Part shown: piece after piece, positions 1-64,000 of the stretch | Position numbering within the stretch: position 1 is the first letter of the stretch | Layout of the letters: every line of letters begins with the position of its first letter | From: Collimonas fungivorans | Lineage (GTDB): Bacteria; Pseudomonadota; Gammaproteobacteria; Burkholderiales; Burkholderiaceae_D | Assembly (NCBI RefSeq): GCF_001584145.1 | Contig: NZ_CP013232.1 | Span: forward strand, 2,604,001-2,668,000 | Length of the DNA stretch: 64,000 nt | Direction of reading: 5' to 3' | Notes under the pieces: model-generated | What the model was told of the DNA's origin: nothing | Database searches by the model: none | The model's input: the letters and a program-made list of their open reading frames with translations, nothing else | Made by a program: the position numbers and the translations under genes

Positions 1-1
1 A

Positions 2-172
2 TTGCTTGAATACGATCCGCAGCCGCCGTACCGCAGCGGTACGCCAAGCCTGGCCGGACCTGCCATGGTGCAGCAAGTGCGCGCATCGGCCGCCCCCATG
101 CTGGCGCAGCGCCGGGCGCAATCAGAGGCCGCGGCCGACAACTTGCGGCAGCGCGGCTTAATGAACCAATAG
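2..172 (+). CDS. C-terminal fragment, possibly DJ-1/PfpI family
   Basis: An open frame enters from the left edge and stops with TAG at 170-172, giving about 56 residues. The fragment starts LLEYDPQPPYRSGTPS, which resembles the EYDPQPPF stretch often found near the C-terminus of DJ-1/PfpI (ThiJ) proteins, and ends in an alanine/arginine-rich helix. The catalytic part, if it exists, lies outside the window, so the family call is tentative. The stop overlaps the end of the convergent TPR lipoprotein gene by 15 bases. Confidence 0.45.
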   Translation: MLEYDPQPPYRSGTPSLAGPAMVQQVRASAAPMLAQRRAQSEAAADNLRQRGLMNQ

Positions 173-1324
173 TGGAGTGCGATGCGACTTGACGCGGTCA
201 AGCTTGGCCGCGTACAGGTCGTGGTCGTTGCCGGTTGTGCTGTTTTGCATGGCGATGCTCAAATGCTTGACAGCCTGTTCCATGTCGCCCAGGCGCAGGC
301 AGGCAATGCCCATCCAGTACTGGAATTCATGATAGTAGGGATCGCGCGCAATTTCCCTGCTGAAGTGCATTTTTGCGGCCTTGAAATCGCCGGCGCGCAT
401 TGCCGCCATGCCCAGGTTGAAAGCCTGGAAAGGGGCTTCAGGCTGCAATTGCGCCAGCCTGGCGGCGAGCAGTTTCGATTCGGCAGATTTGCCCAGGTCG
501 TTGAGGACGCCGATCAGGTTGAACATGACCACCGTATTTTCCGGCTCGCGTTGAGACACCAGGCGCAACGTGCGCTCGGCTTCCTGCAAATTGCCGTGGC
601 GCCGGTATATCACTCCCAGCGTGTTGTAGGAAGCGAGGAAATTGGCGTCCTGCCGGATCGCTTCGCGCGCCCACCAGTAGGCGTCGTCCAGTTGGTGCAT
701 GGACAAGGCTTCGGCTGCCTGGTTATTCATGTACATCGCCACCACGGTGTTCTCCTCGATCTCCTGCCTGCGCTGGCCTTCGGTATCTTCCGGCGGCAGG
801 AAATCGATCGTCATCAGGCGGCTTTGGTCAAGCGGCATGCGGATTGCGCTGGGCCGTTTGCCGAGCGTGAGATTGACGTGGCCGCTAGCGAAGTAGAGGT
901 CTGCATTGCGGCTCCAGGCCTGGTCCATGAGTATGGTCTGGTAGCGTACCGGCAGCCCCAGTTCCTTGGCGAAGGCTGCTGTCATGATCACCAGCGACAG
1001 GCAGTTGCCGCTACGGGCGGCGAAGGTCTGGGCGGCATTGCGCGTGTGTTCGGAGCTGTACTCGAGCTGCAGCTGGCCCTTGCTGTACAGCGCATCGAAC
1101 AGGCCTTGCTGTATGCCCTTCACGCGCATCTGGTGGGAGTTCTCCTCGGTGGCCAGGTATTGGCGCATGGCGTGGCTCACGGCAAATACGTCGCCGGCGC
1201 TGACGCGCTGCGAGGGCGGGGAAAACAGCTGGTCGCTGAACAGGCGATCGGCGCGCGGCGCCTGCGGCGAGGTGGCGCAGGCGGCGAACAGGAGACATAC
1301 AGGCAGGACTAGCCAGTGTTTCAT
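158..1324 (-). CDS. TPR lipoprotein with transglutaminase-like N-terminal domain
   Basis: A 388-residue protein starting at ATG 1324; an upstream TTG at 1348 is possible but the ATG gives a clean lipoprotein signal (MKHWLVLPVCLLFAAC, lipobox LFAAC), so it should be membrane-anchored outside the cytoplasm. Residues about 90-150 include the stretch RSGNCLSLVIMTAAFAKELG, the Cys-containing core typical of transglutaminase-like domains that precede TPRs. The C-terminal half consists of tetratricopeptide repeats (for example ASYNTLGVIYRRHGNLQEAE). Such proteins act as scaffolds or in envelope assembly; the partner is unknown. It stands alone, convergent with the partial gene at the left edge and in the same direction as the CBS gene. 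Confidence 0.8.
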   Translation of the reverse strand: MKHWLVLPVCLLFAACATSPQAPRADRLFSDQLFSPPSQRVSAGDVFAVSHAMRQYLATEENSHQMRVKGIQQGLFDALYSKGQLQLEYSSEHTRNAAQTFAARSGNCLSLVIMTAAFAKELGLPVRYQTILMDQAWSRNADLYFASGHVNLTLGKRPSAIRMPLDQSRLMTIDFLPPEDTEGQRRQEIEENTVVAMYMNNQAAEALSMHQLDDAYWWAREAIRQDANFLASYNTLGVIYRRHGNLQEAERTLRLVSQREPENTVVMFNLIGVLNDLGKSAESKLLAARLAQLQPEAPFQAFNLGMAAMRAGDFKAAKMHFSREIARDPYYHEFQYWMGIACLRLGDMEQAVKHLSIAMQNSTTGNDHDLYAAKLDRVKSHRTPLLVH

Positions 1325-1399
1325 CTGAGGCCACCAAGTGGTAGGCAACTTCTAATATGCAGCTTGCGGCAGGCTGCTTTCAATATATACCTGAACCGG

Positions 1400-1840
1400 T
1401 CAGGCCGGATGTCCCATGATGTAGTGCTCGAGCTGCTGGATGATGAACTGCTGTTCCGAGATGATGTCTTTCACCAGGTCGCCGATCGAGATGATGCCGA
1501 CCAGCTTGTCAGCGTCCAGGATCGGCAGGTGGCGCAAGCGATTCTCGGTCATCAGCGCCATGCATTGTTCATTGGTGTCGTCCAGCCGCACATACATGAC
1601 GGAGGAAGTCATGATGTCGCGCACGGAAGTGTCTGTTGACGAGCGGCCTTTGAGTATCATCTTCCTGGCATAGTCGCGCTCGGTCACGATGCCGACGATT
1701 TTTCCCTGCTCCGTCACCAGCAGCGCACCGACGCTCTTGTCCGACATCATCTTGATGGCGTCGAACACCTTGGCGTCGGGAGCAATCGTATAGACAGTCT
1801 GATTCTGCTTGGTCTTGAGAATCTGTGCGACGGTTTTCAT
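1400..1840 (-). CDS. CBS-domain pair protein
   Basis: A 146-residue protein made of two CBS motifs in tandem (about residues 10-65 and 75-130), with typical stretches KIVGIVTERDYARK and KLVGIISIGDLVKD. CBS pairs bind adenine nucleotides and act as regulatory sensors; stand-alone versions are common in proteobacteria and their targets are usually unknown. ATG 1840 is preferred over the in-frame TTG at 1855 because AAGGGA sits six bases upstream of it. There is no catalytic domain. It is probably monocistronic. Confidence 0.85.
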   Translation of the reverse strand: MKTVAQILKTKQNQTVYTIAPDAKVFDAIKMMSDKSVGALLVTEQGKIVGIVTERDYARKMILKGRSSTDTSVRDIMTSSVMYVRLDDTNEQCMALMTENRLRHLPILDADKLVGIISIGDLVKDIISEQQFIIQQLEHYIMGHPA

Positions 1841-2158
1841 CAGGCATCCCTTCAAATAAACGCTGCAATTTGAATAATTATTCTGCGACCCTGCTTAGTC
1901 AAGAAAGTAGTCTTTTCGTTTTCAAATTGCAAGCATCTTCAATGCGTGCGTACGCCGCCGCTGACAATTCTGACAGTAGTAAAAAGATGGGCTATTATAT
2001 TATTATTGCAGTGCGGCAATAAATTCTTTGGCTGGCAAAATTGAACCATAGGCGGGCAACACGCTCTGTCTGTGGGGTCTGGAGCGACGCATATCCTCGC
2101 TGTGAGGGCGAGCAAGCGCAAGAAACAGAAAGTCTTTTTTTAATGACAACGTATTTCA
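1841..2158. other. Intergenic region before the phosphorelay genes
   Basis: This roughly 320-base gap separates the divergent CBS and histidine kinase genes and is more AT-rich than its surroundings, with an AT-rich run around 1975-2010 and a small inverted pair ATTGC/GCAAT at 2005-2020. It must hold both promoters. No conserved small gene or RNA was recognised. Confidence 0.4.
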
Positions 2159-3862
2159 ATGGTTGTTTTGCCAATGACCGATTTTAGTTTTACCGCCGTG
2201 CTGAAAAAAATACAGAAGTCAGATGTTGCAATAGCCTTGCCGCGCCGGTCGGATATCCGGCTTGCGATCCTTTTTTTTGCAAGCGCATTAATCGCATGTA
2301 TATGGGTGGTTACCTTATATGACGAAGCCAGCGAAACGCAGCGCGAGCTGGAAAAGGTCGGGCGCGACGCCCAGAACGTGGCTCGGGCGTTCGATGAAAA
2401 CATCAGCCACGTGATCGAACAGGCCGACGAAGCCAGCGACCTGCTGAAATTCCAGTACGAGCGCTTCGGCGCAAAGTTGAGCAGCCCCGAATACCGGGAT
2501 GCATGGCTGATGCAAGGTAATCTCGCCAACCGTTTTTTCATTCTTGACGAACACGGGAAGCAGGTTTACGCCAACGAAGATATTGTGCTTAACGACGGCC
2601 TGATAGCTGATCATATGCAGTTGCATCTGGGGCACGATTCCGGCCAGCTGCTATTCCTTGCCAAGCCGGTGCGCGACCGCGTCTCGGGCGAGTGGTCCAT
2701 GCAGGCCAGCCGGCGCCTTAACCGGCCCGACGGCAGCTTTAGCGGCGTAGTCGGCGTTTCGATAAGCAACGAGGCGGTGACGCGCTTTTATCACCAGATC
2801 AACGTCGGCCAGGATGGCGCGATCAGCGTGGTCGGCGACGAAGGCACGATCAAGGCGCGTGAGCCGGACGGCGCCAAGGCGATTGGCATGGATTTTTCCG
2901 GCAGGCCGTCGTTCGCCGTGATGAAGCAGCGCAAGCAAGGCTACCTGACCAGCAACGGCGTGGTCGATGGCAAGCGGCGAACCTATGCCTACCGTCACCT
3001 GGAAAATTATCCGTTGATGGTGATTGTCGGGATTTCGGTCGAAGAGGCGATGCAGCCTTTCTATAACAACCGCTTTCGCGGTTATGTGCTGGCTGCCTTT
3101 TCAACCGGGGTGGTGGTGGTGTTCACCATCTTCATCCTGTTCATGGCGAACGGCCTGGTGAGCACAGGGCGGGTGGCGACCCTGGCCAACCAGGCCAAGT
3201 CGCAGTTTCTCGCGAATATGTCGCATGAATTGCGTACGCCGCTGAATGGAATTTTGGGTTATGCGGAACTGTTGCGCGAAGATCTGGTCGGAACCGACGA
3301 GCAACATTTTGCGCAGGCAATACATGACAGCGGCACGCACTTGCTATTGCTGGTCAATACAGTGCTCGATCTGGAGCGGATCGCGGCGGGGAAAATGGAA
3401 GTATTCATTGCCACCGAAAATTTGCGCGAGCTGATGCAGAAAATTGTTGCCAGCCATGCATCTACCGCGATGCGCAAGGGGATCGCCTTGAGGCTGGTGC
3501 TGAGTCCGGCGCTGCCGGTCGAATTTGCCTGCGACCGCGGCAAGCTGATCAGGGTGCTCAACAACCTGATCCACAATGCGCTGAAATACACGGACCAGGG
3601 GGCGGTAACGGTGCGTGTGCTGCAGGGCGACGGCGTGCTGATATTCCGGGTAGTGGATACCGGCGAAGGCATCCCGGCGGAACTGCAGCGCATCATCTTT
3701 GAAAAATTTGCGCAGGTGGACGGCTCGGACATGCGGGCGCAAGCCGGCAGCGGCCTGGGCCTGGCGCTGGCCAAGGAATTGGTGAAATTCATGGGCGGCA
3801 CCATCGCCGTACGGTCGCGGGTTGGCAAAGGTTCCATATTTGCTTTCACGCTGCCGATTTGA
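2159..3862 (+). CDS. Membrane sensor histidine kinase with periplasmic sensor domain
   Basis: A 567-residue kinase. Two membrane segments (about 34-54 and 309-329) enclose a periplasmic domain of some 250 residues that looks like a PDC/dCache sensor (FFILDEHGKQVYANE, GVVGVSISNEAVTRF). The cytoplasmic part has an H-box MSHELRTPLNGILGYAELL with His356 as the phosphorylation site, an N-box NNLIHNALKYTDQG, and G-boxes DTGEGIPAEL and GSGLGLALAKEL, so it should be an active kinase. No receiver or Hpt domain is fused; these are supplied by the next two genes. No good ribosome binding site is visible; ATG 2174 is an alternative start. The ligand is unknown. Confidence 0.9.
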   Translation: MVVLPMTDFSFTAVLKKIQKSDVAIALPRRSDIRLAILFFASALIACIWVVTLYDEASETQRELEKVGRDAQNVARAFDENISHVIEQADEASDLLKFQYERFGAKLSSPEYRDAWLMQGNLANRFFILDEHGKQVYANEDIVLNDGLIADHMQLHLGHDSGQLLFLAKPVRDRVSGEWSMQASRRLNRPDGSFSGVVGVSISNEAVTRFYHQINVGQDGAISVVGDEGTIKAREPDGAKAIGMDFSGRPSFAVMKQRKQGYLTSNGVVDGKRRTYAYRHLENYPLMVIVGISVEEAMQPFYNNRFRGYVLAAFSTGVVVVFTIFILFMANGLVSTGRVATLANQAKSQFLANMSHELRTPLNGILGYAELLREDLVGTDEQHFAQAIHDSGTHLLLLVNTVLDLERIAAGKMEVFIATENLRELMQKIVASHASTAMRKGIALRLVLSPALPVEFACDRGKLIRVLNNLIHNALKYTDQGAVTVRVLQGDGVLIFRVVDTGEGIPAELQRIIFEKFAQVDGSDMRAQAGSGLGLALAKELVKFMGGTIAVRSRVGKGSIFAFTLPI

Positions 3863-3889
3863 ACAAGGCTTTACAGTGATTAGGTGTGA

Positions 3890-4249
3890 ATGAAAAACAT
3901 ATTGGTAGTGGATGACAATCCTCTCAACAGCAATCTCGCCAGGATCATCCTGACCAGGGCGGGACATACGGTTCACGTGTTTTCCGGAGCCTCCGAGGCT
4001 CTGCGTTATCTGGAAAAAAATACAGTCGATGTGGTGTTGACCGATGTCGGCATGCGCGATATAAACGGTAAAGAATTCTGCCGCCTGGTCAAGGACGGCA
4101 GTCACATGGTGGTTCCCCGCATGGTGGCTTATACCGCCTTTGCGATGGAGGAGGAGTTGTTGTCGATCCGGGCGGCAGGTTTCGATGCCGTAGTCATCAA
4201 GCCGGCGACCCGTGTCCAGATACTGGCAGCAGTGGATCCTGCCAGTTGA
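3890..4249 (+). CDS. Single-domain CheY-like response regulator
   Basis: A 119-residue stand-alone receiver domain with the acidic pair Asp8-Asp9, phosphoacceptor Asp52 (in VVLTDVGM), the switch Thr in AYTAF and the conserved Lys in VIKPAT. It has no output domain, so it likely acts as a phosphate shuttle or through protein contact. It follows the kinase by 27 bases and overlaps a possible TTG start of the Hpt gene, which makes a three-gene phosphorelay operon. Confidence 0.9.
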   Translation: MKNILVVDDNPLNSNLARIILTRAGHTVHVFSGASEALRYLEKNTVDVVLTDVGMRDINGKEFCRLVKDGSHMVVPRMVAYTAFAMEEELLSIRAAGFDAVVIKPATRVQILAAVDPAS

Positions 4250-4314
4250 AGCGCTGTTTCGCGTTGTTTGCGTTGTTTGATACAGCGCTTCAGGAACATA
4301 ACCAACCGCCGACC

Positions 4315-4692
4315 ATGCAATCTCATATCTGCCATCACTTCAGCCCCGAGATGTTTTTAAAACATTCTTATAATGACAAGAGTGTTTTTGTCGACCTGTG
4401 CAAGCTGTTCCTGCAGGTCGGCGGCGAGCAGTTTGCGCGTTTGAAATCGGCCGTGCAGGCCGGCAATGTCAGCGCCACGACGCAGGAATGCCATGCCCTC
4501 AAGGGTACGCTGCTGATCTCGGGCGCCGACGCCGCGGTACGTTTGCTGGATCAGATCGAGATCGAGTTCAACCGGAAAAAGCGGGTATGCACGACGGAAA
4601 AAATCATCGAGCTGCAAAATGAAATCATGCTGACCCTGGATGAAGTGCGCGACTTCCTGGTGGAGCTGGAGAGCCTCGAACTCCAGTATTGA
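4315..4692 (+). CDS. Hpt-domain phosphotransfer protein
   Basis: A 125-residue protein from ATG 4315; translation from TTG 4246, which overlaps the previous stop, would add 23 residues. The four-helix Hpt signature ECHALKGTLLISGA carries the expected phosphorylated His60. No other domain is present. With the membrane kinase and the free receiver just upstream it completes a His-Asp-His relay. The final acceptor, a response regulator with an output domain, is not obvious here, though the HTH-receiver fusion at 5455-6081 is a nearby candidate. Confidence 0.8.
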   Translation: MQSHICHHFSPEMFLKHSYNDKSVFVDLCKLFLQVGGEQFARLKSAVQAGNVSATTQECHALKGTLLISGADAAVRLLDQIEIEFNRKKRVCTTEKIIELQNEIMLTLDEVRDFLVELESLELQY

Positions 4693-4696
4693 ATAT

Positions 4697-5356
4697 TCAG
4701 GGCGCCGGTTGATTCGGCGGCGGAGTGCAGCATTTTTCTGCAGCGTGGCGGCGGCTTTCGGCAGCCAGCGCGGAGTGGCCCGACAATAATAGCGCAGCCT
4801 TGTCGATCAGCAGCTGGGTCGGGATCGGCCGGGCGAAAGAGGCTGCCAGCAACAGCACAAAACTGACGCTCATCAAGGTGCGGTTCAGCACCGGCCTAGG
4901 CAGGGTTTCGGCGCACCAGATGAAAGCAAGGCTGACGGCGCCGCCCAATACCCATCCGCTGAGCGCTTCCGAGACCGAGTGAAAATCCAGCAGCACGCGC
5001 GACAGGCTGATCAATGCCGCAAAAGCCATGCCGGACACAGCTGCAAGCTGCCGGGTCATGGTCGTTTTCTGCTGGAAAAGGAGATAGAAGAGCAGGGGGA
5101 TGATCGCCGCGGAGCGCATTGCATGGCCGCTGAAACCGGTGAAATCCAGCTCGTCTATGCCTATGCCCCAGCCGACAAATGCGATCTTCGAGGCGGCCAC
5201 CAGCAGCAAAGCGGAACCGAACAGCAGGCACCAGGCCCAGAACAGACGTTGCGCACGTGCCGCCAGCAGCCACGCTGCAATTGCAACGGCGGCGGGAAGC
5301 ATGATGGTGCTGCCGCCGACTTTGGTGATACCCATCCATGAAAACATAAAACTCAA
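4697..5356 (-). CDS. PAP2-superfamily membrane phosphatase
   Basis: A membrane protein of about 219 residues with several hydrophobic segments. It carries the PAP2 motifs FSGHAMRS (motif 2, SGH) and SLSRVLLDFHSVSEALSG (motif 3, SR...H), so it probably dephosphorylates a lipid phosphate such as undecaprenyl or phosphatidic acid derivatives at the membrane. The start is uncertain: the first starts are TTG 5356 and ATG 5347, but protein-like sequence continues in frame upstream (HINLLVSQETGIGRYWAL) to a stop near 5420 without any ATG, GTG or TTG. It is convergent with the Hpt gene, four bases from its stop. Confidence 0.75.
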   Translation of the reverse strand: MSFMFSWMGITKVGGSTIMLPAAVAIAAWLLAARAQRLFWAWCLLFGSALLLVAASKIAFVGWGIGIDELDFTGFSGHAMRSAAIIPLLFYLLFQQKTTMTRQLAAVSGMAFAALISLSRVLLDFHSVSEALSGWVLGGAVSLAFIWCAETLPRPVLNRTLMSVSFVLLLAASFARPIPTQLLIDKAALLLSGHSALAAESRRHAAEKCCTPPPNQPAP

Positions 5357-5454
5357 TGCCCAATAGCGGCCAATACCGGTCTCCTGCGATACCAGCAGGT
5401 TGATATGCGCTGATCCGCGCTATTTTTTTCTCGAGGTCGGCTCAAACAGGTGAT

Positions 5455-6081
5455 TCAAGCAGGCGATGCTACACGAGCCTGGCGCGCCTTGCGTGCCGCG
5501 CAGCCGCGCATGAAGCCGCGCAGCTCTTCGAATACGATAGGTTTCTGGAAAAACAGGACTTCATCGGGCAAGCCGCCGCGCGCATCCAGGTCTGCCCTGC
5601 TGAGGGTAGTGAGAACGGCGATGTCGATATGCCTGAGATCGGGATTGGCGAGCACCGTTTTGACAATTTCATAACCGTCGATACCCTCCATGACGATATC
5701 GAGCAGCAGGATATCGTACTTGCGCTGGGCGATTTCCACCAGCGCCTGGTAACCGTTTTCGCAAAAGCGGGTCTCCAGCGCGATATCCCAGGAAGCGATC
5801 TGCTTCTCGTACACCATGCGCTGCAAAGCGTTATCTTCGACGACCAGGGCGCTCAAGGTCGACGACGGCGCGCTCCTGCCGCGGTCTGTCAGCAAATCGC
5901 TGCGTTCAGCCTTCAGCGCATCGATCGCCTCGCGCGGAATGCGGCGATGCCCGCCTTGGGTCTTCCAGGCCACCAGAACCCCGCGCTCTACCAGTTGCTG
6001 AACTGATGTGACGGATATTCCCAGCAGCTTGGCTGCTTCTTGCGTAGTGACGTCGCTTTGATTGAGTTTCACTGCTGACAT
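5455..6081 (-). CDS. Excisionase/MerR-type HTH fused to a receiver domain
   Basis: A 208-residue protein with an unusual order: an N-terminal helix-turn-helix (about residues 12-52, TTQEAAKLLGISVTSVQQLV and GGHRRIP, as in MerR/excisionase families) followed by a response-regulator receiver (about 75-195) with acidic residues Glu82-Asp83, phosphoacceptor Asp128 in ILLLDIVM, and Lys in FFQKPI. Most regulators place the receiver first. It lies upstream of the exopolysaccharide cluster and reads away from it, so control of that cluster is plausible but not shown. The start ATG 6081 is well defined. Confidence 0.85.
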   Translation of the reverse strand: MSAVKLNQSDVTTQEAAKLLGISVTSVQQLVERGVLVAWKTQGGHRRIPREAIDALKAERSDLLTDRGRSAPSSTLSALVVEDNALQRMVYEKQIASWDIALETRFCENGYQALVEIAQRKYDILLLDIVMEGIDGYEIVKTVLANPDLRHIDIAVLTTLSRADLDARGGLPDEVLFFQKPIVFEELRGFMRGCAARKARQARVASPA

Positions 6082-6413
6082 TGGGCGGTTAGAGAGTTAG
6101 ATGATGCCGGATTAGGTGATGCATTTTATCAAACGTATTTTATCAAACGCATTTTATTAATTAATTAAACACCTTCCAGCCTTTGATTTGCGGCCGCCGC
6201 GGGCGGTTCCGGCGGTTGCCGCAGGCTGAAATGCATTTATTTGCACTTGCAGCAAATTATCGCTGGTCATCCAAATAAAAAATACTATAAAATCGTTGAA
6301 ATCGGTATTTATGTGATTTTAAACGATTTTTGTTGTTTTTTTGATTTTAAATTCGCATAGCTGCCTAAATTGGCTTGAGCTGCGTACGTTAAATTGGATC
6401 GGTGTGAATTAAA
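6082..6413. promoter_or_regulatory. AT-rich regulatory region before the exopolysaccharide operon
   Basis: This 332-base gap separates the HTH-receiver gene from wza and must contain both promoters. A 13-base unit ATTTTATCAAACG occurs twice in tandem at 6123-6135 and 6137-6149, followed by a degenerate third copy ATTTTATTAA, which looks like a repeated regulator site. The 6260-6410 part is strongly AT-rich. No small gene or RNA fold was recognised. Confidence 0.5.
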
Positions 6414-7547
6414 TTGAAAAAAATATTGCTGCTAACTCTCGTGTTTGCACTGGGCGGTTGTGCTTTTGCCCCAGGCATGAAATTCGATTCATATTCGCCA
6501 TTGGATGCAAGCGATCCTGAGTCGGTGCCGGTGATCACCCCGATCACCCTCAAGCTGGTGCAGCAGGAAAACGCCGAGCGCGTGCGGCAAGCCGGGCAAG
6601 GCGAGCAGTACCGGGAATTGATCGGCAAACCGCAGCCGTATCGCATGGGGCCTGCCGACATCTTGTCGATCATCGTCTGGGATCATCCCGAACTGGTTGT
6701 TCCTAACCTCACTTATACCTTGGGCGCTACCGGCAACCTGTCGAACAGCGGCATGACGGCACAGACGCTGCCTGGTTATGTGATCAGCAACGAGGGCGAG
6801 GTGCAGTTTCCCTACGTCGGCCTGTTCAAGGCAGAAGGATACACCGAAGTAGAGGCGCAAAAGAAGCTGCGCGGGCTGCTCTCCAAATATATACGCGATC
6901 CGCAGATTACCCTGCGCGTCATCGGTTATCGCAGCCAGAAGATCTATGTCGACGGCGAAGTGCGTTCGGCCGGGGTCAAGCAGATGAGCGACGTGCCGAT
7001 GACCCTGTCGGAAGCGATCAACCAGGCCGGCGGCATACCGCCGAGCGGCGACGCCAGCCGGATTACGCTGGTGCGCGGCGCCAAGAGTTATGAAATCAGC
7101 GTGCCAGACCTGATTGCGCGCAATCTCAGTCCGTCCGACATTCTCATGCAAAACAACGACGTGCTGCGGGTCGCGCCGCTGAGCGACAACCAGGTATCGG
7201 TGTCAGGCGAAGTGCGCAGCCCGGGGTTGCTGCCCTTGCGCAGCAATGGCCGGCTTACCCTGAGCGATGCCCTGAACGGCGCCGGCGGCGTCGACGCCAA
7301 CACCAGCGATCCAAGCGCGATCTATGTGGTGCGGGCCGCCCCCGACGGCACCATGCCCAAGGTATTCCACCTGGACAGCAAATCGCCGGTCGGCATGGCG
7401 CTGGCGGAAAACTTCCCGCTGCAGGCCAAGGATGTGGTGTATGTCGATGCCCCGGGCCTGGTTCGTTTCAGCCGCGTGTTTGCGCTGCTGGTCGGCACTT
7501 CTACTACCGCGGTCAATTCGCGTAACGCTGTGGACAAGAAAAATTGA
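6414..7547 (+). CDS. wza: Wza-type outer-membrane polysaccharide export lipoprotein
   Basis: A 377-residue protein of the usual Wza length. It starts at TTG 6414 and this start is supported by an immediate lipoprotein signal (MKKILLLTLVFALGGC, Cys16 after LGG). The body has a polysaccharide export domain (MGPADILSIIVWDHPELV) and SLBB domains (VDGEVRSAGVKQMS and VSGEVRSPGLLPL). It forms the outer-membrane channel through which capsule or exopolysaccharide leaves the cell, working with the Wzc kinase. Its stop overlaps the start of wzb by four bases. Confidence 0.93.
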   Translation: MKKILLLTLVFALGGCAFAPGMKFDSYSPLDASDPESVPVITPITLKLVQQENAERVRQAGQGEQYRELIGKPQPYRMGPADILSIIVWDHPELVVPNLTYTLGATGNLSNSGMTAQTLPGYVISNEGEVQFPYVGLFKAEGYTEVEAQKKLRGLLSKYIRDPQITLRVIGYRSQKIYVDGEVRSAGVKQMSDVPMTLSEAINQAGGIPPSGDASRITLVRGAKSYEISVPDLIARNLSPSDILMQNNDVLRVAPLSDNQVSVSGEVRSPGLLPLRSNGRLTLSDALNGAGGVDANTSDPSAIYVVRAAPDGTMPKVFHLDSKSPVGMALAENFPLQAKDVVYVDAPGLVRFSRVFALLVGTSTTAVNSRNAVDKKN

Positions 7548-7981
7548 TCAAATCCATCCTCGTCGTCTGCATAGGCAATATCTGCCGCAGCCCCATGGCG
7601 GCGGCGCTGTTCGCCAAACAATTGCCGGGCCTGAATTGCCGTTCGGCCGGCATCGGCGCGCTGATAGGGCAGCCGGCCGCGCCGTATTCGATCGAACTGA
7701 TGAAGCAGTGCGATATCGACATCAGCGATCACCGGGCGCAGCAGCTGCAGTCGTGGCTGTGCGATTCATCCGACCTGATCCTGGTGATGGATATCGAACA
7801 GAAACAGCATATTGAAAAACAATATCCGACCACGCGCGGCAAGTTGTTCCGGCTCGGGCAGTTCAGCCAGTTCGACGTGTTCGATCCCTACAAGCGCCCG
7901 CGCGATGAGTTCGAGAGCTGCCTGCGCCTGATTGAACAGGGCGTGGCCGATTGGGTAAGGCGCATCGATTCGGTCAATTAG
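7544..7981 (+). CDS. wzb: Wzb-type low-molecular-weight protein tyrosine phosphatase
   Basis: A 145-residue cytoplasmic phosphatase with the active-site loop VVCIGNICRSP (Cys9 nucleophile, Arg15) and the catalytic Asp in FDPYKRPRDEF. It starts at TTG 7544 in the TTGA overlap with wza. In such operons it removes phosphate from the C-terminal tyrosines of Wzc and so cycles polymer export. The order wza-wzb-wzc is the classical one. Confidence 0.93.
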   Translation: MIKSILVVCIGNICRSPMAAALFAKQLPGLNCRSAGIGALIGQPAAPYSIELMKQCDIDISDHRAQQLQSWLCDSSDLILVMDIEQKQHIEKQYPTTRGKLFRLGQFSQFDVFDPYKRPRDEFESCLRLIEQGVADWVRRIDSVN

Positions 7982-8084
7982 CGGCGACCAGGGCCGGCGC
8001 GGCGCGCGATCGATGCGCGCACGCCGCCAGCAATGCACGTGGTCAGTACCTCATATCAATATTTGCCAACCAGCTGAATAATCC

Positions 8085-10325
8085 ATGACTTCACTCAATC
8101 CGCTGCAACAACATTTCACCGACAAGCATGAGGAAATCAGCCTAGCGGCCATTCTCGATATTCTGTTGGACAATCGCTGGCTGATCGGCATGATTACCGC
8201 CGGCTTTTTGCTGCTCGGCACCTTATATGCCTTCCTGGGAACGCCTATCTACAAGGCCGACATCCTGGTGCAGGTGGAAGACAACTCTCCCAGCGCCGCC
8301 GCCAGCAACATGCTGGCCGACATGTCGGCGATGTTCGACGTCAAATCCACCGCGCCGGCGGAAATAGAAATCCTCGGCTCGCGCCTGGTGGTCTCCCGGA
8401 GTGTCGATAACCTGCATTTGTTCATCGACCAGGGACCGAAATATTTTCCCATCATCGGCGCCCTGATTGCGCGCCACAACCTGGATCTTTCCGAGCCGGG
8501 CCTGTTTGGCATGGGCGGCTATGCCTGGGGCAGCGAAAAGATCGATGCCGACGTGTTCAATGTGCCGCAGGTGCTGGAAACCGAAACGTTCAAGCTGACC
8601 AACCTCGGCAAGGGGCGCTACAGCCTGGCCAGTTCGGCGTTCGACCAGGTGTTTGAAGGCGTGGTCGGCAAGACCGAAAAATTCACCGTGAGCGCCGGTG
8701 TGATCGAACTGCATGTGGCGCAACTGCAGGCCAAGCCCGGCATCGTGTTCAAGCTGGTGCGCAACTCGCGCCTGAAGACCATACAGGATTTGCAAGACCA
8801 GCTGAATATCGCTGAAAAAGGCAAGCAGTCCGGCGTCATCGGCGCCGAGTTGCTGGGGCCGGACCCTTACCTGGTGAGCGCGACCATGAATGAAATCGGC
8901 CGCCAGTACGTGCAGCAGAACGTCGAGCGCAAATCGGCCGAAGCCACCAAGTCTCTGGATTTCCTGGACGGCCAGCTGCCGGAGCTGAAGGCAGAACTGG
9001 ACAAGGCGGAAAACCTGTACAACGCCTTGCGCGAGAAGGTCGGCACCATCGACATGGGCGAGGAAGCCAAGCTGGTGCTGCAGCAATCGGTATCGACCGA
9101 CACCCAGATCCTGGAACTGAGGCAGAAGCGCAAGGACCTTTCGACGCGTTTTGCCGATTCGCATCCTTCGATCCTGGCCATCGATCGCCAGATCGGCGCG
9201 CTGCAGAGCGAACAAGGCAAGATATCCGGCCGCATCAAGACGCTGCCGAACAGCGAGCAGGACGTATTGCGCCTGATGCGCGACGTCACCGTCAACACCA
9301 GTTTGTATACCGGGCTGCTGAACAATATCCAGCAATTGAAACTGCTCAAGGCTGGCAAGATCGGCAACGTGCGCGTGGTCGACGGCGCCGCATTGCCGGA
9401 AATCCCGGTCATCCCGAAAAAGCCCCTGGTATTTGCGCTGGCGCTGCTGCTCGGCCTGTTTTTCGGCGTGGTGGCGGCGATATTGCGCAATATCCTGTAC
9501 GGCGGCATCAGCAACCCTGAAGATATCGAGCGCCATGCCGGCCTGAGCGTGTATTCGACCGTGCCGCTGAGCGATGCCCAGCAACAGCTGAATTACAAGA
9601 TCAAGGCGAAATCCAAGGAGATGGCGCTGCTGGCAGTGTCCGATCCCCATGACACGGCGATAGAAAGCCTGCGCAGCCTGCGTACCGCGCTGCAGTTTGC
9701 CATGCTGGAAGCGCACAACAATATCGTGCTGCTGACCGGCCCGGCGCCCGGGGTCGGCAAGTCCTTCATCTCGGCCAACCTGGCAGCGGTGATTGCCTCG
9801 TCCGGAAAGCGCGTGCTGCTGATCGACGCCGACCTGCGCAAGGGCCATCTTAACCAGTATTTCGGCATGGGCCGCGGCAAGGGCCTGTCCGAACTGATTT
9901 CCGGCAGCAGCAAGCCGAGCGAAGCGGTGCACAAATCCATCGTGCCGAACCTGGATTTCATTTCCACCGGCACCTTGCCGCCGAATCCGGCGGAGCTGTT
10001 CCTGGTCGGCCGCATGTCCGAACTGTTGCAAGAGTTTTCCGCCGCTTACGACCTGGTGCTGATCGATACGCCGCCGGTGCTGGCTGCTTCCGACACCGGC
10101 ATCCTGGCGGCCCTGGCCGGCACGGCATTCCTGGTTGCCCGCGCCGAGACCACCAAGCTGGGCGAAATCGTCGAATCGATGAAGCGCCTGGCGCAGACCG
10201 GAGTCCACGCAAAAGGCGTGATCTTCAATGGCCTCCGGCTCGATACCCGCAGATACGGATACGGCAATACCGGACGCTATCGCTACACCGCTTATTCCTA
10301 TAAACCGCAAGACGTCAAATCCTGA
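8085..10325 (+). CDS. wzc: Wzc-type polysaccharide co-polymerase and tyrosine autokinase
   Basis: A 746-residue inner-membrane protein. A Wzz-like chain-length domain lies between membrane segments at about 33-50 and 447-467, with coiled-coil sequence near residues 290-400. The cytoplasmic BY-kinase domain has Walker A GPAPGVGKSF (about residue 552), Walker A' VLLIDADLR and Walker B LVLIDTPP. The last 25 residues hold a tyrosine cluster (RRYGYGNTGRYRYTAYSY), the site of trans-phosphorylation reset by Wzb. It controls chain length and links synthesis to the Wza channel. Confidence 0.95.
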   Translation: MTSLNPLQQHFTDKHEEISLAAILDILLDNRWLIGMITAGFLLLGTLYAFLGTPIYKADILVQVEDNSPSAAASNMLADMSAMFDVKSTAPAEIEILGSRLVVSRSVDNLHLFIDQGPKYFPIIGALIARHNLDLSEPGLFGMGGYAWGSEKIDADVFNVPQVLETETFKLTNLGKGRYSLASSAFDQVFEGVVGKTEKFTVSAGVIELHVAQLQAKPGIVFKLVRNSRLKTIQDLQDQLNIAEKGKQSGVIGAELLGPDPYLVSATMNEIGRQYVQQNVERKSAEATKSLDFLDGQLPELKAELDKAENLYNALREKVGTIDMGEEAKLVLQQSVSTDTQILELRQKRKDLSTRFADSHPSILAIDRQIGALQSEQGKISGRIKTLPNSEQDVLRLMRDVTVNTSLYTGLLNNIQQLKLLKAGKIGNVRVVDGAALPEIPVIPKKPLVFALALLLGLFFGVVAAILRNILYGGISNPEDIERHAGLSVYSTVPLSDAQQQLNYKIKAKSKEMALLAVSDPHDTAIESLRSLRTALQFAMLEAHNNIVLLTGPAPGVGKSFISANLAAVIASSGKRVLLIDADLRKGHLNQYFGMGRGKGLSELISGSSKPSEAVHKSIVPNLDFISTGTLPPNPAELFLVGRMSELLQEFSAAYDLVLIDTPPVLAASDTGILAALAGTAFLVARAETTKLGEIVESMKRLAQTGVHAKGVIFNGLRLDTRRYGYGNTGRYRYTAYSYKPQDVKS

Positions 10326-10338
10326 TTGTACCTGCCAC

Positions 10339-11541
10339 ATGAAAAAAGCCAAGGCGCTGCTGCAAGTCATTTTTGAGCAAGCAGTTTTCACGTTATCGTT
10401 TTTTGCTACCCAGGCGCTGCTGGCGCGTTACCTGAGCGTGGAAACGTTCGCCTCGTTTTCGGCCATCTATTCGGCGGTGATCCTGCTCAATATCGTACAC
10501 GGCTGCACCGTCATGGAGCCGTTGCTGGTGTTCGCCAAATCGGACTATTCGATAGGGCGCCAGCTGCTGCTGAAGCTGCACGCGCCGATGGCGCTGCTGA
10601 GCGTGCTGGTGGTGATCTACCTGGCTTTGCGCATACCGGATACGCCACCTTATTTCGTCTATGCGCTGATTCTGGCGCTGGCCGGTTTTGTGGCGTACTG
10701 GACGGTGCGTGCGATCGCCATCCTGGAAAATAAAAGCCTGAAATCGGTGCTGCCGGCACTGGCCCAGCTGGGCGGCGTGTGCGCGGCGATTGCCGTGATT
10801 CCCAAGGACAGTCCTTATCAGCTGAGCGAGCTGCTGGCCGCCATCGGTTTGCCTCTGCTGCTGGTGAGCGGGCTGGTCGCCGCCATGTCGAAAAAGAAAG
10901 AGGAGCACCCGCATCCGCTGCCAGGCGAAAAAATCTCCTGGCTAAGCTTCGGCCTGAACAATTCCCTGAGCCAGATCATGGTCTGGGCCATGACCCACGG
11001 CCTGGTGATTTATTACATGTCCAGGCAGCAGGCCGACCTGGCGGCCAACTTCCGGGTGGTGATGACCCTGGTGCTGCCGGCGCAATACCTGAATATCGCC
11101 ATCTCGAATTTCGGCTTGCCGAGACTGGCGCGGCTGGCCGATGAGGGGTCGGCCAGGTTTGCTTCCATGGCGCGTTTGCTGATCGCGGCGACGCTGGCTT
11201 CCAGCCTGCTCTACAGCCTGGTGCTGTGGCTTTCCGGGCAGTTGCTGGTGGGCTTGCTGTTCGGCGCCAAATACAGCGGCCTCGACATGCGCGATTACTT
11301 CCTGCTGCCGATGATACTGGCGGCGATCCAGGGCACACGCACCGTATTGAAGGCGCTCAAGCTGACCCACCAGGCTAGCTGGGCGGTGGCTGGCGGTTTC
11401 CTCTGTTTCGTACTGGTGTTCGTCACCCGTCCGGCGACCTCGGTCAGCACGGTCTTCGTGCCTACCGTATTCGGCCTGGGACTGGCCGCTTTCATCATGT
11501 TTTATCAAATCCGAAAAAGTCTAAAAGTGGTGGCCATATGA
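10339..11541 (+). CDS. Polysaccharide flippase-like membrane protein (Wzx-type)
   Basis: About 400 residues made almost wholly of hydrophobic helices, as in the MATE/MOP flippase superfamily that moves undecaprenyl-linked repeat units across the inner membrane. Translation is placed at ATG 10339 (MKKAKALLQVIFEQ), 13 bases after the wzc stop; the frame is open further upstream inside wzc but that part is not membrane-like. It overlaps the next gene by four bases (ATGA). Sequence identity to named Wzx proteins cannot be judged by eye, so no symbol is given. Confidence 0.8.
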   Translation: MKKAKALLQVIFEQAVFTLSFFATQALLARYLSVETFASFSAIYSAVILLNIVHGCTVMEPLLVFAKSDYSIGRQLLLKLHAPMALLSVLVVIYLALRIPDTPPYFVYALILALAGFVAYWTVRAIAILENKSLKSVLPALAQLGGVCAAIAVIPKDSPYQLSELLAAIGLPLLLVSGLVAAMSKKKEEHPHPLPGEKISWLSFGLNNSLSQIMVWAMTHGLVIYYMSRQQADLAANFRVVMTLVLPAQYLNIAISNFGLPRLARLADEGSARFASMARLLIAATLASSLLYSLVLWLSGQLLVGLLFGAKYSGLDMRDYFLLPMILAAIQGTRTVLKALKLTHQASWAVAGGFLCFVLVFVTRPATSVSTVFVPTVFGLGLAAFIMFYQIRKSLKVVAI

Positions 11542-12758
11542 AAATCGTGATCTGCGCTGTTCCCTATAGCCCCAACCTGGGCGATGGCGTCATCTATGAA
11601 AACATCAAGCAGCTGCTGCTGGAGCGCGTGCCTGGCGCCCAGGTCAGCGCGCTCGACATCGCCGGCCGCGACGATTATGTGAAAGCCGGCATCTCGAAAA
11701 AGTCGCTGGTCAACAAAGTGCCGAAGCTGCTGCGTCCGTATGCGGTCTGTACTTATTTCAGCCTGCAGTATCTTTTGCGCTGGCGCCGCAAGTGGCTAGC
11801 GCAGCTGGCGGACGCCGACCTGATCGTGGTCGGCGGCGGCCAGCTGCTGCTGGATGTGCACCTGAATTTCCCGGTCAAGCTGTTCCTGCTGTCGAAGGCG
11901 GTCAAGGCCGCCGGCAAGTCCGGCAAGGTTGCGGTATTCGGCGTTGGCGTATCGAAGAGCATGTCAAGCGCCGGCACCGGCCTGATCAAGCGCACCTGGC
12001 AAAACCTGGCGCCGCTCCAGGCCAGCACCCGCGACATCGCCTCGGCGCAGAACCTCAAGCTGATCCTGGCGCAGCCGCTGGAGATCAAGGTGACGCCGGA
12101 TCCCGGCATCTATTCGCAGCACACTTTTGCCGCGTTCCTGCCGCCGCGCACGACCGGCAATGTGCTGGGAATCTGCATTTCCAGCCCACTGGAACTGAAC
12201 CAGGCCGGTGTCGAAAAGCAGGACTACAGCGCGCGTATCGGCAAATATTTCCAGGAACTGGCGCAGCAAGCGACGACGCTGGGATACCGGGTCCACCTGT
12301 TTACCAACGGCTCGCCAGAAGACGAGGCATTCAAGGATGCGCTGGCAGCCGGGCTGGATCCCGAGATCGTCAACCTGCCGCGCCCGGGCGTGCCGTCGCA
12401 ACTGGTGGCCAACATCGGCCAGTGCGACTGCATCATCGCGCATCGGCTGCACGCCAATATTGTCGCCTACGCGCTGGATATCCCGAGCATCGGCCTGAAC
12501 TGGGACAGCAAGGTCCAGTCTTTTTTCGAACTGACCGGCCGCGGCCGTTTTTTCATGCAGGCGCCGGTGCCCGACGTTACCCGTACTTTCAAGCTGTTGT
12601 ACCAGGCGCTGCAGGTTGACGGCAGCGGCGAGAAAGTGCGCCTGACGCAACAGCTGACGACGGAAATCGCGGCCTTGCTGGAGCGTTCGGGCCTGGCCGG
12701 AAAAACATCTGCGCCGGAACCGAACCAGGCGGGCAGAGCCGCCGCGGCTGCCGCATAA
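11538..12758 (+). CDS. Polysaccharide pyruvyl transferase family protein
   Basis: A 406-residue cytoplasmic enzyme of the CsaB/WcaK/EpsI type. Recognisable stretches are PYSPNLGDGVIYENIKQL at the N-terminus, DLIVVGGGQLLLD, and CDCIIAHRLHANIVAYALDI near residue 300, the region that marks this family. It would add a ketal-linked pyruvate from phosphoenolpyruvate to a sugar of the repeat unit and so make the polymer acidic. It is translationally coupled to the flippase gene. The last ~15 residues are alanine-rich and poorly conserved in style. Confidence 0.88.
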   Translation: MKIVICAVPYSPNLGDGVIYENIKQLLLERVPGAQVSALDIAGRDDYVKAGISKKSLVNKVPKLLRPYAVCTYFSLQYLLRWRRKWLAQLADADLIVVGGGQLLLDVHLNFPVKLFLLSKAVKAAGKSGKVAVFGVGVSKSMSSAGTGLIKRTWQNLAPLQASTRDIASAQNLKLILAQPLEIKVTPDPGIYSQHTFAAFLPPRTTGNVLGICISSPLELNQAGVEKQDYSARIGKYFQELAQQATTLGYRVHLFTNGSPEDEAFKDALAAGLDPEIVNLPRPGVPSQLVANIGQCDCIIAHRLHANIVAYALDIPSIGLNWDSKVQSFFELTGRGRFFMQAPVPDVTRTFKLLYQALQVDGSGEKVRLTQQLTTEIAALLERSGLAGKTSAPEPNQAGRAAAAAA

Positions 12759-12764
12759 GCAAGC

Positions 12765-13815
12765 ATGCGTTCCTTATTCGACAAGCGTATCGCCCCGAGA
12801 TCCGGCTCATCTGCGGGATCCTGATGCTGGTGCTGACCGCGCTCATCTACATGTACCAGCGAGCGTTCCTCCCGAGTTATTTCTTCACAGATGAAACCAC
12901 GATCATCGACCTGATGAAATATACCGACCTCAGCTTGGCCGAGCAGAATTCCTTCGTCAGCACGGCGGTGATTTTTTCCTTCCTCGGGTCGGCCTGGTCG
13001 CAAGTGCTGCTGCTGGTAGCGACCTGCTCGGTGATCTACTACATCAGCGGCAAATCGCTGCGGCTGATAGATCTCGCGTTCGCCATCATCCTGATGCTGT
13101 CGTTCACGCTGTTCAACCTCAAGCTGTCGAAGGAAATCATCGTCATCCTGTTGAACCTGCTGGTGTGTTATGTCTGCACCTGGCGCATATCCAACCACAG
13201 CAAGACCGCGCTGGTGATTGCGATCTACCTGCTGTATGCCTGGCAGTTCCGCATCTACTACGTGCTGATCGCCGCCATCATGGTGGTCATGCATATCGTG
13301 TTCAGCACGCGCGGCAAGCTGCGCGCCTTGATCGTGCTGGGCATCATAGCGGCCTGCCTGCTGTTGCCGGGAGATTTCTGGAACCAGCTGCAGCAAGCGC
13401 GCGACATCATCAACATGGAAAGAGAGGGCTTGTCCGATTCGAAGACCATTTTCTCGAATGTGCTGACGCCGAACGGCATCATGACGGCTTTCCCAACGCC
13501 GGTTTTGCGGCGCTGCGCTTTTATTTTGCTCCTGCCTTTTCCCTGCGCGTACAGGAGATTTTCCTGTCTTTCACGCTATGGCTGCTGACATTCCTCATGT
13601 TCCGGCGGCATAACCACAAACATCCGCTGTTCTTGCTGCTGGTGGCCAATTTCGCCATTCAGACCTTCTTCGAGCCCGACCTCGGGTCGTTTTTCCGTCA
13701 CCTGACCGCTTATGCGTTTTGCGTATTCGGCATCGATTACCTTCAGCCGCGGCGTGAGATCTCGTGCCACCCGGCCGCCGCGCCAGCATCGGCGCATTTC
13801 TATCGGGAGACTTAA
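12765..13815 (+). pseudogene. Frameshifted O-antigen/EPS polymerase-like membrane protein (Wzy-type)
   Basis: A polytopic membrane protein between transferase genes, the usual place of the repeat-unit polymerase. The frame open from ATG 12824 runs to 13588, but after about 13491 the membrane-protein sequence continues in another frame (NAGFAALRFYFAPAF ... YLQPRREISC) to TAA 13813-13815; adding one C to the CCC at 13492-13494 joins them. A second loss near 12793-12799 (CCCCGAG) would link ATG 12765 (MRSLFDKRIAP) to EIRLICGILMLVL. With both repairs the product is 350 residues. Either the gene is broken or the sequence has indel errors; the flanking genes are intact, which favours the latter. 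Confidence 0.65.
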
Positions 13816-14913
13816 ATGGAAACGCCAGAACCCGTACTGCATGTGCTGAACGTGGCCGAAACGATCAAAGGCGGAGTGGCCACCTACCTGGAAACGCTGG
13901 AACGCCTCAGCGCCGATTTCAACTGCCGTTTCGATTACCTGGTTCCTGCCGCCCAGGCCGATCAGCTGAAAGCGGAGCGGGTGCATCATCACTCGCATTC
14001 GCGCGGCGGGCTGGGGCCGTTCAAGCTGGCGCTGGCGATCGTGCGCCAGGTACGCAAATCGCACCCTGACATGGTCTACGCCCACAGCACCTTCGCCGGC
14101 GTTGCGTTGTGCGTGGCCAAGCCATGGCTGGGGCGCAAGGTAAAGACGATCTATTGCGCCCACGGCTGGGCCAGCTTCCGCGACCGCAGCAGGTCGGTGA
14201 CCCTGGTTACCCGCGCGATCGAAAAAATCATGTCGTATATCCCCAACGCGGTGATCGATATCTCGCGTTACGAACATGTCAACAACCGCAAGTTTGGTTT
14301 CTCCCGCAACTGCATCCTGATCCAGAACACCGTCCTCGACCGCATCCTGCCGCCAGCCAAAAATGGTGGAAACCAGGACGACGGGCGTTTGCATATCCTG
14401 TTTGTCGGCCGGCTGGATCACCAGAAGGGCTACGATATCCTGGTGGACGCCATCCGCATCCTGCAAAAGAGCCGGCCGAACTATGTGTATCACATCGTCG
14501 GTGCGCCGGTGCTGGCGAATCTGCAGATCGAAATGCTGGAAGCCGCCAATGTGCATTATTACGGCTGGATAGGGCAGGCCGAAATCAACGCCTATTACGA
14601 CCTGGCCGATGTGCTGGTGATGCCGTCGCGCGCCGAAGGGTTCGGGCTGACTGCGCTCGAGGCTTTCCGCAGTTATGTGCCGGTGGTCGCCAGCAATCGC
14701 GGCGCCTTGCCCGACATCGTGGAGCATGCGGTCAACGGCCTGATTTTCAACTGCACCGCGGGCGACCTGGCCGAAAAGCTGGAAAACCTGAACCGCACCA
14801 GCCTGGGCGACTACGCAGAGGCGGCGCGCGCCTCTTACCTGATACGTTTCTCCCCTGGCCAGTTCATCGCCAGCTACCAGAAATTATTTTCACGCCTGCG
14901 GCAAACCAATTAG
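13816..14913 (+). CDS. Glycosyltransferase family 4 protein
   Basis: A 365-residue GT-B enzyme. The N-terminal half has the acceptor-domain glycine loop ETIKGGVATYLETLERL, and the C-terminal half the nucleotide-sugar signature FVGRLDHQKGYDILVDAI and the E-x7-E-like motif PSRAEGFGLTALEAF. It would add one sugar of the repeat unit on the cytoplasmic face. It starts directly after the TAA of the polymerase gene, consistent with one long operon. Confidence 0.9.
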   Translation: METPEPVLHVLNVAETIKGGVATYLETLERLSADFNCRFDYLVPAAQADQLKAERVHHHSHSRGGLGPFKLALAIVRQVRKSHPDMVYAHSTFAGVALCVAKPWLGRKVKTIYCAHGWASFRDRSRSVTLVTRAIEKIMSYIPNAVIDISRYEHVNNRKFGFSRNCILIQNTVLDRILPPAKNGGNQDDGRLHILFVGRLDHQKGYDILVDAIRILQKSRPNYVYHIVGAPVLANLQIEMLEAANVHYYGWIGQAEINAYYDLADVLVMPSRAEGFGLTALEAFRSYVPVVASNRGALPDIVEHAVNGLIFNCTAGDLAEKLENLNRTSLGDYAEAARASYLIRFSPGQFIASYQKLFSRLRQTN

Positions 14914-14956
14914 GGCATTTGCCATCCAACAGGCTTCTATTCGACAGGAGCGACAG

Positions 14957-16219
14957 ATGAAACTACCTGCAGCATGGCTTATTCCTGTTTGCGGCGTATT
15001 GGCGGCTTCTCAAGCGTCTGCGTGGGAAAAATACGGCATCCATTCGGTCTACCCGGCGGCCATCAGCGTCCAGATCAATCCGTCGCAAATATCAAACCAG
15101 CAACTGGCGGCCATCAAGGATGCCGGTTTCGAATACGTCAGGTTCGGCACCCGTCCGCCGGTCAGCGACAAGCCGCAGGATTTTTCGGAACTGCTGGAGC
15201 GCTTGCGCAAGGCGCAGCTGAAACCCATCATCACCTTGTTTGGCGGCGCCACGGTCTGGGTGCAGCCGAAACGGATGATGTCGGCGACCATGACGCCGCT
15301 GGATGCGGCTGACAATTTTTCCAAATTTGCGTTGACCACCTTGAATCAGTACTCGGATCCGAACATCTTGTGGGAATTGTGGAACGAGCCTGACAATCCG
15401 ACTTTCCTGAAGCCAGGCATGCTGCAAGCCGGCCTGGTGCCGGCAATACAGAAAATCTGCTCGGCGCTGGAGCAGCAAAAGGGTGGCGTAAAGAAAAACA
15501 TCTTCGGCTTCGGTTTCGCCAAGCTGCCGAATCTGCAACCCAAGATCCCGGACGACAAGTTGCTCGCCATTTCGCTGCAAAACTGCCTGAGCGGCGTATC
15601 GGTGCACCCGTACCGGAAAATCCCCGAGACATTGGCCGACGATGCGACCAAGAGCCGCGAGCTGCTGCACAAGTACGGCAAGGGCGAATTGCCGATGATT
15701 GCATCCGAATGGGGTTATTCCAACTTTACCGCCGCCCGGGACCAGGGCGGGCAGGCGCAGCTGGTGCTGAGGGAATACCTGTCGACGGTATTCGCCGGCA
15801 TTCCGCTGGTGAATATCTACCAGTGGCAAGACACCGGGCCGGACCGGGCTGCGCGCGAGCAGAATTACGGCCTGACCGACAGCAGCGGCCAGGTCAAGCA
15901 GGCTTTGCCGGCGCTCAAGCATTTGCTGGGCAAGCTGAAAGATACCCAGCTTGCCGGCAGCGAGAAGGTGGGGGAGGCCTACCAGCTGGTCTTGAACAGC
16001 CAGCCGGGAGCATCTGCAAAACGCAGCGTCCACGTCGTATGGAGTTCTGCGGCGCACTCTGGCCCTGGCGGCGGTTTTTCGATCCCGAGGAACAAGGGGC
16101 AGCGCTGCGTCATCAGTGAGTTTTATCCACAGCAGGGCGACAAGCCCTGCCCGGAAGGCGCCGGCAATGTTGATATCAACGCTGGCCCGTCGCCGCTGGC
16201 AGTCACGCTATACGATTAG
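14957..16219 (+). CDS. Secreted clan-A glycoside hydrolase-like protein
   Basis: A 420-residue exported protein with a Sec signal peptide (MKLPAAWLIPVCGVLAASQASA). It has the TIM-barrel GH-A hallmarks LWELWNEPDNP (proposed acid/base Glu144) and MIASEWGYSN (proposed nucleophile Glu251), as in GH5/GH39-type enzymes. Being the last + strand gene of the export cluster, 44 bases after the glycosyltransferase, it may trim or release the exopolysaccharide in the periplasm or outside. The precise GH family is not decided. Confidence 0.82.
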   Translation: MKLPAAWLIPVCGVLAASQASAWEKYGIHSVYPAAISVQINPSQISNQQLAAIKDAGFEYVRFGTRPPVSDKPQDFSELLERLRKAQLKPIITLFGGATVWVQPKRMMSATMTPLDAADNFSKFALTTLNQYSDPNILWELWNEPDNPTFLKPGMLQAGLVPAIQKICSALEQQKGGVKKNIFGFGFAKLPNLQPKIPDDKLLAISLQNCLSGVSVHPYRKIPETLADDATKSRELLHKYGKGELPMIASEWGYSNFTAARDQGGQAQLVLREYLSTVFAGIPLVNIYQWQDTGPDRAAREQNYGLTDSSGQVKQALPALKHLLGKLKDTQLAGSEKVGEAYQLVLNSQPGASAKRSVHVVWSSAAHSGPGGGFSIPRNKGQRCVISEFYPQQGDKPCPEGAGNVDINAGPSPLAVTLYD

Positions 16220-16271
16220 GAAATGGAGACAGGCGCTAGGCCGGTTAGTGCCGGCCATGGCCAGACCCGTT

Positions 16272-17801
16272 TCAGCGGTAGTAGTAGCCGGCGGCCAGTC
16301 CGACCGACGAATACGCACTGCGCCCGTGGATCGCGATGTAGACATCGCCGGGTGGGGGATTGCTGATTCCGATGGATTCGTTGCTGCCGTTGACGTAGGG
16401 GCGCTGGTCCCAGGCTGTCAACGACGGAAGTTGGCCGAAGCGGACGTACATGTCGCCTTCGCCGCCGCCGGCGGGGCCGGTCATGTCGATGTTCAACCGC
16501 CTGACGCCGGGGGGGACGGTGAGCCTGAAATAGCTCCAGCTGTCGGTGTCGCCTGCCAGGCCCTGGGCGGGCTGCTTGTTGAGGAGTTGCGTGATGGGCG
16601 GCCGGGTGTCCATCTTGAAGGTGCGCACCATGGCGTCCGATCCGGTCTCGGCAGAGTTGCTGGTCCATGCCACTGCAAAATTTCCCACCGGATCCATTGC
16701 CAGGCGCGGGCTGGATGCTGGTTGAGTTTGAGGCGGGTCGACTCGCAATTCGTTGGTGACTGGAGTTCCATCGTTGTGAAATTGTCTTGCCGCCAATGTA
16801 GAGCTCGAATCGCCGCCGGTCACGCCTTTTGGCGCGACCCATGAGACGACAAAATCGCCATTCTCTGCAATCGCCGCAGTGGGCTCGGAATAAAAATCGA
16901 TGAGGTGTTGATTGACTCGCGCGCTTCCGCTTCCCGTGGGGTTGCCATTCGCGTCGAAGGCTCGGGCATATACGATATAAGTGTAACCCGACTCATTGGG
17001 AAAGGCATTGGTCCATATGATGACGGATTTCCCTCCGGGTTCCATGGCAATACTGCCGGCTAGGTGCGCTCCTGTCGAGGTATGGCTGACGGCAGGTGCC
17101 GGAGCCAGCGCAACACCAGCGCGGCTGAAGCGCTGCATCATGCTGTAGGCTGGTGCCGAAGAACTGGATTGGCCGGTCCATGTCAATGCGATATTTCCTG
17201 CATTGTCCGTGGCAATTGAACTGGGACCGGAGAGTGTATCCACGGGACCCGATGCAACGATGATTTCAGGGCTGACGGGGATTCCGCCGGTATTGAATCT
17301 CCTGATTGCAAGCTTTCGAGGAACATTGAACACGTTGGGGTACATATAGACTACGGTGATATTGCCATCCGTATCCATGCTGGCAGTCGCATTCAATGAA
17401 TCCGCGGTTGGATTGAAACTGGAGAGCAGATTCCCGTTTCTGTCATATGCCATTACTACCCCAGATATTCCGGTTTGACCTGCCAAGACGAAATTGCCGG
17501 CGCGGTCAACCGAGAGCGCCGCATAAGTTGGAGGAATTTGGATCTGGGCTTTTGTTAAAAAAGGTATTCCCGACGACTTTATTCTTTGAGCGTACGTGGC
17601 ATTTGCTGCGCCATCTCTCCAGATCAGGAGTTTTTCTCCGTTGAATCCTGCGGCGAACAAGCTGGAAGCTTGACTGCCGGCAGTGCCGGTATTCACCATG
17701 ATGGGATCTCCAAGCGGCACGGCCCGCCCGGCCGGAGAAAAGACCAATCCCGTCAGGCAGCCCAGCGATATCAAAAGTCGTTTCGGCAAGATATGACGCA
17801 T
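16272..17801 (-). CDS. Secreted repeat protein with C-terminal PPC-like domain
   Basis: A 509-residue exported protein. ATG 17801 is chosen because AAGGA lies just upstream and a signal peptide follows (MRHILPKRLLISLGCLTG ... GRA); the frame is open further up but that part is not protein-like. Residues about 30-400 hold repeats of the style DNAGNIALTWTGQS, MDPVGNFAVAWTSNS and IAENGDFVVSWV, suggesting a beta-propeller. The last 100 residues (WSYFRLTVPPGVRRL ... GDVYIAIHGRSAYS) resemble a bacterial pre-peptidase C-terminal domain. No enzyme motif is visible. It lies downstream of galU. Confidence 0.75.
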   Translation of the reverse strand: MRHILPKRLLISLGCLTGLVFSPAGRAVPLGDPIMVNTGTAGSQASSLFAAGFNGEKLLIWRDGAANATYAQRIKSSGIPFLTKAQIQIPPTYAALSVDRAGNFVLAGQTGISGVVMAYDRNGNLLSSFNPTADSLNATASMDTDGNITVVYMYPNVFNVPRKLAIRRFNTGGIPVSPEIIVASGPVDTLSGPSSIATDNAGNIALTWTGQSSSSAPAYSMMQRFSRAGVALAPAPAVSHTSTGAHLAGSIAMEPGGKSVIIWTNAFPNESGYTYIVYARAFDANGNPTGSGSARVNQHLIDFYSEPTAAIAENGDFVVSWVAPKGVTGGDSSSTLAARQFHNDGTPVTNELRVDPPQTQPASSPRLAMDPVGNFAVAWTSNSAETGSDAMVRTFKMDTRPPITQLLNKQPAQGLAGDTDSWSYFRLTVPPGVRRLNIDMTGPAGGGEGDMYVRFGQLPSLTAWDQRPYVNGSNESIGISNPPPGDVYIAIHGRSAYSSVGLAAGYYYR

Positions 17802-17967
17802 GGATTCCTTCTTTCCCAAGTTGGGATTGCGATGATTGGCTCGTCGACTGATGGTTCCAGGAAAGACAGGCAGCTTGTTTCCTCCGGATCGGCGCATCGA
17901 TGCGTCGCGACACCGCCGTATTATCGGCGGATCCTCCGCACCCCGAACGCCTTCCCCTAGGAGCCTG

Positions 17968-18849
17968 TTAAATCTTGTCGGCGATGAAGTTATTAAGGAA
18001 TTCACGGAATTCCTCTTTGACTTCAGGATGCTTCAGCGCGAATTTTACCGAGGCTTGCAGGTAGCCGAGCTTGCTGCCGCAATCGTAGCGCGTGCCTTCG
18101 AACTGATAGGCCATCACCGCTTCCTGCGCCAGCAATGAGGCAATGCCGTCGGTCAGCTGCAGTTCACCGCCCGAGCCTGGCTGCAGCGTATGCAGGTGGT
18201 CGAAAATCGACGAATTCAGGATATAGCGTCCGACCACGCCCAGGTTCGACGGTGCGTCTTCCGGCGCCGGTTTTTCAACGATGCCGTGTAGCTTGTGCAA
18301 ACGGTCGCCGGCCGGCGTGCCGGCCACCACTCCGTAGGAACGGCTCTGCACCGGTGCAATCGACTCGACGCCGATGATGCTGCTGCCATAGTCCGCATAC
18401 AAATCGGTCATCTGGCGCATGACAGGGGTAGTTCCATCCAGCAGATCGTCCGCCAGGATCACCGCAAACGGTTCGCCGTGCACCAGCCGCTCGGCGCACA
18501 GTACGGCATGGCCCAAGCCCAGTGCTTCCGCCTGCCGCACATAAAAACATTCGACATTCTTCGGCTTGATCTGGCGCAGCACTTCCAGCAGCGCCTGCTT
18601 GTTCTTGGCCAGCAGTTCGGCTTCCAGTTCGTAGGCTTTGTCGAAATGGTCTTCGATGGCGCGCTTGTTGCGGCCGGTGACAAAAATCATCTCGGTGATG
18701 CCGGCGGCGGCCGCTTCTTCCACCGCGTACTGGATCAAGGGCTTGTCTACCACGGGCAGCATTTCCTTGGGACTGGCCTTGGTGGCCGGCAAGAACCGTG
18801 TGCCGAGGCCGGCGACGGGAAATACGGCTTTGGTGATTTTTTTATGCAT
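17968..18849 (-). CDS. galU: UTP-glucose-1-phosphate uridylyltransferase
   Basis: A 293-residue enzyme of normal GalU length, starting at ATG 18849 ([20 protein letters not shown]). The nucleotide-binding motif [20 protein letters not shown], the [12 protein letters not shown] metal-site region and [20 protein letters not shown] are all present. It makes UDP-glucose, the donor for initiating glucosyl transferases and many polymer sugars. The gene lies 68 bases after the sugar-phosphate transferase gene and is probably co-transcribed with it, which fits a supply role. Confidence 0.95.
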
Positions 18850-18917
18850 GCTGATGACTCTTGAAGATAGGTTTGTAAAAAAGGCGCTGCAAACAAGTAG
18901 CGCCCGGCAAACTTTGA

Positions 18918-20336
18918 TCAATAGGCGGTCTTGCCGCTCCATCCCTTGAACGCGGTCCACAGCAGGATCCGGAAATCCATCAGGAAGGACCAGTTCTGTA
19001 TGTAGTGCAGGTCGAACTGCACCCGTGTTTCCATTTTTTCCAGGGTGTCGGTTTCGCCGCGGTGGCCATGGATCTGGGCCCAGCCCGTGATTCCCGGCTT
19101 GACGCGATGACGCACCATGTACAGGTCCAGCAGTTCTTCATACATCTGGTTATGCTGCATGGCGTGCGGGCGCGGGCCGATGACCGACATGTCGCCCAGC
19201 AGGACGTTGATGAACTGCGGCAGCTCGTCCAAGCTGGTGCGGCGCAGGAACTGGCCGACCCTGGTGATGCGCGGATCGCCCTGGGTGGCCTGCGTGACCT
19301 TGTTGTGCTCCTGGTGCAGTTTCATCGAACGGAATTTGTAGATCATGAATTTCTTGCCGTTCAGGCCCAGCCGCACCTGCTTGAAAAATACCGGTCCCGG
19401 CGAGGAGATCTTGATGGCGACGCCGATCGCCATGAACAGCGGACTCAGGGCAGTTAGCGCTATCAATGCAAAAAGCTTGTCCAGCAGGTGCTTGCAGATG
19501 CCGCGCGCGCCGCTGGGAGCAGGGCGATTCAGTTCCACGGTCGGGGTGCCGAGGAAGTTGGTCATGCGCCGGCTGATCATCTGGATCGCCATCGTATCCG
19601 GCACCCAGCGGATGTCCACCAGCGTATTGCGCAGGTGGATCTGCAAGGGCCGCAATTGCGCCGCCGCGCTCATCGGCAAGGTGATCCAGATTTCATCGAT
19701 CTGGTTGGCGCTGACGTAGGCGTGGATGTCTTCCAGCTTGTTGATGCGAGCGATATTGGCGTCCTGCAGGTTTTCAGTCTGTTCTGCGCTGCCGACCACG
19801 GCATTGACCTCATAGCCTATCCATGGCTGCTGCAGTGCGCGCCTGTGCATTTCCTGGCCGGTCTCGCCGTAGCCGACGATGATCACGCGCTTGAAGTTGA
19901 AACCTTGTTTATGCATGCGCGTCAGCGCGACGTGGGAAACGAAGCGGTACAGCAACAGCAGCACCATGCTGGTCAGGTACCAGTACAGCAGCCAGTGATG
20001 CGAGATGCGGCCGATGCCGTGCACCATGCGGCTCATGAAAATGCCGAGGATCAGGACCAGCGCCCAGGACGCCGCCAGCCGGACGAATGTGGCCGAGGCG
20101 GGACGCTCCGGCCAGGCGGTGTAGAGATCAAGCTTGGAGAACAGCATGAACGCCAGTACGCAACAGAAATACAGCAGCACCATGTGCACCGGCGCCGCGT
20201 CTGACAGATTTGCGTGGAAAACGTAATAGGCGACAGCATTGGCGGCGATCGCCAGGATCGCCGTGTCGGCAATCCGCCTTGGGAGCTCCTGTCCCAAAAC
20301 ATACTGGAGGAAGGTCAAGTGTGTTGAGTGTGACAT
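18918..20336 (-). CDS. Undecaprenyl-phosphate sugar phosphotransferase (WcaJ-type)
   Basis: A 472-residue polyprenyl-phosphate hexose-1-phosphate transferase. The N-terminal ~120 residues contain four to five membrane helices; a central Rossmann-like CoA-binding-like part has [17 protein letters not shown]; the C-terminal bacterial sugar transferase domain has [42 protein letters not shown] and [13 protein letters not shown]. It starts repeat-unit synthesis on the lipid carrier, probably with glucose-1-phosphate. Its position next to galU supports this. It faces the same polymer locus although it is on the opposite strand. Confidence 0.93.
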
Positions 20337-21160
20337 GAGAGTTTATCTTATTGGACTATCAAAAAAGCGAATGAAGGTCCCGTACTCGCTTTCAAGCCTT
20401 GAACCCAGCATCATCCAAAGCGGTTTTTACAACTACTGCAATGCAGCAAGTTACCTTCAGGAATTATGGTAATCATTAAAATCGATTTAATCAACGTAAA
20501 CATTTTAATTAAATTGATTTTTCGTGAATTTGAGGCCGATGGATTATGTTTTTAGTATTTTTTCAAGGATTTTCTTTGTCGAATGAACATGAAAATGAAT
20601 TGAAGAAAAGTTTCCACATGGAAAAATTGAGCAATGGGAAGCGGCGTCAGATCGAGAGCCTGGATTTCTGGAGGGGAAAATAGGGGGATTTTCGCGGTCA
20701 AGCTGGAGCGCATAAGCCAGGATGCCGGGAACTGCGTTTTTGACGAGAACCGGAACGGCGATTTCAGGGAAATGCAGGTGCTTCACCCTTGCCGATAAAG
20801 ATTTTGCCGCTTGCACGACCCATGGCGCGGCGCACCATCGATCGGGTTTCTTCGACCGCCACGCCGCAGCCTGAAAAGCGGCTGCCAACCGGGATGGCTA
20901 TCGGCGTCTCGGCCCTGGACGGAGAGAACGGTCGGGCTTCGGCCAGCAGCGCCGGCAATTCCTGGAAGCTGCCGCCTCCTTGCGCCAGGCGCATTGCTCA
21001 AGCCGTCCAAAATAGCACAAGCTCTTTACCGCAGGATGACGGGGTCGCCGAGACGGGGTCGCTGCCAGGGTTGTTTTTTTTAAAAGCCTGTGGTTTTGTG
21101 TCTGTCATAGGTAGAATCTAAACAGAGTAAGGCTTGAAGTTAACTGTCCGAAAGAAAACC
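20337..21160. other. Long intergenic region with AT-rich inverted repeat
   Basis: About 820 bases without a convincing gene. Near the sugar transferase start an inverted repeat with 13-base arms and one mismatch lies at 20479-20491 and 20508-20520 (AAATCGATTTAAT and its partner), a possible operator. The 20690-21110 part has higher GC and some short frames on both strands, but none has a good start, a recognisable domain or consistent codon use. The promoters of the divergent sugar transferase and glutamate dehydrogenase genes must be here. Confidence 0.4.
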
Positions 21161-24100
21161 ATGCCCAACACCGCCGCAGAAAGAAAACAGCAAAAACTGA
21201 CAGAGATGGTTGAGTTCGCGCGTGATCGCTTGCCGCCGGAAGTATTTGCACCGATGCAAGCCTTCCTGGTCGAGTATTACTCGCAGGTGGGGGAAGAACA
21301 GGTACTGAGCCGCGACATCGCCGACCTGTACGGCGCCGCCGTCGCCCACTGGCAGTTTGCGCGGCACTTTGTCAGCGGCACGCCGCGCGTGCGCATCTAC
21401 AACCCGCGGGTGGACGAGCATGGCTGGCAATCCGGCCACAGCGTGATCGAGATTGTCAACGACGACATGCCGTTCCTGGTCGATTCGGTGAGCACCGAGA
21501 TCAACCGCCTCGGCTTGACCCTGCATGCGGTGATCCATCCGGTGTTCCGGGTCTGGCGCGACGCCAGCGGCCAGGTCGAAAAAATCCAGCGCGCCAGCGA
21601 GAACGTGGGCAAGGATAGCAAGGACAACGATAGGGCAAAGCTGGAGTCGACCATCCATATCGAAGTGGACCGCTGCACCGAAGCTGCCCGGATGGAAGAA
21701 ATCCTGGCCGGCGTGCTCAAGGTGCTGGGCGACGTCCGCGCCGCGGTGGAAGACTGGCGCCAGATGATGACCGCCGCCAGCGCCGCGATCGACGATCTCA
21801 AGCAGCAAGACAGCAGCGATGCCGCGCAGCAGGGCGAGATCGCCGAGGCGCGCGCCTTCCTGGAATGGATGATAGATGATCATTTTACGTTCCTCGGCTA
21901 TCGCGATTACGAACTGGTGGTCAGCGACGGTGCAAACTACCTGCAGGGCGTAGCCGGCTCCGGCCTCGGCATCCTGCGCGATGCCCTGCGTGTCGCCGAC
22001 GGCGCCGACATGACCAAGCTGCCGGTCAGCGCGCAAGGCATCATCGATGCGCAGTCGCCGATTTTCATCACCAAGGCGAATTCACGCGCTACCGTGCATC
22101 GCGCCGGTTACCTCGACTATGTCGGCGTCAAGCGCTACGGCGCCGGCGGCAAGGTGATCGGCGAGCGCCGCATTGTCGGCTTGTATACCTCGACTGCCTA
22201 CATGGTGCCCACCAGCGAGATTCCGCTGGTGCGACGCAAAGTGGCGAAGGTGCTGGAGCGCGCCGGTTTTGTCCCGAGAGGGCACCTGGCCAAGACCTTG
22301 ACCACCATCCTTGAGCAGTATCCGCGCGACGAACTGTTCCAGGTCGATGAAGACGAGCTGTTCGATACCGCCAGCGGCATTTTGCGCCTGGAGGAGCGCC
22401 AGCGCACGCGCCTGTTTGTGCGGCGCGATGCTTTCGGCCGTTATGTGTCCTGCCTGGTGTTCGTGCCGCGCGACCGCTTCAACACCGAGCTGCGCGAACG
22501 GATCCAGGACTTGCTGCTGGAAGCCTTTAACGGCACCGGCGTCGAATTCACGCCATTGCTGTCGGAATCGGTGCTGGCGCGGATCCAGTTTACGGTGCGC
22601 ACCGAGCCGGGCAGCGTTGCCGACATCAATGTCGAACAGCTGGAAGCGCGCATCGTGCTAGCCACCCGGCGCTGGCAGGACGACCTCACCGAAGCCCTGC
22701 TGGAACAGCGCGGCGAAGAACAGGGCACCCGGTTGCTGCGTCGCTACGCGATGTCATTCCCGGCCGGTTTCCGCGAAGACTACTCGGCGCGCACCGCGGT
22801 GCACGACATCGCCTTGCTGGAAGCCGCGCAGCAGGATACCGGCCTGGCCATGAGCTTGTACCGCCCGATCGAAGCGGCGCCGGCCTCGCTGCGCCTGAAG
22901 ATCTACCGCGCCGGCAAGCCGATGGCCTTGTCGCAGAGTTTGCCGATGCTGGAGCACATGGGCGTCAAGGTCAACGAAGAGCGCCCTTACCGCATCGAGC
23001 TGCAGGACGGCGAACCGGCCTGGATCCACGATTTCGGCATGCAGAGCGCGGACGACAGCGAAGTCGAGATCGACCGCATCAAGGGCGTGTTCGAAGATGC
23101 GTTCGCCCGCGTCTGGAGCGGCGAGGCGGATAACGACGATCTCAACCGGCTGGTTCTGCGGGCCCGGCTCAACTGGCGCGAAGTCACCATCTTGCGCGCT
23201 TATGCGCGTTACCTGCGGCAAGTCGGCTCCACGTTCAGCAATGCCTATATCGAACAGGCCCTGACCGCCAACCCGGCGATTGCGCGCAAGCTTGTGGAAC
23301 TGTTCCTGATACGCTTTGATCCGTCCCAGGCGGCCGGAGCTGAAGCCAAGGCCAAGTCCTTGCTGCAGCAGATCGAAGAGGCGATGGACCAGGTGCCTAA
23401 CCTGGACGAAGACCGTATCCTGCGCCAGTTCCTGGGCGTGATCAGCGCCACCTTGCGCACCAACTATTTCCAGCGCGGCGCCGACGGCCAGCCCAAGCCT
23501 TACCTGTCGTTCAAGTTCGATCCGGGCAAGGTGCCGGGGCTGCCTGCGCCCAAGCCTATGTTCGAGATCTGGGTCTATTCGCCGCGTTTCGAGGGCGTCC
23601 ACCTGCGCGGCGGCAAAGTAGCGCGCGGCGGCCTGCGCTGGTCCGACCGGCGCGAGGATTTCCGTACCGAAGTGCTGGGTCTGGTGAAGGCGCAGATGGT
23701 CAAGAATGCCGTGATCGTGCCGGTCGGCTCCAAGGGCGGTTTCGTACTCAAGAACGCGCCGCCGGCCAGCGACCGCGACGCTTACCTGCGCGAAGGGGTG
23801 GCCTGTTACCAGAATTTCCTGCGCGGGCTGCTCGACCTGACCGATAACCTGGTCGACGGCAAGGTGGTGCCGCCGCAAGACGTGGTGCGCTACGATGCCG
23901 ACGATCCTTACCTGGTGGTGGCGGCCGACAAGGGCACCGCCAGCTTCTCCGATTACGCCAACGCGGTGTCCGCCGAATACGGCTTCTGGCTGGGCGACGC
24001 CTTTGCCTCTGGCGGCTCGGTCGGCTACGACCACAAGAAAATGGGGATCACCGCGCGCGGCGCCTGGGAAGCGGTCAAGCGCCACTTCCGCGAAACCGGC

Positions 24101-26020
24101 GTCAATACCCAGGAACAGGATTTCACGGTGGTCGGCATCGGCGACATGTCTGGCGACGTGTTCGGCAACGGCATGCTGCTGTCGCGCCATATCAAGCTGC
24201 TGGCCGGCTTTGACCATCGCCACATTTTCCTCGACCCGGATCCCGATCCGGCCGCCAGCTTTGCCGAACGCGAGCGCCTGTTCGCTTTGCCGCGCTCAAG
24301 CTGGGCCGACTACAACACCAGCCTGATTTCCAGCGGCGGCGGGATTTTTGCGCGCAGCCTCAAGACCATTCCGCTGACGCCGCAAGTGCAGGCGGCGCTG
24401 GGCGTTAGCGCCAGCGAGCTGGCGCCGACCGAGCTGATACGCGCGATCCTGCTGGCGCCGGTGGACCTGCTCTACAACGGCGGCATCGGCACCTATATCA
24501 AGGCCACCCGCGAAAGCCATGCCCAGGTCGGCGACCGCAGCAACGATGCGATCCGCGTCAACGGCGCCGAGCTCAACTGCAAGGTGGTGGCAGAAGGCGG
24601 CAACCTCGGCTGCACCCAGTTCGGCCGCATCGAATTTGCCCAGAAGGGCGGCCGCATCTGTACCGACGCCATCGACAATTCCGCCGGCGTCGACTGCTCC
24701 GATCACGAGGTGAATATCAAGATCATGCTCGGCCTGATCGTCAGCGAAGGCGAAATGACCGAGAAACAGCGTAACAAGCTGCTGGCGGAAATGACTGAGG
24801 AAGTCGGCCTGCAAGTGCTGACCGACAACTACTACCAGACCCAGGCCTTGTCGGTGGCGGGCCGCCGCGCCGCCAGCCTGCTGGAGCCGGAATCGCGCCT
24901 GATCCGCTTCCTGGAACGCGCCGGCCGGCTGGACCGTGCGGTCGAATTCCTGCCGTCGGAAGAAGAGTGCGCGGAACGCAAGACCGCGAAACAGGGACTC
25001 ACCGCGCCGGAACGCGCGGTGCTGATGGCGTATAACAAGATGTGGCTGTATGAAGAGCTGCTGGCTTCGGATTTGCCGGCGGATCCGTTCATCGCCAGTT
25101 CGCTGGCCGCTTATTTCCCGCAGCCGCTGCGCGAACGTTATCCGGACGCCATGCTGCGTCATCCGCTGGCGCGCGAGATCATCTCGACCTACCTGGTGAA
25201 CACGCTGGCCAACCGTGTCGGTGCTACCTTTGTCCACCAGCTGGCCGACGAGAGCGGCGCCAGCCCGACCGACGTGCTGCGCGCCAGCGTCATCGCGCGC
25301 GAGGTATTCGGTTTCGAGGAAATCTGGCAAGACATCGACGCCCTCGACAACCTGGTGCCGGACGCCCTGCAGGCGCAGATGTTTGTCGATGTCGGCGGCC
25401 TGATCGAACATGCCAGTTTCTGGTTCCTGCATCGCCATGTGCAGGAAGCGTCGATCGAAGCCACGGTGCTGCGTTTCCGCCAGGCCGCCGACCAGCTGGG
25501 ACCGCAGCTGGTGTCGCTGCTGGCGGCCAGCGACGCCGAAGCGCTCAAGGCGAAACGCGATGCCTTGATACAGGCCGGCGTCTCCGAACAGCTGGCGCGC
25601 CGGGTCGCCAGCGCCGAGCTGATCGGCGCGGTGCTGGACATCGCCGAAGTAGCGGCTTCCACCGGGCGCAGCCTGGAACTGGTGGCGGCGGTCTATTTTG
25701 CGCTGGACGTCAACCTCAACTTCGGCTGGATGCGCGAGCGGGCCGGTGCGCTGCCAGTCGACTCGCACTGGCAGACCCTGGCGCGCACCGCCTTGCAGAG
25801 CGACCTGACCGGTTTGCAGCGGGCGTTGACGGCCAAGGTGATCCAGCTGTCGCCGTCGCTCGAGCAATCGCAGGAAATGATCGAAGTCTGGCAGGCTGCC
25901 AGCCGCACGCCGCTGGAACGGTACCGCCGTTTGCTGACCGATTTTCAGATGGGCGGCAATGTCGACCTGGCGATGCTGTCGGTGGCGGCGCGCGAAATGC
26001 GGGCAATCGAAACCATCTGA
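21161..26020 (+). CDS. gdhB: NAD-dependent glutamate dehydrogenase, large (GDH-1600) type
   Basis: A 1619-residue protein, the usual size of the large bacterial NAD-GDH class. It converts glutamate to 2-oxoglutarate and ammonia. The N-terminal ~700 residues are ACT-like regulatory sequence (MPFLVDSVSTEINRLGLTLH); the catalytic part follows with GGKVARGGLRWSDRREDFRT, GSKGGFVLKN and GIGDMSGDVFGNGML; the long C-terminal helical region is typical. ATG 21161 (MPNTAAERKQQK) is chosen; TTG 21134 is an alternative nine codons upstream. The gene is monocistronic or leads into the crotonase gene 55 bases later. Confidence 0.93.
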   Translation: MPNTAAERKQQKLTEMVEFARDRLPPEVFAPMQAFLVEYYSQVGEEQVLSRDIADLYGAAVAHWQFARHFVSGTPRVRIYNPRVDEHGWQSGHSVIEIVNDDMPFLVDSVSTEINRLGLTLHAVIHPVFRVWRDASGQVEKIQRASENVGKDSKDNDRAKLESTIHIEVDRCTEAARMEEILAGVLKVLGDVRAAVEDWRQMMTAASAAIDDLKQQDSSDAAQQGEIAEARAFLEWMIDDHFTFLGYRDYELVVSDGANYLQGVAGSGLGILRDALRVADGADMTKLPVSAQGIIDAQSPIFITKANSRATVHRAGYLDYVGVKRYGAGGKVIGERRIVGLYTSTAYMVPTSEIPLVRRKVAKVLERAGFVPRGHLAKTLTTILEQYPRDELFQVDEDELFDTASGILRLEERQRTRLFVRRDAFGRYVSCLVFVPRDRFNTELRERIQDLLLEAFNGTGVEFTPLLSESVLARIQFTVRTEPGSVADINVEQLEARIVLATRRWQDDLTEALLEQRGEEQGTRLLRRYAMSFPAGFREDYSARTAVHDIALLEAAQQDTGLAMSLYRPIEAAPASLRLKIYRAGKPMALSQSLPMLEHMGVKVNEERPYRIELQDGEPAWIHDFGMQSADDSEVEIDRIKGVFEDAFARVWSGEADNDDLNRLVLRARLNWREVTILRAYARYLRQVGSTFSNAYIEQALTANPAIARKLVELFLIRFDPSQAAGAEAKAKSLLQQIEEAMDQVPNLDEDRILRQFLGVISATLRTNYFQRGADGQPKPYLSFKFDPGKVPGLPAPKPMFEIWVYSPRFEGVHLRGGKVARGGLRWSDRREDFRTEVLGLVKAQMVKNAVIVPVGSKGGFVLKNAPPASDRDAYLREGVACYQNFLRGLLDLTDNLVDGKVVPPQDVVRYDADDPYLVVAADKGTASFSDYANAVSAEYGFWLGDAFASGGSVGYDHKKMGITARGAWEAVKRHFRETGVNTQEQDFTVVGIGDMSGDVFGNGMLLSRHIKLLAGFDHRHIFLDPDPDPAASFAERERLFALPRSSWADYNTSLISSGGGIFARSLKTIPLTPQVQAALGVSASELAPTELIRAILLAPVDLLYNGGIGTYIKATRESHAQVGDRSNDAIRVNGAELNCKVVAEGGNLGCTQFGRIEFAQKGGRICTDAIDNSAGVDCSDHEVNIKIMLGLIVSEGEMTEKQRNKLLAEMTEEVGLQVLTDNYYQTQALSVAGRRAASLLEPESRLIRFLERAGRLDRAVEFLPSEEECAERKTAKQGLTAPERAVLMAYNKMWLYEELLASDLPADPFIASSLAAYFPQPLRERYPDAMLRHPLAREIISTYLVNTLANRVGATFVHQLADESGASPTDVLRASVIAREVFGFEEIWQDIDALDNLVPDALQAQMFVDVGGLIEHASFWFLHRHVQEASIEATVLRFRQAADQLGPQLVSLLAASDAEALKAKRDALIQAGVSEQLARRVASAELIGAVLDIAEVAASTGRSLELVAAVYFALDVNLNFGWMRERAGALPVDSHWQTLARTALQSDLTGLQRALTAKVIQLSPSLEQSQEMIEVWQAASRTPLERYRRLLTDFQMGGNVDLAMLSVAAREMRAIETI

Positions 26021-26075
26021 GGAGTTGTTTTATCTCTAGCTGAAGCAGCCGCCTGGCAGGCAGAAAGGCAAGGTC

Positions 26076-26852
26076 ATGCACACCGTTTCATTCGACACCG
26101 ACGGCGCGATCTGCACCATCACCATGGCGCGGCCGGAAAAACGCAATGCCGTTGACCGTCCGATGGCCGAGCAGCTGCGCCTGGCGTTTGAACGGTTTGA
26201 AGCCGAGCCGATGCTGAAGGTAGCGGTGCTGGCTGGCGCCGGCGGCCATTTCTGCGCCGGCGCCGACCTCAGCGCAATCGGCGATCCCGCCTTGCGCAAC
26301 GAACTGCGCGCCGATGGCGGCGGTAGCGGCCCGATGGGGCCGAGCCGCATGGCCTTGTCGAAACCGTTGATCGCCGCCATCAACGGCTGCGCCGTAGCCG
26401 GCGGGCTGGAGCTGGCGCTGCTGGCCGACCTGCGGGTGGCTGACGAAGACGCCGTGCTCGGCGTATTTTGCCGGCGCTGGGGCGTACCCCTTATCGACGG
26501 CGGGACCGTGCGCCTGCCGCGCCTGGTCGGCATGGGCCGCGCGCTTGACCTGATCCTCACCGGCCGCCCGGTAACGGCGGCCGAAGCCTTGGCCATGGGC
26601 CTGGTCAATCGCGTCACGCCGCCAGGCTCTGCGCTGGCGGCGGCGCAGGAACTGGCGCGCGAGATCGCCGGTTTTCCGCAGCAATGCATGCTGGCCGATC
26701 GCCGCTCCGCGTATGATCAATGGGATCTGCCGCTGGCTGAGGCGCTGCGGCGCGAGGGTGAGCATGGCGTGCCGATTGTTTTCGCCGAAGGCGAGGCCGG
26801 GGCCGCCAGGTTCACGTACAGAGCCGGCCGCCATGGCCGTTCCGAAGACTGA
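26076..26852 (+). CDS. Enoyl-CoA hydratase/isomerase (crotonase) family protein
   Basis: A 258-residue crotonase-fold protein with the oxyanion-hole segments AGAGGHFCAGADLSAI and INGCAVAGGLELALLADLRV and the trimer-forming C-terminal helices. An AAGG ribosome site precedes ATG 26076. It would act on an acyl-CoA, but the substrate cannot be named from sequence. Its neighbours (glutamate dehydrogenase upstream, ThDP decarboxylase downstream behind its own promoter) do not settle its pathway. Confidence 0.88.
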   Translation: MHTVSFDTDGAICTITMARPEKRNAVDRPMAEQLRLAFERFEAEPMLKVAVLAGAGGHFCAGADLSAIGDPALRNELRADGGGSGPMGPSRMALSKPLIAAINGCAVAGGLELALLADLRVADEDAVLGVFCRRWGVPLIDGGTVRLPRLVGMGRALDLILTGRPVTAAEALAMGLVNRVTPPGSALAAAQELAREIAGFPQQCMLADRRSAYDQWDLPLAEALRREGEHGVPIVFAEGEAGAARFTYRAGRHGRSED

Positions 26853-26968
26853 CCAGTCTTTACATTTCAAACCAGCAAGATCCGGTTGTTGTCAAATACA
26901 CCTTGCTTCACTCCTTTCGGTCGGTGTTGCGGGGATAGCTGCGCCTGGAGAAACAAAAGGAAGGAAAC

Positions 26969-27011
26969 TTGACTAGGGTCAATGCCGTCCTCTCTATGAG
27001 CTGGCTAAGAT
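26969..27011 (+). promoter_or_regulatory. CRP/FNR-type class II promoter of ThDP decarboxylase copy 1
   Basis: The palindrome TTGAC-TAGG-GTCAA (26969-26982) is followed by a -10 hexamer TAAGAT at 27006-27011. The palindrome centre lies 30.5 bases before the hexamer, so it would be near -41.5 from a start at about 27018, the class II activator position. The same arrangement occurs before oxlT copy 1, oxlT copy 2 and decarboxylase copy 2. Confidence 0.75.
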
Positions 27012-27074
27012 GGCATCAAGCTGAAGCAATGCAAGAGGTATTGCGGCGGCAGATAACCGATAACAGGAGGAGCA

Positions 27075-28841
27075 ATGGCAGCAGTGATATCCGAGTCGAA
27101 GGTCGCACCGGCGTCGAGTACGACCGCGGACGATACGCTCAAACGCAAGAGCCGCGACGCCGGCGTGGTGTCAGGCGGGCACCTGGTGGCGCGTGCGCTG
27201 AAGAATGAAGGCGTAGACACGATCTTTACGCTGTGCGGCGGCCATATTATCGATATTTACGATGGTTGCATCGATGAAGGCATCCGCATCATCGATGTGC
27301 GCCATGAACAAGTCGCAGCCCATGCTGCCGACGGATATGCGCGCCAGACCGGCAAGCTGGGCGTGGTGGTGACGACGGCAGGTCCGGGCTGCACCAATGC
27401 CGTGACCGGGATTGCGACGGCGTTCCGTTCGGAAAGCCCGGTGCTGCATATTGGTGGCCAGGGCGGCATCACCCAGCACATGATGGGTTCCTTGCAAGAC
27501 TTGCCGCATACCGAAATGATGCGGCCGATCACCAAATTCTCCGAAGGTGTGCGTTCCACCGAACGGGTAGCCGACATGGTGTCGATGGCGATCCGCGCCT
27601 GCTTTGCCGGCGCCCCTGGCCCGGCGTACCTGGAAATTCCGCGCGACGTGCTGGACCGCGAGATCGAGATCAGCAAGGCCGTGATTCCTGCTGCCGGCCA
27701 ATACCGTGCATCGGTGCGGTCATTGGGCGACGTGGCCGATATCGAGAAGCTGGCCGACATCCTGGTGCAGGCAGAGCGTCCGGTGGTCTTGTACGGCGGC
27801 CAGGTCTGGTCCTCGCGCGGGCACAAGGAAGCAATCGACCTGGTGCGGGGGCTGGATATCCCGGCATACTTCAACAGCGCCTCGCGCGGCTTGCTGCCGC
27901 CGGGCGATCCGCATCATTTCGACCGCACGCGGCGCGAAGGATTCGACAAGGCCGATGTGATCCTGATCGTCGGCACGCCGTTCGACTTCCGCATGGGCTA
28001 CGGCAAACGGCTGGGCCTGAACGCCAAGGTCATCCAGATCGACCAGGATTACCGCACGGTGGGCAAGAACCGCGACATCACGCTGGGCTTGGTGGGTGAT
28101 CCTGGCGCGATCCTGGGGGCGGTGTTGCAGGCGGCGAGCGGGCGCATCAACAAGACAGCGCAAGAGAAGCGGCGCGCCTGGATGAAACAATTGCAACAGC
28201 AGGAAGCGATCGCGACCGAGAAGCTGATGCCGTTGTTCAAGTCGAACAGTTCGCCGATCCATCCTTACCGGGTGGCGTATGAAATCAATGAGTTCTTGAA
28301 CGACGACACGATCTACATCGGCGACGGCGGGGATGTGGTGACGATTTCGGCGCAGGCGGTGCGTCCGCGCAATCCTGGGCAATGGATGGATCCTGGCGCG
28401 CTGGGCAGCCTGGGCGTGGGGACTGGTTTTGCGATTGCGGCCGGTTTGGCCAATCCTGAGAAAGAAGTGATGTGTTACTACGGCGACGGTGCGTTCAGCA
28501 TGACGTCGTTCGACATGGAAACGGCGAACCGTTTCGGCGTGCCGTACATCGCGGTGATCGGCAACAATTCGGCGATGAACCAGATCCGTTACGGCCAGCT
28601 GGCGAAATACGGCGAAGAGCGCGGCAATGTGGGCAACCTGCTGAGCGACATCCCTTACGGCAAGTTTGCCGAGATGCTGGGCGGACATGGCGAAGAGGTA
28701 CGCGATCCGGCGCAGATTGCTGGCGCGTTGCAGCGGGCGCGGGAAGCGGTGCGCAAGACACGGCGTTGTGCGGTGGTCAATATCTGGGTCGATCCTGCGG
28801 TGTATGCCCCGGGAACCATGGCTCAGACCATGTACAAATAA
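27075..28841 (+). CDS. ThDP-dependent acetolactate synthase-like decarboxylase, probable oxalyl-CoA decarboxylase (copy 1)
   Basis: A 588-residue ThDP enzyme with the three usual domains. The cofactor-activating Glu78 lies in DVRHEQVAAHAADGYAR and the Mg-ThDP motif runs from YYGDGAFS to VIGNN near the C-terminus. The sequence style (TTAGPGCTNAVTGIATAF, GSLQDLPHTEMMRPITKF) is closer to acetolactate synthase and 2-hydroxyacyl-CoA lyase than to the classical Oxalobacter oxalyl-CoA decarboxylase. The function is inferred from context: formyl-CoA transferase, OxlT and formate dehydrogenase genes surround it. Start and AGGAGG site are clear. It differs from copy 2 by one residue (Leu315 here, Gln there). 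Confidence 0.75.
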   Translation: MAAVISESKVAPASSTTADDTLKRKSRDAGVVSGGHLVARALKNEGVDTIFTLCGGHIIDIYDGCIDEGIRIIDVRHEQVAAHAADGYARQTGKLGVVVTTAGPGCTNAVTGIATAFRSESPVLHIGGQGGITQHMMGSLQDLPHTEMMRPITKFSEGVRSTERVADMVSMAIRACFAGAPGPAYLEIPRDVLDREIEISKAVIPAAGQYRASVRSLGDVADIEKLADILVQAERPVVLYGGQVWSSRGHKEAIDLVRGLDIPAYFNSASRGLLPPGDPHHFDRTRREGFDKADVILIVGTPFDFRMGYGKRLGLNAKVIQIDQDYRTVGKNRDITLGLVGDPGAILGAVLQAASGRINKTAQEKRRAWMKQLQQQEAIATEKLMPLFKSNSSPIHPYRVAYEINEFLNDDTIYIGDGGDVVTISAQAVRPRNPGQWMDPGALGSLGVGTGFAIAAGLANPEKEVMCYYGDGAFSMTSFDMETANRFGVPYIAVIGNNSAMNQIRYGQLAKYGEERGNVGNLLSDIPYGKFAEMLGGHGEEVRDPAQIAGALQRAREAVRKTRRCAVVNIWVDPAVYAPGTMAQTMYK

Positions 28842-28880
28842 GCCGCTTAATAAGCCACTGAGCCATCATGTTGCAGACCG

Positions 28881-28915
28881 ATGCATCCGGAAGATTAACA
28901 GTCATCCGGATGCAT
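28881..28915 (+). other. Intercistronic hairpin between decarboxylase and fdsG
   Basis: ATGCATCCGG (28881-28890) and CCGGATGCAT (28906-28915) form a perfect 10-base stem with a 15-base loop. There is no T tract, so it may stabilise or process an mRNA rather than terminate it. Confidence 0.5.
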
Positions 28916-28932
28916 TGGCACGGAGAGCCGCA

Positions 28933-29412
28933 ATGGAAATGCATCAAGTTGTAGACATGGAACACATCGCCTCGCTCATCGCTGCGCAAAAAACGCTGCC
29001 TGGGGCGCTGTTGCCTATCCTCCATGCGATCCAGGAGTCGGCCGGTTATATTCCGGCCGAAAGCGTGCCTGTGATCGCGCAAGAGCTGAACCTGTCGCGC
29101 GCGGAAGTGCATGGCGTGATCAGCTTTTATCATTATTTCCGCCAGCATCCTCCCGGCCGCCATGTCGTGCAGATCTGCCGCGCCGAGGCTTGCCAGGCGC
29201 GTGGTTCGGCGGCGCTGGAAGCGCACGCCAAGACAGTGCTGGGCTGCGATTTCCACGGTACTGCCAAGGATGGCGAGTTCAGCCTGGAAGCCGTATATTG
29301 CCTGGGCCAGTGCGCCTGCGGCCCGGCCGTCATGATCAACGACGAATTGCACGCCAGGGTCAGCCACGACAAGCTGGACAGTTTGCTGCAAGCTAAGCGA
29401 GGTGCGTCATGA
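28933..29412 (+). CDS. fdsG: NAD-dependent formate dehydrogenase gamma subunit
   Basis: A 159-residue NuoE-like subunit. The start ATG 28933 has GGAGA seven bases upstream. A thioredoxin-like fold binds one [2Fe-2S] cluster through Cys residues in CRAEACQARG and YCLGQCACGP. It passes electrons between the FMN site of FdsB and the complex. Its stop overlaps fdsB by four bases (ATGA). Together with fdsB, fdsA and fdsD it encodes a soluble, cytoplasmic, NAD-linked formate dehydrogenase as in Cupriavidus and Rhodobacter. Confidence 0.93.
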   Translation: MEMHQVVDMEHIASLIAAQKTLPGALLPILHAIQESAGYIPAESVPVIAQELNLSRAEVHGVISFYHYFRQHPPGRHVVQICRAEACQARGSAALEAHAKTVLGCDFHGTAKDGEFSLEAVYCLGQCACGPAVMINDELHARVSHDKLDSLLQAKRGAS

Positions 29413-31001
29413 GTAATATGAACACGAGTATTACCGTCTACGTACCGCGCGATTCCACCGCGCTGGCGCTGGGCGCCGAACAGGTCGCTGCGGCGATTGT
29501 GGCCGAAGCGGCGAAGCGCGGCCAGGAAATCAGCCTGGTGCGCAACGGTTCGCGCGGCATGTTCTGGCTGGAGCCGCTGGTCGAGGTGGCTACCGCCGCC
29601 GGCCGTGTCGGCTACGGGCCGGTCGAACCGGGCGATGTTGCTGGCTTGTTCGATGCCGATTTCATGGCTGGCGGCCAGCATCGCCTGGCTTTGGGGCTGG
29701 TCGACGAAATTCCCTATTTGAAGAACCAGGAACGCCTGACTTTTGCGCGCGTCGGCATTACCGACCCGGTATCGCTGGACGACTACCTGGCGCACGAAGG
29801 CTACCTGGGCTTGCAAAATGCCCTGGCCATGCAGAGCGCCGATATCGTGCAGGAAGTGCTGGATTCCGGCCTGCGCGGACGCGGCGGCGCAGCTTTCCCG
29901 ACCGGCATCAAATGGAAGACGGTGCTGGGCGCCCAGAGCCAGCAAAAATACATAGTCTGCAACGCCGACGAAGGCGACTCCGGCACATTTTCCGACCGCA
30001 TGATCATGGAAGACGATCCCTTCGTGCTGATCGAAGGCATGACCATCGCCGGCCTGGCTGTCAACGCCGACTACGGCTACATCTACGTCCGTTCGGAGTA
30101 CCCGCATGCGATTGCAGTATTGAACGAAGCGATCGCCACCGCCAATGTGCGCGGTTTCCTGGGTAAAAACATCCTCGGTTTCGGCAAGGATTTCCAGCTG
30201 GAAGTACGCAAAGGGGCGGGCGCCTATGTCTGCGGCGAAGAAACCGCCTTGCTGGAAAGCCTGGAAGGCAAGCGCGGCGTGGTGCGCGCCAAGCCGCCGC
30301 TGCCGGCGATCGAAGGTTTGTTCGGCAAACCGACCGTGATCAACAATGTGATCACCCTGGCCAGCGTGCCGATAGTGCTGGCGCGCGGAGCGGCGTTCTA
30401 CAAGAATTTCGGGCAGGGACGTTCGATGGGTACCTTGCCGATGCAATTGGCAGGCAACATCAAATACGGCGGCCTGGTGGAGAAAGCGTTTGGCGTTACC
30501 TTGCGCGAACTGCTGTTCGACTTCGGCGGCGGCACCGAAAGCGGCCGCACCATGCGCGCAGTGCAGGTCGGCGGCCCGCTGGGACCGTACCTGCCGCCGG
30601 CGCTGTTTGACACGCCGCTGGATTACGAAGCCTTTGCCGCCGTCGGCGGCACGGTCGGCCATGGCGGCATGGTGGTGTTCGACGACAGCGTCGACATGGC
30701 GCAGCAGGCGCGCTATTCGATGGAATTCTGCGTGGTCGAGTCGTGCGGAAAATGCACGCCTTGCCGCATCGGCTCGACCCGCGGCGTGGAAGTGATCGAC
30801 AAGATCATCGCCAATGCGAATCCGGCAAACCAGGGCCAGCGCCAGCAGCAGATCCACCTGCTGCGCGATTTGTGCGACACCATGATCAACGGCTCCCTGT
30901 GTGCAATGGGCAGCATGACGCCGTTGCCGGTGCTGTCGGCCCTGAACCACTTCCCGGAAGATTTTGGCGCGCCGCCTGCGGTAGTCGGCAAGGCGGCATA
31001 A
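29409..31001 (+). CDS. fdsB: NAD-dependent formate dehydrogenase beta subunit (NuoF-like)
   Basis: A 530-residue diaphorase subunit. An N-terminal thioredoxin-like part (about 1-120) precedes the NuoF-like core with the NADH/FMN motifs GRGGAAFPTGIKWK and CNADEGDSGTFSDR, and the [4Fe-4S] ligand motif ESCGKCTPCRIGS near residue 445. It transfers electrons from formate oxidation to NAD+. It is coupled to fdsG by a four-base overlap and is 89 bases before fdsA. Confidence 0.95.
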   Translation: MSNMNTSITVYVPRDSTALALGAEQVAAAIVAEAAKRGQEISLVRNGSRGMFWLEPLVEVATAAGRVGYGPVEPGDVAGLFDADFMAGGQHRLALGLVDEIPYLKNQERLTFARVGITDPVSLDDYLAHEGYLGLQNALAMQSADIVQEVLDSGLRGRGGAAFPTGIKWKTVLGAQSQQKYIVCNADEGDSGTFSDRMIMEDDPFVLIEGMTIAGLAVNADYGYIYVRSEYPHAIAVLNEAIATANVRGFLGKNILGFGKDFQLEVRKGAGAYVCGEETALLESLEGKRGVVRAKPPLPAIEGLFGKPTVINNVITLASVPIVLARGAAFYKNFGQGRSMGTLPMQLAGNIKYGGLVEKAFGVTLRELLFDFGGGTESGRTMRAVQVGGPLGPYLPPALFDTPLDYEAFAAVGGTVGHGGMVVFDDSVDMAQQARYSMEFCVVESCGKCTPCRIGSTRGVEVIDKIIANANPANQGQRQQQIHLLRDLCDTMINGSLCAMGSMTPLPVLSALNHFPEDFGAPPAVVGKAA

Positions 31002-31090
31002 AGAAACAATAAAGCGCACCCCCATGCGCGAACAAAGAATCAAGCAGCAGCGTGCGACCCGGTCGCATCGGCCAACAGGAGAAACAGAGA

Positions 31091-33955
31091 ATGAACCAGC
31101 TCAATGAAATAGACTACGGCACGCCGGCGCGCTTGTCGCAACGGATGATCACTCTGGAAATAGACGGCGTCAATGTCGACGTGCCGGCAGGCACCTCGGT
31201 GATGCGTGCGGCCATGGATGCCGGTATCAGCGTACCCAAGCTGTGCGCCACCGATAGCCTGGAGCCGTTCGGTTCTTGCCGCCTGTGCCTGGTCGAAATC
31301 GAAGGGCGCAGGGGTTATCCGGCGTCTTGCACCACGCCGTGCGAGCCGGGCATGAAGGTCAAGACGCAGACCTCCAAGCTGGCCGACATCCGGCGCGGCG
31401 TGATGGAGCTGTACATTTCCGACCATCCACTCGATTGCCTGACTTGCCCCACCAACGGTAATTGCGAACTGCAGGACATGGCAGGCGTGACCGGGTTGCG
31501 CGAAGTCCGTTATGGCTATGAGGGCGATAACCACCTGAAGATGAAAAAGGATGAGTCGAATCCTTATTTCACCTACGACCCGTCCAAATGCATCGTCTGC
31601 AACCGCTGCGTGCGCGCCTGCGAAGAAACCCAGGGCACGTTTGCTTTGACAATCGACGGCCGCGGTTTCGAATCGCGCGTGTCGGCAGGGCAGATGGACA
31701 GTTTCATGAAGTCGGAATGCGTGTCCTGCGGCGCTTGTGTGCAAGCCTGCCCGACGGCGACGCTGACCGAAAAAACCGTGATCATGATGGGCCAGGCCGA
31801 GCACAGCAAGATCACCACATGCGCCTATTGCGGCGTCGGCTGCTCGTTCAAGGCTGAGATGAAGGGCAATGAAGTAGTGCGCATGGTGCCGCACAAGGAT
31901 GGCAAGGCCAACCACGGCCATTCTTGCGTCAAGGGGCGTTTTGCCTGGGGTTACGCCACCCACAAGGACCGCATCACCAAGCCGATGATACGCAGCAAGA
32001 TCACCGATCCGTGGCGCGAAGTGTCGTGGGATGAAGCGCTGACGTATGCCGCCAGCGAGTTCCGCCGGATCCAGGCCAAGCATGGCAAGGATTCGATCGG
32101 CGGCATCACTTCCTCCCGCTGCACCAATGAAGAAACCTACCTGGTGCAAAAGCTGGTGCGGGCCGCTTTCGGCAACAACAACGTCGATACCTGCGCCCGC
32201 GTCTGCCATTCGCCGACCGGCTACGGCCTGAAGCAAACGCTGGGTGAATCGGCGGGCACCCAGACTTTCGATTCGGTCATGCAGTCGGATGTGATCATGA
32301 TCATCGGCGCCAATCCCGCTTCCGGTCATCCGGTATTTGCTTCGCAAATGAAGCGCCGCCTGCGCCAGGGCGCCAAGCTGATCGTGGTCGATCCGCGCAC
32401 CACCGAAATGGTGAAGTCGCCGCACGTTGAAGCCGATTATCACCTGAAGCTGCGTCCCGGCACCAACGTCGCGGTGGTGACGGCTTTGGCCCATGTGATT
32501 CTGTCGGAAGGCCTGGAACAGGCCGATTTCATCGCCGAGCGCTGCGACCGGCAATCGTATGCCGACTGGAAGGCCTTCGTGCTGCGCCCGGACAATTCGC
32601 CGGAAGCGATGGAAGGCATCACCGGCATACCGGCGGCAGAGATGCGCGGCGCCGCGCGCCTGTTCGCCACCGCCGGCAACGGCGCGATCTATTACGGCCT
32701 CGGCGTTACCGAGCATGCACAGGGTTCGACTACCGTGATCGGCATCGCCAACCTGGCCATGGTCACCGGGAACGTCGGCCGCGAAGGCGTGGGCGTCAAT
32801 CCGCTGCGCGGCCAGAACAATGTGCAGGGTGCCTGCGACATGGGTTCTTTCCCGCATGAACTGCCGGGCTACCGCCATATCTCGGACAGCATCGCCCGCG
32901 GTGAATTTGAGCAGGCCTGGGGTGTCATCCTGAGCCCGGAGCCGGGGTTACGTATCCCAAACATGTTCGACGCCGCCATGGACGGCAGTTTCATGGGCCT
33001 GTATTGCGAAGGCGAGGACATCGTGCAGTCGGATCCGAATACCCAGCACGTGACAGCGGCCCTGTCGAACATGGAATGCATCGTGGTGCAAGACATTTTC
33101 CTCAACGAGACCGCCAAATATGCTCATGTATTCCTGCCGGGTTCGTCGTTCCTGGAAAAGGACGGTACTTTCACCAATGCCGAACGGCGCATTTCTCGCG
33201 TGCGCAAGGTGATGCCTGCCAAGGCCGGCCTGTCCGACTGGGAAGTCACGATTGCCCTGGCCAAGGCGCTGGGATATGAAATGCCGTACAAGCACCCATC
33301 CGAAATCATGGATGAAATCGCGGCGCTGACGCCGACTTTCCATGGCGTCAGCTACGCCAAGCTGGAAAAGCTGGGCAGCATCCAGTGGCCGTGCAATGAC
33401 GCGGCGCCGGACGGCACGCCCATCATGCACATCGACGAGTTCGTGCGCGGCAAAGGCAAGTTCATCAATACGCAATACATCGCTACCGATGAAAAGGTCA
33501 CGCAGAAATATCCGCTGATCCTGACCACCGGCCGCATCCTGTCGCAATACAATGTCGGCGCCCAGACCCGGCGTACCGAGAATGTGCAGTGGCACGGCGA
33601 AGACCGGCTGGAAATCCATCCGCATGACGCCGAGGATCGCGGCATACGCGAAGACGACTGGGTCGGCATTGAGTCGCGTGCAGGGCAGACGGTATTGCGG
33701 GCGACGGTGACGGAGCGGGTGCAGCCTGGCGTGGTGTACACCACCTTCCACTTTCCGGAATCGGGCGCGAATGTGATCACTACCGATAATTCCGACTGGG
33801 CTACCAATTGTCCGGAGTACAAGGTCACGGCAGTCCAGGTGATGCCGGTGGCGCAGCCGTCCGAATGGCAGCAGCAATACAGCCGCTTCAACCGCGAGCA
33901 GCTTGGGCTGCTGGCGGGCGAGGCTGGCCAGTTGGCGGATGTGGTAAGCAAATGA
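31091..33955 (+). CDS. fdsA: NAD-dependent formate dehydrogenase alpha (catalytic Mo/W) subunit
   Basis: A 954-residue catalytic subunit that oxidises formate to CO2. It begins at ATG 31091 behind an AGGAG site. The N-terminus is a [2Fe-2S] ferredoxin domain (CATDSLEPFGSCRLCLVEIE), followed by NuoG-like Cys/His and 2x[4Fe-4S] motifs (CIVCNRCVRACEE, CVSCGACVQACPT), a further cluster (CAYCGVGCSF) and the bis-MGD domain. The metal ligand is Cys372 with His373 in ARVCHSPTGYG, so this is a Cys rather than a selenocysteine enzyme. The C-terminal dinucleotide-binding domain is complete. Confidence 0.95.
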   Translation: MNQLNEIDYGTPARLSQRMITLEIDGVNVDVPAGTSVMRAAMDAGISVPKLCATDSLEPFGSCRLCLVEIEGRRGYPASCTTPCEPGMKVKTQTSKLADIRRGVMELYISDHPLDCLTCPTNGNCELQDMAGVTGLREVRYGYEGDNHLKMKKDESNPYFTYDPSKCIVCNRCVRACEETQGTFALTIDGRGFESRVSAGQMDSFMKSECVSCGACVQACPTATLTEKTVIMMGQAEHSKITTCAYCGVGCSFKAEMKGNEVVRMVPHKDGKANHGHSCVKGRFAWGYATHKDRITKPMIRSKITDPWREVSWDEALTYAASEFRRIQAKHGKDSIGGITSSRCTNEETYLVQKLVRAAFGNNNVDTCARVCHSPTGYGLKQTLGESAGTQTFDSVMQSDVIMIIGANPASGHPVFASQMKRRLRQGAKLIVVDPRTTEMVKSPHVEADYHLKLRPGTNVAVVTALAHVILSEGLEQADFIAERCDRQSYADWKAFVLRPDNSPEAMEGITGIPAAEMRGAARLFATAGNGAIYYGLGVTEHAQGSTTVIGIANLAMVTGNVGREGVGVNPLRGQNNVQGACDMGSFPHELPGYRHISDSIARGEFEQAWGVILSPEPGLRIPNMFDAAMDGSFMGLYCEGEDIVQSDPNTQHVTAALSNMECIVVQDIFLNETAKYAHVFLPGSSFLEKDGTFTNAERRISRVRKVMPAKAGLSDWEVTIALAKALGYEMPYKHPSEIMDEIAALTPTFHGVSYAKLEKLGSIQWPCNDAAPDGTPIMHIDEFVRGKGKFINTQYIATDEKVTQKYPLILTTGRILSQYNVGAQTRRTENVQWHGEDRLEIHPHDAEDRGIREDDWVGIESRAGQTVLRATVTERVQPGVVYTTFHFPESGANVITTDNSDWATNCPEYKVTAVQVMPVAQPSEWQQQYSRFNREQLGLLAGEAGQLADVVSK

Positions 33956-33977
33956 AGCGATCCAGCAAGGGAAAAAA

Positions 33978-34202
33978 ATGAATCCGGACAACCTTATAAA
34001 AATGGCGAACCAGATCGGCAGCTTCTTTGAAACCATGCCGGACAGGGAGCAGGCGCAAAGCGACATCGCCAGCCACATCAAGCGCTTCTGGGAGCCGCGC
34101 ATGCGGCGTTCTTTGCTGCAGTATGTGGATCAGCACGATGGCGTGGATTTGATGGACATTGTGCTGGAGACCCTGCGCAGCCATCGTGCGGCGGTGCTCT
34201 GA
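33978..34202 (+). CDS. fdsD: Formate dehydrogenase delta subunit
   Basis: A 74-residue protein matching the small FdsD family (MNPDNLIKMANQIGSFF, SHIKRFWEPRMRRSL). In Cupriavidus and Rhodobacter systems FdsD is needed for stable, active enzyme. It follows fdsA by 22 bases. The FdsC/FdhD-type sulfurtransferase that normally lies between fdsA and fdsD is not present here, so that maturation factor must be encoded elsewhere. Confidence 0.9.
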   Translation: MNPDNLIKMANQIGSFFETMPDREQAQSDIASHIKRFWEPRMRRSLLQYVDQHDGVDLMDIVLETLRSHRAAVL

Positions 34203-34273
34203 CAGGCAGCTGCGATTTTGTGATTTTCCTTATGTAAACTTGGAGTAAAGTTGAGTATCTGATAATCAAAAAT

Positions 34274-34295
34274 AACCCAAACCGCTTGGGTTTTT
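34274..34295 (+). terminator. Probable terminator after fdsD
   Basis: AACCCAA (34274-34280) and TTGGGTT (34286-34292) form a 7-base stem with a 5-base loop and a run of T to 34295. It lies about 70 bases after fdsD and only seven bases before the GTG start of the next gene, so it could also affect translation of that gene. Confidence 0.65.
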
Positions 34296-34301
34296 GCTAT
34301 A

Positions 34302-34550
34302 GTGCCCACTGTACTGGCAATTCTCGGACTGCGTGTAACGATTTATCCAAACGATCATCGCCCAGCCCACGTTCATATTATCGGGCACGGATGCGAGGCG
34401 GTGTTTAACTTGCATTGCCCGGATGGACCGGCCGAATTGCGAGAGAATTATGAATTTTCGCAGAGAGAGCTGAACAAGATTGCGAGCGGGCTCAACGCCT
34501 GCCTGGCTGCTCTTTGCGACAGATGGAGTCAGATACATGGACATTACTGA
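34302..34550 (+). CDS. DUF4160 family protein
   Basis: An 82-residue protein from GTG 34302 with the DUF4160 hallmarks MPTVLAILGLRVTIY and DHRPAHVHIIGHGCEA. Members are small conserved proteins usually paired with a DUF2442 protein, as here, and such pairs have been suggested to be toxin-antitoxin-like. It has no strong ribosome site of its own; the hairpin described just upstream may matter. The end overlaps the DUF2442 start by 14 bases, so the two are translationally coupled. Confidence 0.78.
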   Translation: MPTVLAILGLRVTIYPNDHRPAHVHIIGHGCEAVFNLHCPDGPAELRENYEFSQRELNKIASGLNACLAALCDRWSQIHGHY

Positions 34551-34962
34551 TAAGGCTTTTGAAGCAGCCAACCAGCGTGCCGCCGCTGCCAGGAAAACAT
34601 TCCCCGCAGCGCAGGAGGTGCGTTATGACCGCCGCGCAGCGCGCATCGTCATTGTGCTTGCTTCCGGCCTGGAGCTGGCATTTTCTCCCAGGCACGTGCA
34701 AGGGTTGGAGCATGGGCAACCGGCCGAGCTTGCCGACGCCGAAATCACTCCTTCCGGCCTGGGGATTCATTTTCCGCAGCTTGATGCCGACCTGTACCTG
34801 CCGGCATTGCTTGAAGGCTTTCTCGGTTCAAAAAGCTGGATGGCGTCCGAGATCGGCAAAATGGGCGGCAAGATATCCACCGAGGCGAAAGCCAAGGCCG
34901 CACGCGAAAACGGCAAGCTGGGCGGGCGGCCCAGGAAAATAAAAGAGTTGAAGGCGGCCTAG
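34537..34962 (+). CDS. DUF2442 family protein
   Basis: A 141-residue protein from ATG 34537 (MDITDKAFEAANQRA) with GGAG upstream. The centre (YDRRAARIVIVLASGLELAF, LADAEITPSGLGIHFPQLD) matches the DUF2442 fold, and the C-terminus is a basic tail (GKMGGKISTEAKAKAARE, GGRPRKIKE) that may bind DNA. It is paired with the overlapping DUF4160 gene. A two-gene toxin-antitoxin or regulatory role is a guess from this pairing. Confidence 0.78.
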   Translation: MDITDKAFEAANQRAAAARKTFPAAQEVRYDRRAARIVIVLASGLELAFSPRHVQGLEHGQPAELADAEITPSGLGIHFPQLDADLYLPALLEGFLGSKSWMASEIGKMGGKISTEAKAKAARENGKLGGRPRKIKELKAA

Positions 34963-34971
34963 GGTCTGCCC

Positions 34972-35901
34972 CTAGGGCTTCAATTTGAAACGTGTAAACG
35001 TTTCAATCAGCTGGGCGCCGTCGCTCATCAAGAAATTCTCGAAAGCGATCGCCACCGGTGGCAGCTGCTTGTGCTGACGGTGCACCACGTACCAGTTCAA
35101 CATCGCCGGAAAACCCTGGACGTCCAGCACCACCAGGTTGCCGACCTGCAGCTCCAGGCTGATGGTATGCACCGACAGGAAGCTGATGCCCATGCCTGCG
35201 ATCACCGCTTGCTTGATGGTTTCAAAGCTCTTGATTTCCATGGCCACATTGAGCTGGGCCAGGTGGTCGCCAAAACTCTCCTGCATGGAATTCCAGGTAT
35301 CCGAGCCTCTTTCGCGCACGATGAACGGTTCGCGCATCAGGCGCGCCATCGGAATCCGTTTCTTGCCCGCCAGCGGATGCTGCGGCGAAGCCACGATGAC
35401 GTAAGGGTGGGGCGCGAACGCGCGGCGGACCATGCCGGGATCTTCCGGCGGCCTGACCATGATCGCCAGGTCGGTCTGGTTCTCCTGCAGGTTGCGCAGC
35501 AGCTCTTCGCGGTTATGCACGGTCAGCTTGAGGCTGACGTTTTCATGGCGGCGCTGGAACTCGGCCAGCAGGCGCGGGAAAAAATAATCGCCGGCGCTGA
35601 TCACGGCAACATTCAACCTGCCGCCGGAGACGCCTTTCAGCTGCGCCATGGCGTCTTCCGCTTCACGGAACTGCTGGATGATCATGCGCCCGTGCCGCAG
35701 CATTTCCATCCCTGCGGCAGTCAGGTAAATCTTCTTTCCCAGTTGCTCGAACAGGGGCAAGCCTGCGTGTTCTTCAAGTTGCTTGACCTGCAGCGACACC
35801 GCCGGCTGCGTCAGGTGCAATTCTTCGGCTGCCCGCGAATAACTGAGGTGGCGCGCCACGGTCTCGAAGGTTTTCAGCTGCCGCAATGTAGCGTTTTTCA
35901 T
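34972..35901 (-). CDS. LysR-type transcriptional regulator (CbbR/FdsR-like)
   Basis: A 309-residue LysR regulator: N-terminal winged HTH (TLRQLKTFETVARHLSYSRA, LTQPAVSLQVKQLEEHAG) and a type 2 periplasmic-binding-protein-like effector domain (about 90-300). Its style resembles CbbR-like regulators, a group that includes the FdsR-type regulators of formate dehydrogenase operons. It lies downstream of and opposite to the fds operon and is divergent from the 111-residue protein gene. The intervening region holds a directly repeated decamer that could be its operator. Confidence 0.88.
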   Translation of the reverse strand: MKNATLRQLKTFETVARHLSYSRAAEELHLTQPAVSLQVKQLEEHAGLPLFEQLGKKIYLTAAGMEMLRHGRMIIQQFREAEDAMAQLKGVSGGRLNVAVISAGDYFFPRLLAEFQRRHENVSLKLTVHNREELLRNLQENQTDLAIMVRPPEDPGMVRRAFAPHPYVIVASPQHPLAGKKRIPMARLMREPFIVRERGSDTWNSMQESFGDHLAQLNVAMEIKSFETIKQAVIAGMGISFLSVHTISLELQVGNLVVLDVQGFPAMLNWYVVHRQHKQLPPVAIAFENFLMSDGAQLIETFTRFKLKP

Positions 35902-35929
35902 TCTTGTCTCGTTTTTATAATAAGTATGT

Positions 35930-35971
35930 ACTAATGATTATGCACAAAAACTTTAACTATGACTAATGATT
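35930..35971. promoter_or_regulatory. Directly repeated decamer in the LysR divergent region
   Basis: ACTAATGATT occurs at 35930-35939 and again at 35962-35971, 32 bases apart, close to three helical turns. The sites lie 29 to 70 bases upstream of the lysR start on the region shared with the divergent small gene. This suits autoregulation by the LysR protein, but binding is inferred. Confidence 0.45.
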
Positions 35972-36092
35972 TATTTTCCCTACCATGGCTTCAAGTCTGG
36001 AGATAAGCGCGGAGCAGAAGCAGATGAATTCTGCAGATGAGTTCATCAGGTAATTCCGATCACTGAAACGTGTATTTAGGAGGAAATGAATC

Positions 36093-36428
36093 ATGGCTAG
36101 CATCACCATCGAGCGCACTTTTTTTGACCCCGCCGAAGAAACATCGCTGTTTGCCTATAACGCTGCGTTCCACGAGCTGGGCTTGAGCTGGCACTGGGAT
36201 TACGATACCTATCGTTCGCTGCTGGCCGGCGCCGGCGAGAAGAACGTGATTTGCGCCTACATCGAAACCCACCAGCGCCACCTGCTGAATGCCTACGACG
36301 CCGATTTCCTGATCAAGGCGATCGAAAGCGCCCGCGCGCAATGCCTGGAAAATATCAAGGCCTCCGGCAGCCAGCCCGGCTTCAGCGTCAACTGGGCGGA
36401 AGTGCAGCGTGCCGAAGTCGGCATCTGA
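36093..36428 (+). CDS. Conserved-looking hypothetical protein in the oxalate region
   Basis: A 111-residue soluble protein from ATG 36093 with AGGAGG about nine bases upstream. It has no signal peptide or membrane segment and no motif I recognise; the sequence is acidic and helical (FHELGLSWHWDYDTYRSLLA, ADFLIKAIESARAQCLENIK). The strong ribosome site and codon use support a real gene. It is divergent from the LysR gene and precedes oxlT copy 1, so a role linked to oxalate or formate use is possible but unproven. Confidence 0.7.
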   Translation: MASITIERTFFDPAEETSLFAYNAAFHELGLSWHWDYDTYRSLLAGAGEKNVICAYIETHQRHLLNAYDADFLIKAIESARAQCLENIKASGSQPGFSVNWAEVQRAEVGI

Positions 36429-36805
36429 AGCAGCGTTGTGTTTGATCCAGGCGCCAGGCTGCGAAGACAGCCGCAGCGCATAGTTCGCAGTGCATTGTTC
36501 GCAGTGCATTGTTGTATATGACTCAGTTGCATGAGATTCAATGAATTTGACTTATTTTTAGCTGATCCGATATTTTTTTGCGAACAGAAAATTACTAATC
36601 TTGACCGTAGTCAAGGATCGCTGGAACAAGTCCTCTCACAATCAGTGCGACCATGCATTTTCCGCGATTGCTGCAAAAGACGGCGACGCGGACGAATAAG
36701 GAATGCATGGTTGACATAGAACTCATGGTCGCCCATGCGCAATGCTAGGCACAATGCAATGTTCATGGCGACGTAGAAAACCAACCATAATTTGGAGACG
36801 GAGAC
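36429..36805 (+). other. Intergenic region before oxlT copy 1
   Basis: This 377-base gap contains a 14-base tandem duplication (GTTCGCAGTGCATT at 36483-36496 and 36497-36510) and then the CRP/FNR-type promoter described separately. The leader from the predicted start near 36649 to the oxlT ATG is about 157 bases. No small gene was convincing. Confidence 0.45.
36601..36642 (+). promoter_or_regulatory. CRP/FNR-type class II promoter of oxlT copy 1
   Basis: TTGAC-CGTA-GTCAA at 36601-36614, then a -10 hexamer CACAAT at 36637-36642; the palindrome centre is 29.5 bases before the hexamer. The bases GGAT follow the palindrome here and also before oxlT copy 2. Confidence 0.72.
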
Positions 36806-38146
36806 ATGAATCAAGACAGTGCCCTGGGGGGCAAAGTATCGAATTCCCATCGATGGTGGCAGCTTGTGATGGGAATCATCTGCATGGCCATGATTGCCAA
36901 CCTGCAGTACGGTTGGACCTTGTTCGTTAATCCTATTTCTGAAAAATACGGCTGGAGCAAGGCCGCGATCCAGATTGCCTTTACCGTGTTCGTGCTGACC
37001 GAAACCTGGCTGGTGCCTATCGAAGGCTACCTGGTCGACAAGCTGGGCCCGCGCCCGGTGGTATTGGTGGGCGGCATCTTGTGCGGCCTTGGCTGGGTAT
37101 TGAATTCCTACGCATCTTCCTTGCCGATGCTGTACATCGCGGCGGCCATCAGCGGCGTCGGTGCGGGCGCTGTATACGGCACCTGCGTCGGCAATGCGCT
37201 GAAGTGGTTCCCCGACCGGCGAGGGCTGGCGGCAGGGCTTACCGCGGCCGGCTTCGGCGCCGGTTCGGCGATTACCATCATCCCGATTTCGGCAATGATC
37301 AAGAGCAGCGGTTATGAATCAGCGTTCTTCTACTTCGGCATCGGCCAGGGTGTGATCGTGTTCCTGATCGCGCTGGGCCTGAAGGCAGCGCCAAGTTACC
37401 TGAAGAAGGGCACCGCAGCCTTGAAGATCAAGGTGCAGCAAGGCCGGCGCGACTACCGGCCGAGCGAAGTGCTGCGCCAGCCGGTGTTCTGGATCATGTA
37501 CCTGATGTTCGTCACGGTAGCTGCCGGCGGCCTGATGGCGACCGCGCAGCTGGGGCCGATCGCCAAGGACTTCAAGGTGATGGATGTGCCGGTCAACATC
37601 ATGGGCCTGGTCTTGCCTGCGCTGACCTTTGCGCTGGCGATCGACCGCGTCCTGAACGGATTGACGAGGCCGTTTTTCGGCTGGGTATCGGACCAGATCG
37701 GACGCGAGCAAACCATGTTCATCTGCTTCGCGCTGGAATCGTTCGGCATCCTGATGCTGTATAAATTCGGCGCCGATCCGCTGCTGTTCGTGGTCCTGAC
37801 GGGGTTGGTGTTCTTCGCCTGGGGTGAAATCTACAGCTTGTTTCCATCTACCTGCGCGGACACCTTCGGCAGCAAATATGCGGCTGCCAACGCCGGCCTC
37901 TTGTATACCGCGAAAGGCACCGCGGCCTTGCTGGTGCCGTTCTCCAGCATGCTGACCGCCGCCACTGGCAGCTGGGAGGCGGTGTTTGTGGTCAGCAGCG
38001 TGATGAATGCGGTGGCTGCCTTGCTGGCGTGGTTTGTGTTGAAACCGATGCGAAAGGCGCTGATGGATGAATCGATTCCAGAACACGAACTTAACAAAGA
38101 AGCTGAACTGAAAGCGCTAGGCCGCGTTCCTGACCGCCTGGTCTGA
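36806..38146 (+). CDS. oxlT: Oxalate/formate antiporter, MFS family (copy 1)
   Basis: A 446-residue, 12-helix major facilitator. It matches the OxlT family throughout (NLQYGWTLFVNPISEKYGW, VYGTCVGNALKWFPDRRGLA). The Arg in NGLTRPFFGWVSDQIGR and the Lys in LLYTAKGTAALLVP align by pattern with Oxalobacter OxlT Arg272 and Lys355, the charged substrate-site residues. It should exchange external oxalate for internal formate. It has its own CRP/FNR-type promoter and a strong hairpin downstream. The second copy at 40431 is similar but clearly diverged. Confidence 0.87.
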   Translation: MNQDSALGGKVSNSHRWWQLVMGIICMAMIANLQYGWTLFVNPISEKYGWSKAAIQIAFTVFVLTETWLVPIEGYLVDKLGPRPVVLVGGILCGLGWVLNSYASSLPMLYIAAAISGVGAGAVYGTCVGNALKWFPDRRGLAAGLTAAGFGAGSAITIIPISAMIKSSGYESAFFYFGIGQGVIVFLIALGLKAAPSYLKKGTAALKIKVQQGRRDYRPSEVLRQPVFWIMYLMFVTVAAGGLMATAQLGPIAKDFKVMDVPVNIMGLVLPALTFALAIDRVLNGLTRPFFGWVSDQIGREQTMFICFALESFGILMLYKFGADPLLFVVLTGLVFFAWGEIYSLFPSTCADTFGSKYAAANAGLLYTAKGTAALLVPFSSMLTAATGSWEAVFVVSSVMNAVAALLAWFVLKPMRKALMDESIPEHELNKEAELKALGRVPDRLV

Positions 38147-38159
38147 CCATCATCGGATT

Positions 38160-38207
38160 TTACCCAGGGCTTCTTGAGGGCGATCCCCTCAAGAAGCCAG
38201 GTGGGTA
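38160..38207. terminator. Long hairpin after oxlT copy 1
   Basis: GGCTTCTTGAGGG (38168-38180) pairs with CCCTCAAGAAGCC (to 38198) around a 4-5-base loop, and outer arms TTACCCA/TGGGTAA extend the stem. It has no T tract, so it may act as a weak terminator or an mRNA end stabiliser. Confidence 0.55.
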
Positions 38208-38380
38208 AGTCAGTCCGCATCAGCGCTCGGGTTTTCGCGCCATTTCATTCACACAGCAGCAGCTTGCCTGTACCCGCAACCGGGTGCGACGGGACAGGTG
38301 CGCGGTAAATATTTACATGGCTTGCCCGGCGGTCCACGGCAAGTCCTTCAAATTCTTGACAGGTTGGGGAAAGATTAAAA

Positions 38381-39148
38381 ATGATACAGCGCTGGCTACG
38401 GTTCACATACCAGAATACAGTCCGCTTCGGCACCCTGGAAGGCAAGCGGGTGCAGATATGGGAAGGCGACATGTTCGCCGCGCCGAAGCCGTCCGGCTTG
38501 TTTGTCGACCTGGCTGAGGTGAAGGTGCTGATGCCGACCCGACCGAGCAAGATCCTGGCGCTGTGGAACAACTTCGGCGCACTTGGCGCCAAGCTGAACC
38601 TGGCGCGGCCGGCCGAACCGCTGTACCTGATCAAGTCGCCGAATTCTTATCTGAATCCACAGGAAACCATCCGCCAGCCGGCTGCAGGCGGCAAAGTGGT
38701 GTTCGAGGGCGAACTCGGCATCGTGATCGGCAAAACCGCCAGCCGGGTGGCCGAAGCCGAGGCCGGTAAATACATCTTCGGTTATACCTGCGCCAATGAC
38801 GTCACGGTGGCAGACATCCTGAACCGCGATCCGTCGTTTGCGCAGTGGGTGCGCGCCAAGGGCTGCGACACCTTCTGTCCGTTCGGACCGGTAGTGGCAA
38901 GCGGGCTGGATCCCGGCACGCTGACAGTCCGGACCATCTTGAACGGCGAAGTGCGGCAGGATTACCCAGTCAGCGACATGCTGTTTTCAGCGACGCAGCT
39001 GGTGAGCCTGATTTCCCAGGACATGACGCTTTACCCCGGCGACATCATCTTGTGCGGCACCTCGGTCGGGGTCGGCTCGATGAAGCCAGGCAGCACGGTG
39101 GAAATCGAGATTGAAGGCATAGGCAAGCTCAGCAACCGCTTTGAGTAG
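38381..39148 (+). CDS. Fumarylacetoacetate hydrolase (FAH) family protein
   Basis: A 255-residue FAH-fold enzyme with metal-ligand segments VVFEGELGIVIGK (Glu-x-Glu) and YTCANDVTVADILNRD (Asp), and the C-terminal GDIILCGTSVGVGSMKPG. The family includes acylpyruvate hydrolases, oxaloacetate decarboxylases and 2-hydroxyhepta-2,4-diene-1,7-dioate isomerases; the substrate is not decided by sequence. It sits between two OxlT genes and 58 bases before a ketopantoate-reductase-like gene, so a role with a small dicarboxylate or 2-keto acid is plausible. GGGGAAAG precedes ATG 38381. Confidence 0.85.
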   Translation: MIQRWLRFTYQNTVRFGTLEGKRVQIWEGDMFAAPKPSGLFVDLAEVKVLMPTRPSKILALWNNFGALGAKLNLARPAEPLYLIKSPNSYLNPQETIRQPAAGGKVVFEGELGIVIGKTASRVAEAEAGKYIFGYTCANDVTVADILNRDPSFAQWVRAKGCDTFCPFGPVVASGLDPGTLTVRTILNGEVRQDYPVSDMLFSATQLVSLISQDMTLYPGDIILCGTSVGVGSMKPGSTVEIEIEGIGKLSNRFE

Positions 39149-39206
39149 GAGCGGGTTGCTGGTGCAGCAGCGCTTCCAGGTTTTTTATTACTAGTACGGA
39201 GCAATC

Positions 39207-40217
39207 ATGAAAATCGCAATTGTGGGAGCAGGGGCCATTGGCGGCTATGTCGGCGCCAAGCTGTCGCTGGCCGGCGAAGATGTCACCTTTATCGTGCGCG
39301 GCGCCAACCTCGAGGCCATCCGCCGCAACGGCATGAAGCTGATCCTGGAGGATGGTTCGGAGCACATCGCCGACCAGGCCAAGGCGACCGACAACTACCG
39401 GCTGGCCGGCAGGCAGGACCTGGTCATCCTGGCGCTCAAGGCGCACCAGCTGGAAAGCATCGCCGACCAGCTGCACCATCTGCTGGGGCCGGAGACGGCG
39501 ATCGTCACCATGCAGAACGGCATTCCCTATTGGTATTTCCACAAGAACGGCGGCGCCCTGGAAGGCAGCCGTTTGAAAATGGTGGATCCGACCGGCGAGA
39601 TCGGCGAAAAAATTCCAGCCTCGCGGGTGATCGGCTGCGTGGTGTATCCGGCGTCCGAACTGATAGCGCCGGGCGTGGTGCGTCATTTTGAAGGCGAACG
39701 TTTTCCTTTGGGAGAGCTGGATGGTTCCAGCAGCGAACGGGTTACACGCATCTCGGCGTGTTTTGTCAACGCCGGCTTCAAGGCGCCGGTGCTGGACGAC
39801 ATCCGTTCCGAAATCTGGCTCAAGCTGTGGGGCAACCTCAGTTTCAATCCGATCAGCGCGCTGACCCATTCGACGCTGGTCGACATCTGCCAGTTTCCCT
39901 TGTCGCGCGAACTGGCGGCGGCGCTGATGACCGAGGCGCAGACAATCGCCCACAAGCTCGGGATCAGCTTCCGCGTGCCGCTCGACAAGCGGATTGCCGG
40001 CGCCGAAAAAATAGGCAAGCACAAAACTTCGATGCTGAAAGACGTGGAAGCAGGGCGCGCATTGGAAATCGATGCGCTGGTCGGTTCGGTGATTGAACTG
40101 GCGCGCCTGACGCATACGCCGACGCCGCATCTCGATACGGTCTACGCCCTGGTGAAACTGCTGGCCAAGACCTTCGAGGAAGAGCGCGGCCAGGTGCAGC
40201 TGCAGCGCGTCGCCTGA
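39207..40217 (+). CDS. Ketopantoate reductase-family (2-dehydropantoate 2-reductase) protein
   Basis: A 336-residue NADPH-dependent reductase of the ApbA/PanE fold. The dinucleotide motif is KIAIVGAGAIGGYVGAKLS; the C-terminal domain has LWGNLSFNPISALTHSTL and HKTSMLKDVEAGRALEIDAL, typical of the family. It could serve pantothenate synthesis, but its place in the oxalate region beside an FAH protein suggests it may reduce another 2-keto acid, so panE is not assigned. GGAG precedes ATG 39207. Confidence 0.85.
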   Translation: MKIAIVGAGAIGGYVGAKLSLAGEDVTFIVRGANLEAIRRNGMKLILEDGSEHIADQAKATDNYRLAGRQDLVILALKAHQLESIADQLHHLLGPETAIVTMQNGIPYWYFHKNGGALEGSRLKMVDPTGEIGEKIPASRVIGCVVYPASELIAPGVVRHFEGERFPLGELDGSSSERVTRISACFVNAGFKAPVLDDIRSEIWLKLWGNLSFNPISALTHSTLVDICQFPLSRELAAALMTEAQTIAHKLGISFRVPLDKRIAGAEKIGKHKTSMLKDVEAGRALEIDALVGSVIELARLTHTPTPHLDTVYALVKLLAKTFEEERGQVQLQRVA

Positions 40218-40262
40218 AGCGCGGCGCATGGCTGATCCGGCGCGGCGGCAAAGTGCACAATC

Positions 40263-40304
40263 TTAACCGTCGTCAAGGATTAAGCCCGGAAATTCTCGCA
40301 GAAT
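40263..40304 (+). promoter_or_regulatory. CRP/FNR-type class II promoter of oxlT copy 2
   Basis: TTAAC-CGTC-GTCAA at 40263-40276 (one base off the consensus left arm), then -10 CAGAAT at 40299-40304, with the centre again 29.5 bases before the hexamer. Confidence 0.65.
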
Positions 40305-40430
40305 GAATCATGGCGCAAGTTGCGTATATTGCCGTCACAGGGATATTTGCGGTCGCATCGAAATAATATGTATTCAATAACACGCACCCATAATAAATAA
40401 GCATCCTAAAATCATCAGGAGACAAGATAC

Positions 40431-41732
40431 ATGGACACCAGTAACGCCAAGCGAGCTCCTAATCGTTGGATTCAACTGATTATCGGCATCATCTGCATGG
40501 GCTTGGTCGCCAATCTGCAATATGCCTGGACATTGTTCGTCAATCCCATGGACGCCAAACATCATTGGGGCCAGGCAGCTATTCAATTATCGTTTTCCAT
40601 TTTCATCGTGACTGAAACCTGGTTGGTGCCGATCGAGGGCTGGCTGGTCGACAAATTCGGCCCGCGTCCGGTGATCGCCATGGGTGCGCTGTTTGCCGGC
40701 GCCGGCTGGGTGATCAATTCGATGGCGACCAACCTGATCGAACTGTATGCCGCCGCGATTATTGCAGGCATAGGGGCCGGCTGCGTGTACGGCACGTGCG
40801 TCGGCAATGCGCTGAAATGGTTTCCCGACCGGCGTGGCCTGGCGGCAGGCCTGACCGCCGCCGGCTTCGGCGCCGGCGCCGCGGTGACGGTGATCCCGAT
40901 CGCCAACATGATCCAGTCGTCCGGCTACGAAAGGGCTTTCCTGTTCTTCGGCATCTTGCAAGGCGTGTGCATTTTCCTGCTGGCCTTGCTGATGGTAAGG
41001 CCGGTGCCGCCCAAGGGCGTGGTGGTATCGAAGAAGATCACCATGACAAAAATCGACTACACGGCGGGACAGATGATCAAGACGCCGGTGTTCTGGCTGA
41101 TCTATGTGCTGTTCGTCGCCGTCGCCGCCGGCGGCCTGATGGCCACCGCGCAGCTGGCGCCGATCGCCAAGGATTTCGGCATCGCCAAGCTGCCGATGAC
41201 GATGCTGGGCGTAACCTTGCCGTTGCTCACCATGACGCTTTCCATCGATAATCTTTGCAATGGTTTCACACGGCCGCTGTGTGGTTTCATCTCCGACAAG
41301 ATCGGCCGCGAAAACACCATGTTCATTGTTTTCATAGGCGAAGGCCTGGCCTTGCTGGGATTGATAGAATACGGCCATAATCCGTATGCCTTCATGCTGT
41401 TTGCGGCTTTGGTGTTCCTGTTCTGGGGCGAGATATTTTCGATCTTTCCAGCGATCTGCGCCGACACCTTCGGCAGCAAGTTTGCCGCCGGCAATGCGGG
41501 CACGCTGTACACAGCGAAAGGCACCGCAGCCTTGCTGGTGCCGCTGACTTCGGTGCTGTCCGCAGGCGGCGCCTGGAACCGGGTATTCCTGGCCGCTTCC
41601 ATCATCACCATCGGCGCCGGCCTGGTCGCCAAGTTCATACTGGCGCCGATGCGCAAGCGCTGGGTGGATAAGGGCGTGCCGGCCTATTCATCCGGGTTCG
41701 ATCCGCATGCCGCGGCTGCGATCAAACGCTAG
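40431..41732 (+). CDS. oxlT: Oxalate/formate antiporter, MFS family (copy 2)
   Basis: A 433-residue 12-helix carrier of the OxlT family (NLQYAWTLFVNPMDAKHHWG, YGTCVGNALKWFPDRRGLA). The substrate-site Arg in NGFTRPLCGFISDKIGR and Lys in LYTAKGTAALLVP are kept, as in copy 1. It starts at ATG 40431 with CAGGAG upstream and has its own CRP/FNR-type promoter. Its divergence from copy 1 suggests long separation and perhaps a different substrate preference or affinity, unlike the two decarboxylase genes, which are nearly identical. Confidence 0.87.
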   Translation: MDTSNAKRAPNRWIQLIIGIICMGLVANLQYAWTLFVNPMDAKHHWGQAAIQLSFSIFIVTETWLVPIEGWLVDKFGPRPVIAMGALFAGAGWVINSMATNLIELYAAAIIAGIGAGCVYGTCVGNALKWFPDRRGLAAGLTAAGFGAGAAVTVIPIANMIQSSGYERAFLFFGILQGVCIFLLALLMVRPVPPKGVVVSKKITMTKIDYTAGQMIKTPVFWLIYVLFVAVAAGGLMATAQLAPIAKDFGIAKLPMTMLGVTLPLLTMTLSIDNLCNGFTRPLCGFISDKIGRENTMFIVFIGEGLALLGLIEYGHNPYAFMLFAALVFLFWGEIFSIFPAICADTFGSKFAAGNAGTLYTAKGTAALLVPLTSVLSAGGAWNRVFLAASIITIGAGLVAKFILAPMRKRWVDKGVPAYSSGFDPHAAAAIKR

Positions 41733-41746
41733 TCCCGGTCAGTACG

Positions 41747-41773
41747 CGGAATGGCGCCTGACGCCATTCCGCA
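41747..41773. terminator. Hairpin between convergent oxlT copy 2 and oxidoreductase genes
   Basis: GCGGAATGGCG (41747-41757) pairs perfectly with CGCCATTCCGC (41763-41773) around a 5-base loop. It lies between the two convergent stops and may act in both directions, although no long T run follows. Confidence 0.55.
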
Positions 41774-41801
41774 GTTGCATTTGCCTGTTCCGCTCAATCC
41801 G

Positions 41802-42779
41802 TCACAACGAGAGCATGATTTTGCCGATATGCGCATTGCTTTCCATCAGTGCATGGGCTTGCGCAGCCTGTTCGAGCGGGAAGGTCCGGAAAATGACCGG
41901 CTTGATTTTCCCTCCCCCCAGCAATGGCCAGACATGAGCCCGCAGCTGGCTGGCAATGGCGGCCTTGAACGCCACCGGCCTGGGCCGCAAGGTTGATCCG
42001 GTGATGGTCAGCCGGCGCAGCAGGACCTGGCCGAAATGGACGTTTGCCTTGGCGCCGCCAAGCATGGCGATGAACACCAGCCTGCCGTCGTCCGCCAGGC
42101 AGTTCAGTTCACGCTGGATATAATCGCCCGCCACCATGTCGAGAATCACATCCACGCCTTTGCCTTGGGTGGCGGTTTTTACTGCTTCGACAAAATCTTC
42201 GGTGCGGTAATTGATGCCGCGTTCCGCTCCCAGCACTTCGCAGGCACGGCATTTTTCGTCGGAGCCGGCGGTGGCGAATACCCGGTGCCCAAGCGCGGCG
42301 GCGATCTGGATCGCAGCGACGCCGATGCCGGAAGTGCCGCCCTGGACCAGCAAGGTTTCACCGGGCGCCAGATGGCAGCGGTCGAATACATTGCTCCATA
42401 CGGTAAAAAAGGTTTCCGGCAACGACGCTGCTTCCAGCACGCTCCAGCCGGCCGGCACCGGCAGGCACAGCGCCGCCGGCGCCGTGCAGTATTCGGCATA
42501 AGCGCCGCCTTGGACCAGCGCGCAGACCAGGTCGCCTTTGCGCCATCCGCTATCGCTGAAGTCGCCGTCGACAATTTCTCCTGCGATTTCCAGGCCGGGC
42601 AAGGCAGAAGCGCCGGGCGGCACCGGATAGTGGCCGGCGCGCTGCAATACGTCTGGACGGTTGACGCCGGCGGCTTGCACCTTGATCAGCAGCTCGCCGG
42701 CCTTGAAGGCGGGCACCGGCTGTTCGCTTAGCTGCAAGACTTCTGGTCCGCCGAAGGCGGTGATGTTGATGGCGCGCAT
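41802..42779 (-). CDS. NAD(P)H:quinone oxidoreductase-like MDR protein
   Basis: A 325-residue zinc-free medium-chain dehydrogenase of the quinone oxidoreductase/PIG3 type. The N-terminal domain has GGPEVLQLSEQPVP and VNRPDVLQRAGHYP; the Rossmann part has VQGGTSGIGVAAIQIAAALG and binds NADPH. It lacks the zinc-ligand cysteines of alcohol dehydrogenases. It probably reduces quinones or reactive carbonyls. It is convergent with oxlT copy 2 and appears unrelated to oxalate use. Confidence 0.9.
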   Translation of the reverse strand: MRAINITAFGGPEVLQLSEQPVPAFKAGELLIKVQAAGVNRPDVLQRAGHYPVPPGASALPGLEIAGEIVDGDFSDSGWRKGDLVCALVQGGAYAEYCTAPAALCLPVPAGWSVLEAASLPETFFTVWSNVFDRCHLAPGETLLVQGGTSGIGVAAIQIAAALGHRVFATAGSDEKCRACEVLGAERGINYRTEDFVEAVKTATQGKGVDVILDMVAGDYIQRELNCLADDGRLVFIAMLGGAKANVHFGQVLLRRLTITGSTLRPRPVAFKAAIASQLRAHVWPLLGGGKIKPVIFRTFPLEQAAQAHALMESNAHIGKIMLSL

Positions 42780-42987
42780 GGAATCCGATCCCGGTAGTTG
42801 GCAATCGGATCAGTCTACGAAGATGTCACGGGCCGCGCATTGATCGGGCTCAATCTTCCTGCGCATTTTTTTAATTAGGCCTGGGTTTTACCTGGTGATA
42901 TAACCTGACCAGATATCTATATTATGTTGCAGCACGGAAGCGCCGTCCTGGAAGATTGCCGGAGGCTTTGAATCGGCCGCCAAAAAT

Positions 42988-43016
42988 AAAACAGCCGATC
43001 AATGATCGGCTGTTTT
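42988..43016. terminator. Strong bidirectional terminator
   Basis: AAAACAGCCGATCA (42988-43001) and its exact complement TGATCGGCTGTTTT (43003-43016) form a 14-base inverted repeat flanked by A and T runs on both strands. It lies just beyond the stop of the small - strand gene at 43063-43236 and is the best intrinsic terminator in this region. Confidence 0.8.
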
Positions 43017-43062
43017 TTGCACCATCTGCAGTGTCACCGGGGTGACCTTGCAACACCGGGAA

Positions 43063-43236
43063 TTACAGGCCCCAGGTGTAGGTGGCGTCTGTCTTGTCGC
43101 CGGTAGTTGCTGCGTCGAGGGACTCGCGCAGGTCGACTGCCAGAAGGGTCGCGGCTACAGCATAGGCGACGCCTGCCACTTTTGCGGAAAAACCAGTGCT
43201 GCTTGCCGGGGTGTAGCTGTTGGTTGCTGTAGTCAC
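43063..43236 (-). CDS. Small hydrophobic-core protein of unknown function
   Basis: A 57-residue product from GTG 43236, with AGGAG eight bases upstream; the frame is open to an ATG at 43281 but that start has no ribosome site. The peptide has a Ser/Thr-rich start, a short hydrophobic stretch (KVAGVAYAVAATLLAVDL) and an acidic, Thr-rich tail ending TYTWGL. No family was recognised. A clear ribosome site and a strong terminator 50 bases after the stop support a real small gene. It could be a secreted or membrane-active peptide. Confidence 0.6.
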   Translation of the reverse strand: MTTATNSYTPASSTGFSAKVAGVAYAVAATLLAVDLRESLDAATTGDKTDATYTWGL

Positions 43237-43447
43237 GGTAGTGCTCCTGTCAAAGTAAGAATCTCTTATGCTGCTTTGCATTATATATTTTCAATAATGA
43301 CTTTTCTAATGACATTATCCAATAACAGGTATGTCATCTGTCAATATCTTGCGCTGCAATATAAGAAGATCTGCCAGGAATACAACAGAATTCGGTCGAT
43401 TTGATCAGGTTGGGCGGCTGCGACGGCTGGATTCAGCGTTTTGGAGG

Positions 43448-43476
43448 CATCGTGTGTACACAAAGTATACACGATG
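43448..43476. terminator. Hairpin after the CRP/FNR regulator gene
   Basis: CATCGTGTGTAC (43448-43459) pairs with GTATACACGATG (43465-43476) with one mismatch around a 5-base loop, 12 bases beyond the corrected stop of the regulator gene. No T tract follows on the - strand, so it may instead be an operator. Confidence 0.45.
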
Positions 43477-43487
43477 TTGGTTGCTGC

Positions 43488-44095
43488 TTAGATTTTTCCC
43501 TGGTGTTTCAGCCGGCTCAGGGTCTCGGGGAAATATTCAGGTAGGTTGCGAGCTCTTTTTTCGGCATGCGATCGTAGAGATCCGGATGCTTGCGCAAGAA
43601 GCGGTGCACACGGCCCGGTGCATCCAGCAAATGCAAGGTGATGGTATGCGCCATGATTTCGCTCATCAGGCGCATCACTTCATATTCGAAGGCATGTTTC
43701 AGTTTCGGATGCTTGTCCATGAACGCCGCCCATTGCTGCAATGGCAGCTTGGCAACCCGCGCCTTGGATACGCAGACGATGCTGTAAGGCGTCGGCGTTT
43801 TCAGTCGCCATGCGGCGTAGCTGGTCTCCATGTCGCGCTCGTCGGCGAAGCGCAGGATCATTTCCTTCGCTTGCTGATTTGTCACTACGCGCTTGAGTAT
43901 GCCGTCCAGGATGAAATATTGCTCCATCTCGTGGATGCCCTGGTGCAGCAGAATTTCTCCTTTACCGCCATCCACTACGATCAAGTGCGATTCCAACTCG
44001 AGCATTTCGCTCTCGTCCAAGTCTTTTAAAACATTATTTTGCCTGAGCTGAACACGAATGATGTTTTTCTCTGGGTGGTTTTCTATGAGGGTCAT
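43488..44095 (-). pseudogene. CRP/FNR-family regulator with a frameshift in the recognition helix
   Basis: The frame from ATG 44095 gives 192 residues: a cyclic-nucleotide-binding-like beta barrel (about 25-110, HLIVVDGGKGEILLHQGIHE), a long dimerisation helix and the start of the HTH (KKELATYLNISP), then an early stop at 43517. Adding one base in the CCCC/GGGG run near 43526-43530 restores SPETLSRLKHQGKI and a stop at 43488-43490, for 202 residues. The restored helix has the E-x-x-S-R pattern that in FNR contacts TTGA half-sites. FNR's N-terminal cluster cysteines are missing, so another signal is sensed. It is the likely regulator of the four nearby TTGAC palindromes. Confidence 0.75.
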
Positions 44096-44131
44096 GTAGG
44101 TGTTTTAAGGGATGGTCGACAGTCTAAGGCC

Positions 44132-44280
44132 CCGTTAAGGAATAAGTTGAACATTTGTGCTGGCCCTAGCTAGCGCGCTGCTGCGTTGCCCACCGCTTGC
44201 AGTGCTCGCACTGCGGCGCGTCGTGCGCCTTGCTTCGCACTAGCTACGGCCGCTCAAATGCCCAACTTATTCCTTAACGG
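44132..44280. repeat. 149-base palindromic intergenic element
   Basis: Two 41-base arms (44132-44172 and 44240-44280) are inverted copies with about six mismatches; both outer ends read CCGTTAAGGAATAAGTTG. Between them is a GC-rich core rich in short inverted pairs (for example GCAGTG/CACTGC). It fills the space between the regulator gene and decarboxylase copy 2, ending 27 bases before the TTGAC box. It has no coding capacity and resembles a MITE- or REP-like element. Confidence 0.7.
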
Positions 44281-44306
44281 ACCCTGAGAAGATGATGCGT
44301 GAAAAC

Positions 44307-44349
44307 TTGACCAAGGTCAATGCCGTCCTCTCTATGAGCTGGCTAAGAT
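44307..44349 (+). promoter_or_regulatory. CRP/FNR-type class II promoter of ThDP decarboxylase copy 2
   Basis: TTGAC-CAAG-GTCAA at 44307-44320 and -10 TAAGAT at 44344-44349, centre-to-hexamer distance 30.5. The four spacer bases differ from copy 1 while the arms are identical, as expected if the arms are under selection. Confidence 0.75.
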
Positions 44350-44412
44350 GGCATCAAGCTGAAGCAATGCAAGAGGTATTGCGGCGGCAGATAACCGATA
44401 ACAGGAGGAGCA

Positions 44413-46179
44413 ATGGCAGCAGTGATATCCGAGTCGAAGGTCGCACCGGCGTCGAGTACGACCGCGGACGATACGCTCAAACGCAAGAGCCGCGACGCCG
44501 GCGTGGTGTCAGGTGGGCACCTGGTGGCGCGTGCGCTGAAGAATGAAGGCGTAGACACGATCTTTACGCTGTGCGGCGGCCATATTATCGATATTTACGA
44601 TGGTTGCATCGATGAAGGCATCCGCATCATCGATGTGCGCCATGAACAAGTCGCAGCCCATGCTGCCGACGGATATGCGCGCCAGACGGGCAAGCTGGGC
44701 GTGGTGGTGACGACGGCAGGTCCGGGCTGCACCAATGCCGTGACCGGGATTGCGACGGCGTTCCGTTCGGAAAGCCCGGTGCTGCATATTGGTGGCCAGG
44801 GCGGCATCACCCAGCACATGATGGGTTCCTTGCAAGACTTGCCGCATACCGAAATGATGCGGCCGATCACCAAATTCTCCGAAGGTGTGCGTTCCACCGA
44901 ACGGGTAGCCGACATGGTGTCGATGGCGATCCGCGCCTGCTTTGCCGGCGCCCCTGGCCCGGCGTACCTGGAAATTCCGCGCGACGTGCTGGACCGCGAG
45001 ATCGAGATCAGCAAGGCCGTGATTCCTGCTGCCGGCCAATACCGTGCATCGGTGCGGTCATTGGGCGACGTGGCCGATATCGAGAAGCTGGCCGACATCC
45101 TGGTGCAGGCAGAGCGTCCGGTGGTCTTGTACGGCGGCCAGGTCTGGTCCTCGCGCGGGCACAAGGAAGCAATCGACCTGGTGCGGGGGCTGGATATCCC
45201 GGCATACTTCAACAGCGCCTCGCGCGGCTTGCTGCCGCCGGGCGATCCGCATCATTTCGACCGCACGCGGCGCGAAGGATTCGACAAGGCCGATGTGATC
45301 CTGATCGTCGGCACGCCGTTCGACTTCCGCATGGGCTACGGCAAACGGCTGGGCCAGAACGCCAAGGTCATCCAGATCGACCAGGACTACCGCACGGTGG
45401 GCAAGAACCGCGACATCACGCTGGGCCTGGTGGGTGATCCTGGCGCGATCCTGGGGGCGGTGTTGCAGGCGGCGAGCGGGCGCATCAACAAGACAGCGCA
45501 AGAGAAGCGGCGCGCCTGGATGAAACAATTGCAACAGCAGGAAGCGATCGCGACCGAGAAGCTGATGCCGTTGTTCAAGTCGAACAGTTCGCCGATCCAT
45601 CCTTACCGGGTGGCATATGAAATCAACGAGTTCTTGAACGACGACACGATCTACATCGGCGACGGCGGCGATGTGGTGACGATTTCGGCGCAAGCGGTGC
45701 GTCCGCGCAATCCGGGCCAATGGATGGATCCTGGCGCGCTGGGCAGCCTGGGCGTGGGGACTGGTTTTGCGATTGCGGCTGGCTTGGCCAATCCGGAGAA
45801 GGAAGTGATGTGTTACTACGGCGACGGCGCGTTCAGCATGACGTCGTTCGACATGGAAACGGCGAACCGTTTCGGTGTGCCGTACATCGCGGTGATCGGC
45901 AACAACTCGGCGATGAACCAGATCCGTTATGGCCAGCTGGCGAAATACGGCGAAGAGCGCGGCAATGTGGGCAACCTGCTGAGCGACATCCCTTACGGCA
46001 AGTTTGCCGAGATGCTGGGCGGGCATGGCGAAGAGGTGCGCGATCCGGCGCAGATCGCTGGCGCGTTGCAGCGGGCGCGGGAAGCGGTGCGCAAGACACG
46101 GCGTTGTGCGGTGGTCAATATCTGGGTCGATCCTGCGGTGTATGCCCCGGGAACCATGGCTCAGACCATGTACAAATAA
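44413..46179 (+). CDS. ThDP-dependent acetolactate synthase-like decarboxylase, probable oxalyl-CoA decarboxylase (copy 2)
   Basis: A 588-residue enzyme identical to copy 1 except Gln315 in place of Leu. The AGGAGG ribosome site and leader are the same. This copy is followed 73 bases later by formyl-CoA transferase, the enzyme that makes oxalyl-CoA, so the pair would run the oxalate decarboxylation cycle: oxalate plus formyl-CoA gives oxalyl-CoA plus formate, then oxalyl-CoA gives formyl-CoA plus CO2. The sequence itself is not of the classical oxalyl-CoA decarboxylase style, so the assignment rests mainly on this operon. Confidence 0.77.
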   Translation: MAAVISESKVAPASSTTADDTLKRKSRDAGVVSGGHLVARALKNEGVDTIFTLCGGHIIDIYDGCIDEGIRIIDVRHEQVAAHAADGYARQTGKLGVVVTTAGPGCTNAVTGIATAFRSESPVLHIGGQGGITQHMMGSLQDLPHTEMMRPITKFSEGVRSTERVADMVSMAIRACFAGAPGPAYLEIPRDVLDREIEISKAVIPAAGQYRASVRSLGDVADIEKLADILVQAERPVVLYGGQVWSSRGHKEAIDLVRGLDIPAYFNSASRGLLPPGDPHHFDRTRREGFDKADVILIVGTPFDFRMGYGKRLGQNAKVIQIDQDYRTVGKNRDITLGLVGDPGAILGAVLQAASGRINKTAQEKRRAWMKQLQQQEAIATEKLMPLFKSNSSPIHPYRVAYEINEFLNDDTIYIGDGGDVVTISAQAVRPRNPGQWMDPGALGSLGVGTGFAIAAGLANPEKEVMCYYGDGAFSMTSFDMETANRFGVPYIAVIGNNSAMNQIRYGQLAKYGEERGNVGNLLSDIPYGKFAEMLGGHGEEVRDPAQIAGALQRAREAVRKTRRCAVVNIWVDPAVYAPGTMAQTMYK

Positions 46180-46252
46180 GCCGCTTAATAAGCCGCTTAA
46201 TAGGCCACTAAGCAGCACATAAAATTCGATCAAGTTGAACAGGAGATTTGAA

Positions 46253-47524
46253 ATGAGCACAGAAAAAAGCAAGGCAAAACCACTGGACGGCATCCGCATC
46301 ATCGACTTCACGCACGTGCAAGCCGGTCCTGCATGCACACAATTGCTGGCATGGTTTGGCGCCGATGTGATCAAGGTCGAACGTCCGGGTTCCGGCGATG
46401 TCACGCGTTCGCAGCTGCGCGACATCCCTGATGTCGACGCCCTGTATTTCACCATGTTGAACAGCAACAAGCGCTCGCTCACACTCGACACCAAAAAGCC
46501 CGAAGGCAAGCTGGTGCTGGAAAAGCTGATCAAGGAATCCGACGTGCTGGTCGAGAACTTCGGACCAGGCGCGCTGGACCGCATGGGTTTTTCCTGGGAA
46601 CGCATCAACGAACTGAATCCGAAGATGATCGTGGCCTCGGTCAAGGGCTTCAGCGACGGCCACCACTACGATGACCTGAAGGTCTACGAAAACGTCGCCC
46701 AGTGCGCCGGCGGCGCGGCTTCCACCACAGGTTTCTGGGACGGCCCGCCGACGGTCAGCGCCGCCGCCCTGGGCGACAGCAACACCGGCATGCACCTGGC
46801 GATCGGCATCCTGACCGCCTTGATCGGCCGCGACAAGACCGGCAAGGGACAGCGCGTTGCGGTGTCGATGCAGGATAGCGTGCTGAACCTGTGCCGCGTC
46901 AAGCTGCGCGACCAGCAGCGCCTGGACAGGCTCGGTTTCCTGGAAGAGTACCCGCAATACCCGCACGGCACGTTCAGCGATGTGGTGCCGCGCGGCGGCA
47001 ATGCCGGCGGCGGCGGCCAGCCAGGCTGGGTGCTCAAGTGCAAGGGCTGGGAAAACGATCCGAACGCCTATATCTACTTCACCATCCAGGGCCATGCCTG
47101 GGCGCCTATCTGCAAGGCGATCGGCAAGGATGAATGGATAGAAGATCCGGCTTACAACACGCCGAAGGCGCGCCAGCCGCATATCACCGAAATTTTCGAC
47201 ACCATAGAAGTGTGGCTGAAGGACAAGACCAAGTTCGAAGCGGTCGACATCCTGCGCAAATTCGACATTCCTTGCGCACCTGTGCTGACCATGAAAGAAC
47301 TGGCCAACGATCCGTCGCTGCGCGCCAGCGGCACCATCACCGAAGTCGATCACAAGGAACGCGGCAAATACCTGACTGTCGGCAGCCCGATCAAGTTCTC
47401 CGACCTGACGCCGGAAATCACCGGATCGCCGTTGCTGGGCGAGCACACCGACGAAGTGCTGGCGGACGTGCTGGGCTACAGCGCCGGACAGATTGCCGAA
47501 CTGCACAAAGCAGAAGCGGTCTGA
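46253..47524 (+). CDS. frc: Formyl-CoA:oxalate CoA-transferase
   Basis: A 423-residue class III CoA-transferase, very like Oxalobacter Frc over its length ([53 protein letters not shown]). The catalytic Asp is Asp175 in ALGDSNTG, and the glycine loop [12 protein letters not shown] that closes over the active site is present. ATG 46253 has AGGAG upstream. Compared with Oxalobacter Frc it lacks a short insertion before PRGGN. It is the second gene of the decarboxylase copy 2 operon and ends at a good terminator. Confidence 0.92.
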
Positions 47525-47573
47525 AGATGACGGCAGGCGAGTAATCGCCAATGAGTCGTCCCCAGGACGATTG

Positions 47574-47600
47574 ACGGCGTCCGCCCAGGACGCCGTTTTT
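47574..47600 (+). terminator. Intrinsic terminator after frc
   Basis: ACGGCGTCC (47574-47582) and GGACGCCGT (47588-47596) form a 9-base stem with a 5-base loop, followed by T47596-47600. It would end the decarboxylase-frc transcript. Confidence 0.8.
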
Positions 47601-47632
47601 ACATGCGAAATGCATAAACTAGGAGCAGGGAC

Positions 47633-48091
47633 ATGTCATCCGAACTCGATCTCAAGCAGCTGGTGGAAGCAGTCGGAGACGCCATCGTGATTTCCGACGC
47701 CAAGGGCGCCATCACCTTGTGGAATCCGGCGGCCGAACGCATGTTCGGTTTTAGCCAAGGCGAAGCGCTAGGGCAGTCGCTCGACCTGATCATCCCCGAA
47801 CGCCAGCGCCAGCGGCACTGGGATGGTTATCAAAAGACCATGGATACCGGCATTACCCGCTACGGCAACGACGTGTTGCGGGTGCCGGCCGTACACAAGG
47901 ACGGGCATACCTTATCGATCGCGTTTACGGTGGCGCTGCTGCATACGACGGACAACAAGGTGGCGGCGATCGTTGCCGTCATCCGCGACGAAAGCAGCCG
48001 CTTTGCCGAGGATCGCGCCTTGCGCAAACGTCTGGCGGAACTGGAAGCCAGGTTGACTGCCTTGACTACACCAGCGGCCGAATCCAGTTAA
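47633..48091 (+). CDS. Stand-alone PAS domain protein
   Basis: A 152-residue protein with one PAS domain (about 8-118: DAIVISDAKGAITLWNPAAE, MFGFSQGEALGQSLDLIIPE, HKDGHTLSIAFTVALL) and a short C-terminal helix likely to form a coiled coil (ALRKRLAELEARLTAL). There is no kinase, cyclase or DNA-binding output. AGGAG precedes ATG 47633. It sits between two CoA-transferase genes and may sense a small ligand, haem or redox state and act on a partner protein; the partner is unknown. Confidence 0.85.
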   Translation: MSSELDLKQLVEAVGDAIVISDAKGAITLWNPAAERMFGFSQGEALGQSLDLIIPERQRQRHWDGYQKTMDTGITRYGNDVLRVPAVHKDGHTLSIAFTVALLHTTDNKVAAIVAVIRDESSRFAEDRALRKRLAELEARLTALTTPAAESS

Positions 48092-48157
48092 GATCGTGAT
48101 GGCACCGGCTATATGGCAAAAGCGCGGTGCAAATATAAATATAAACAGGAGATTTTC

Positions 48158-49405
48158 ATGAGCAAAGCACTGGATGGCGTGCGCATTCTAGATTTCACCC
48201 ATGTCCAGTCAGGGCCGACCTGCACTCAGCTGCTGGCCTGGTTCGGCGCCGATGTGATCAAGGTCGAACGCGCCGGCGAAGGCGACGCCACACGCGGGCA
48301 GCTGCGCGACATTCCCGGAGTCGACAGCCTGTATTTCACGATGCTGAACCATAACAAGCGCTCCATCACGCTGGACACCAAGAATCCCAAGGGCAAGGAA
48401 GTGCTGGAAACGCTGATCAAGGATTGCGACGTGCTGGTGGAGAATTTTGCACCGGGAGCGCTGGACCGCATGGGATTTACCTGGGAACGCATCCAGGAGT
48501 TGAATCCGCGCATGATCGTGGCCTCGGTCAAGGGTTTCGGGCCCGGCAAATATGAAGACTGCAAGGTCTATGAGAACGTTGCCCAGTGCGCCGGCGGCGC
48601 GGCGTCCACCACCGGTTTCGACGACGGCCCGCCGATGGTCACCGGGGCCCAGATCGGCGACAGCGGCACCGGCTTGCACCTGGCGCTGGGCATCGTCAGC
48701 GCGCTGTTCCAGCGTCACACGTCGGGCCGCGGCCAGAAGGTGCTGGCGCCGATGCAGGACGCCGTATTGAACCTGTGCCGCGTCAAGCTGCGCGACCAGC
48801 AACGGCTGGAGCGCACCGGCACCATGCACGAATATCCGCAATATCCGGACAGCAAGTTCGGCGAGGCCGTGCCGCGCGCCGGCAATGCTTCCGGCGGCGG
48901 CCAGCCGGGTTCGATCCTGAAGTGCAAGGGCTGGGAAACCGATCCTAACGCCTATATCTATTTCATCACCCAGGGCGCGGTCTGGCCGGCGGTCTGCAAG
49001 GTGATAGGCGAGGAGGGCTGGATCACCGACGAGGCTTACGCCACGCCGGCGGCGCGCTTGCTGCACCTGAAACCGATCTTTGCCCGCATCGAGCAATGGA
49101 CCATGAGCAAGACCAAGTTCGAAGCCATGGATATCCTGAACCAGTACGATATCCCGTGCGGACCTATCCTGTCGATGAAGGAAATCGCCGAAGACGAATC
49201 GCTGCGCCAGAGCGGCACCATCGTCGAAATCGACCACCCGGCACGCGGCAAGTACCTGACGGTAGGCAATCCGATCAAGATGTCGGACAGCCCGACCGAT
49301 GTCACGCGTTCTCCCTTGCTGGGGGAACATACCGAAGAAGTGCTGACGCAGCTCGGCTACGGCAAGGATTACATCGCCGCGCTGCGTGAAGAGAAGGTGA
49401 TCTGA
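48158..49405 (+). CDS. frc: Second formyl-CoA transferase-like class III CoA-transferase
   Basis: A 415-residue CoA-transferase closely related to the enzyme at 46253 ([36 protein letters not shown]). The catalytic Asp is Asp168 in [10 protein letters not shown] and the glycine loop [10 protein letters not shown] is kept, but the Frc hallmark ALGDSN has become QIGDSG and [11 protein letters not shown] has become [13 protein letters not shown] 48158 is preceded by CAGGAG. It may be a true Frc isoenzyme or use another acid such as a different dicarboxylate. It is 67 bases after the PAS gene. Confidence 0.85.
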
Positions 49406-49421
49406 AAAACGGGCCGACGAC

Positions 49422-50216
49422 ATGACAGCAGAATTAGATTATCAGGCATTGAATTCCGCCGGTGCTTCGGTTGTGACGTCGGCTGCGGACTATCCCGACG
49501 GCCACGTCATCCCGCTGCATCGCCATTCCTGCGCCCAACTGCTGTATGCGACCAGTGGCGTGATGACGGTCGACGCGGCGGCCGGGCGCTGGATGGTGCC
49601 GCCGGGCCGCGCGGTCTGGCTGCAGGCACATGTCGATCACCAGATCCGTGTGCACGGCGCCCGCATGCACGGCGAGGTCGGCTTGCGCACGCTGCTGCTG
49701 GACGTCGCCATGTCGCCGCACCTGCCTGCGCGCAGCTGCGTGCTGGATATCTCGCCCTTGCTGCGCGAACTGATCGCCGCCGCCCATGGCAACTCGGCCG
49801 GGCATGATGCCAATACTGACGCCAACGCGCGCAACTGGCACATGCTGCAGTTGTTGCTGCACGAGCTGGCCTCGGTGACCGTGCTTCCCCTTTATTTACC
49901 GTTGCCGCTGGCGGCGCGCCTGCGCAGCCTGTGCGAACTGCTGATGGCGACTCCCGGCAAGCAGGTAACAATCGAAACCTGGGCCGGCCAGCTCGGGATA
50001 TCGACCAGCACCTTGCATCGCCTGTTCCTGCGCCAGACCGGCATGCGTTTCGGCCACTGGCGCCAGCAAGCCAGGCTGCTGCAGGCCATGGAGCAGCTGG
50101 CGCGCGGCGGCAAGGTCGCCGCCGCGGCGCAAGACCAGGGCTATAGCAGCCAGAGCGCCTTCAGCGCCATGTTCAAGAAACACTTCGGCAGCACCCCCAC
50201 CGCGTTTTACCGCTAG
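49422..50216 (+). CDS. AraC-family transcriptional regulator
   Basis: A 264-residue regulator with an N-terminal cupin sensor domain (HVIPLHRHSCAQLLYATSGVM, PPGRAVWLQAHVDHQIRV) and a C-terminal double HTH (TIETWAGQLGISTSTLHRLF, QDQGYSSQSAFSAMFKKHFG). The layout is typical of the AraC subfamily with a small-molecule cupin. It follows the second CoA-transferase by 16 bases and may control these genes. The CRP/FNR protein and the LysR protein are other candidates for the same region. Confidence 0.9.
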   Translation: MTAELDYQALNSAGASVVTSAADYPDGHVIPLHRHSCAQLLYATSGVMTVDAAAGRWMVPPGRAVWLQAHVDHQIRVHGARMHGEVGLRTLLLDVAMSPHLPARSCVLDISPLLRELIAAAHGNSAGHDANTDANARNWHMLQLLLHELASVTVLPLYLPLPLAARLRSLCELLMATPGKQVTIETWAGQLGISTSTLHRLFLRQTGMRFGHWRQQARLLQAMEQLARGGKVAAAAQDQGYSSQSAFSAMFKKHFGSTPTAFYR

Positions 50217-50422
50217 CCGGCTGTTACGGCCGGCCAGCTTCCCCGCGCTTTCTTCCTTGCATCGATAATTCCCGAAGAATCAAGGCCTTAGCTCGTCCTG
50301 GCGATTCCTGCCTGGCGTCCGGCTGTCGAATCGAACTGTATGGCGGTATCATGCAGGGCGTTTCGGTCGTAAAATTCGGATAAGTCATTTGAATATCATG
50401 GTTTTTTATAAAGGAGATGGGC

Positions 50423-50818
50423 ATGGGTCAGGAAAACAAGGGGCAAGAAAAATATACGGTTGAGCATGAGTGGTTGCGTGTCGAAAGCGACGGCCTGGTG
50501 ACGGTCGGCATTACCGCTTACGCGCAAGACCATCTGGGCGACCTGGTTTTTGTGCAGCTGCCTGAAGTCGGCGCCGCTATCGCCAAGGGCGAAGAAGCCG
50601 CGGTGATCGAGTCGGTCAAGGCTGCAAGTGAAATCAACATGCCGGTTGCCGGCACGGTGGTCGAAATCAACGAAGCGCTGGCGAATGCTCCTGAAAAGGT
50701 GAATGAAGATCCGCTGGGCGAAGGCTGGTTCTTCAAGATGAAAATAGACGATGCGGCCGAGTTGAACGGTCTGATGGACAAAGCGGCTTATGACGAGCTG
50801 ATCAAAGGCCTGGCTTAA
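50423..50818 (+). CDS. gcvH: Glycine cleavage system H protein
   Basis: A 131-residue lipoyl carrier. ATG 50423 is preferred over ATG 50417 because AAGGAG at 50411-50416 then has normal spacing. The lipoylated residue is Lys66 in ESVKAASE, and the N-terminal YTVEHEWLRVESDG is standard. The protein shuttles the methylamine group between GcvP and GcvT. gcvP follows 41 bases later. No glycine riboswitch was seen in the 200 bases upstream. Confidence 0.95.
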   Translation: MGQENKGQEKYTVEHEWLRVESDGLVTVGITAYAQDHLGDLVFVQLPEVGAAIAKGEEAAVIESVKAASEINMPVAGTVVEINEALANAPEKVNEDPLGEGWFFKMKIDDAAELNGLMDKAAYDELIKGLA

Positions 50819-50859
50819 ATAAGCGCAACTCTACTGTTCATTAAATGAAGGAAGCACCC

Positions 50860-53724
<2,865 letters not shown>

Positions 53725-53734
53725 GGTGCGTACA

Positions 53735-53811
53735 CCGTAGGGTGGGCACTTGTGCCCACGCGGATATGGATGAGGCGACCACCGCGTGGGCAAAAAACCT
53801 GCCCACCCTGC
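53735..53811. repeat. Palindromic GTAGGGTGGGCA-type extragenic repeat
   Basis: Between gcvP and gcvT the sequence GTAGGGTGGGCAC ... TGCCCACGCGG is followed by its inverted counterpart CCGCGTGGGCA ... TGCCCACCCTGC, so two nested stem-loops can form. This style of GGGTGGGCA repeat is common between genes in many proteobacteria. It breaks the spacing of an otherwise tight operon. Confidence 0.65.
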
Positions 53812-53833
53812 AACTGATAAAAGGAAATTTTTC

Positions 53834-54964
53834 ATGAGTGACACCAGCAACGCCGCGGCAGCGGCGCGTACACCGCTATACCAGCTGCACCTGGAGCTCG
53901 GCGCCAAGATGGTGCCGTTTGCAGGCTACGACATGCCGTTGCAGTATCCGACCGGCATTCTCAAGGAACATAACCACACCCGCAGCCAGGCCGGCCTGTT
54001 CGACGTTTCGCACATGGGGCAGTTGCGCCTGAGCGGCGCCGGCGCCGCAGCCGCGCTGGAATCGCTGGTGCCGGTCGACATCGTCGACCTGCCTGTGAAC
54101 CGCCAGCGCTATGCGGTATTCACCAATCCGCAAGGCGGCATCCTGGACGACCTGATGGTCGCCAATGCCGGCGATCACCTGTTCCTGGTGGTCAACGCAG
54201 CTTGCAAGCAGCAGGACACCGAGCACTTGCGCAAGCACCTGTCCGGCCATTGCCAGATCGAAGAACTGAGCGACCGTTCCTTGCTGGCCTTGCAAGGGCC
54301 GGCCGCCGCCGCGGTCATGGCGCGCCTGGCCCCGGACACGGCGCAGATGGTGTTCATGCAGACCGCCAAAGTCACGCTGGCCGGCAGCGAATGCTTCATC
54401 AGCCGTTCCGGTTATACCGGCGAAGACGGCTTTGAAATTTCAGTGCCGAATGCCGGCGCCGAAGCCCTGGCGCGGCTGCTGCTGGCGCAGCCTGAGGTAG
54501 CGCCGATCGGCCTCGGTGCGCGCGATTCGCTGCGGCTGGAAGCCGGACTGTGCCTGTATGGCCATGACATGGACGGCAGCACCACGCCGGTCGAAGCCAG
54601 CCTGGGCTGGGCTTTGTCGAAGGCGCGCCGTGCCGGCGGCGTCCGTGCCGGCGGTTATCCGGGCGCGGAACTGATCCAGCGCCAGCTTGAACAGGGCGTC
54701 GGCCGCAAACGGGTCGGCCTGCTGCTCAAGGATCGCATGCCGGCGCGCGAAGGCGCCGAGCTGGTCGACGCCGACGGCAAGCAGGTGGGCAAGATCACCA
54801 GCGGCGGTTTCGGCCCGACGGTGGGCGGCCCGGTGGCGCTGGGATATGTCGACAGCGCCCATGCGCAGGTCGGCACGCTGTTGCAGGCTGTAGTACGCGG
54901 CAAGGCGGTGCCTATCGAAGTGGCCAAGACGCCGTTTACCCCGACCCGCTATTTCCGCGGCTGA
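53834..54964 (+). CDS. gcvT: Glycine cleavage system aminomethyltransferase, T protein
   Basis: A 376-residue tetrahydrofolate-dependent enzyme with MVPFAGYDMPLQYP, GLFDVSHMGQLRLSG (catalytic Asp region), SRSGYTGEDGFEIS and the C-terminal barrel domain. ATG 53834 with AAGGAAA upstream is preferred to the start at 53786, which lies inside the repeat. It takes the aminomethyl group from GcvH, makes methylene-THF and frees ammonia. The gene order H-P-T differs from the T-H-P order of Escherichia coli. Confidence 0.95.
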   Translation: MSDTSNAAAAARTPLYQLHLELGAKMVPFAGYDMPLQYPTGILKEHNHTRSQAGLFDVSHMGQLRLSGAGAAAALESLVPVDIVDLPVNRQRYAVFTNPQGGILDDLMVANAGDHLFLVVNAACKQQDTEHLRKHLSGHCQIEELSDRSLLALQGPAAAAVMARLAPDTAQMVFMQTAKVTLAGSECFISRSGYTGEDGFEISVPNAGAEALARLLLAQPEVAPIGLGARDSLRLEAGLCLYGHDMDGSTTPVEASLGWALSKARRAGGVRAGGYPGAELIQRQLEQGVGRKRVGLLLKDRMPAREGAELVDADGKQVGKITSGGFGPTVGGPVALGYVDSAHAQVGTLLQAVVRGKAVPIEVAKTPFTPTRYFRG

Positions 54965-54973
54965 AGCCCGGGT

Positions 54974-54997
54974 GCAGGCGCCAGGCCTGGCGCCTGC
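54974..54997. terminator. Palindrome after gcvT
   Basis: A perfect 24-base palindrome made of GCAGGCGCCAGG and its complement lies ten bases after the gcvT stop and before the convergent peroxidase gene. No T run follows; an mRNA end role is likely. Confidence 0.5.
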
Positions 54998-55037
54998 AAA
55001 ATAAAGGGCGCTTGGTTCCAATTGAGGCCCCTCGGTC

Positions 55038-56408
55038 TCAGTTGGGAGCGTTTTGCTGTTTTGCGTTGACCTGGTAACCATCGTTCAGGGTCTGCAGGAA
55101 AGCCACCATATCCTTGATCTCGGCATCATTGAGCGCGGGCGCGGAGCCGTGTTTGCGGTCGAACGGAGCATCCACCACATCGACATTCTTCTTGTAGCGC
55201 GGCGGCAGGTCGTCGTATTTGTCGATGCCGCCGTCCGGTTTTTTCGGATACCACTTGCCGGGATCGGTCTCGCGTTCCACGTAAAAATGCAGCAGGTCTT
55301 CCAGGTTCTTGAACACGCCGTTGTGGAACAACGCACCGCGCGTGGCGCTGTTGCGCAGCGTCGGCGTCTTGAACAGGCCGCAATAGGCGGCGTGTTTCCT
55401 GTAGTCGCCGCGCATCGGTCCGCATAAGCCCAGGTCGTAGTGATCGGCGTCGCGATTGGCCAGCAACTCCTTGTTGCGCGGTCCGGCCAGCGCCTCGAAC
55501 TGGTAATCGGTGAAGGCCGGCGGGAACATGCCGTCACGCGACGGCTTGTCGATATGGCAGGACGAACAGTTGCCTTTCTGCTGATCTTCGAACAGCTTGA
55601 GGCCGCGTGTTTCCGCGGCAGTGAGGGCGGCCCGGCCAGCCAGGTAATAGTCATACTTGCTGTCATACGGATGAAAGCTCGGATCTTCCAGCTGGAAGCG
55701 CGCCAGCGCGAACAAGGCTTCGCTCAGCGCCAGGTCAGGATTGCTGAACACGTTGGCGCCGAATAGCTGGCGCAATGCGTCCGCATATGGAGCGCTGCGC
55801 AGCTTGCCGAGCAGGGCCGCGGAACTCTTGTTGTCCATTTCATTGGGATCGAGGAAAGGTCCCTGGGCCTGGTTCTGCAAGGTGTCGGCGCGGCCGTCCC
55901 AATCCAGTCCGCCCATCGGCACATGAGCCTCCGCCGCCAGCAGCGCAGCCGAGGCTTGCGTATTTTTGGCGACCGCGGCGACTTTGACGTCGGCAGCCAC
56001 GGCAGGAGGCGCCGCCGCTGCGTCGCTGTCCGGTACGGAACTGTTGGGGCCGATGGTGAACACTGGCGTATGTTCCAGGTAACGCAAGGAAGGCACTGCA
56101 CGCAAGCCCTGGCGATCCAGTGCCGGGCCGCCAAGCTGGACCGCCAGGTTATTCGGCGGCGCGTAGGCATGATCGGGACTGTGGCACGATGCGCAAGCCA
56201 GCTTGCCCGAGCCGGATAACGACGGATCGAAGAAAATCTTCTTGCCCAGTTGCGCCACCGCACTCAAGCCGGGCTCCTTGGAAGGCGAGGAGGTAACGGC
56301 GGTGGCCGGCGCCGTTGCTACAGGAGACGACGGCGCATGGCGATCGCAGCCGGCCAATGCCAGCAGCAGGCCCGGTACGGCAAATAATAAAATGGAAGTA
56401 CGTTTCAT
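55038..56408 (-). CDS. Di-haem cytochrome c peroxidase/MauG-family lipoprotein
   Basis: A 456-residue exported protein with a lipoprotein signal (MKRTSILLFAVPGLLLALAGC, lipobox LAGC) from ATG 56408. Two haem c motifs, CASCHS and CSSCHI, and the family features TLRNSATRGALFHNGVFKNL and WDGRADTLQNQAQG place it in the bacterial di-haem cytochrome c peroxidase group. It would reduce peroxide in the periplasm with electrons from a cytochrome c or oxidise an amine-type target like MauG. It lies downstream of a phosphoesterase gene, behind a terminator. Confidence 0.9.
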   Translation of the reverse strand: MKRTSILLFAVPGLLLALAGCDRHAPSSPVATAPATAVTSSPSKEPGLSAVAQLGKKIFFDPSLSGSGKLACASCHSPDHAYAPPNNLAVQLGGPALDRQGLRAVPSLRYLEHTPVFTIGPNSSVPDSDAAAAPPAVAADVKVAAVAKNTQASAALLAAEAHVPMGGLDWDGRADTLQNQAQGPFLDPNEMDNKSSAALLGKLRSAPYADALRQLFGANVFSNPDLALSEALFALARFQLEDPSFHPYDSKYDYYLAGRAALTAAETRGLKLFEDQQKGNCSSCHIDKPSRDGMFPPAFTDYQFEALAGPRNKELLANRDADHYDLGLCGPMRGDYRKHAAYCGLFKTPTLRNSATRGALFHNGVFKNLEDLLHFYVERETDPGKWYPKKPDGGIDKYDDLPPRYKKNVDVVDAPFDRKHGSAPALNDAEIKDMVAFLQTLNDGYQVNAKQQNAPN

Positions 56409-56447
56409 CGAGATCACGGTTAACGACGCCGTGCCTGCGTCGTCATG

Positions 56448-56490
56448 AAAAAAAAGGCGGCGAGGCCGTGCACATTGCGCGGCCTCGCCG
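56448..56490 (-). terminator. Terminator after the phosphoesterase gene
   Basis: CGGCGAGGCCG (56458-56468) and CGGCCTCGCCG (56480-56490) form an 11-base stem with an 11-base loop; the - strand then has a T run (A-run at 56448-56455 on +). It ends the phosphoesterase transcript and lies between it and the peroxidase start. Confidence 0.8.
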
Positions 56491-56509
56491 GAAAACCCGC
56501 CAAACGGGA

Positions 56510-58153
56510 TTAGCTTGACTGGCCGGTACTCGGATCAAGGTTCAGCTTGGGTGTCTTGCCGCCGTTGCTGAAGTCGAACATGTTCTGGATCGAACCGGAA
56601 ATGGCATCGAACGAGCCCTGGCCGATGCGCTGGCCGTTCAGCCAGTTGTCTTCGACAAAGCGCAGGATGGAAGACTGGTCGGTCAGCGTATGGTCGACGA
56701 AATTGCTCTTGGCGTAAGGCGACACTACCAGCAGCGGCAGGCGTGGACCAAAACCGCAGCGGCCCTGCACCGGCGTGCCGTTGACGCCATTCAGCGGCGT
56801 GCCGCTGCCGCAAGTGCTGGCGCCGTTCAAGGTGTCGGCGGTAGTGCTCGAACCGTTGACTATCTTGGCCACATGGTCGTACCAGCCGTCGGAATCGTCG
56901 TAAGCCATGATCACCACGGTATTTTTCCAGTCATCCTGCTGCTGCAGGAAATTGACCACCTTGGTGACGAACGCTTGTTCGTCCAGCGGGTTCGAATAAC
57001 CTGCGTGGCCATCCTGGTAACCCTGGGCCTTGAGGAAACTGACCGAAGGGAAATTGCCGGCGCTGACTGCCGCGAAGAAATCGTTGGTGTCGTACTGATG
57101 GTTGGCGCCGCCGTCCTGGCTGGAGCCGATCGCCGTCACCGAACTGGGGCGCGTGTGCTTTGGGTTAGCGGTAGAGGCGTAGTACTGGAACGGCTGGTGA
57201 TGCGGAATGTAGTCAGCGGTATAACCGCCCAGCACGGCCGAATAGGTACTGCGGGCGCAGCCGGTGGTGCCGTTGGGGTTGCTGGCGGTAAGGTCGAAGC
57301 CGCCTTCGAACCAGCCCCAGCTGACGTTCTGGGCGTTGAGCAGGTCGCCGATGTTCTTGCCGGTCATGGTGGCGGTGCTGGTAGCCGACGAGCAGGTATC
57401 GGCGGACGGGTCGATATCGCTGATCATGGTCTTGCCGCCCTGGCCGTCGGCTACCAGGGCTGAGCTGTTGCTGCCGACCACCTGGGTCACGCCGTTGGTC
57501 TGGCCCGAGATCAGGTTCAATGCGCCTGGCGTCGACGGCCCGAACACGGTGTCGAAGGAATTGTCGTTCATGGCGAAATGCTGGGCGTAGTTCCACAGCG
57601 CGGTAACGGTATTGCCGTCGTAGTAACCCATTACCAGGCCTTTGGTAAAGAAAGGTCCGGTGCCGGTGCCGCTGGAAGCGGTGCCGGTATTTTTCGGAAA
57701 CAGGTCCATGGCGCCGCCGTTGTAGGCGCTTTGCTCCGCGGTATAACCGTGGTTCTGGTCGGCGGTCAGAGCCTGCGAACGATCGAGGCGGAACGGGTTG
57801 GCCGCGCCGGTGCCGTTGGCGGTGTTGGTCGAATTCGGGTTGGCGGTCAACAACGCCGGCGTCAATCCTGTCACGGCTGGCGTACCGGCAGCTGCGGTGA
57901 ATGCAGGTTCGCCGCTGGGATTGGTGGCGTTAGGGTAGGTGCCGAAATAATGGTCGAATGAATTGTTTTCGCCAAAAATCACTACGACGTGTTTGATCGG
58001 GGTGGCCGTGGCGAGCGCATCCTGTGCGCTGACAACCGGCGCCGGCGTGCCGGGCGTGGCGGTCGATGCCAAGTTGTTGTCGGAGCCGCTGCAAGCCGCC
58101 AACCCGGCCAGCAGCAAGGCGGCAGGGATGGCTTTTATCATATTCTTTTTCAT
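56510..58153 (-). CDS. Phospholipase C/acid phosphatase-like phosphoesterase lipoprotein
   Basis: A 547-residue lipoprotein (MKKNMIKAIPAALLLAGLAAC, lipobox) with a GAGGAAAG ribosome site. The body has the metal-site stretch of the phosphoesterase (PLC/AcpA) family: IKHVVVIFGENNSFDHYFGT near the N-terminus and NTVVIMAYDDSDGWYDHVAK and LPLLVVSPYAKSNFVDHTLT near the C-terminus. It likely hydrolyses phosphate esters or phospholipids outside the cytoplasm. Between them lies a long Asn/Thr/Gly-rich part. It is the only gene before its terminator. Confidence 0.87.
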   Translation of the reverse strand: MKKNMIKAIPAALLLAGLAACSGSDNNLASTATPGTPAPVVSAQDALATATPIKHVVVIFGENNSFDHYFGTYPNATNPSGEPAFTAAAGTPAVTGLTPALLTANPNSTNTANGTGAANPFRLDRSQALTADQNHGYTAEQSAYNGGAMDLFPKNTGTASSGTGTGPFFTKGLVMGYYDGNTVTALWNYAQHFAMNDNSFDTVFGPSTPGALNLISGQTNGVTQVVGSNSSALVADGQGGKTMISDIDPSADTCSSATSTATMTGKNIGDLLNAQNVSWGWFEGGFDLTASNPNGTTGCARSTYSAVLGGYTADYIPHHQPFQYYASTANPKHTRPSSVTAIGSSQDGGANHQYDTNDFFAAVSAGNFPSVSFLKAQGYQDGHAGYSNPLDEQAFVTKVVNFLQQQDDWKNTVVIMAYDDSDGWYDHVAKIVNGSSTTADTLNGASTCGSGTPLNGVNGTPVQGRCGFGPRLPLLVVSPYAKSNFVDHTLTDQSSILRFVEDNWLNGQRIGQGSFDAISGSIQNMFDFSNGGKTPKLNLDPSTGQSS

Positions 58154-58528
58154 GCTTTCCTCAGGTGGACGTTGGGTATTGCTACATAACCGCGAGCGAC
58201 GATAGCGCAGAGATATTTCATGTACATGACACGGAGCGGCAGCCTGGATCAGCTTGGCTTGCGATTTGCGGGACCGGAGGATTTGCGGGGAATATGAATT
58301 TTGGCGCGAGCGCTCGGCAATGCAGCGCAGGGCAATGCTGCCGCCGTTGTCGCTGGTGACGGATTGTCAACGTCATGATCACCGACAGTCGATTTCCGGG
58401 CTCGCTGGCGGTCACAAATTGTTACACTATTCCCACTGGAATTTGACGAAATCGCAAGTCGATAACGAGAAAAAAGCCCGCGTTCCGGCGGGCTTTCAGG
58501 ATGGTATTTTGCCCGTCAAAGACAGGAT
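58154..58528. other. Intergenic region between two secreted-enzyme genes
   Basis: This 375-base gap holds the terminator of the DUF2252 gene near 58473-58496 and the upstream region of the phosphoesterase gene. Apart from these no gene or repeat was recognised. Confidence 0.4.
58473..58496 (-). terminator. Terminator after the DUF2252 gene
   Basis: AAAGCCCGC (58473-58481) and GCGGGCTTT (58488-58496) form a 9-base stem with a 6-base loop; on the - strand a T run follows. It is about 30 bases after the stop of the DUF2252 gene. Confidence 0.8.
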
Positions 58529-59887
58529 TCAATACAACGGCATGCCGGCCGCATAAGCCGACTTGAAAGACTGCCAGTCCAGGTTCACCTGCTCGGCGTA
58601 GCTGAAGGCAAAGCTGGCGATTTCGGCCTGCAGCCCGCTTTTGCTGGTCACGGCGCTGGTGATCTCGGCTTCGATGCTGAACGGCACCACCGAACTGTCG
58701 TAGTCGTTGTCGGCCAATGCATGCGCGCTGGCCAGCGCCTGCCCGACATACGTCATCGCCGTGTTGAACTTGCTGCTGCTGGAAAGCTGGGTGTAGTCGA
58801 AATCCTCTTCGAACGGCGATTTTTCATGTGCATAGAACGGCAAGCCGTTGATGCTGGTGTAGCCGGTCAGCACGTCGGCATTGATCAGTTGCGCCTTGCC
58901 GGTGCGGCCGACCCGGTTGCCTTCGTTGTTGGCATAGTCGGCGGCCGGCAGTTTTCCGGCGTTGACTATGGCGACATTGCTGGCGGCTTCCTGTTTCAGT
59001 TCCAGGATGACGTCGTCCGAGGTCGAACTGGATGGCCCTTCGAGCAGCGCGTAATAACGCAGGCGGCCCAGGCTGCCGGTGCCTGAACCGAACTTCTGGT
59101 GCACATCCTTGACGGTGTAATAGCTGGCCGCATATTGCTTGCCGGCGGAGATGGTCTGCACATACGTACCGACCGCAGCCGCCACGGCGTTGTAAGTGGC
59201 GCTGCTGACCGCGGCCAGCTTGGCGCTATCCTGGAATACGCGCTTGCCGTTGCTGACAGTCGTATATTTGGACAGCAGGTCGGAACGCTTGTCGCCGGCG
59301 GAGCTGCTGATGGCCGATTTCACCACGCTGCTGGTGTTGCTGCCGGTGAGCTGGAAACTTTTCTCGTTGTTGTTGCCGCTGACGCTGCTCAGCTGGCTCA
59401 GGTAGGCGGCGACGAAAGTGTTGATGGCAGTTGTGATGTCGCTGTCCTTCAAGCCGTTTTCGCGGCCGGCCAGCACGATGCTGGTGGCGGTGCGGCGCAG
59501 GTCCCATACGTATTGCCCGAGATAACCTTCATCGAAATCGTTGACGCCGAACACCGCCTTGCCGCCGCTGTCCTGGAACGCGCCGAAATTCGCCAGGTGG
59601 GTGTCGCCGCCCAGCCAGGTATAAGCGGTCGAAGCGCTGGTGTAGGCAGACGCAGGCAGCGTCGCCATGTCGCGGTAAAAAATGTCGGCGGTGCCGCGGT
59701 AGAACAGGAACGCGCTGCTGTCCATGGTTTCCATCTTGGTCGCCAGGTCGGCGCTGTCAGCCGCTGCGTAGGGATGGTTGTAGTTATAGATGTCGGTCAC
59801 TACCCAGGCCGGCCGCGAGCTGGCGGCAAAGACGCTGGACGATGCAAGGCACAGGATTATCGCAAGACGGGGAATTTTTTTTTGCAT
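58529..59887 (-). CDS. Exported DUF2252 family protein
   Basis: A 452-residue protein with a Sec signal peptide (MQKKIPRLAIILCLASSSVFA) and GGAG upstream of ATG 59887. The DUF2252 features are clear: FLFYRGTADIFYRDMA, WLGGDTHLANFGAF and FDEGYLGQYVWDLRR, a group with remote aminoglycoside-kinase-like fold. Members are often cytoplasmic; export makes a kinase role unlikely here and the function is unknown. It is probably monocistronic and reads toward the phosphoesterase gene. Confidence 0.85.
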   Translation of the reverse strand: MQKKIPRLAIILCLASSSVFAASSRPAWVVTDIYNYNHPYAAADSADLATKMETMDSSAFLFYRGTADIFYRDMATLPASAYTSASTAYTWLGGDTHLANFGAFQDSGGKAVFGVNDFDEGYLGQYVWDLRRTATSIVLAGRENGLKDSDITTAINTFVAAYLSQLSSVSGNNNEKSFQLTGSNTSSVVKSAISSSAGDKRSDLLSKYTTVSNGKRVFQDSAKLAAVSSATYNAVAAAVGTYVQTISAGKQYAASYYTVKDVHQKFGSGTGSLGRLRYYALLEGPSSSTSDDVILELKQEAASNVAIVNAGKLPAADYANNEGNRVGRTGKAQLINADVLTGYTSINGLPFYAHEKSPFEEDFDYTQLSSSSKFNTAMTYVGQALASAHALADNDYDSSVVPFSIEAEITSAVTSKSGLQAEIASFAFSYAEQVNLDWQSFKSAYAAGMPLY

Positions 59888-60153
59888 TTCTAGGCTCCGT
59901 GGCTAGTCTCTCCAGCCGAAAGGCTTCCGGCCGGCCGTACGTATCAAGTTATACCAAGCGCGGATTGTGCACAGCATATATGACAGCTTGAAGACACAGC
60001 CTGTCTGGCGTGGACGGTCCGGATTGCGCTTATCTGAATTCCAACTATGGAGAGAAGGTTTTATTCGTTCTTTTTGTTTTGCCTTCTTATTAAGCTCGGG
60101 CTGAGCGCTGCTTGCAGCTTGAACAGGGTAATCCATTCCATCGGGAAGACAAT

Positions 60154-61143
60154 ATGAGCGATAACAAGTCTCGCAACAATAATAACCGGGCCGGCCAGCG
60201 CCGCCGCCTGCTACAGGCCGGCATAGGCATGGCTGCGGTTGCGGCTTTTACGCCTTTTGCCGTACGCGCGGCGCAACGTGAACTGCGCGTCGGCTACCAG
60301 AAAGGCTTGCTGAGCCTGCTGAAAAGGCGCGGCACGCTGGAGCAGCGCCTGGCGCCGCTGGGCGTGACGGTCAAATGGATAGAGTTCAGCGCCGGGCCGG
60401 TGCAGCTGGAGGCGTTGAATGTCGGTTCCATCGATTTCGGCGATGTCGGCGAAGCGCCGCCGATTTTCGCCCAGGCCAACGGCACGCCGATTGTCTATGT
60501 CGCGGCGACCGTGCCGCGGCCGGCGGTGGAGGCGGTGCTGGTCCCGGCAACTTCGGCGGTCAGGACAGTTGCCGACCTGAAGGGCAAAAAGATCGCCCTG
60601 AACAAGGGCTCGAACGTCCACTATTTCCTGGTCAAGCTGCTGCAGAAGAACGGCTTGAACCATAGCGACGTCAACCTGGTGTGGCTGGCGCCGGCCGATG
60701 CCCGCGCTGCGTTCGAGAAGGGCGTGGTCGACGCCTGGGTGATCTGGGAGCCGTTCCTTGCGGCCGCCGAACAGACCCTGGCGGCGCGCATCCTGGCCGA
60801 CGCCAGCGGTGTCGTCAAGAACCGGGCTTATTATTTTTCATCAAAGGATTACGCGCAGAAGAATGGCGATGTCCTGAGCATCGCCGTTGAAGAGCTCAAC
60901 AAGATCGACATCTGGGGCAAAGCCAACCGCAATGAGCTGGCGGCGGAACTGTCGGCGGTGTGGGGCTTGCCGAAGCCCGTGGTCGATGTCCTGGTGGCTC
61001 GTTCTTCGTTTGGCACTGAGCCGATCAGCAGGTCGATATTGGCGGAACAGCAGGTCATCGCCGACACTTTCTTCGAGCTGAAGCTGATTCCCCGGCAGAT
61101 CGACGTGCGCGACGCCGCGCCCGCGGCTCTGGGCCGGTCATAG
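60154..61143 (+). CDS. Aliphatic sulfonate ABC transporter substrate-binding protein (SsuA-like)
   Basis: A 329-residue periplasmic binding protein with a twin-arginine-like leader (QRRRLLQAGIGMAAVAAFTP) and the SsuA/TauA-type core (LRVGYQKGLLSLLKRRGTLE, NVGSIDFGDVGEAPPIFAQA, LKGKKIALNKGSNVHYFLVK). ATG 60154 with GGGA upstream is chosen over 60112. It should capture a sulfonate for uptake. No permease or ATPase gene is adjacent. It directly precedes the serine acetyltransferase-encapsulin-desulfurase genes, which suggests a shared role in sulfur supply. Confidence 0.85.
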   Translation: MSDNKSRNNNNRAGQRRRLLQAGIGMAAVAAFTPFAVRAAQRELRVGYQKGLLSLLKRRGTLEQRLAPLGVTVKWIEFSAGPVQLEALNVGSIDFGDVGEAPPIFAQANGTPIVYVAATVPRPAVEAVLVPATSAVRTVADLKGKKIALNKGSNVHYFLVKLLQKNGLNHSDVNLVWLAPADARAAFEKGVVDAWVIWEPFLAAAEQTLAARILADASGVVKNRAYYFSSKDYAQKNGDVLSIAVEELNKIDIWGKANRNELAAELSAVWGLPKPVVDVLVARSSFGTEPISRSILAEQQVIADTFFELKLIPRQIDVRDAAPAALGRS

Positions 61144-61331
61144 GCCGCGGACAGGCAACAGACGACGCGCATATGAGATTAGCAAACTAGCTTATGCGTT
61201 TTTCGTCATAAAAATTCGTAGTCAATTTTTCCGCCTGCCGACAAAATGAGCAGGCATTCAAGGATTCAGGATTCGCATCTTCTTCGCTGCAATAGTGATT
61301 TCGCCGTTTTTAACAATGAGCATCTGCACGC

Positions 61332-62257
61332 ATGAGTAGCCGCAATTTTTCCGAACAGCAGGCGCTGACCGACAGTTCCGGCCTGGGCCTGGAGCTGGTG
61401 GTTTCCGCCTTGCGCACATCGCGCGAAGTGACCAACAAGATCCGGCACCGCGGCGATATCCGCGAACTGCCGTCGCGCCAGGCGTTGGCGGAAGTTCTGC
61501 AAGGCCTGTCTGCCGCGCTGTTTCCGACCCACTACGGCCGCACCGATCTGAACGACGAAACCATCGACCATTTTGTCGGCAACACCCTCGGTTTTACCTT
61601 GAATATCCTGGCGGAGCAGGTCCGCCGGGCTTGCTGTTCGTGCTCGAAGAAAGCACGCCGGAAGCCGACCTCAACCGCCAGGCGCTCGCCGTCACCCGGC
61701 AGTTCGCGGCAGGCCTGCCGGCCATCCGCGACCTGCTGGCGAGCGACATCCAGGCTGCCTACAGCGGCGATCCTGCCGCCACCAGCATTTCCGAAATCCT
61801 GCTGTGTTATCCCGGCACCACGGCCATCATCTACCATCGCCTGGCGCACGCCCTGCATGGCCTGGGCGCGCCGTTGCTGGCGCGCCTGATCGCTGACATC
61901 GCCCATTCGGCGACCGGCATAGACATTCATCCGGCGGCGCAGATCGGCGCCAGTTTTTTCATCGACCACGGCACCGGCGTGGTGATCGGCGAGACCACCA
62001 TCATCGGCCAGCGGGTGCGCCTGTACCAGGCCGTGACGCTGGGCGCCAAACGTTTTCCCGCCGATCAAGACGGCGCCCTGATCAAGGGCAACGAACGCCA
62101 TCCTATCGTCGAAGACGATGTTGTCATCTATGCCGGCGCCACCGTCCTCGGCCGCGTCACCATCGGCAAGGGGTCGACCATAGGCGGCAATGTCTGGCTG
62201 ACCCGTAGCGTACCGCCCGGCAGCAACATTTCGCAGGCGCAGATGCGCGACGACTGA
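61332..62257 (+). pseudogene. epsC: Serine O-acetyltransferase (EpsC-type) with a single-base frameshift
   Basis: Two overlapping frames together form one 308-residue serine acetyltransferase. The first (from ATG 61332) gives the N-terminal helical part ending ILAEQVRR; the second continues GLLFVLEESTPEADLNR through the hexapeptide-repeat barrel (IHPAAQIGASFFIDHGTGVV, GRVTIGKGSTIGGNVWLTRS). Adding one G to the GGG at 61627-61629 joins them exactly (VRR-GLLF). It makes O-acetylserine, the cysteine precursor. It is 37 bases before the encapsulin gene, the usual partner arrangement in Family 2A operons. A sequencing error is likely, as the rest is intact. Confidence 0.82.
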
Positions 62258-62294
62258 ATCTCCACCCCTCAACCTTCGATCACAGGAAATGTAA

Positions 62295-63212
62295 ATGGCC
62301 AGCAAACCAGAAGTGAATACCGCCCTTGGCGATGTAGCAGCACGCCAACTTGCGATTGCGACGCGCACCGTACCGCAGATGTCGTCCATCACGCCGCGCT
62401 GGCTGACGCACCTGCTGCAATGGGTGCCGGTGGAATCCGGCATCTATCGCCTGAACAAGGTAAAAGACGCCTCCAGCGTCGAGGTCGACTGTTCCGGCCG
62501 CGATGAGCGCGAGCTGCCGCAGACCTTCGTCGACTACATCGAGAATCCGCGCGAATACATGCTGAGCGCGGTCAATACCGTGCTCGACGTGCATACCCGG
62601 GTATCCGACCTGTACAGCAAGCCGTATAACCAGATCGCCGAGCAGCTGCGCCTGATCATAGAAACCATCAAGGAACGCCAGGAAAGCGAACTGATCAACA
62701 ACAAGGAATACGGGCTGCTGCACAGCATTGTCGCCTCGCAGCGGATCAAGACCCGCAGCGGCGCGCCGACTCCCGACGACCTCGACGAGCTGCTGGTCAA
62801 GGTATGGAAAGAACCCGGTTTTTTCCTCGCCCATCCGGTGACGATCGCCGCCTTCGGCCGTGAATGCACGCGGCGCGGCGTGCCGCCGCCGACGGTATCG
62901 CTGTTCGGCTCGCAATTCATCACCTGGCGCGGCATACCCCTGATCCCCAGCGACAAGATCCTGATCGAGAAGGGCAAGTCGAAGATCATCCTGATACGCA
63001 CGGGCGAAAGCCGCCAGGGCGTGGTCGGCCTGTATCAGCCGGACCTGCCGGGCGAGCAGAGCCCAGGCTTGTCGGTGCGTTTCATGGGCATCAACCATAA
63101 AGCGATCGCTTCCTACCTGGTTTCGCTGTATTGCTCGCTGGCGGTGCTGACCGACGACGCCATCGCCGTCCTCGAAGACGTGGAAGTGGGCAAGTACCAT
63201 GAGTACAAGTGA
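62295..63212 (+). CDS. Family 2A encapsulin nanocompartment shell protein
   Basis: A 305-residue HK97-fold shell protein of the SrpI type. Recognisable stretches are MSSITPRWLTHLLQWVPVES near the N-terminus, ETIKERQESELINNKEYGLL, VTIAAFGRECTRRGVPPPTV, LFGSQFITWRGIPLIPSDKI and ILIRTGESRQGVVGLYQPDL. No cyclic-nucleotide domain is inserted, which separates it from Family 2B. Such shells self-assemble into protein compartments that hold a cysteine desulfurase. The stop overlaps the start of the desulfurase gene by 14 bases, so shell and cargo are coupled. It is often left as a hypothetical or mis-annotated protein. Confidence 0.92.
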   Translation: MASKPEVNTALGDVAARQLAIATRTVPQMSSITPRWLTHLLQWVPVESGIYRLNKVKDASSVEVDCSGRDERELPQTFVDYIENPREYMLSAVNTVLDVHTRVSDLYSKPYNQIAEQLRLIIETIKERQESELINNKEYGLLHSIVASQRIKTRSGAPTPDDLDELLVKVWKEPGFFLAHPVTIAAFGRECTRRGVPPPTVSLFGSQFITWRGIPLIPSDKILIEKGKSKIILIRTGESRQGVVGLYQPDLPGEQSPGLSVRFMGINHKAIASYLVSLYCSLAVLTDDAIAVLEDVEVGKYHEYK

Positions 63213-64000
63213 TTTCTCCGGAAACGGCTTGCCCGACGTTGCCGCATTGGCGCAACTGGCGAACCAGTTTTTCACGGCATTGCCATCGGCTAGCCAGGGA
63301 CAGGCCGGCAGCGGCTTGCCGGCTGGTTTGTCGCATCTCAATGCGGCGCCGCCGAGCGTTCCAGGCGGCGCCTCTGCCTTAGGCGGCGGGCTGGGATTTT
63401 CTCCCGGAGGAAGTTCGAACGCAGCGGCGGGCGTGCCGACTTCGTTGAGCGGCGACCTGCCGCTGAGCGGCGCTTCGCCGGCAGCATTCGGCTTGCCCGG
63501 CGAAGCCGAGCTGAAAGCCCTGCTGGCAGCGCCGGCCAGTAGCCAGTCGCAGCCGCCGGCGACAGTCGGACCAGGCAGCGGCGCTGCGTATTATTTCCTC
63601 GACTTCGCCAAGCCATATCCTGCCGGCCTCAAGGTTCCCGGCCTGGCAACCGACAGCTTGCATGCCGGCAGCGTGCCGGCGGCGCCAGCGCCGTTTGACA
63701 TCAACCTGGTGCGGCGCGATTTCCCGATCCTGCAGGATCGCGTCAACGGCAAGCAGCTGGTCTGGCTGGACAATGCCGCGACCACGCACAAGCCGCAATC
63801 GGTGATCGACCGCCTGGCGTATTTCTACGCGCACGAAAATTCGAATATCCACCGCGCCGCCCACGAACTGGCGGCACGCGCCACCGATGCTTACGAAGGC
63901 GCGCGCGAGAAAGTGCGCGGTTTCCTCAATGCGCGTTCTGCCAACGAATGCGTGTTCGTGCGCGGCACCACTGAAGCCATCAACCTGGTGGCGCAAAGCT
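63199..64000 (+). CDS. Encapsulin cargo cysteine desulfurase (SufS-like), cut by window end
   Basis: The frame opens at ATG 63199 and stays open to the window end (267 residues seen). Residues 1-165 are a Gly/Ala/Pro/Ser-rich, probably disordered extension with three short ordered-looking pieces (LPDVAALAQLANQFFTALPS, LPGEAELKALLAAP, AAYYFLDFAKPYPAG). From residue 166 it becomes a SufS/CsdA-type aminotransferase (FDINLVRRDFPILQDRVNGK, VWLDNAATTHKP, ENSNIHRAAHELA). The extension is the expected cargo-loading domain of Family 2A desulfurases. The PLP-lysine and catalytic Cys lie past the edge. Confidence 0.9.
   Translation, partial: MSTSDFSGNGLPDVAALAQLANQFFTALPSASQGQAGSGLPAGLSHLNAAPPSVPGGASALGGGLGFSPGGSSNAAAGVPTSLSGDLPLSGASPAAFGLPGEAELKALLAAPASSQSQPPATVGPGSGAAYYFLDFAKPYPAGLKVPGLATDSLHAGSVPAAPAPFDINLVRRDFPILQDRVNGKQLVWLDNAATTHKPQSVIDRLAYFYAHENSNIHRAAHELAARATDAYEGAREKVRGFLNARSANECVFVRGTTEAINLVAQS

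Follow-up and report, generated by a model that had tools for sequence, protein, structure and literature searches.

A predicted Family 2A encapsulin operon with a cysteine desulfurase cargo and a frameshifted serine acetyltransferase gene in Collimonas fungivorans

Does the end of a 64,000-nucleotide stretch of the Collimonas fungivorans genome encode a protein compartment for sulfur, and are the genes that would build it whole? This stretch, the whole of the DNA that was analysed, is called the window here. It ends inside the operon, and the rest was read from the same genome as L002, where a position equals the window position minus 60000. The original prediction saw three genes in a row: an EpsC-type serine acetyltransferase, a SrpI-like shell protein of 305 residues and a SufS-like desulfurase. 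Comparison of the proteins with family models and solved structures indicates that this is, almost certainly, a conventional Family 2A encapsulin operon with a cysteine desulfurase as its cargo. The acetyltransferase gene, as explained below, is a different matter.

The shell and its desulfurase cargo

The shell is encoded on the forward strand at 62295–63212, where the open reading frame for a 305-residue SrpI-like protein was confirmed. Comparison with the Family 2A and 2B profiles, the check proposed with the prediction, gives 540.2 bits for the NCBIfam model encap_f2a, which has a cut-off of 380. The Family 2B model is also passed, with a lower score of 435.6 bits (cut-off 400, NCBIfam). 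The sole Pfam family found in the 305 residues at E ≤ 0.001 is PF19307 (SrpI-like, 359 bits), and at this threshold a cNMP-binding domain is absent. As the 2A model scores higher and there is no cNMP-binding domain, a Family 2B reading of the shell was rejected.

Eight distinct solved PDB chains are matched by the shell sequence. The best is 8t6r (517.9 bits over residues 7–304), and 6x8m, which is SrpI, gives 517.4 bits over residues 9–305 in the same PDB sequence search. An AlphaFold model of the shell, built from alignment A2 of 26 near relatives, is weak, with a mean pLDDT of 50.7. Foldseek returns seven matches to this model at E ≤ 0.001, all of them encapsulin shells, and the top match is again 8t6r, annotated as the cargo-loaded Family 2A shell of Acinetobacter baumannii. 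As the TM-scores (by query) are only 0.43–0.45, these matches are not used as independent proof of the fold and, with so poor a model, assignment of the HK97 fold depends on how closely the sequence resembles that of solved shells.

The cargo gene follows on the same strand. It runs from an ATG at 63199 to 64914, with 63199–64000 lying within the window, and encodes a 571-residue encapsulated cysteine desulfurase. The protein passes the cut-offs of both f2_encap_cargo1 (883.9 bits, cut-off 800) and sufS (562 bits, cut-off 475.1; both NCBIfam), so the predicted SufS-like desulfurase beside the shell is upheld. The SufS model has seven matches in the genome, and the encapsulated enzyme alone scores above the cut-off. 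The cargo contains SGHK at residue 386 and SGHHCAQP at residue 523, which we take, after SufS, to be the PLP-lysine and persulfide-cysteine sites. The match to the sufS model starts at residue 171, and the earliest Pfam match starts no sooner than residue 188 (E ≤ 0.001). Within the N-terminal extension, LAQLANQFFT from residue 17 onward and AAYYFLDF near residue 131 (YYFL at 131) are counterparts of, and not identical to, LARLANEFFS and AASPYYFLDG, the N-terminal motifs of Synechococcus elongatus CyD (PMC8049743, eLife 2021).

The system thus resembles SrpI and CyD of S. elongatus PCC 7942 (6x8m, 6x8t) both in shell sequence and in a cargo extension with motifs of these two types. The extension is shorter here, as judged by the start of the sufS match, than the 225-residue domain in S. 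elongatus (PMC8049743). The serine acetyltransferase gene before the shell is a feature of the Collimonas locus; the comparison with S. elongatus covers the proteins, and that with the A. baumannii Family 2A encapsulin (8t6r), the best solved sequence match, covers the shell. Family 2A desulfurase operons that include a serine O-acetyltransferase (PMC8346489) are alike in both cargo type and accessory gene, but here, unlike in those operons as described, the accessory gene is frameshifted.

By analogy with these systems, the shell protein would assemble into an icosahedral, HK97-fold particle, given that it matches solved Family 2A shells at 518 bits. The SufS-type desulfurase would be loaded into the particle by its N-terminal extension, which carries counterparts of the two CyD motifs. 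Cysteine would enter via small pores, the desulfurase would draw sulfur from it in the form of an enzyme-bound persulfide, and this sulfur would be kept in the compartment or passed on from it. By homology, a role in sulfur storage or transfer is plausible.

Distribution of the operon and the overlap of shell and cargo genes

The original prediction implied that such a compartment was new to a betaproteobacterium. This is not borne out. A PF19307 match, which by itself cannot separate 2A from 2B, is present in 54 of 195 same-family genomes, the window's own included, and 53 of these are over the cut-off. In a public genome collection, at least 579 relatives are encoded among the 593 pattern matches listed, and close relatives occur among these in named Aquabacterium, Leptothrix, Iodobacter, Pseudothauera and Rhodocyclaceae records. 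Furthermore, 1281 Family 2A desulfurase operons have been catalogued, 813 of them in Proteobacteria, with Burkholderia species named among those that have desulfurase systems (Andreas and Giessen 2021, PMC8346489), so the kind is known, betaproteobacteria included. In the same survey, serine O-acetyltransferases and rhodaneses are the most enriched accessory components of desulfurase operons. The loci compared here contain a desulfurase in 79 of the best 80 named loci and in 29/29 other same-family loci, and an acetyltransferase match in 44 and 28 of these, respectively.

As predicted, the desulfurase start lies over the shell stop, and the overlap is 14 bases long (63199–63212, forward strand). 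Overlaps were counted over 110 loci, that is, the best 80 named, the 29 same-family and the window's own, of which 109 have a desulfurase; L070, in whose contig the desulfurase is absent, is outside the count. As raw counts over related loci with predicted starts, in which every in-frame ATG within the last 30 bases of the shell gene was accepted, 101/109 loci have a cargo ATG that overlaps the end of the shell gene and eight have no such ATG. This supersedes an earlier count of the start nearest the shell end, which gave 62 with an upstream start (82 loci). The overlap is 17 bases in 51 loci, 26 in 23, 14 in 20 and 20 in five. Two loci hold two overlapping ATGs each (26 and 14 bases; 26 and 20 bases). 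All four lengths place the two genes in one relative frame, and the loci that have them include Bacteroidota, Pseudomonadota, one Acidobacteriota and one Planctomycetota record.

An overlapping ATG in so many loci suggests translational coupling. That shell and cargo are coupled through overlaps of a small number of fixed lengths (14, 17, 20 or 26 bases) is proposed here tentatively, from conservation of the arrangement, and the balance is somewhat against it. If true, the two proteins would be made in a coupled way: ribosomes ending the shell would re-start on the loading region of the cargo, thereby setting the shell-to-cargo ratio. Alternatively, coupling could allow cargo loading to start during translation. 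Among the passages of the two main encapsulin papers that were reached by keyword, the only one on overlapping genes concerns the A-domain (Family 4) encapsulins.

The frameshifted serine acetyltransferase gene

The gene before the shell does not read as one intact EpsC-type serine acetyltransferase. On the forward strand, a frame from 61332 ends at 61889 (185 aa). The first 108 residues of this frame can be aligned with the gene of G028, where it is unbroken. G028, the nearest relative found, belongs to the same genus and is 94% identical across the 3.7 kb locus. By this alignment the 5' part is coding to about 61627, and beyond this point the frame is an out-of-frame read. For the 61332–61889 frame, neither Pfam nor NCBIfam gives a match at E ≤ 0.001. 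The gene's 3' catalytic part lies in another frame of this strand at 61631–62257 (208 aa from TTG; possible TTG or GTG starts at 61631 and 61640). It passes EPS_EpsC with 160.3 bits (cut-off 150), scores 167.8 with cysE, which is under the cut-off of 210.65, and matches Pfam Hexapep. Relative to G028, there is one base fewer near 61627. The predicted placement next to cysteine precursor synthesis therefore stands in part: the acetyltransferase gene is there, but its frame reads broken.

An acetyltransferase is found in 72/109 other loci, and in 71 of these the frame is unbroken over at least 273 codons, with 17 of the 71 reaching the end of the examined locus; the remaining copy, in L029, is cut by its locus end. 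Among the 44 named copies (best 80 loci), eight are close, at 68–77% identity, and the other 36, at 43–51%, may be a different acetyltransferase. Another cysE, over the cut-off, is present elsewhere in the genome (G000:C1:3262857-3263345). If the break is real, the compartment would depend on cysteine from this copy.

The frameshift sits in a G+C-rich hairpin with its stem at 61607–61629, and such sites are no commoner than in shuffles. The hairpin, judged by eye, is closer to perfect than its G028 counterpart, and there are substitutions nearby. A copying mutation at a quasi-palindrome would account for this, and so would a sequencing error.

No sigma-70-like promoter was found 5' of the acetyltransferase (L002 1100–1332), and the whole region has two sigma-70-like sites with 1.4 expected. 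Rfam gives nothing at the gathering score in L002 1000–5600. Just 3' of the cargo gene is a 12-pair terminator-like hairpin (L002 4939–4969), and inspection by eye shows a similar one in the sequence of a second same-genus genome, G164. Terminator-like sites in the region number seven, compared with 5.6 in shuffles (sd 2.2), which is no excess.

Two explanations of the break have to be weighed, and neither excludes the main reading of the locus as a Family 2A operon. One is that sequencing or assembly introduced the frameshift into an operon that is fully intact, a serious possibility that falls a little short of an even chance. Here, the absence of any such break from the 72 other loci (71 unbroken, one cut by the locus end) and the position of this one inside the hairpin both count in its favor, as G+C-rich hairpins are error-prone places in sequencing. 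In addition, both sides of the break differ from G028 mostly at third codon positions (15/20 changes in the 5' part and 20/26 in the 3' part), which means that the break is recent or is a sequencing error. Against an error, the genome is a single contig, 99.98 complete, and the more perfect hairpin with its nearby substitutions would fit a real copying mutation. The other explanation is that the acetyltransferase is a pseudogene in a decaying operon, with shell and cargo to follow. This is compatible with the family assignment and concerns present function. Loss of the acetyltransferase frame could indeed be an early step in decay of the operon here; the shell is present in only 2/12 same-genus genomes listed, and G164 is without the operon and keeps 21 bases of the desulfurase 3' end, 20/21 of them identical. 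However, the shell and cargo frames are open and their changes relative to G028 are mostly at third positions (35/38 in the shell; 80/104 in the cargo, 497 codons compared), and the acetyltransferase parts follow the same pattern, which again points to a recent break or an error. Decay is considered unlikely.

Neighbouring genes and history of the locus

A third explanation concerns the shell itself, which could be the remnant of an HK97-type phage capsid tied to a contractile-injection-like cluster downstream (L002:5502–16000, window numbering 65502 onward). This cluster encodes a tail sheath, two tail-tube-like proteins and a VgrG-related protein under its NCBIfam cut-off, about 6–13 kb after the shell, and it is shared with G028 (95% over 60019–76000 in window numbering). 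However, the shell passes an encapsulin equivalog model and has a cognate cargo. Eight downstream proteins, the tail-like ones among them, have no matches at E ≤ 1e-6 in the best 80 named shell loci, which span at most 10 kb each side and in some cases less, and G164 has a region matching 64894–72582 in window numbering without the operon. The immediate neighbours among the open reading frames scanned are an SsuA-like protein, the acetyltransferase and the desulfurase, with no head genes. The capsid explanation was rejected as barely credible.

Upstream of the operon, an SsuA-family sulfonate-binding protein is encoded at 60112–61143 (TIGR01728, 220.5 bits, cut-off 163.5). Two of the best 80 named loci contain a match to it, with identities of 37% and 27%. 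Between 55038 and 59887 lie genes for di-heme-enzyme-like and phospholipase C/acid-phosphatase-like proteins, all below cut-offs, and for one protein without a family match. This block has no counterpart in any of the three genomes where the flanks on either side match (G028, G186 and G164).

The operon had also been described as lying beside oxalate metabolism, and this holds in part. An oxalate/formate antiporter (40431–41732) and two formyl-CoA transferases (46235–47524 and 48113–49405) pass their cut-offs, but they lie 13–22 kb upstream of the shell. Two proteins of 588 residues, similar to each other and of the acetolactate synthase/oxalyl-CoA decarboxylase kind (27075–28841 and 44413–46179), score 232 and 234 bits, respectively, with the oxalyl-CoA decarboxylase model TIGR03254 and so fail its cut-off of 739; their best listed family is an acetolactate synthase model, under its cut-off. 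Some 11 kb separate the oxalate block from the operon, and gcvP and gcvT of glycine cleavage, labelled by eye, are found there. The oxalate block is upstream of the operon in G028 too, the one other same-genus genome with the shell, so the co-location is common to two close relatives. No functional link between the two was found with family models. By title and abstract start, a literature keyword search returned nothing tying encapsulin to oxalate, and nothing pairing encapsulin with Collimonas or with the term "serine acetyltransferase".

How the operon came to be here was approached with a tree of 105 shells, in which bootstrap values had not settled and which used 25/29 same-family and 79/80 named sequences, identical or short rows being dropped. 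The window's shell and the G028 shell form a pair (100/99), away from the remaining 24 same-family shells, and the pair stands beside a group of 68, Bacteroidota where the phylum is shown, at weak support (88/26). Horizontal transfer of the operon would fit, and transfer has already been proposed for Family 2A desulfurase operons (PMC8346489).

In G164, almost nothing separates the SsuA-like gene from the downstream region, and 61135–64893 in window numbering is missing. The 21 bases kept there run up to the desulfurase stop. The motif GGR is also present in the tails of 3/28 named desulfurases inspected (L043, L051 and L052), which weakly suggests that these bases are part of the cargo gene, and hence that the operon may have been lost in G164 rather than inserted here. 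At the site of the missing operon, the G164 SsuA-like gene (L144:4517–5532) matches in two pieces, the second of which has an internal stop. In the stretches from G186, G143 and G153, the SsuA-like gene is matched and nothing downstream of it is.

C. fungivorans would thus be one more host for a well-described class of sulfur compartment. The locus combines a cysteine-precursor enzyme whose gene reads as broken with a shell and cargo that are seemingly maintained, which helps to ask whether this enzyme matters to the compartment. For the family as a whole, the recurrent overlap of shell and cargo genes makes cargo dosage through translational coupling directly testable.
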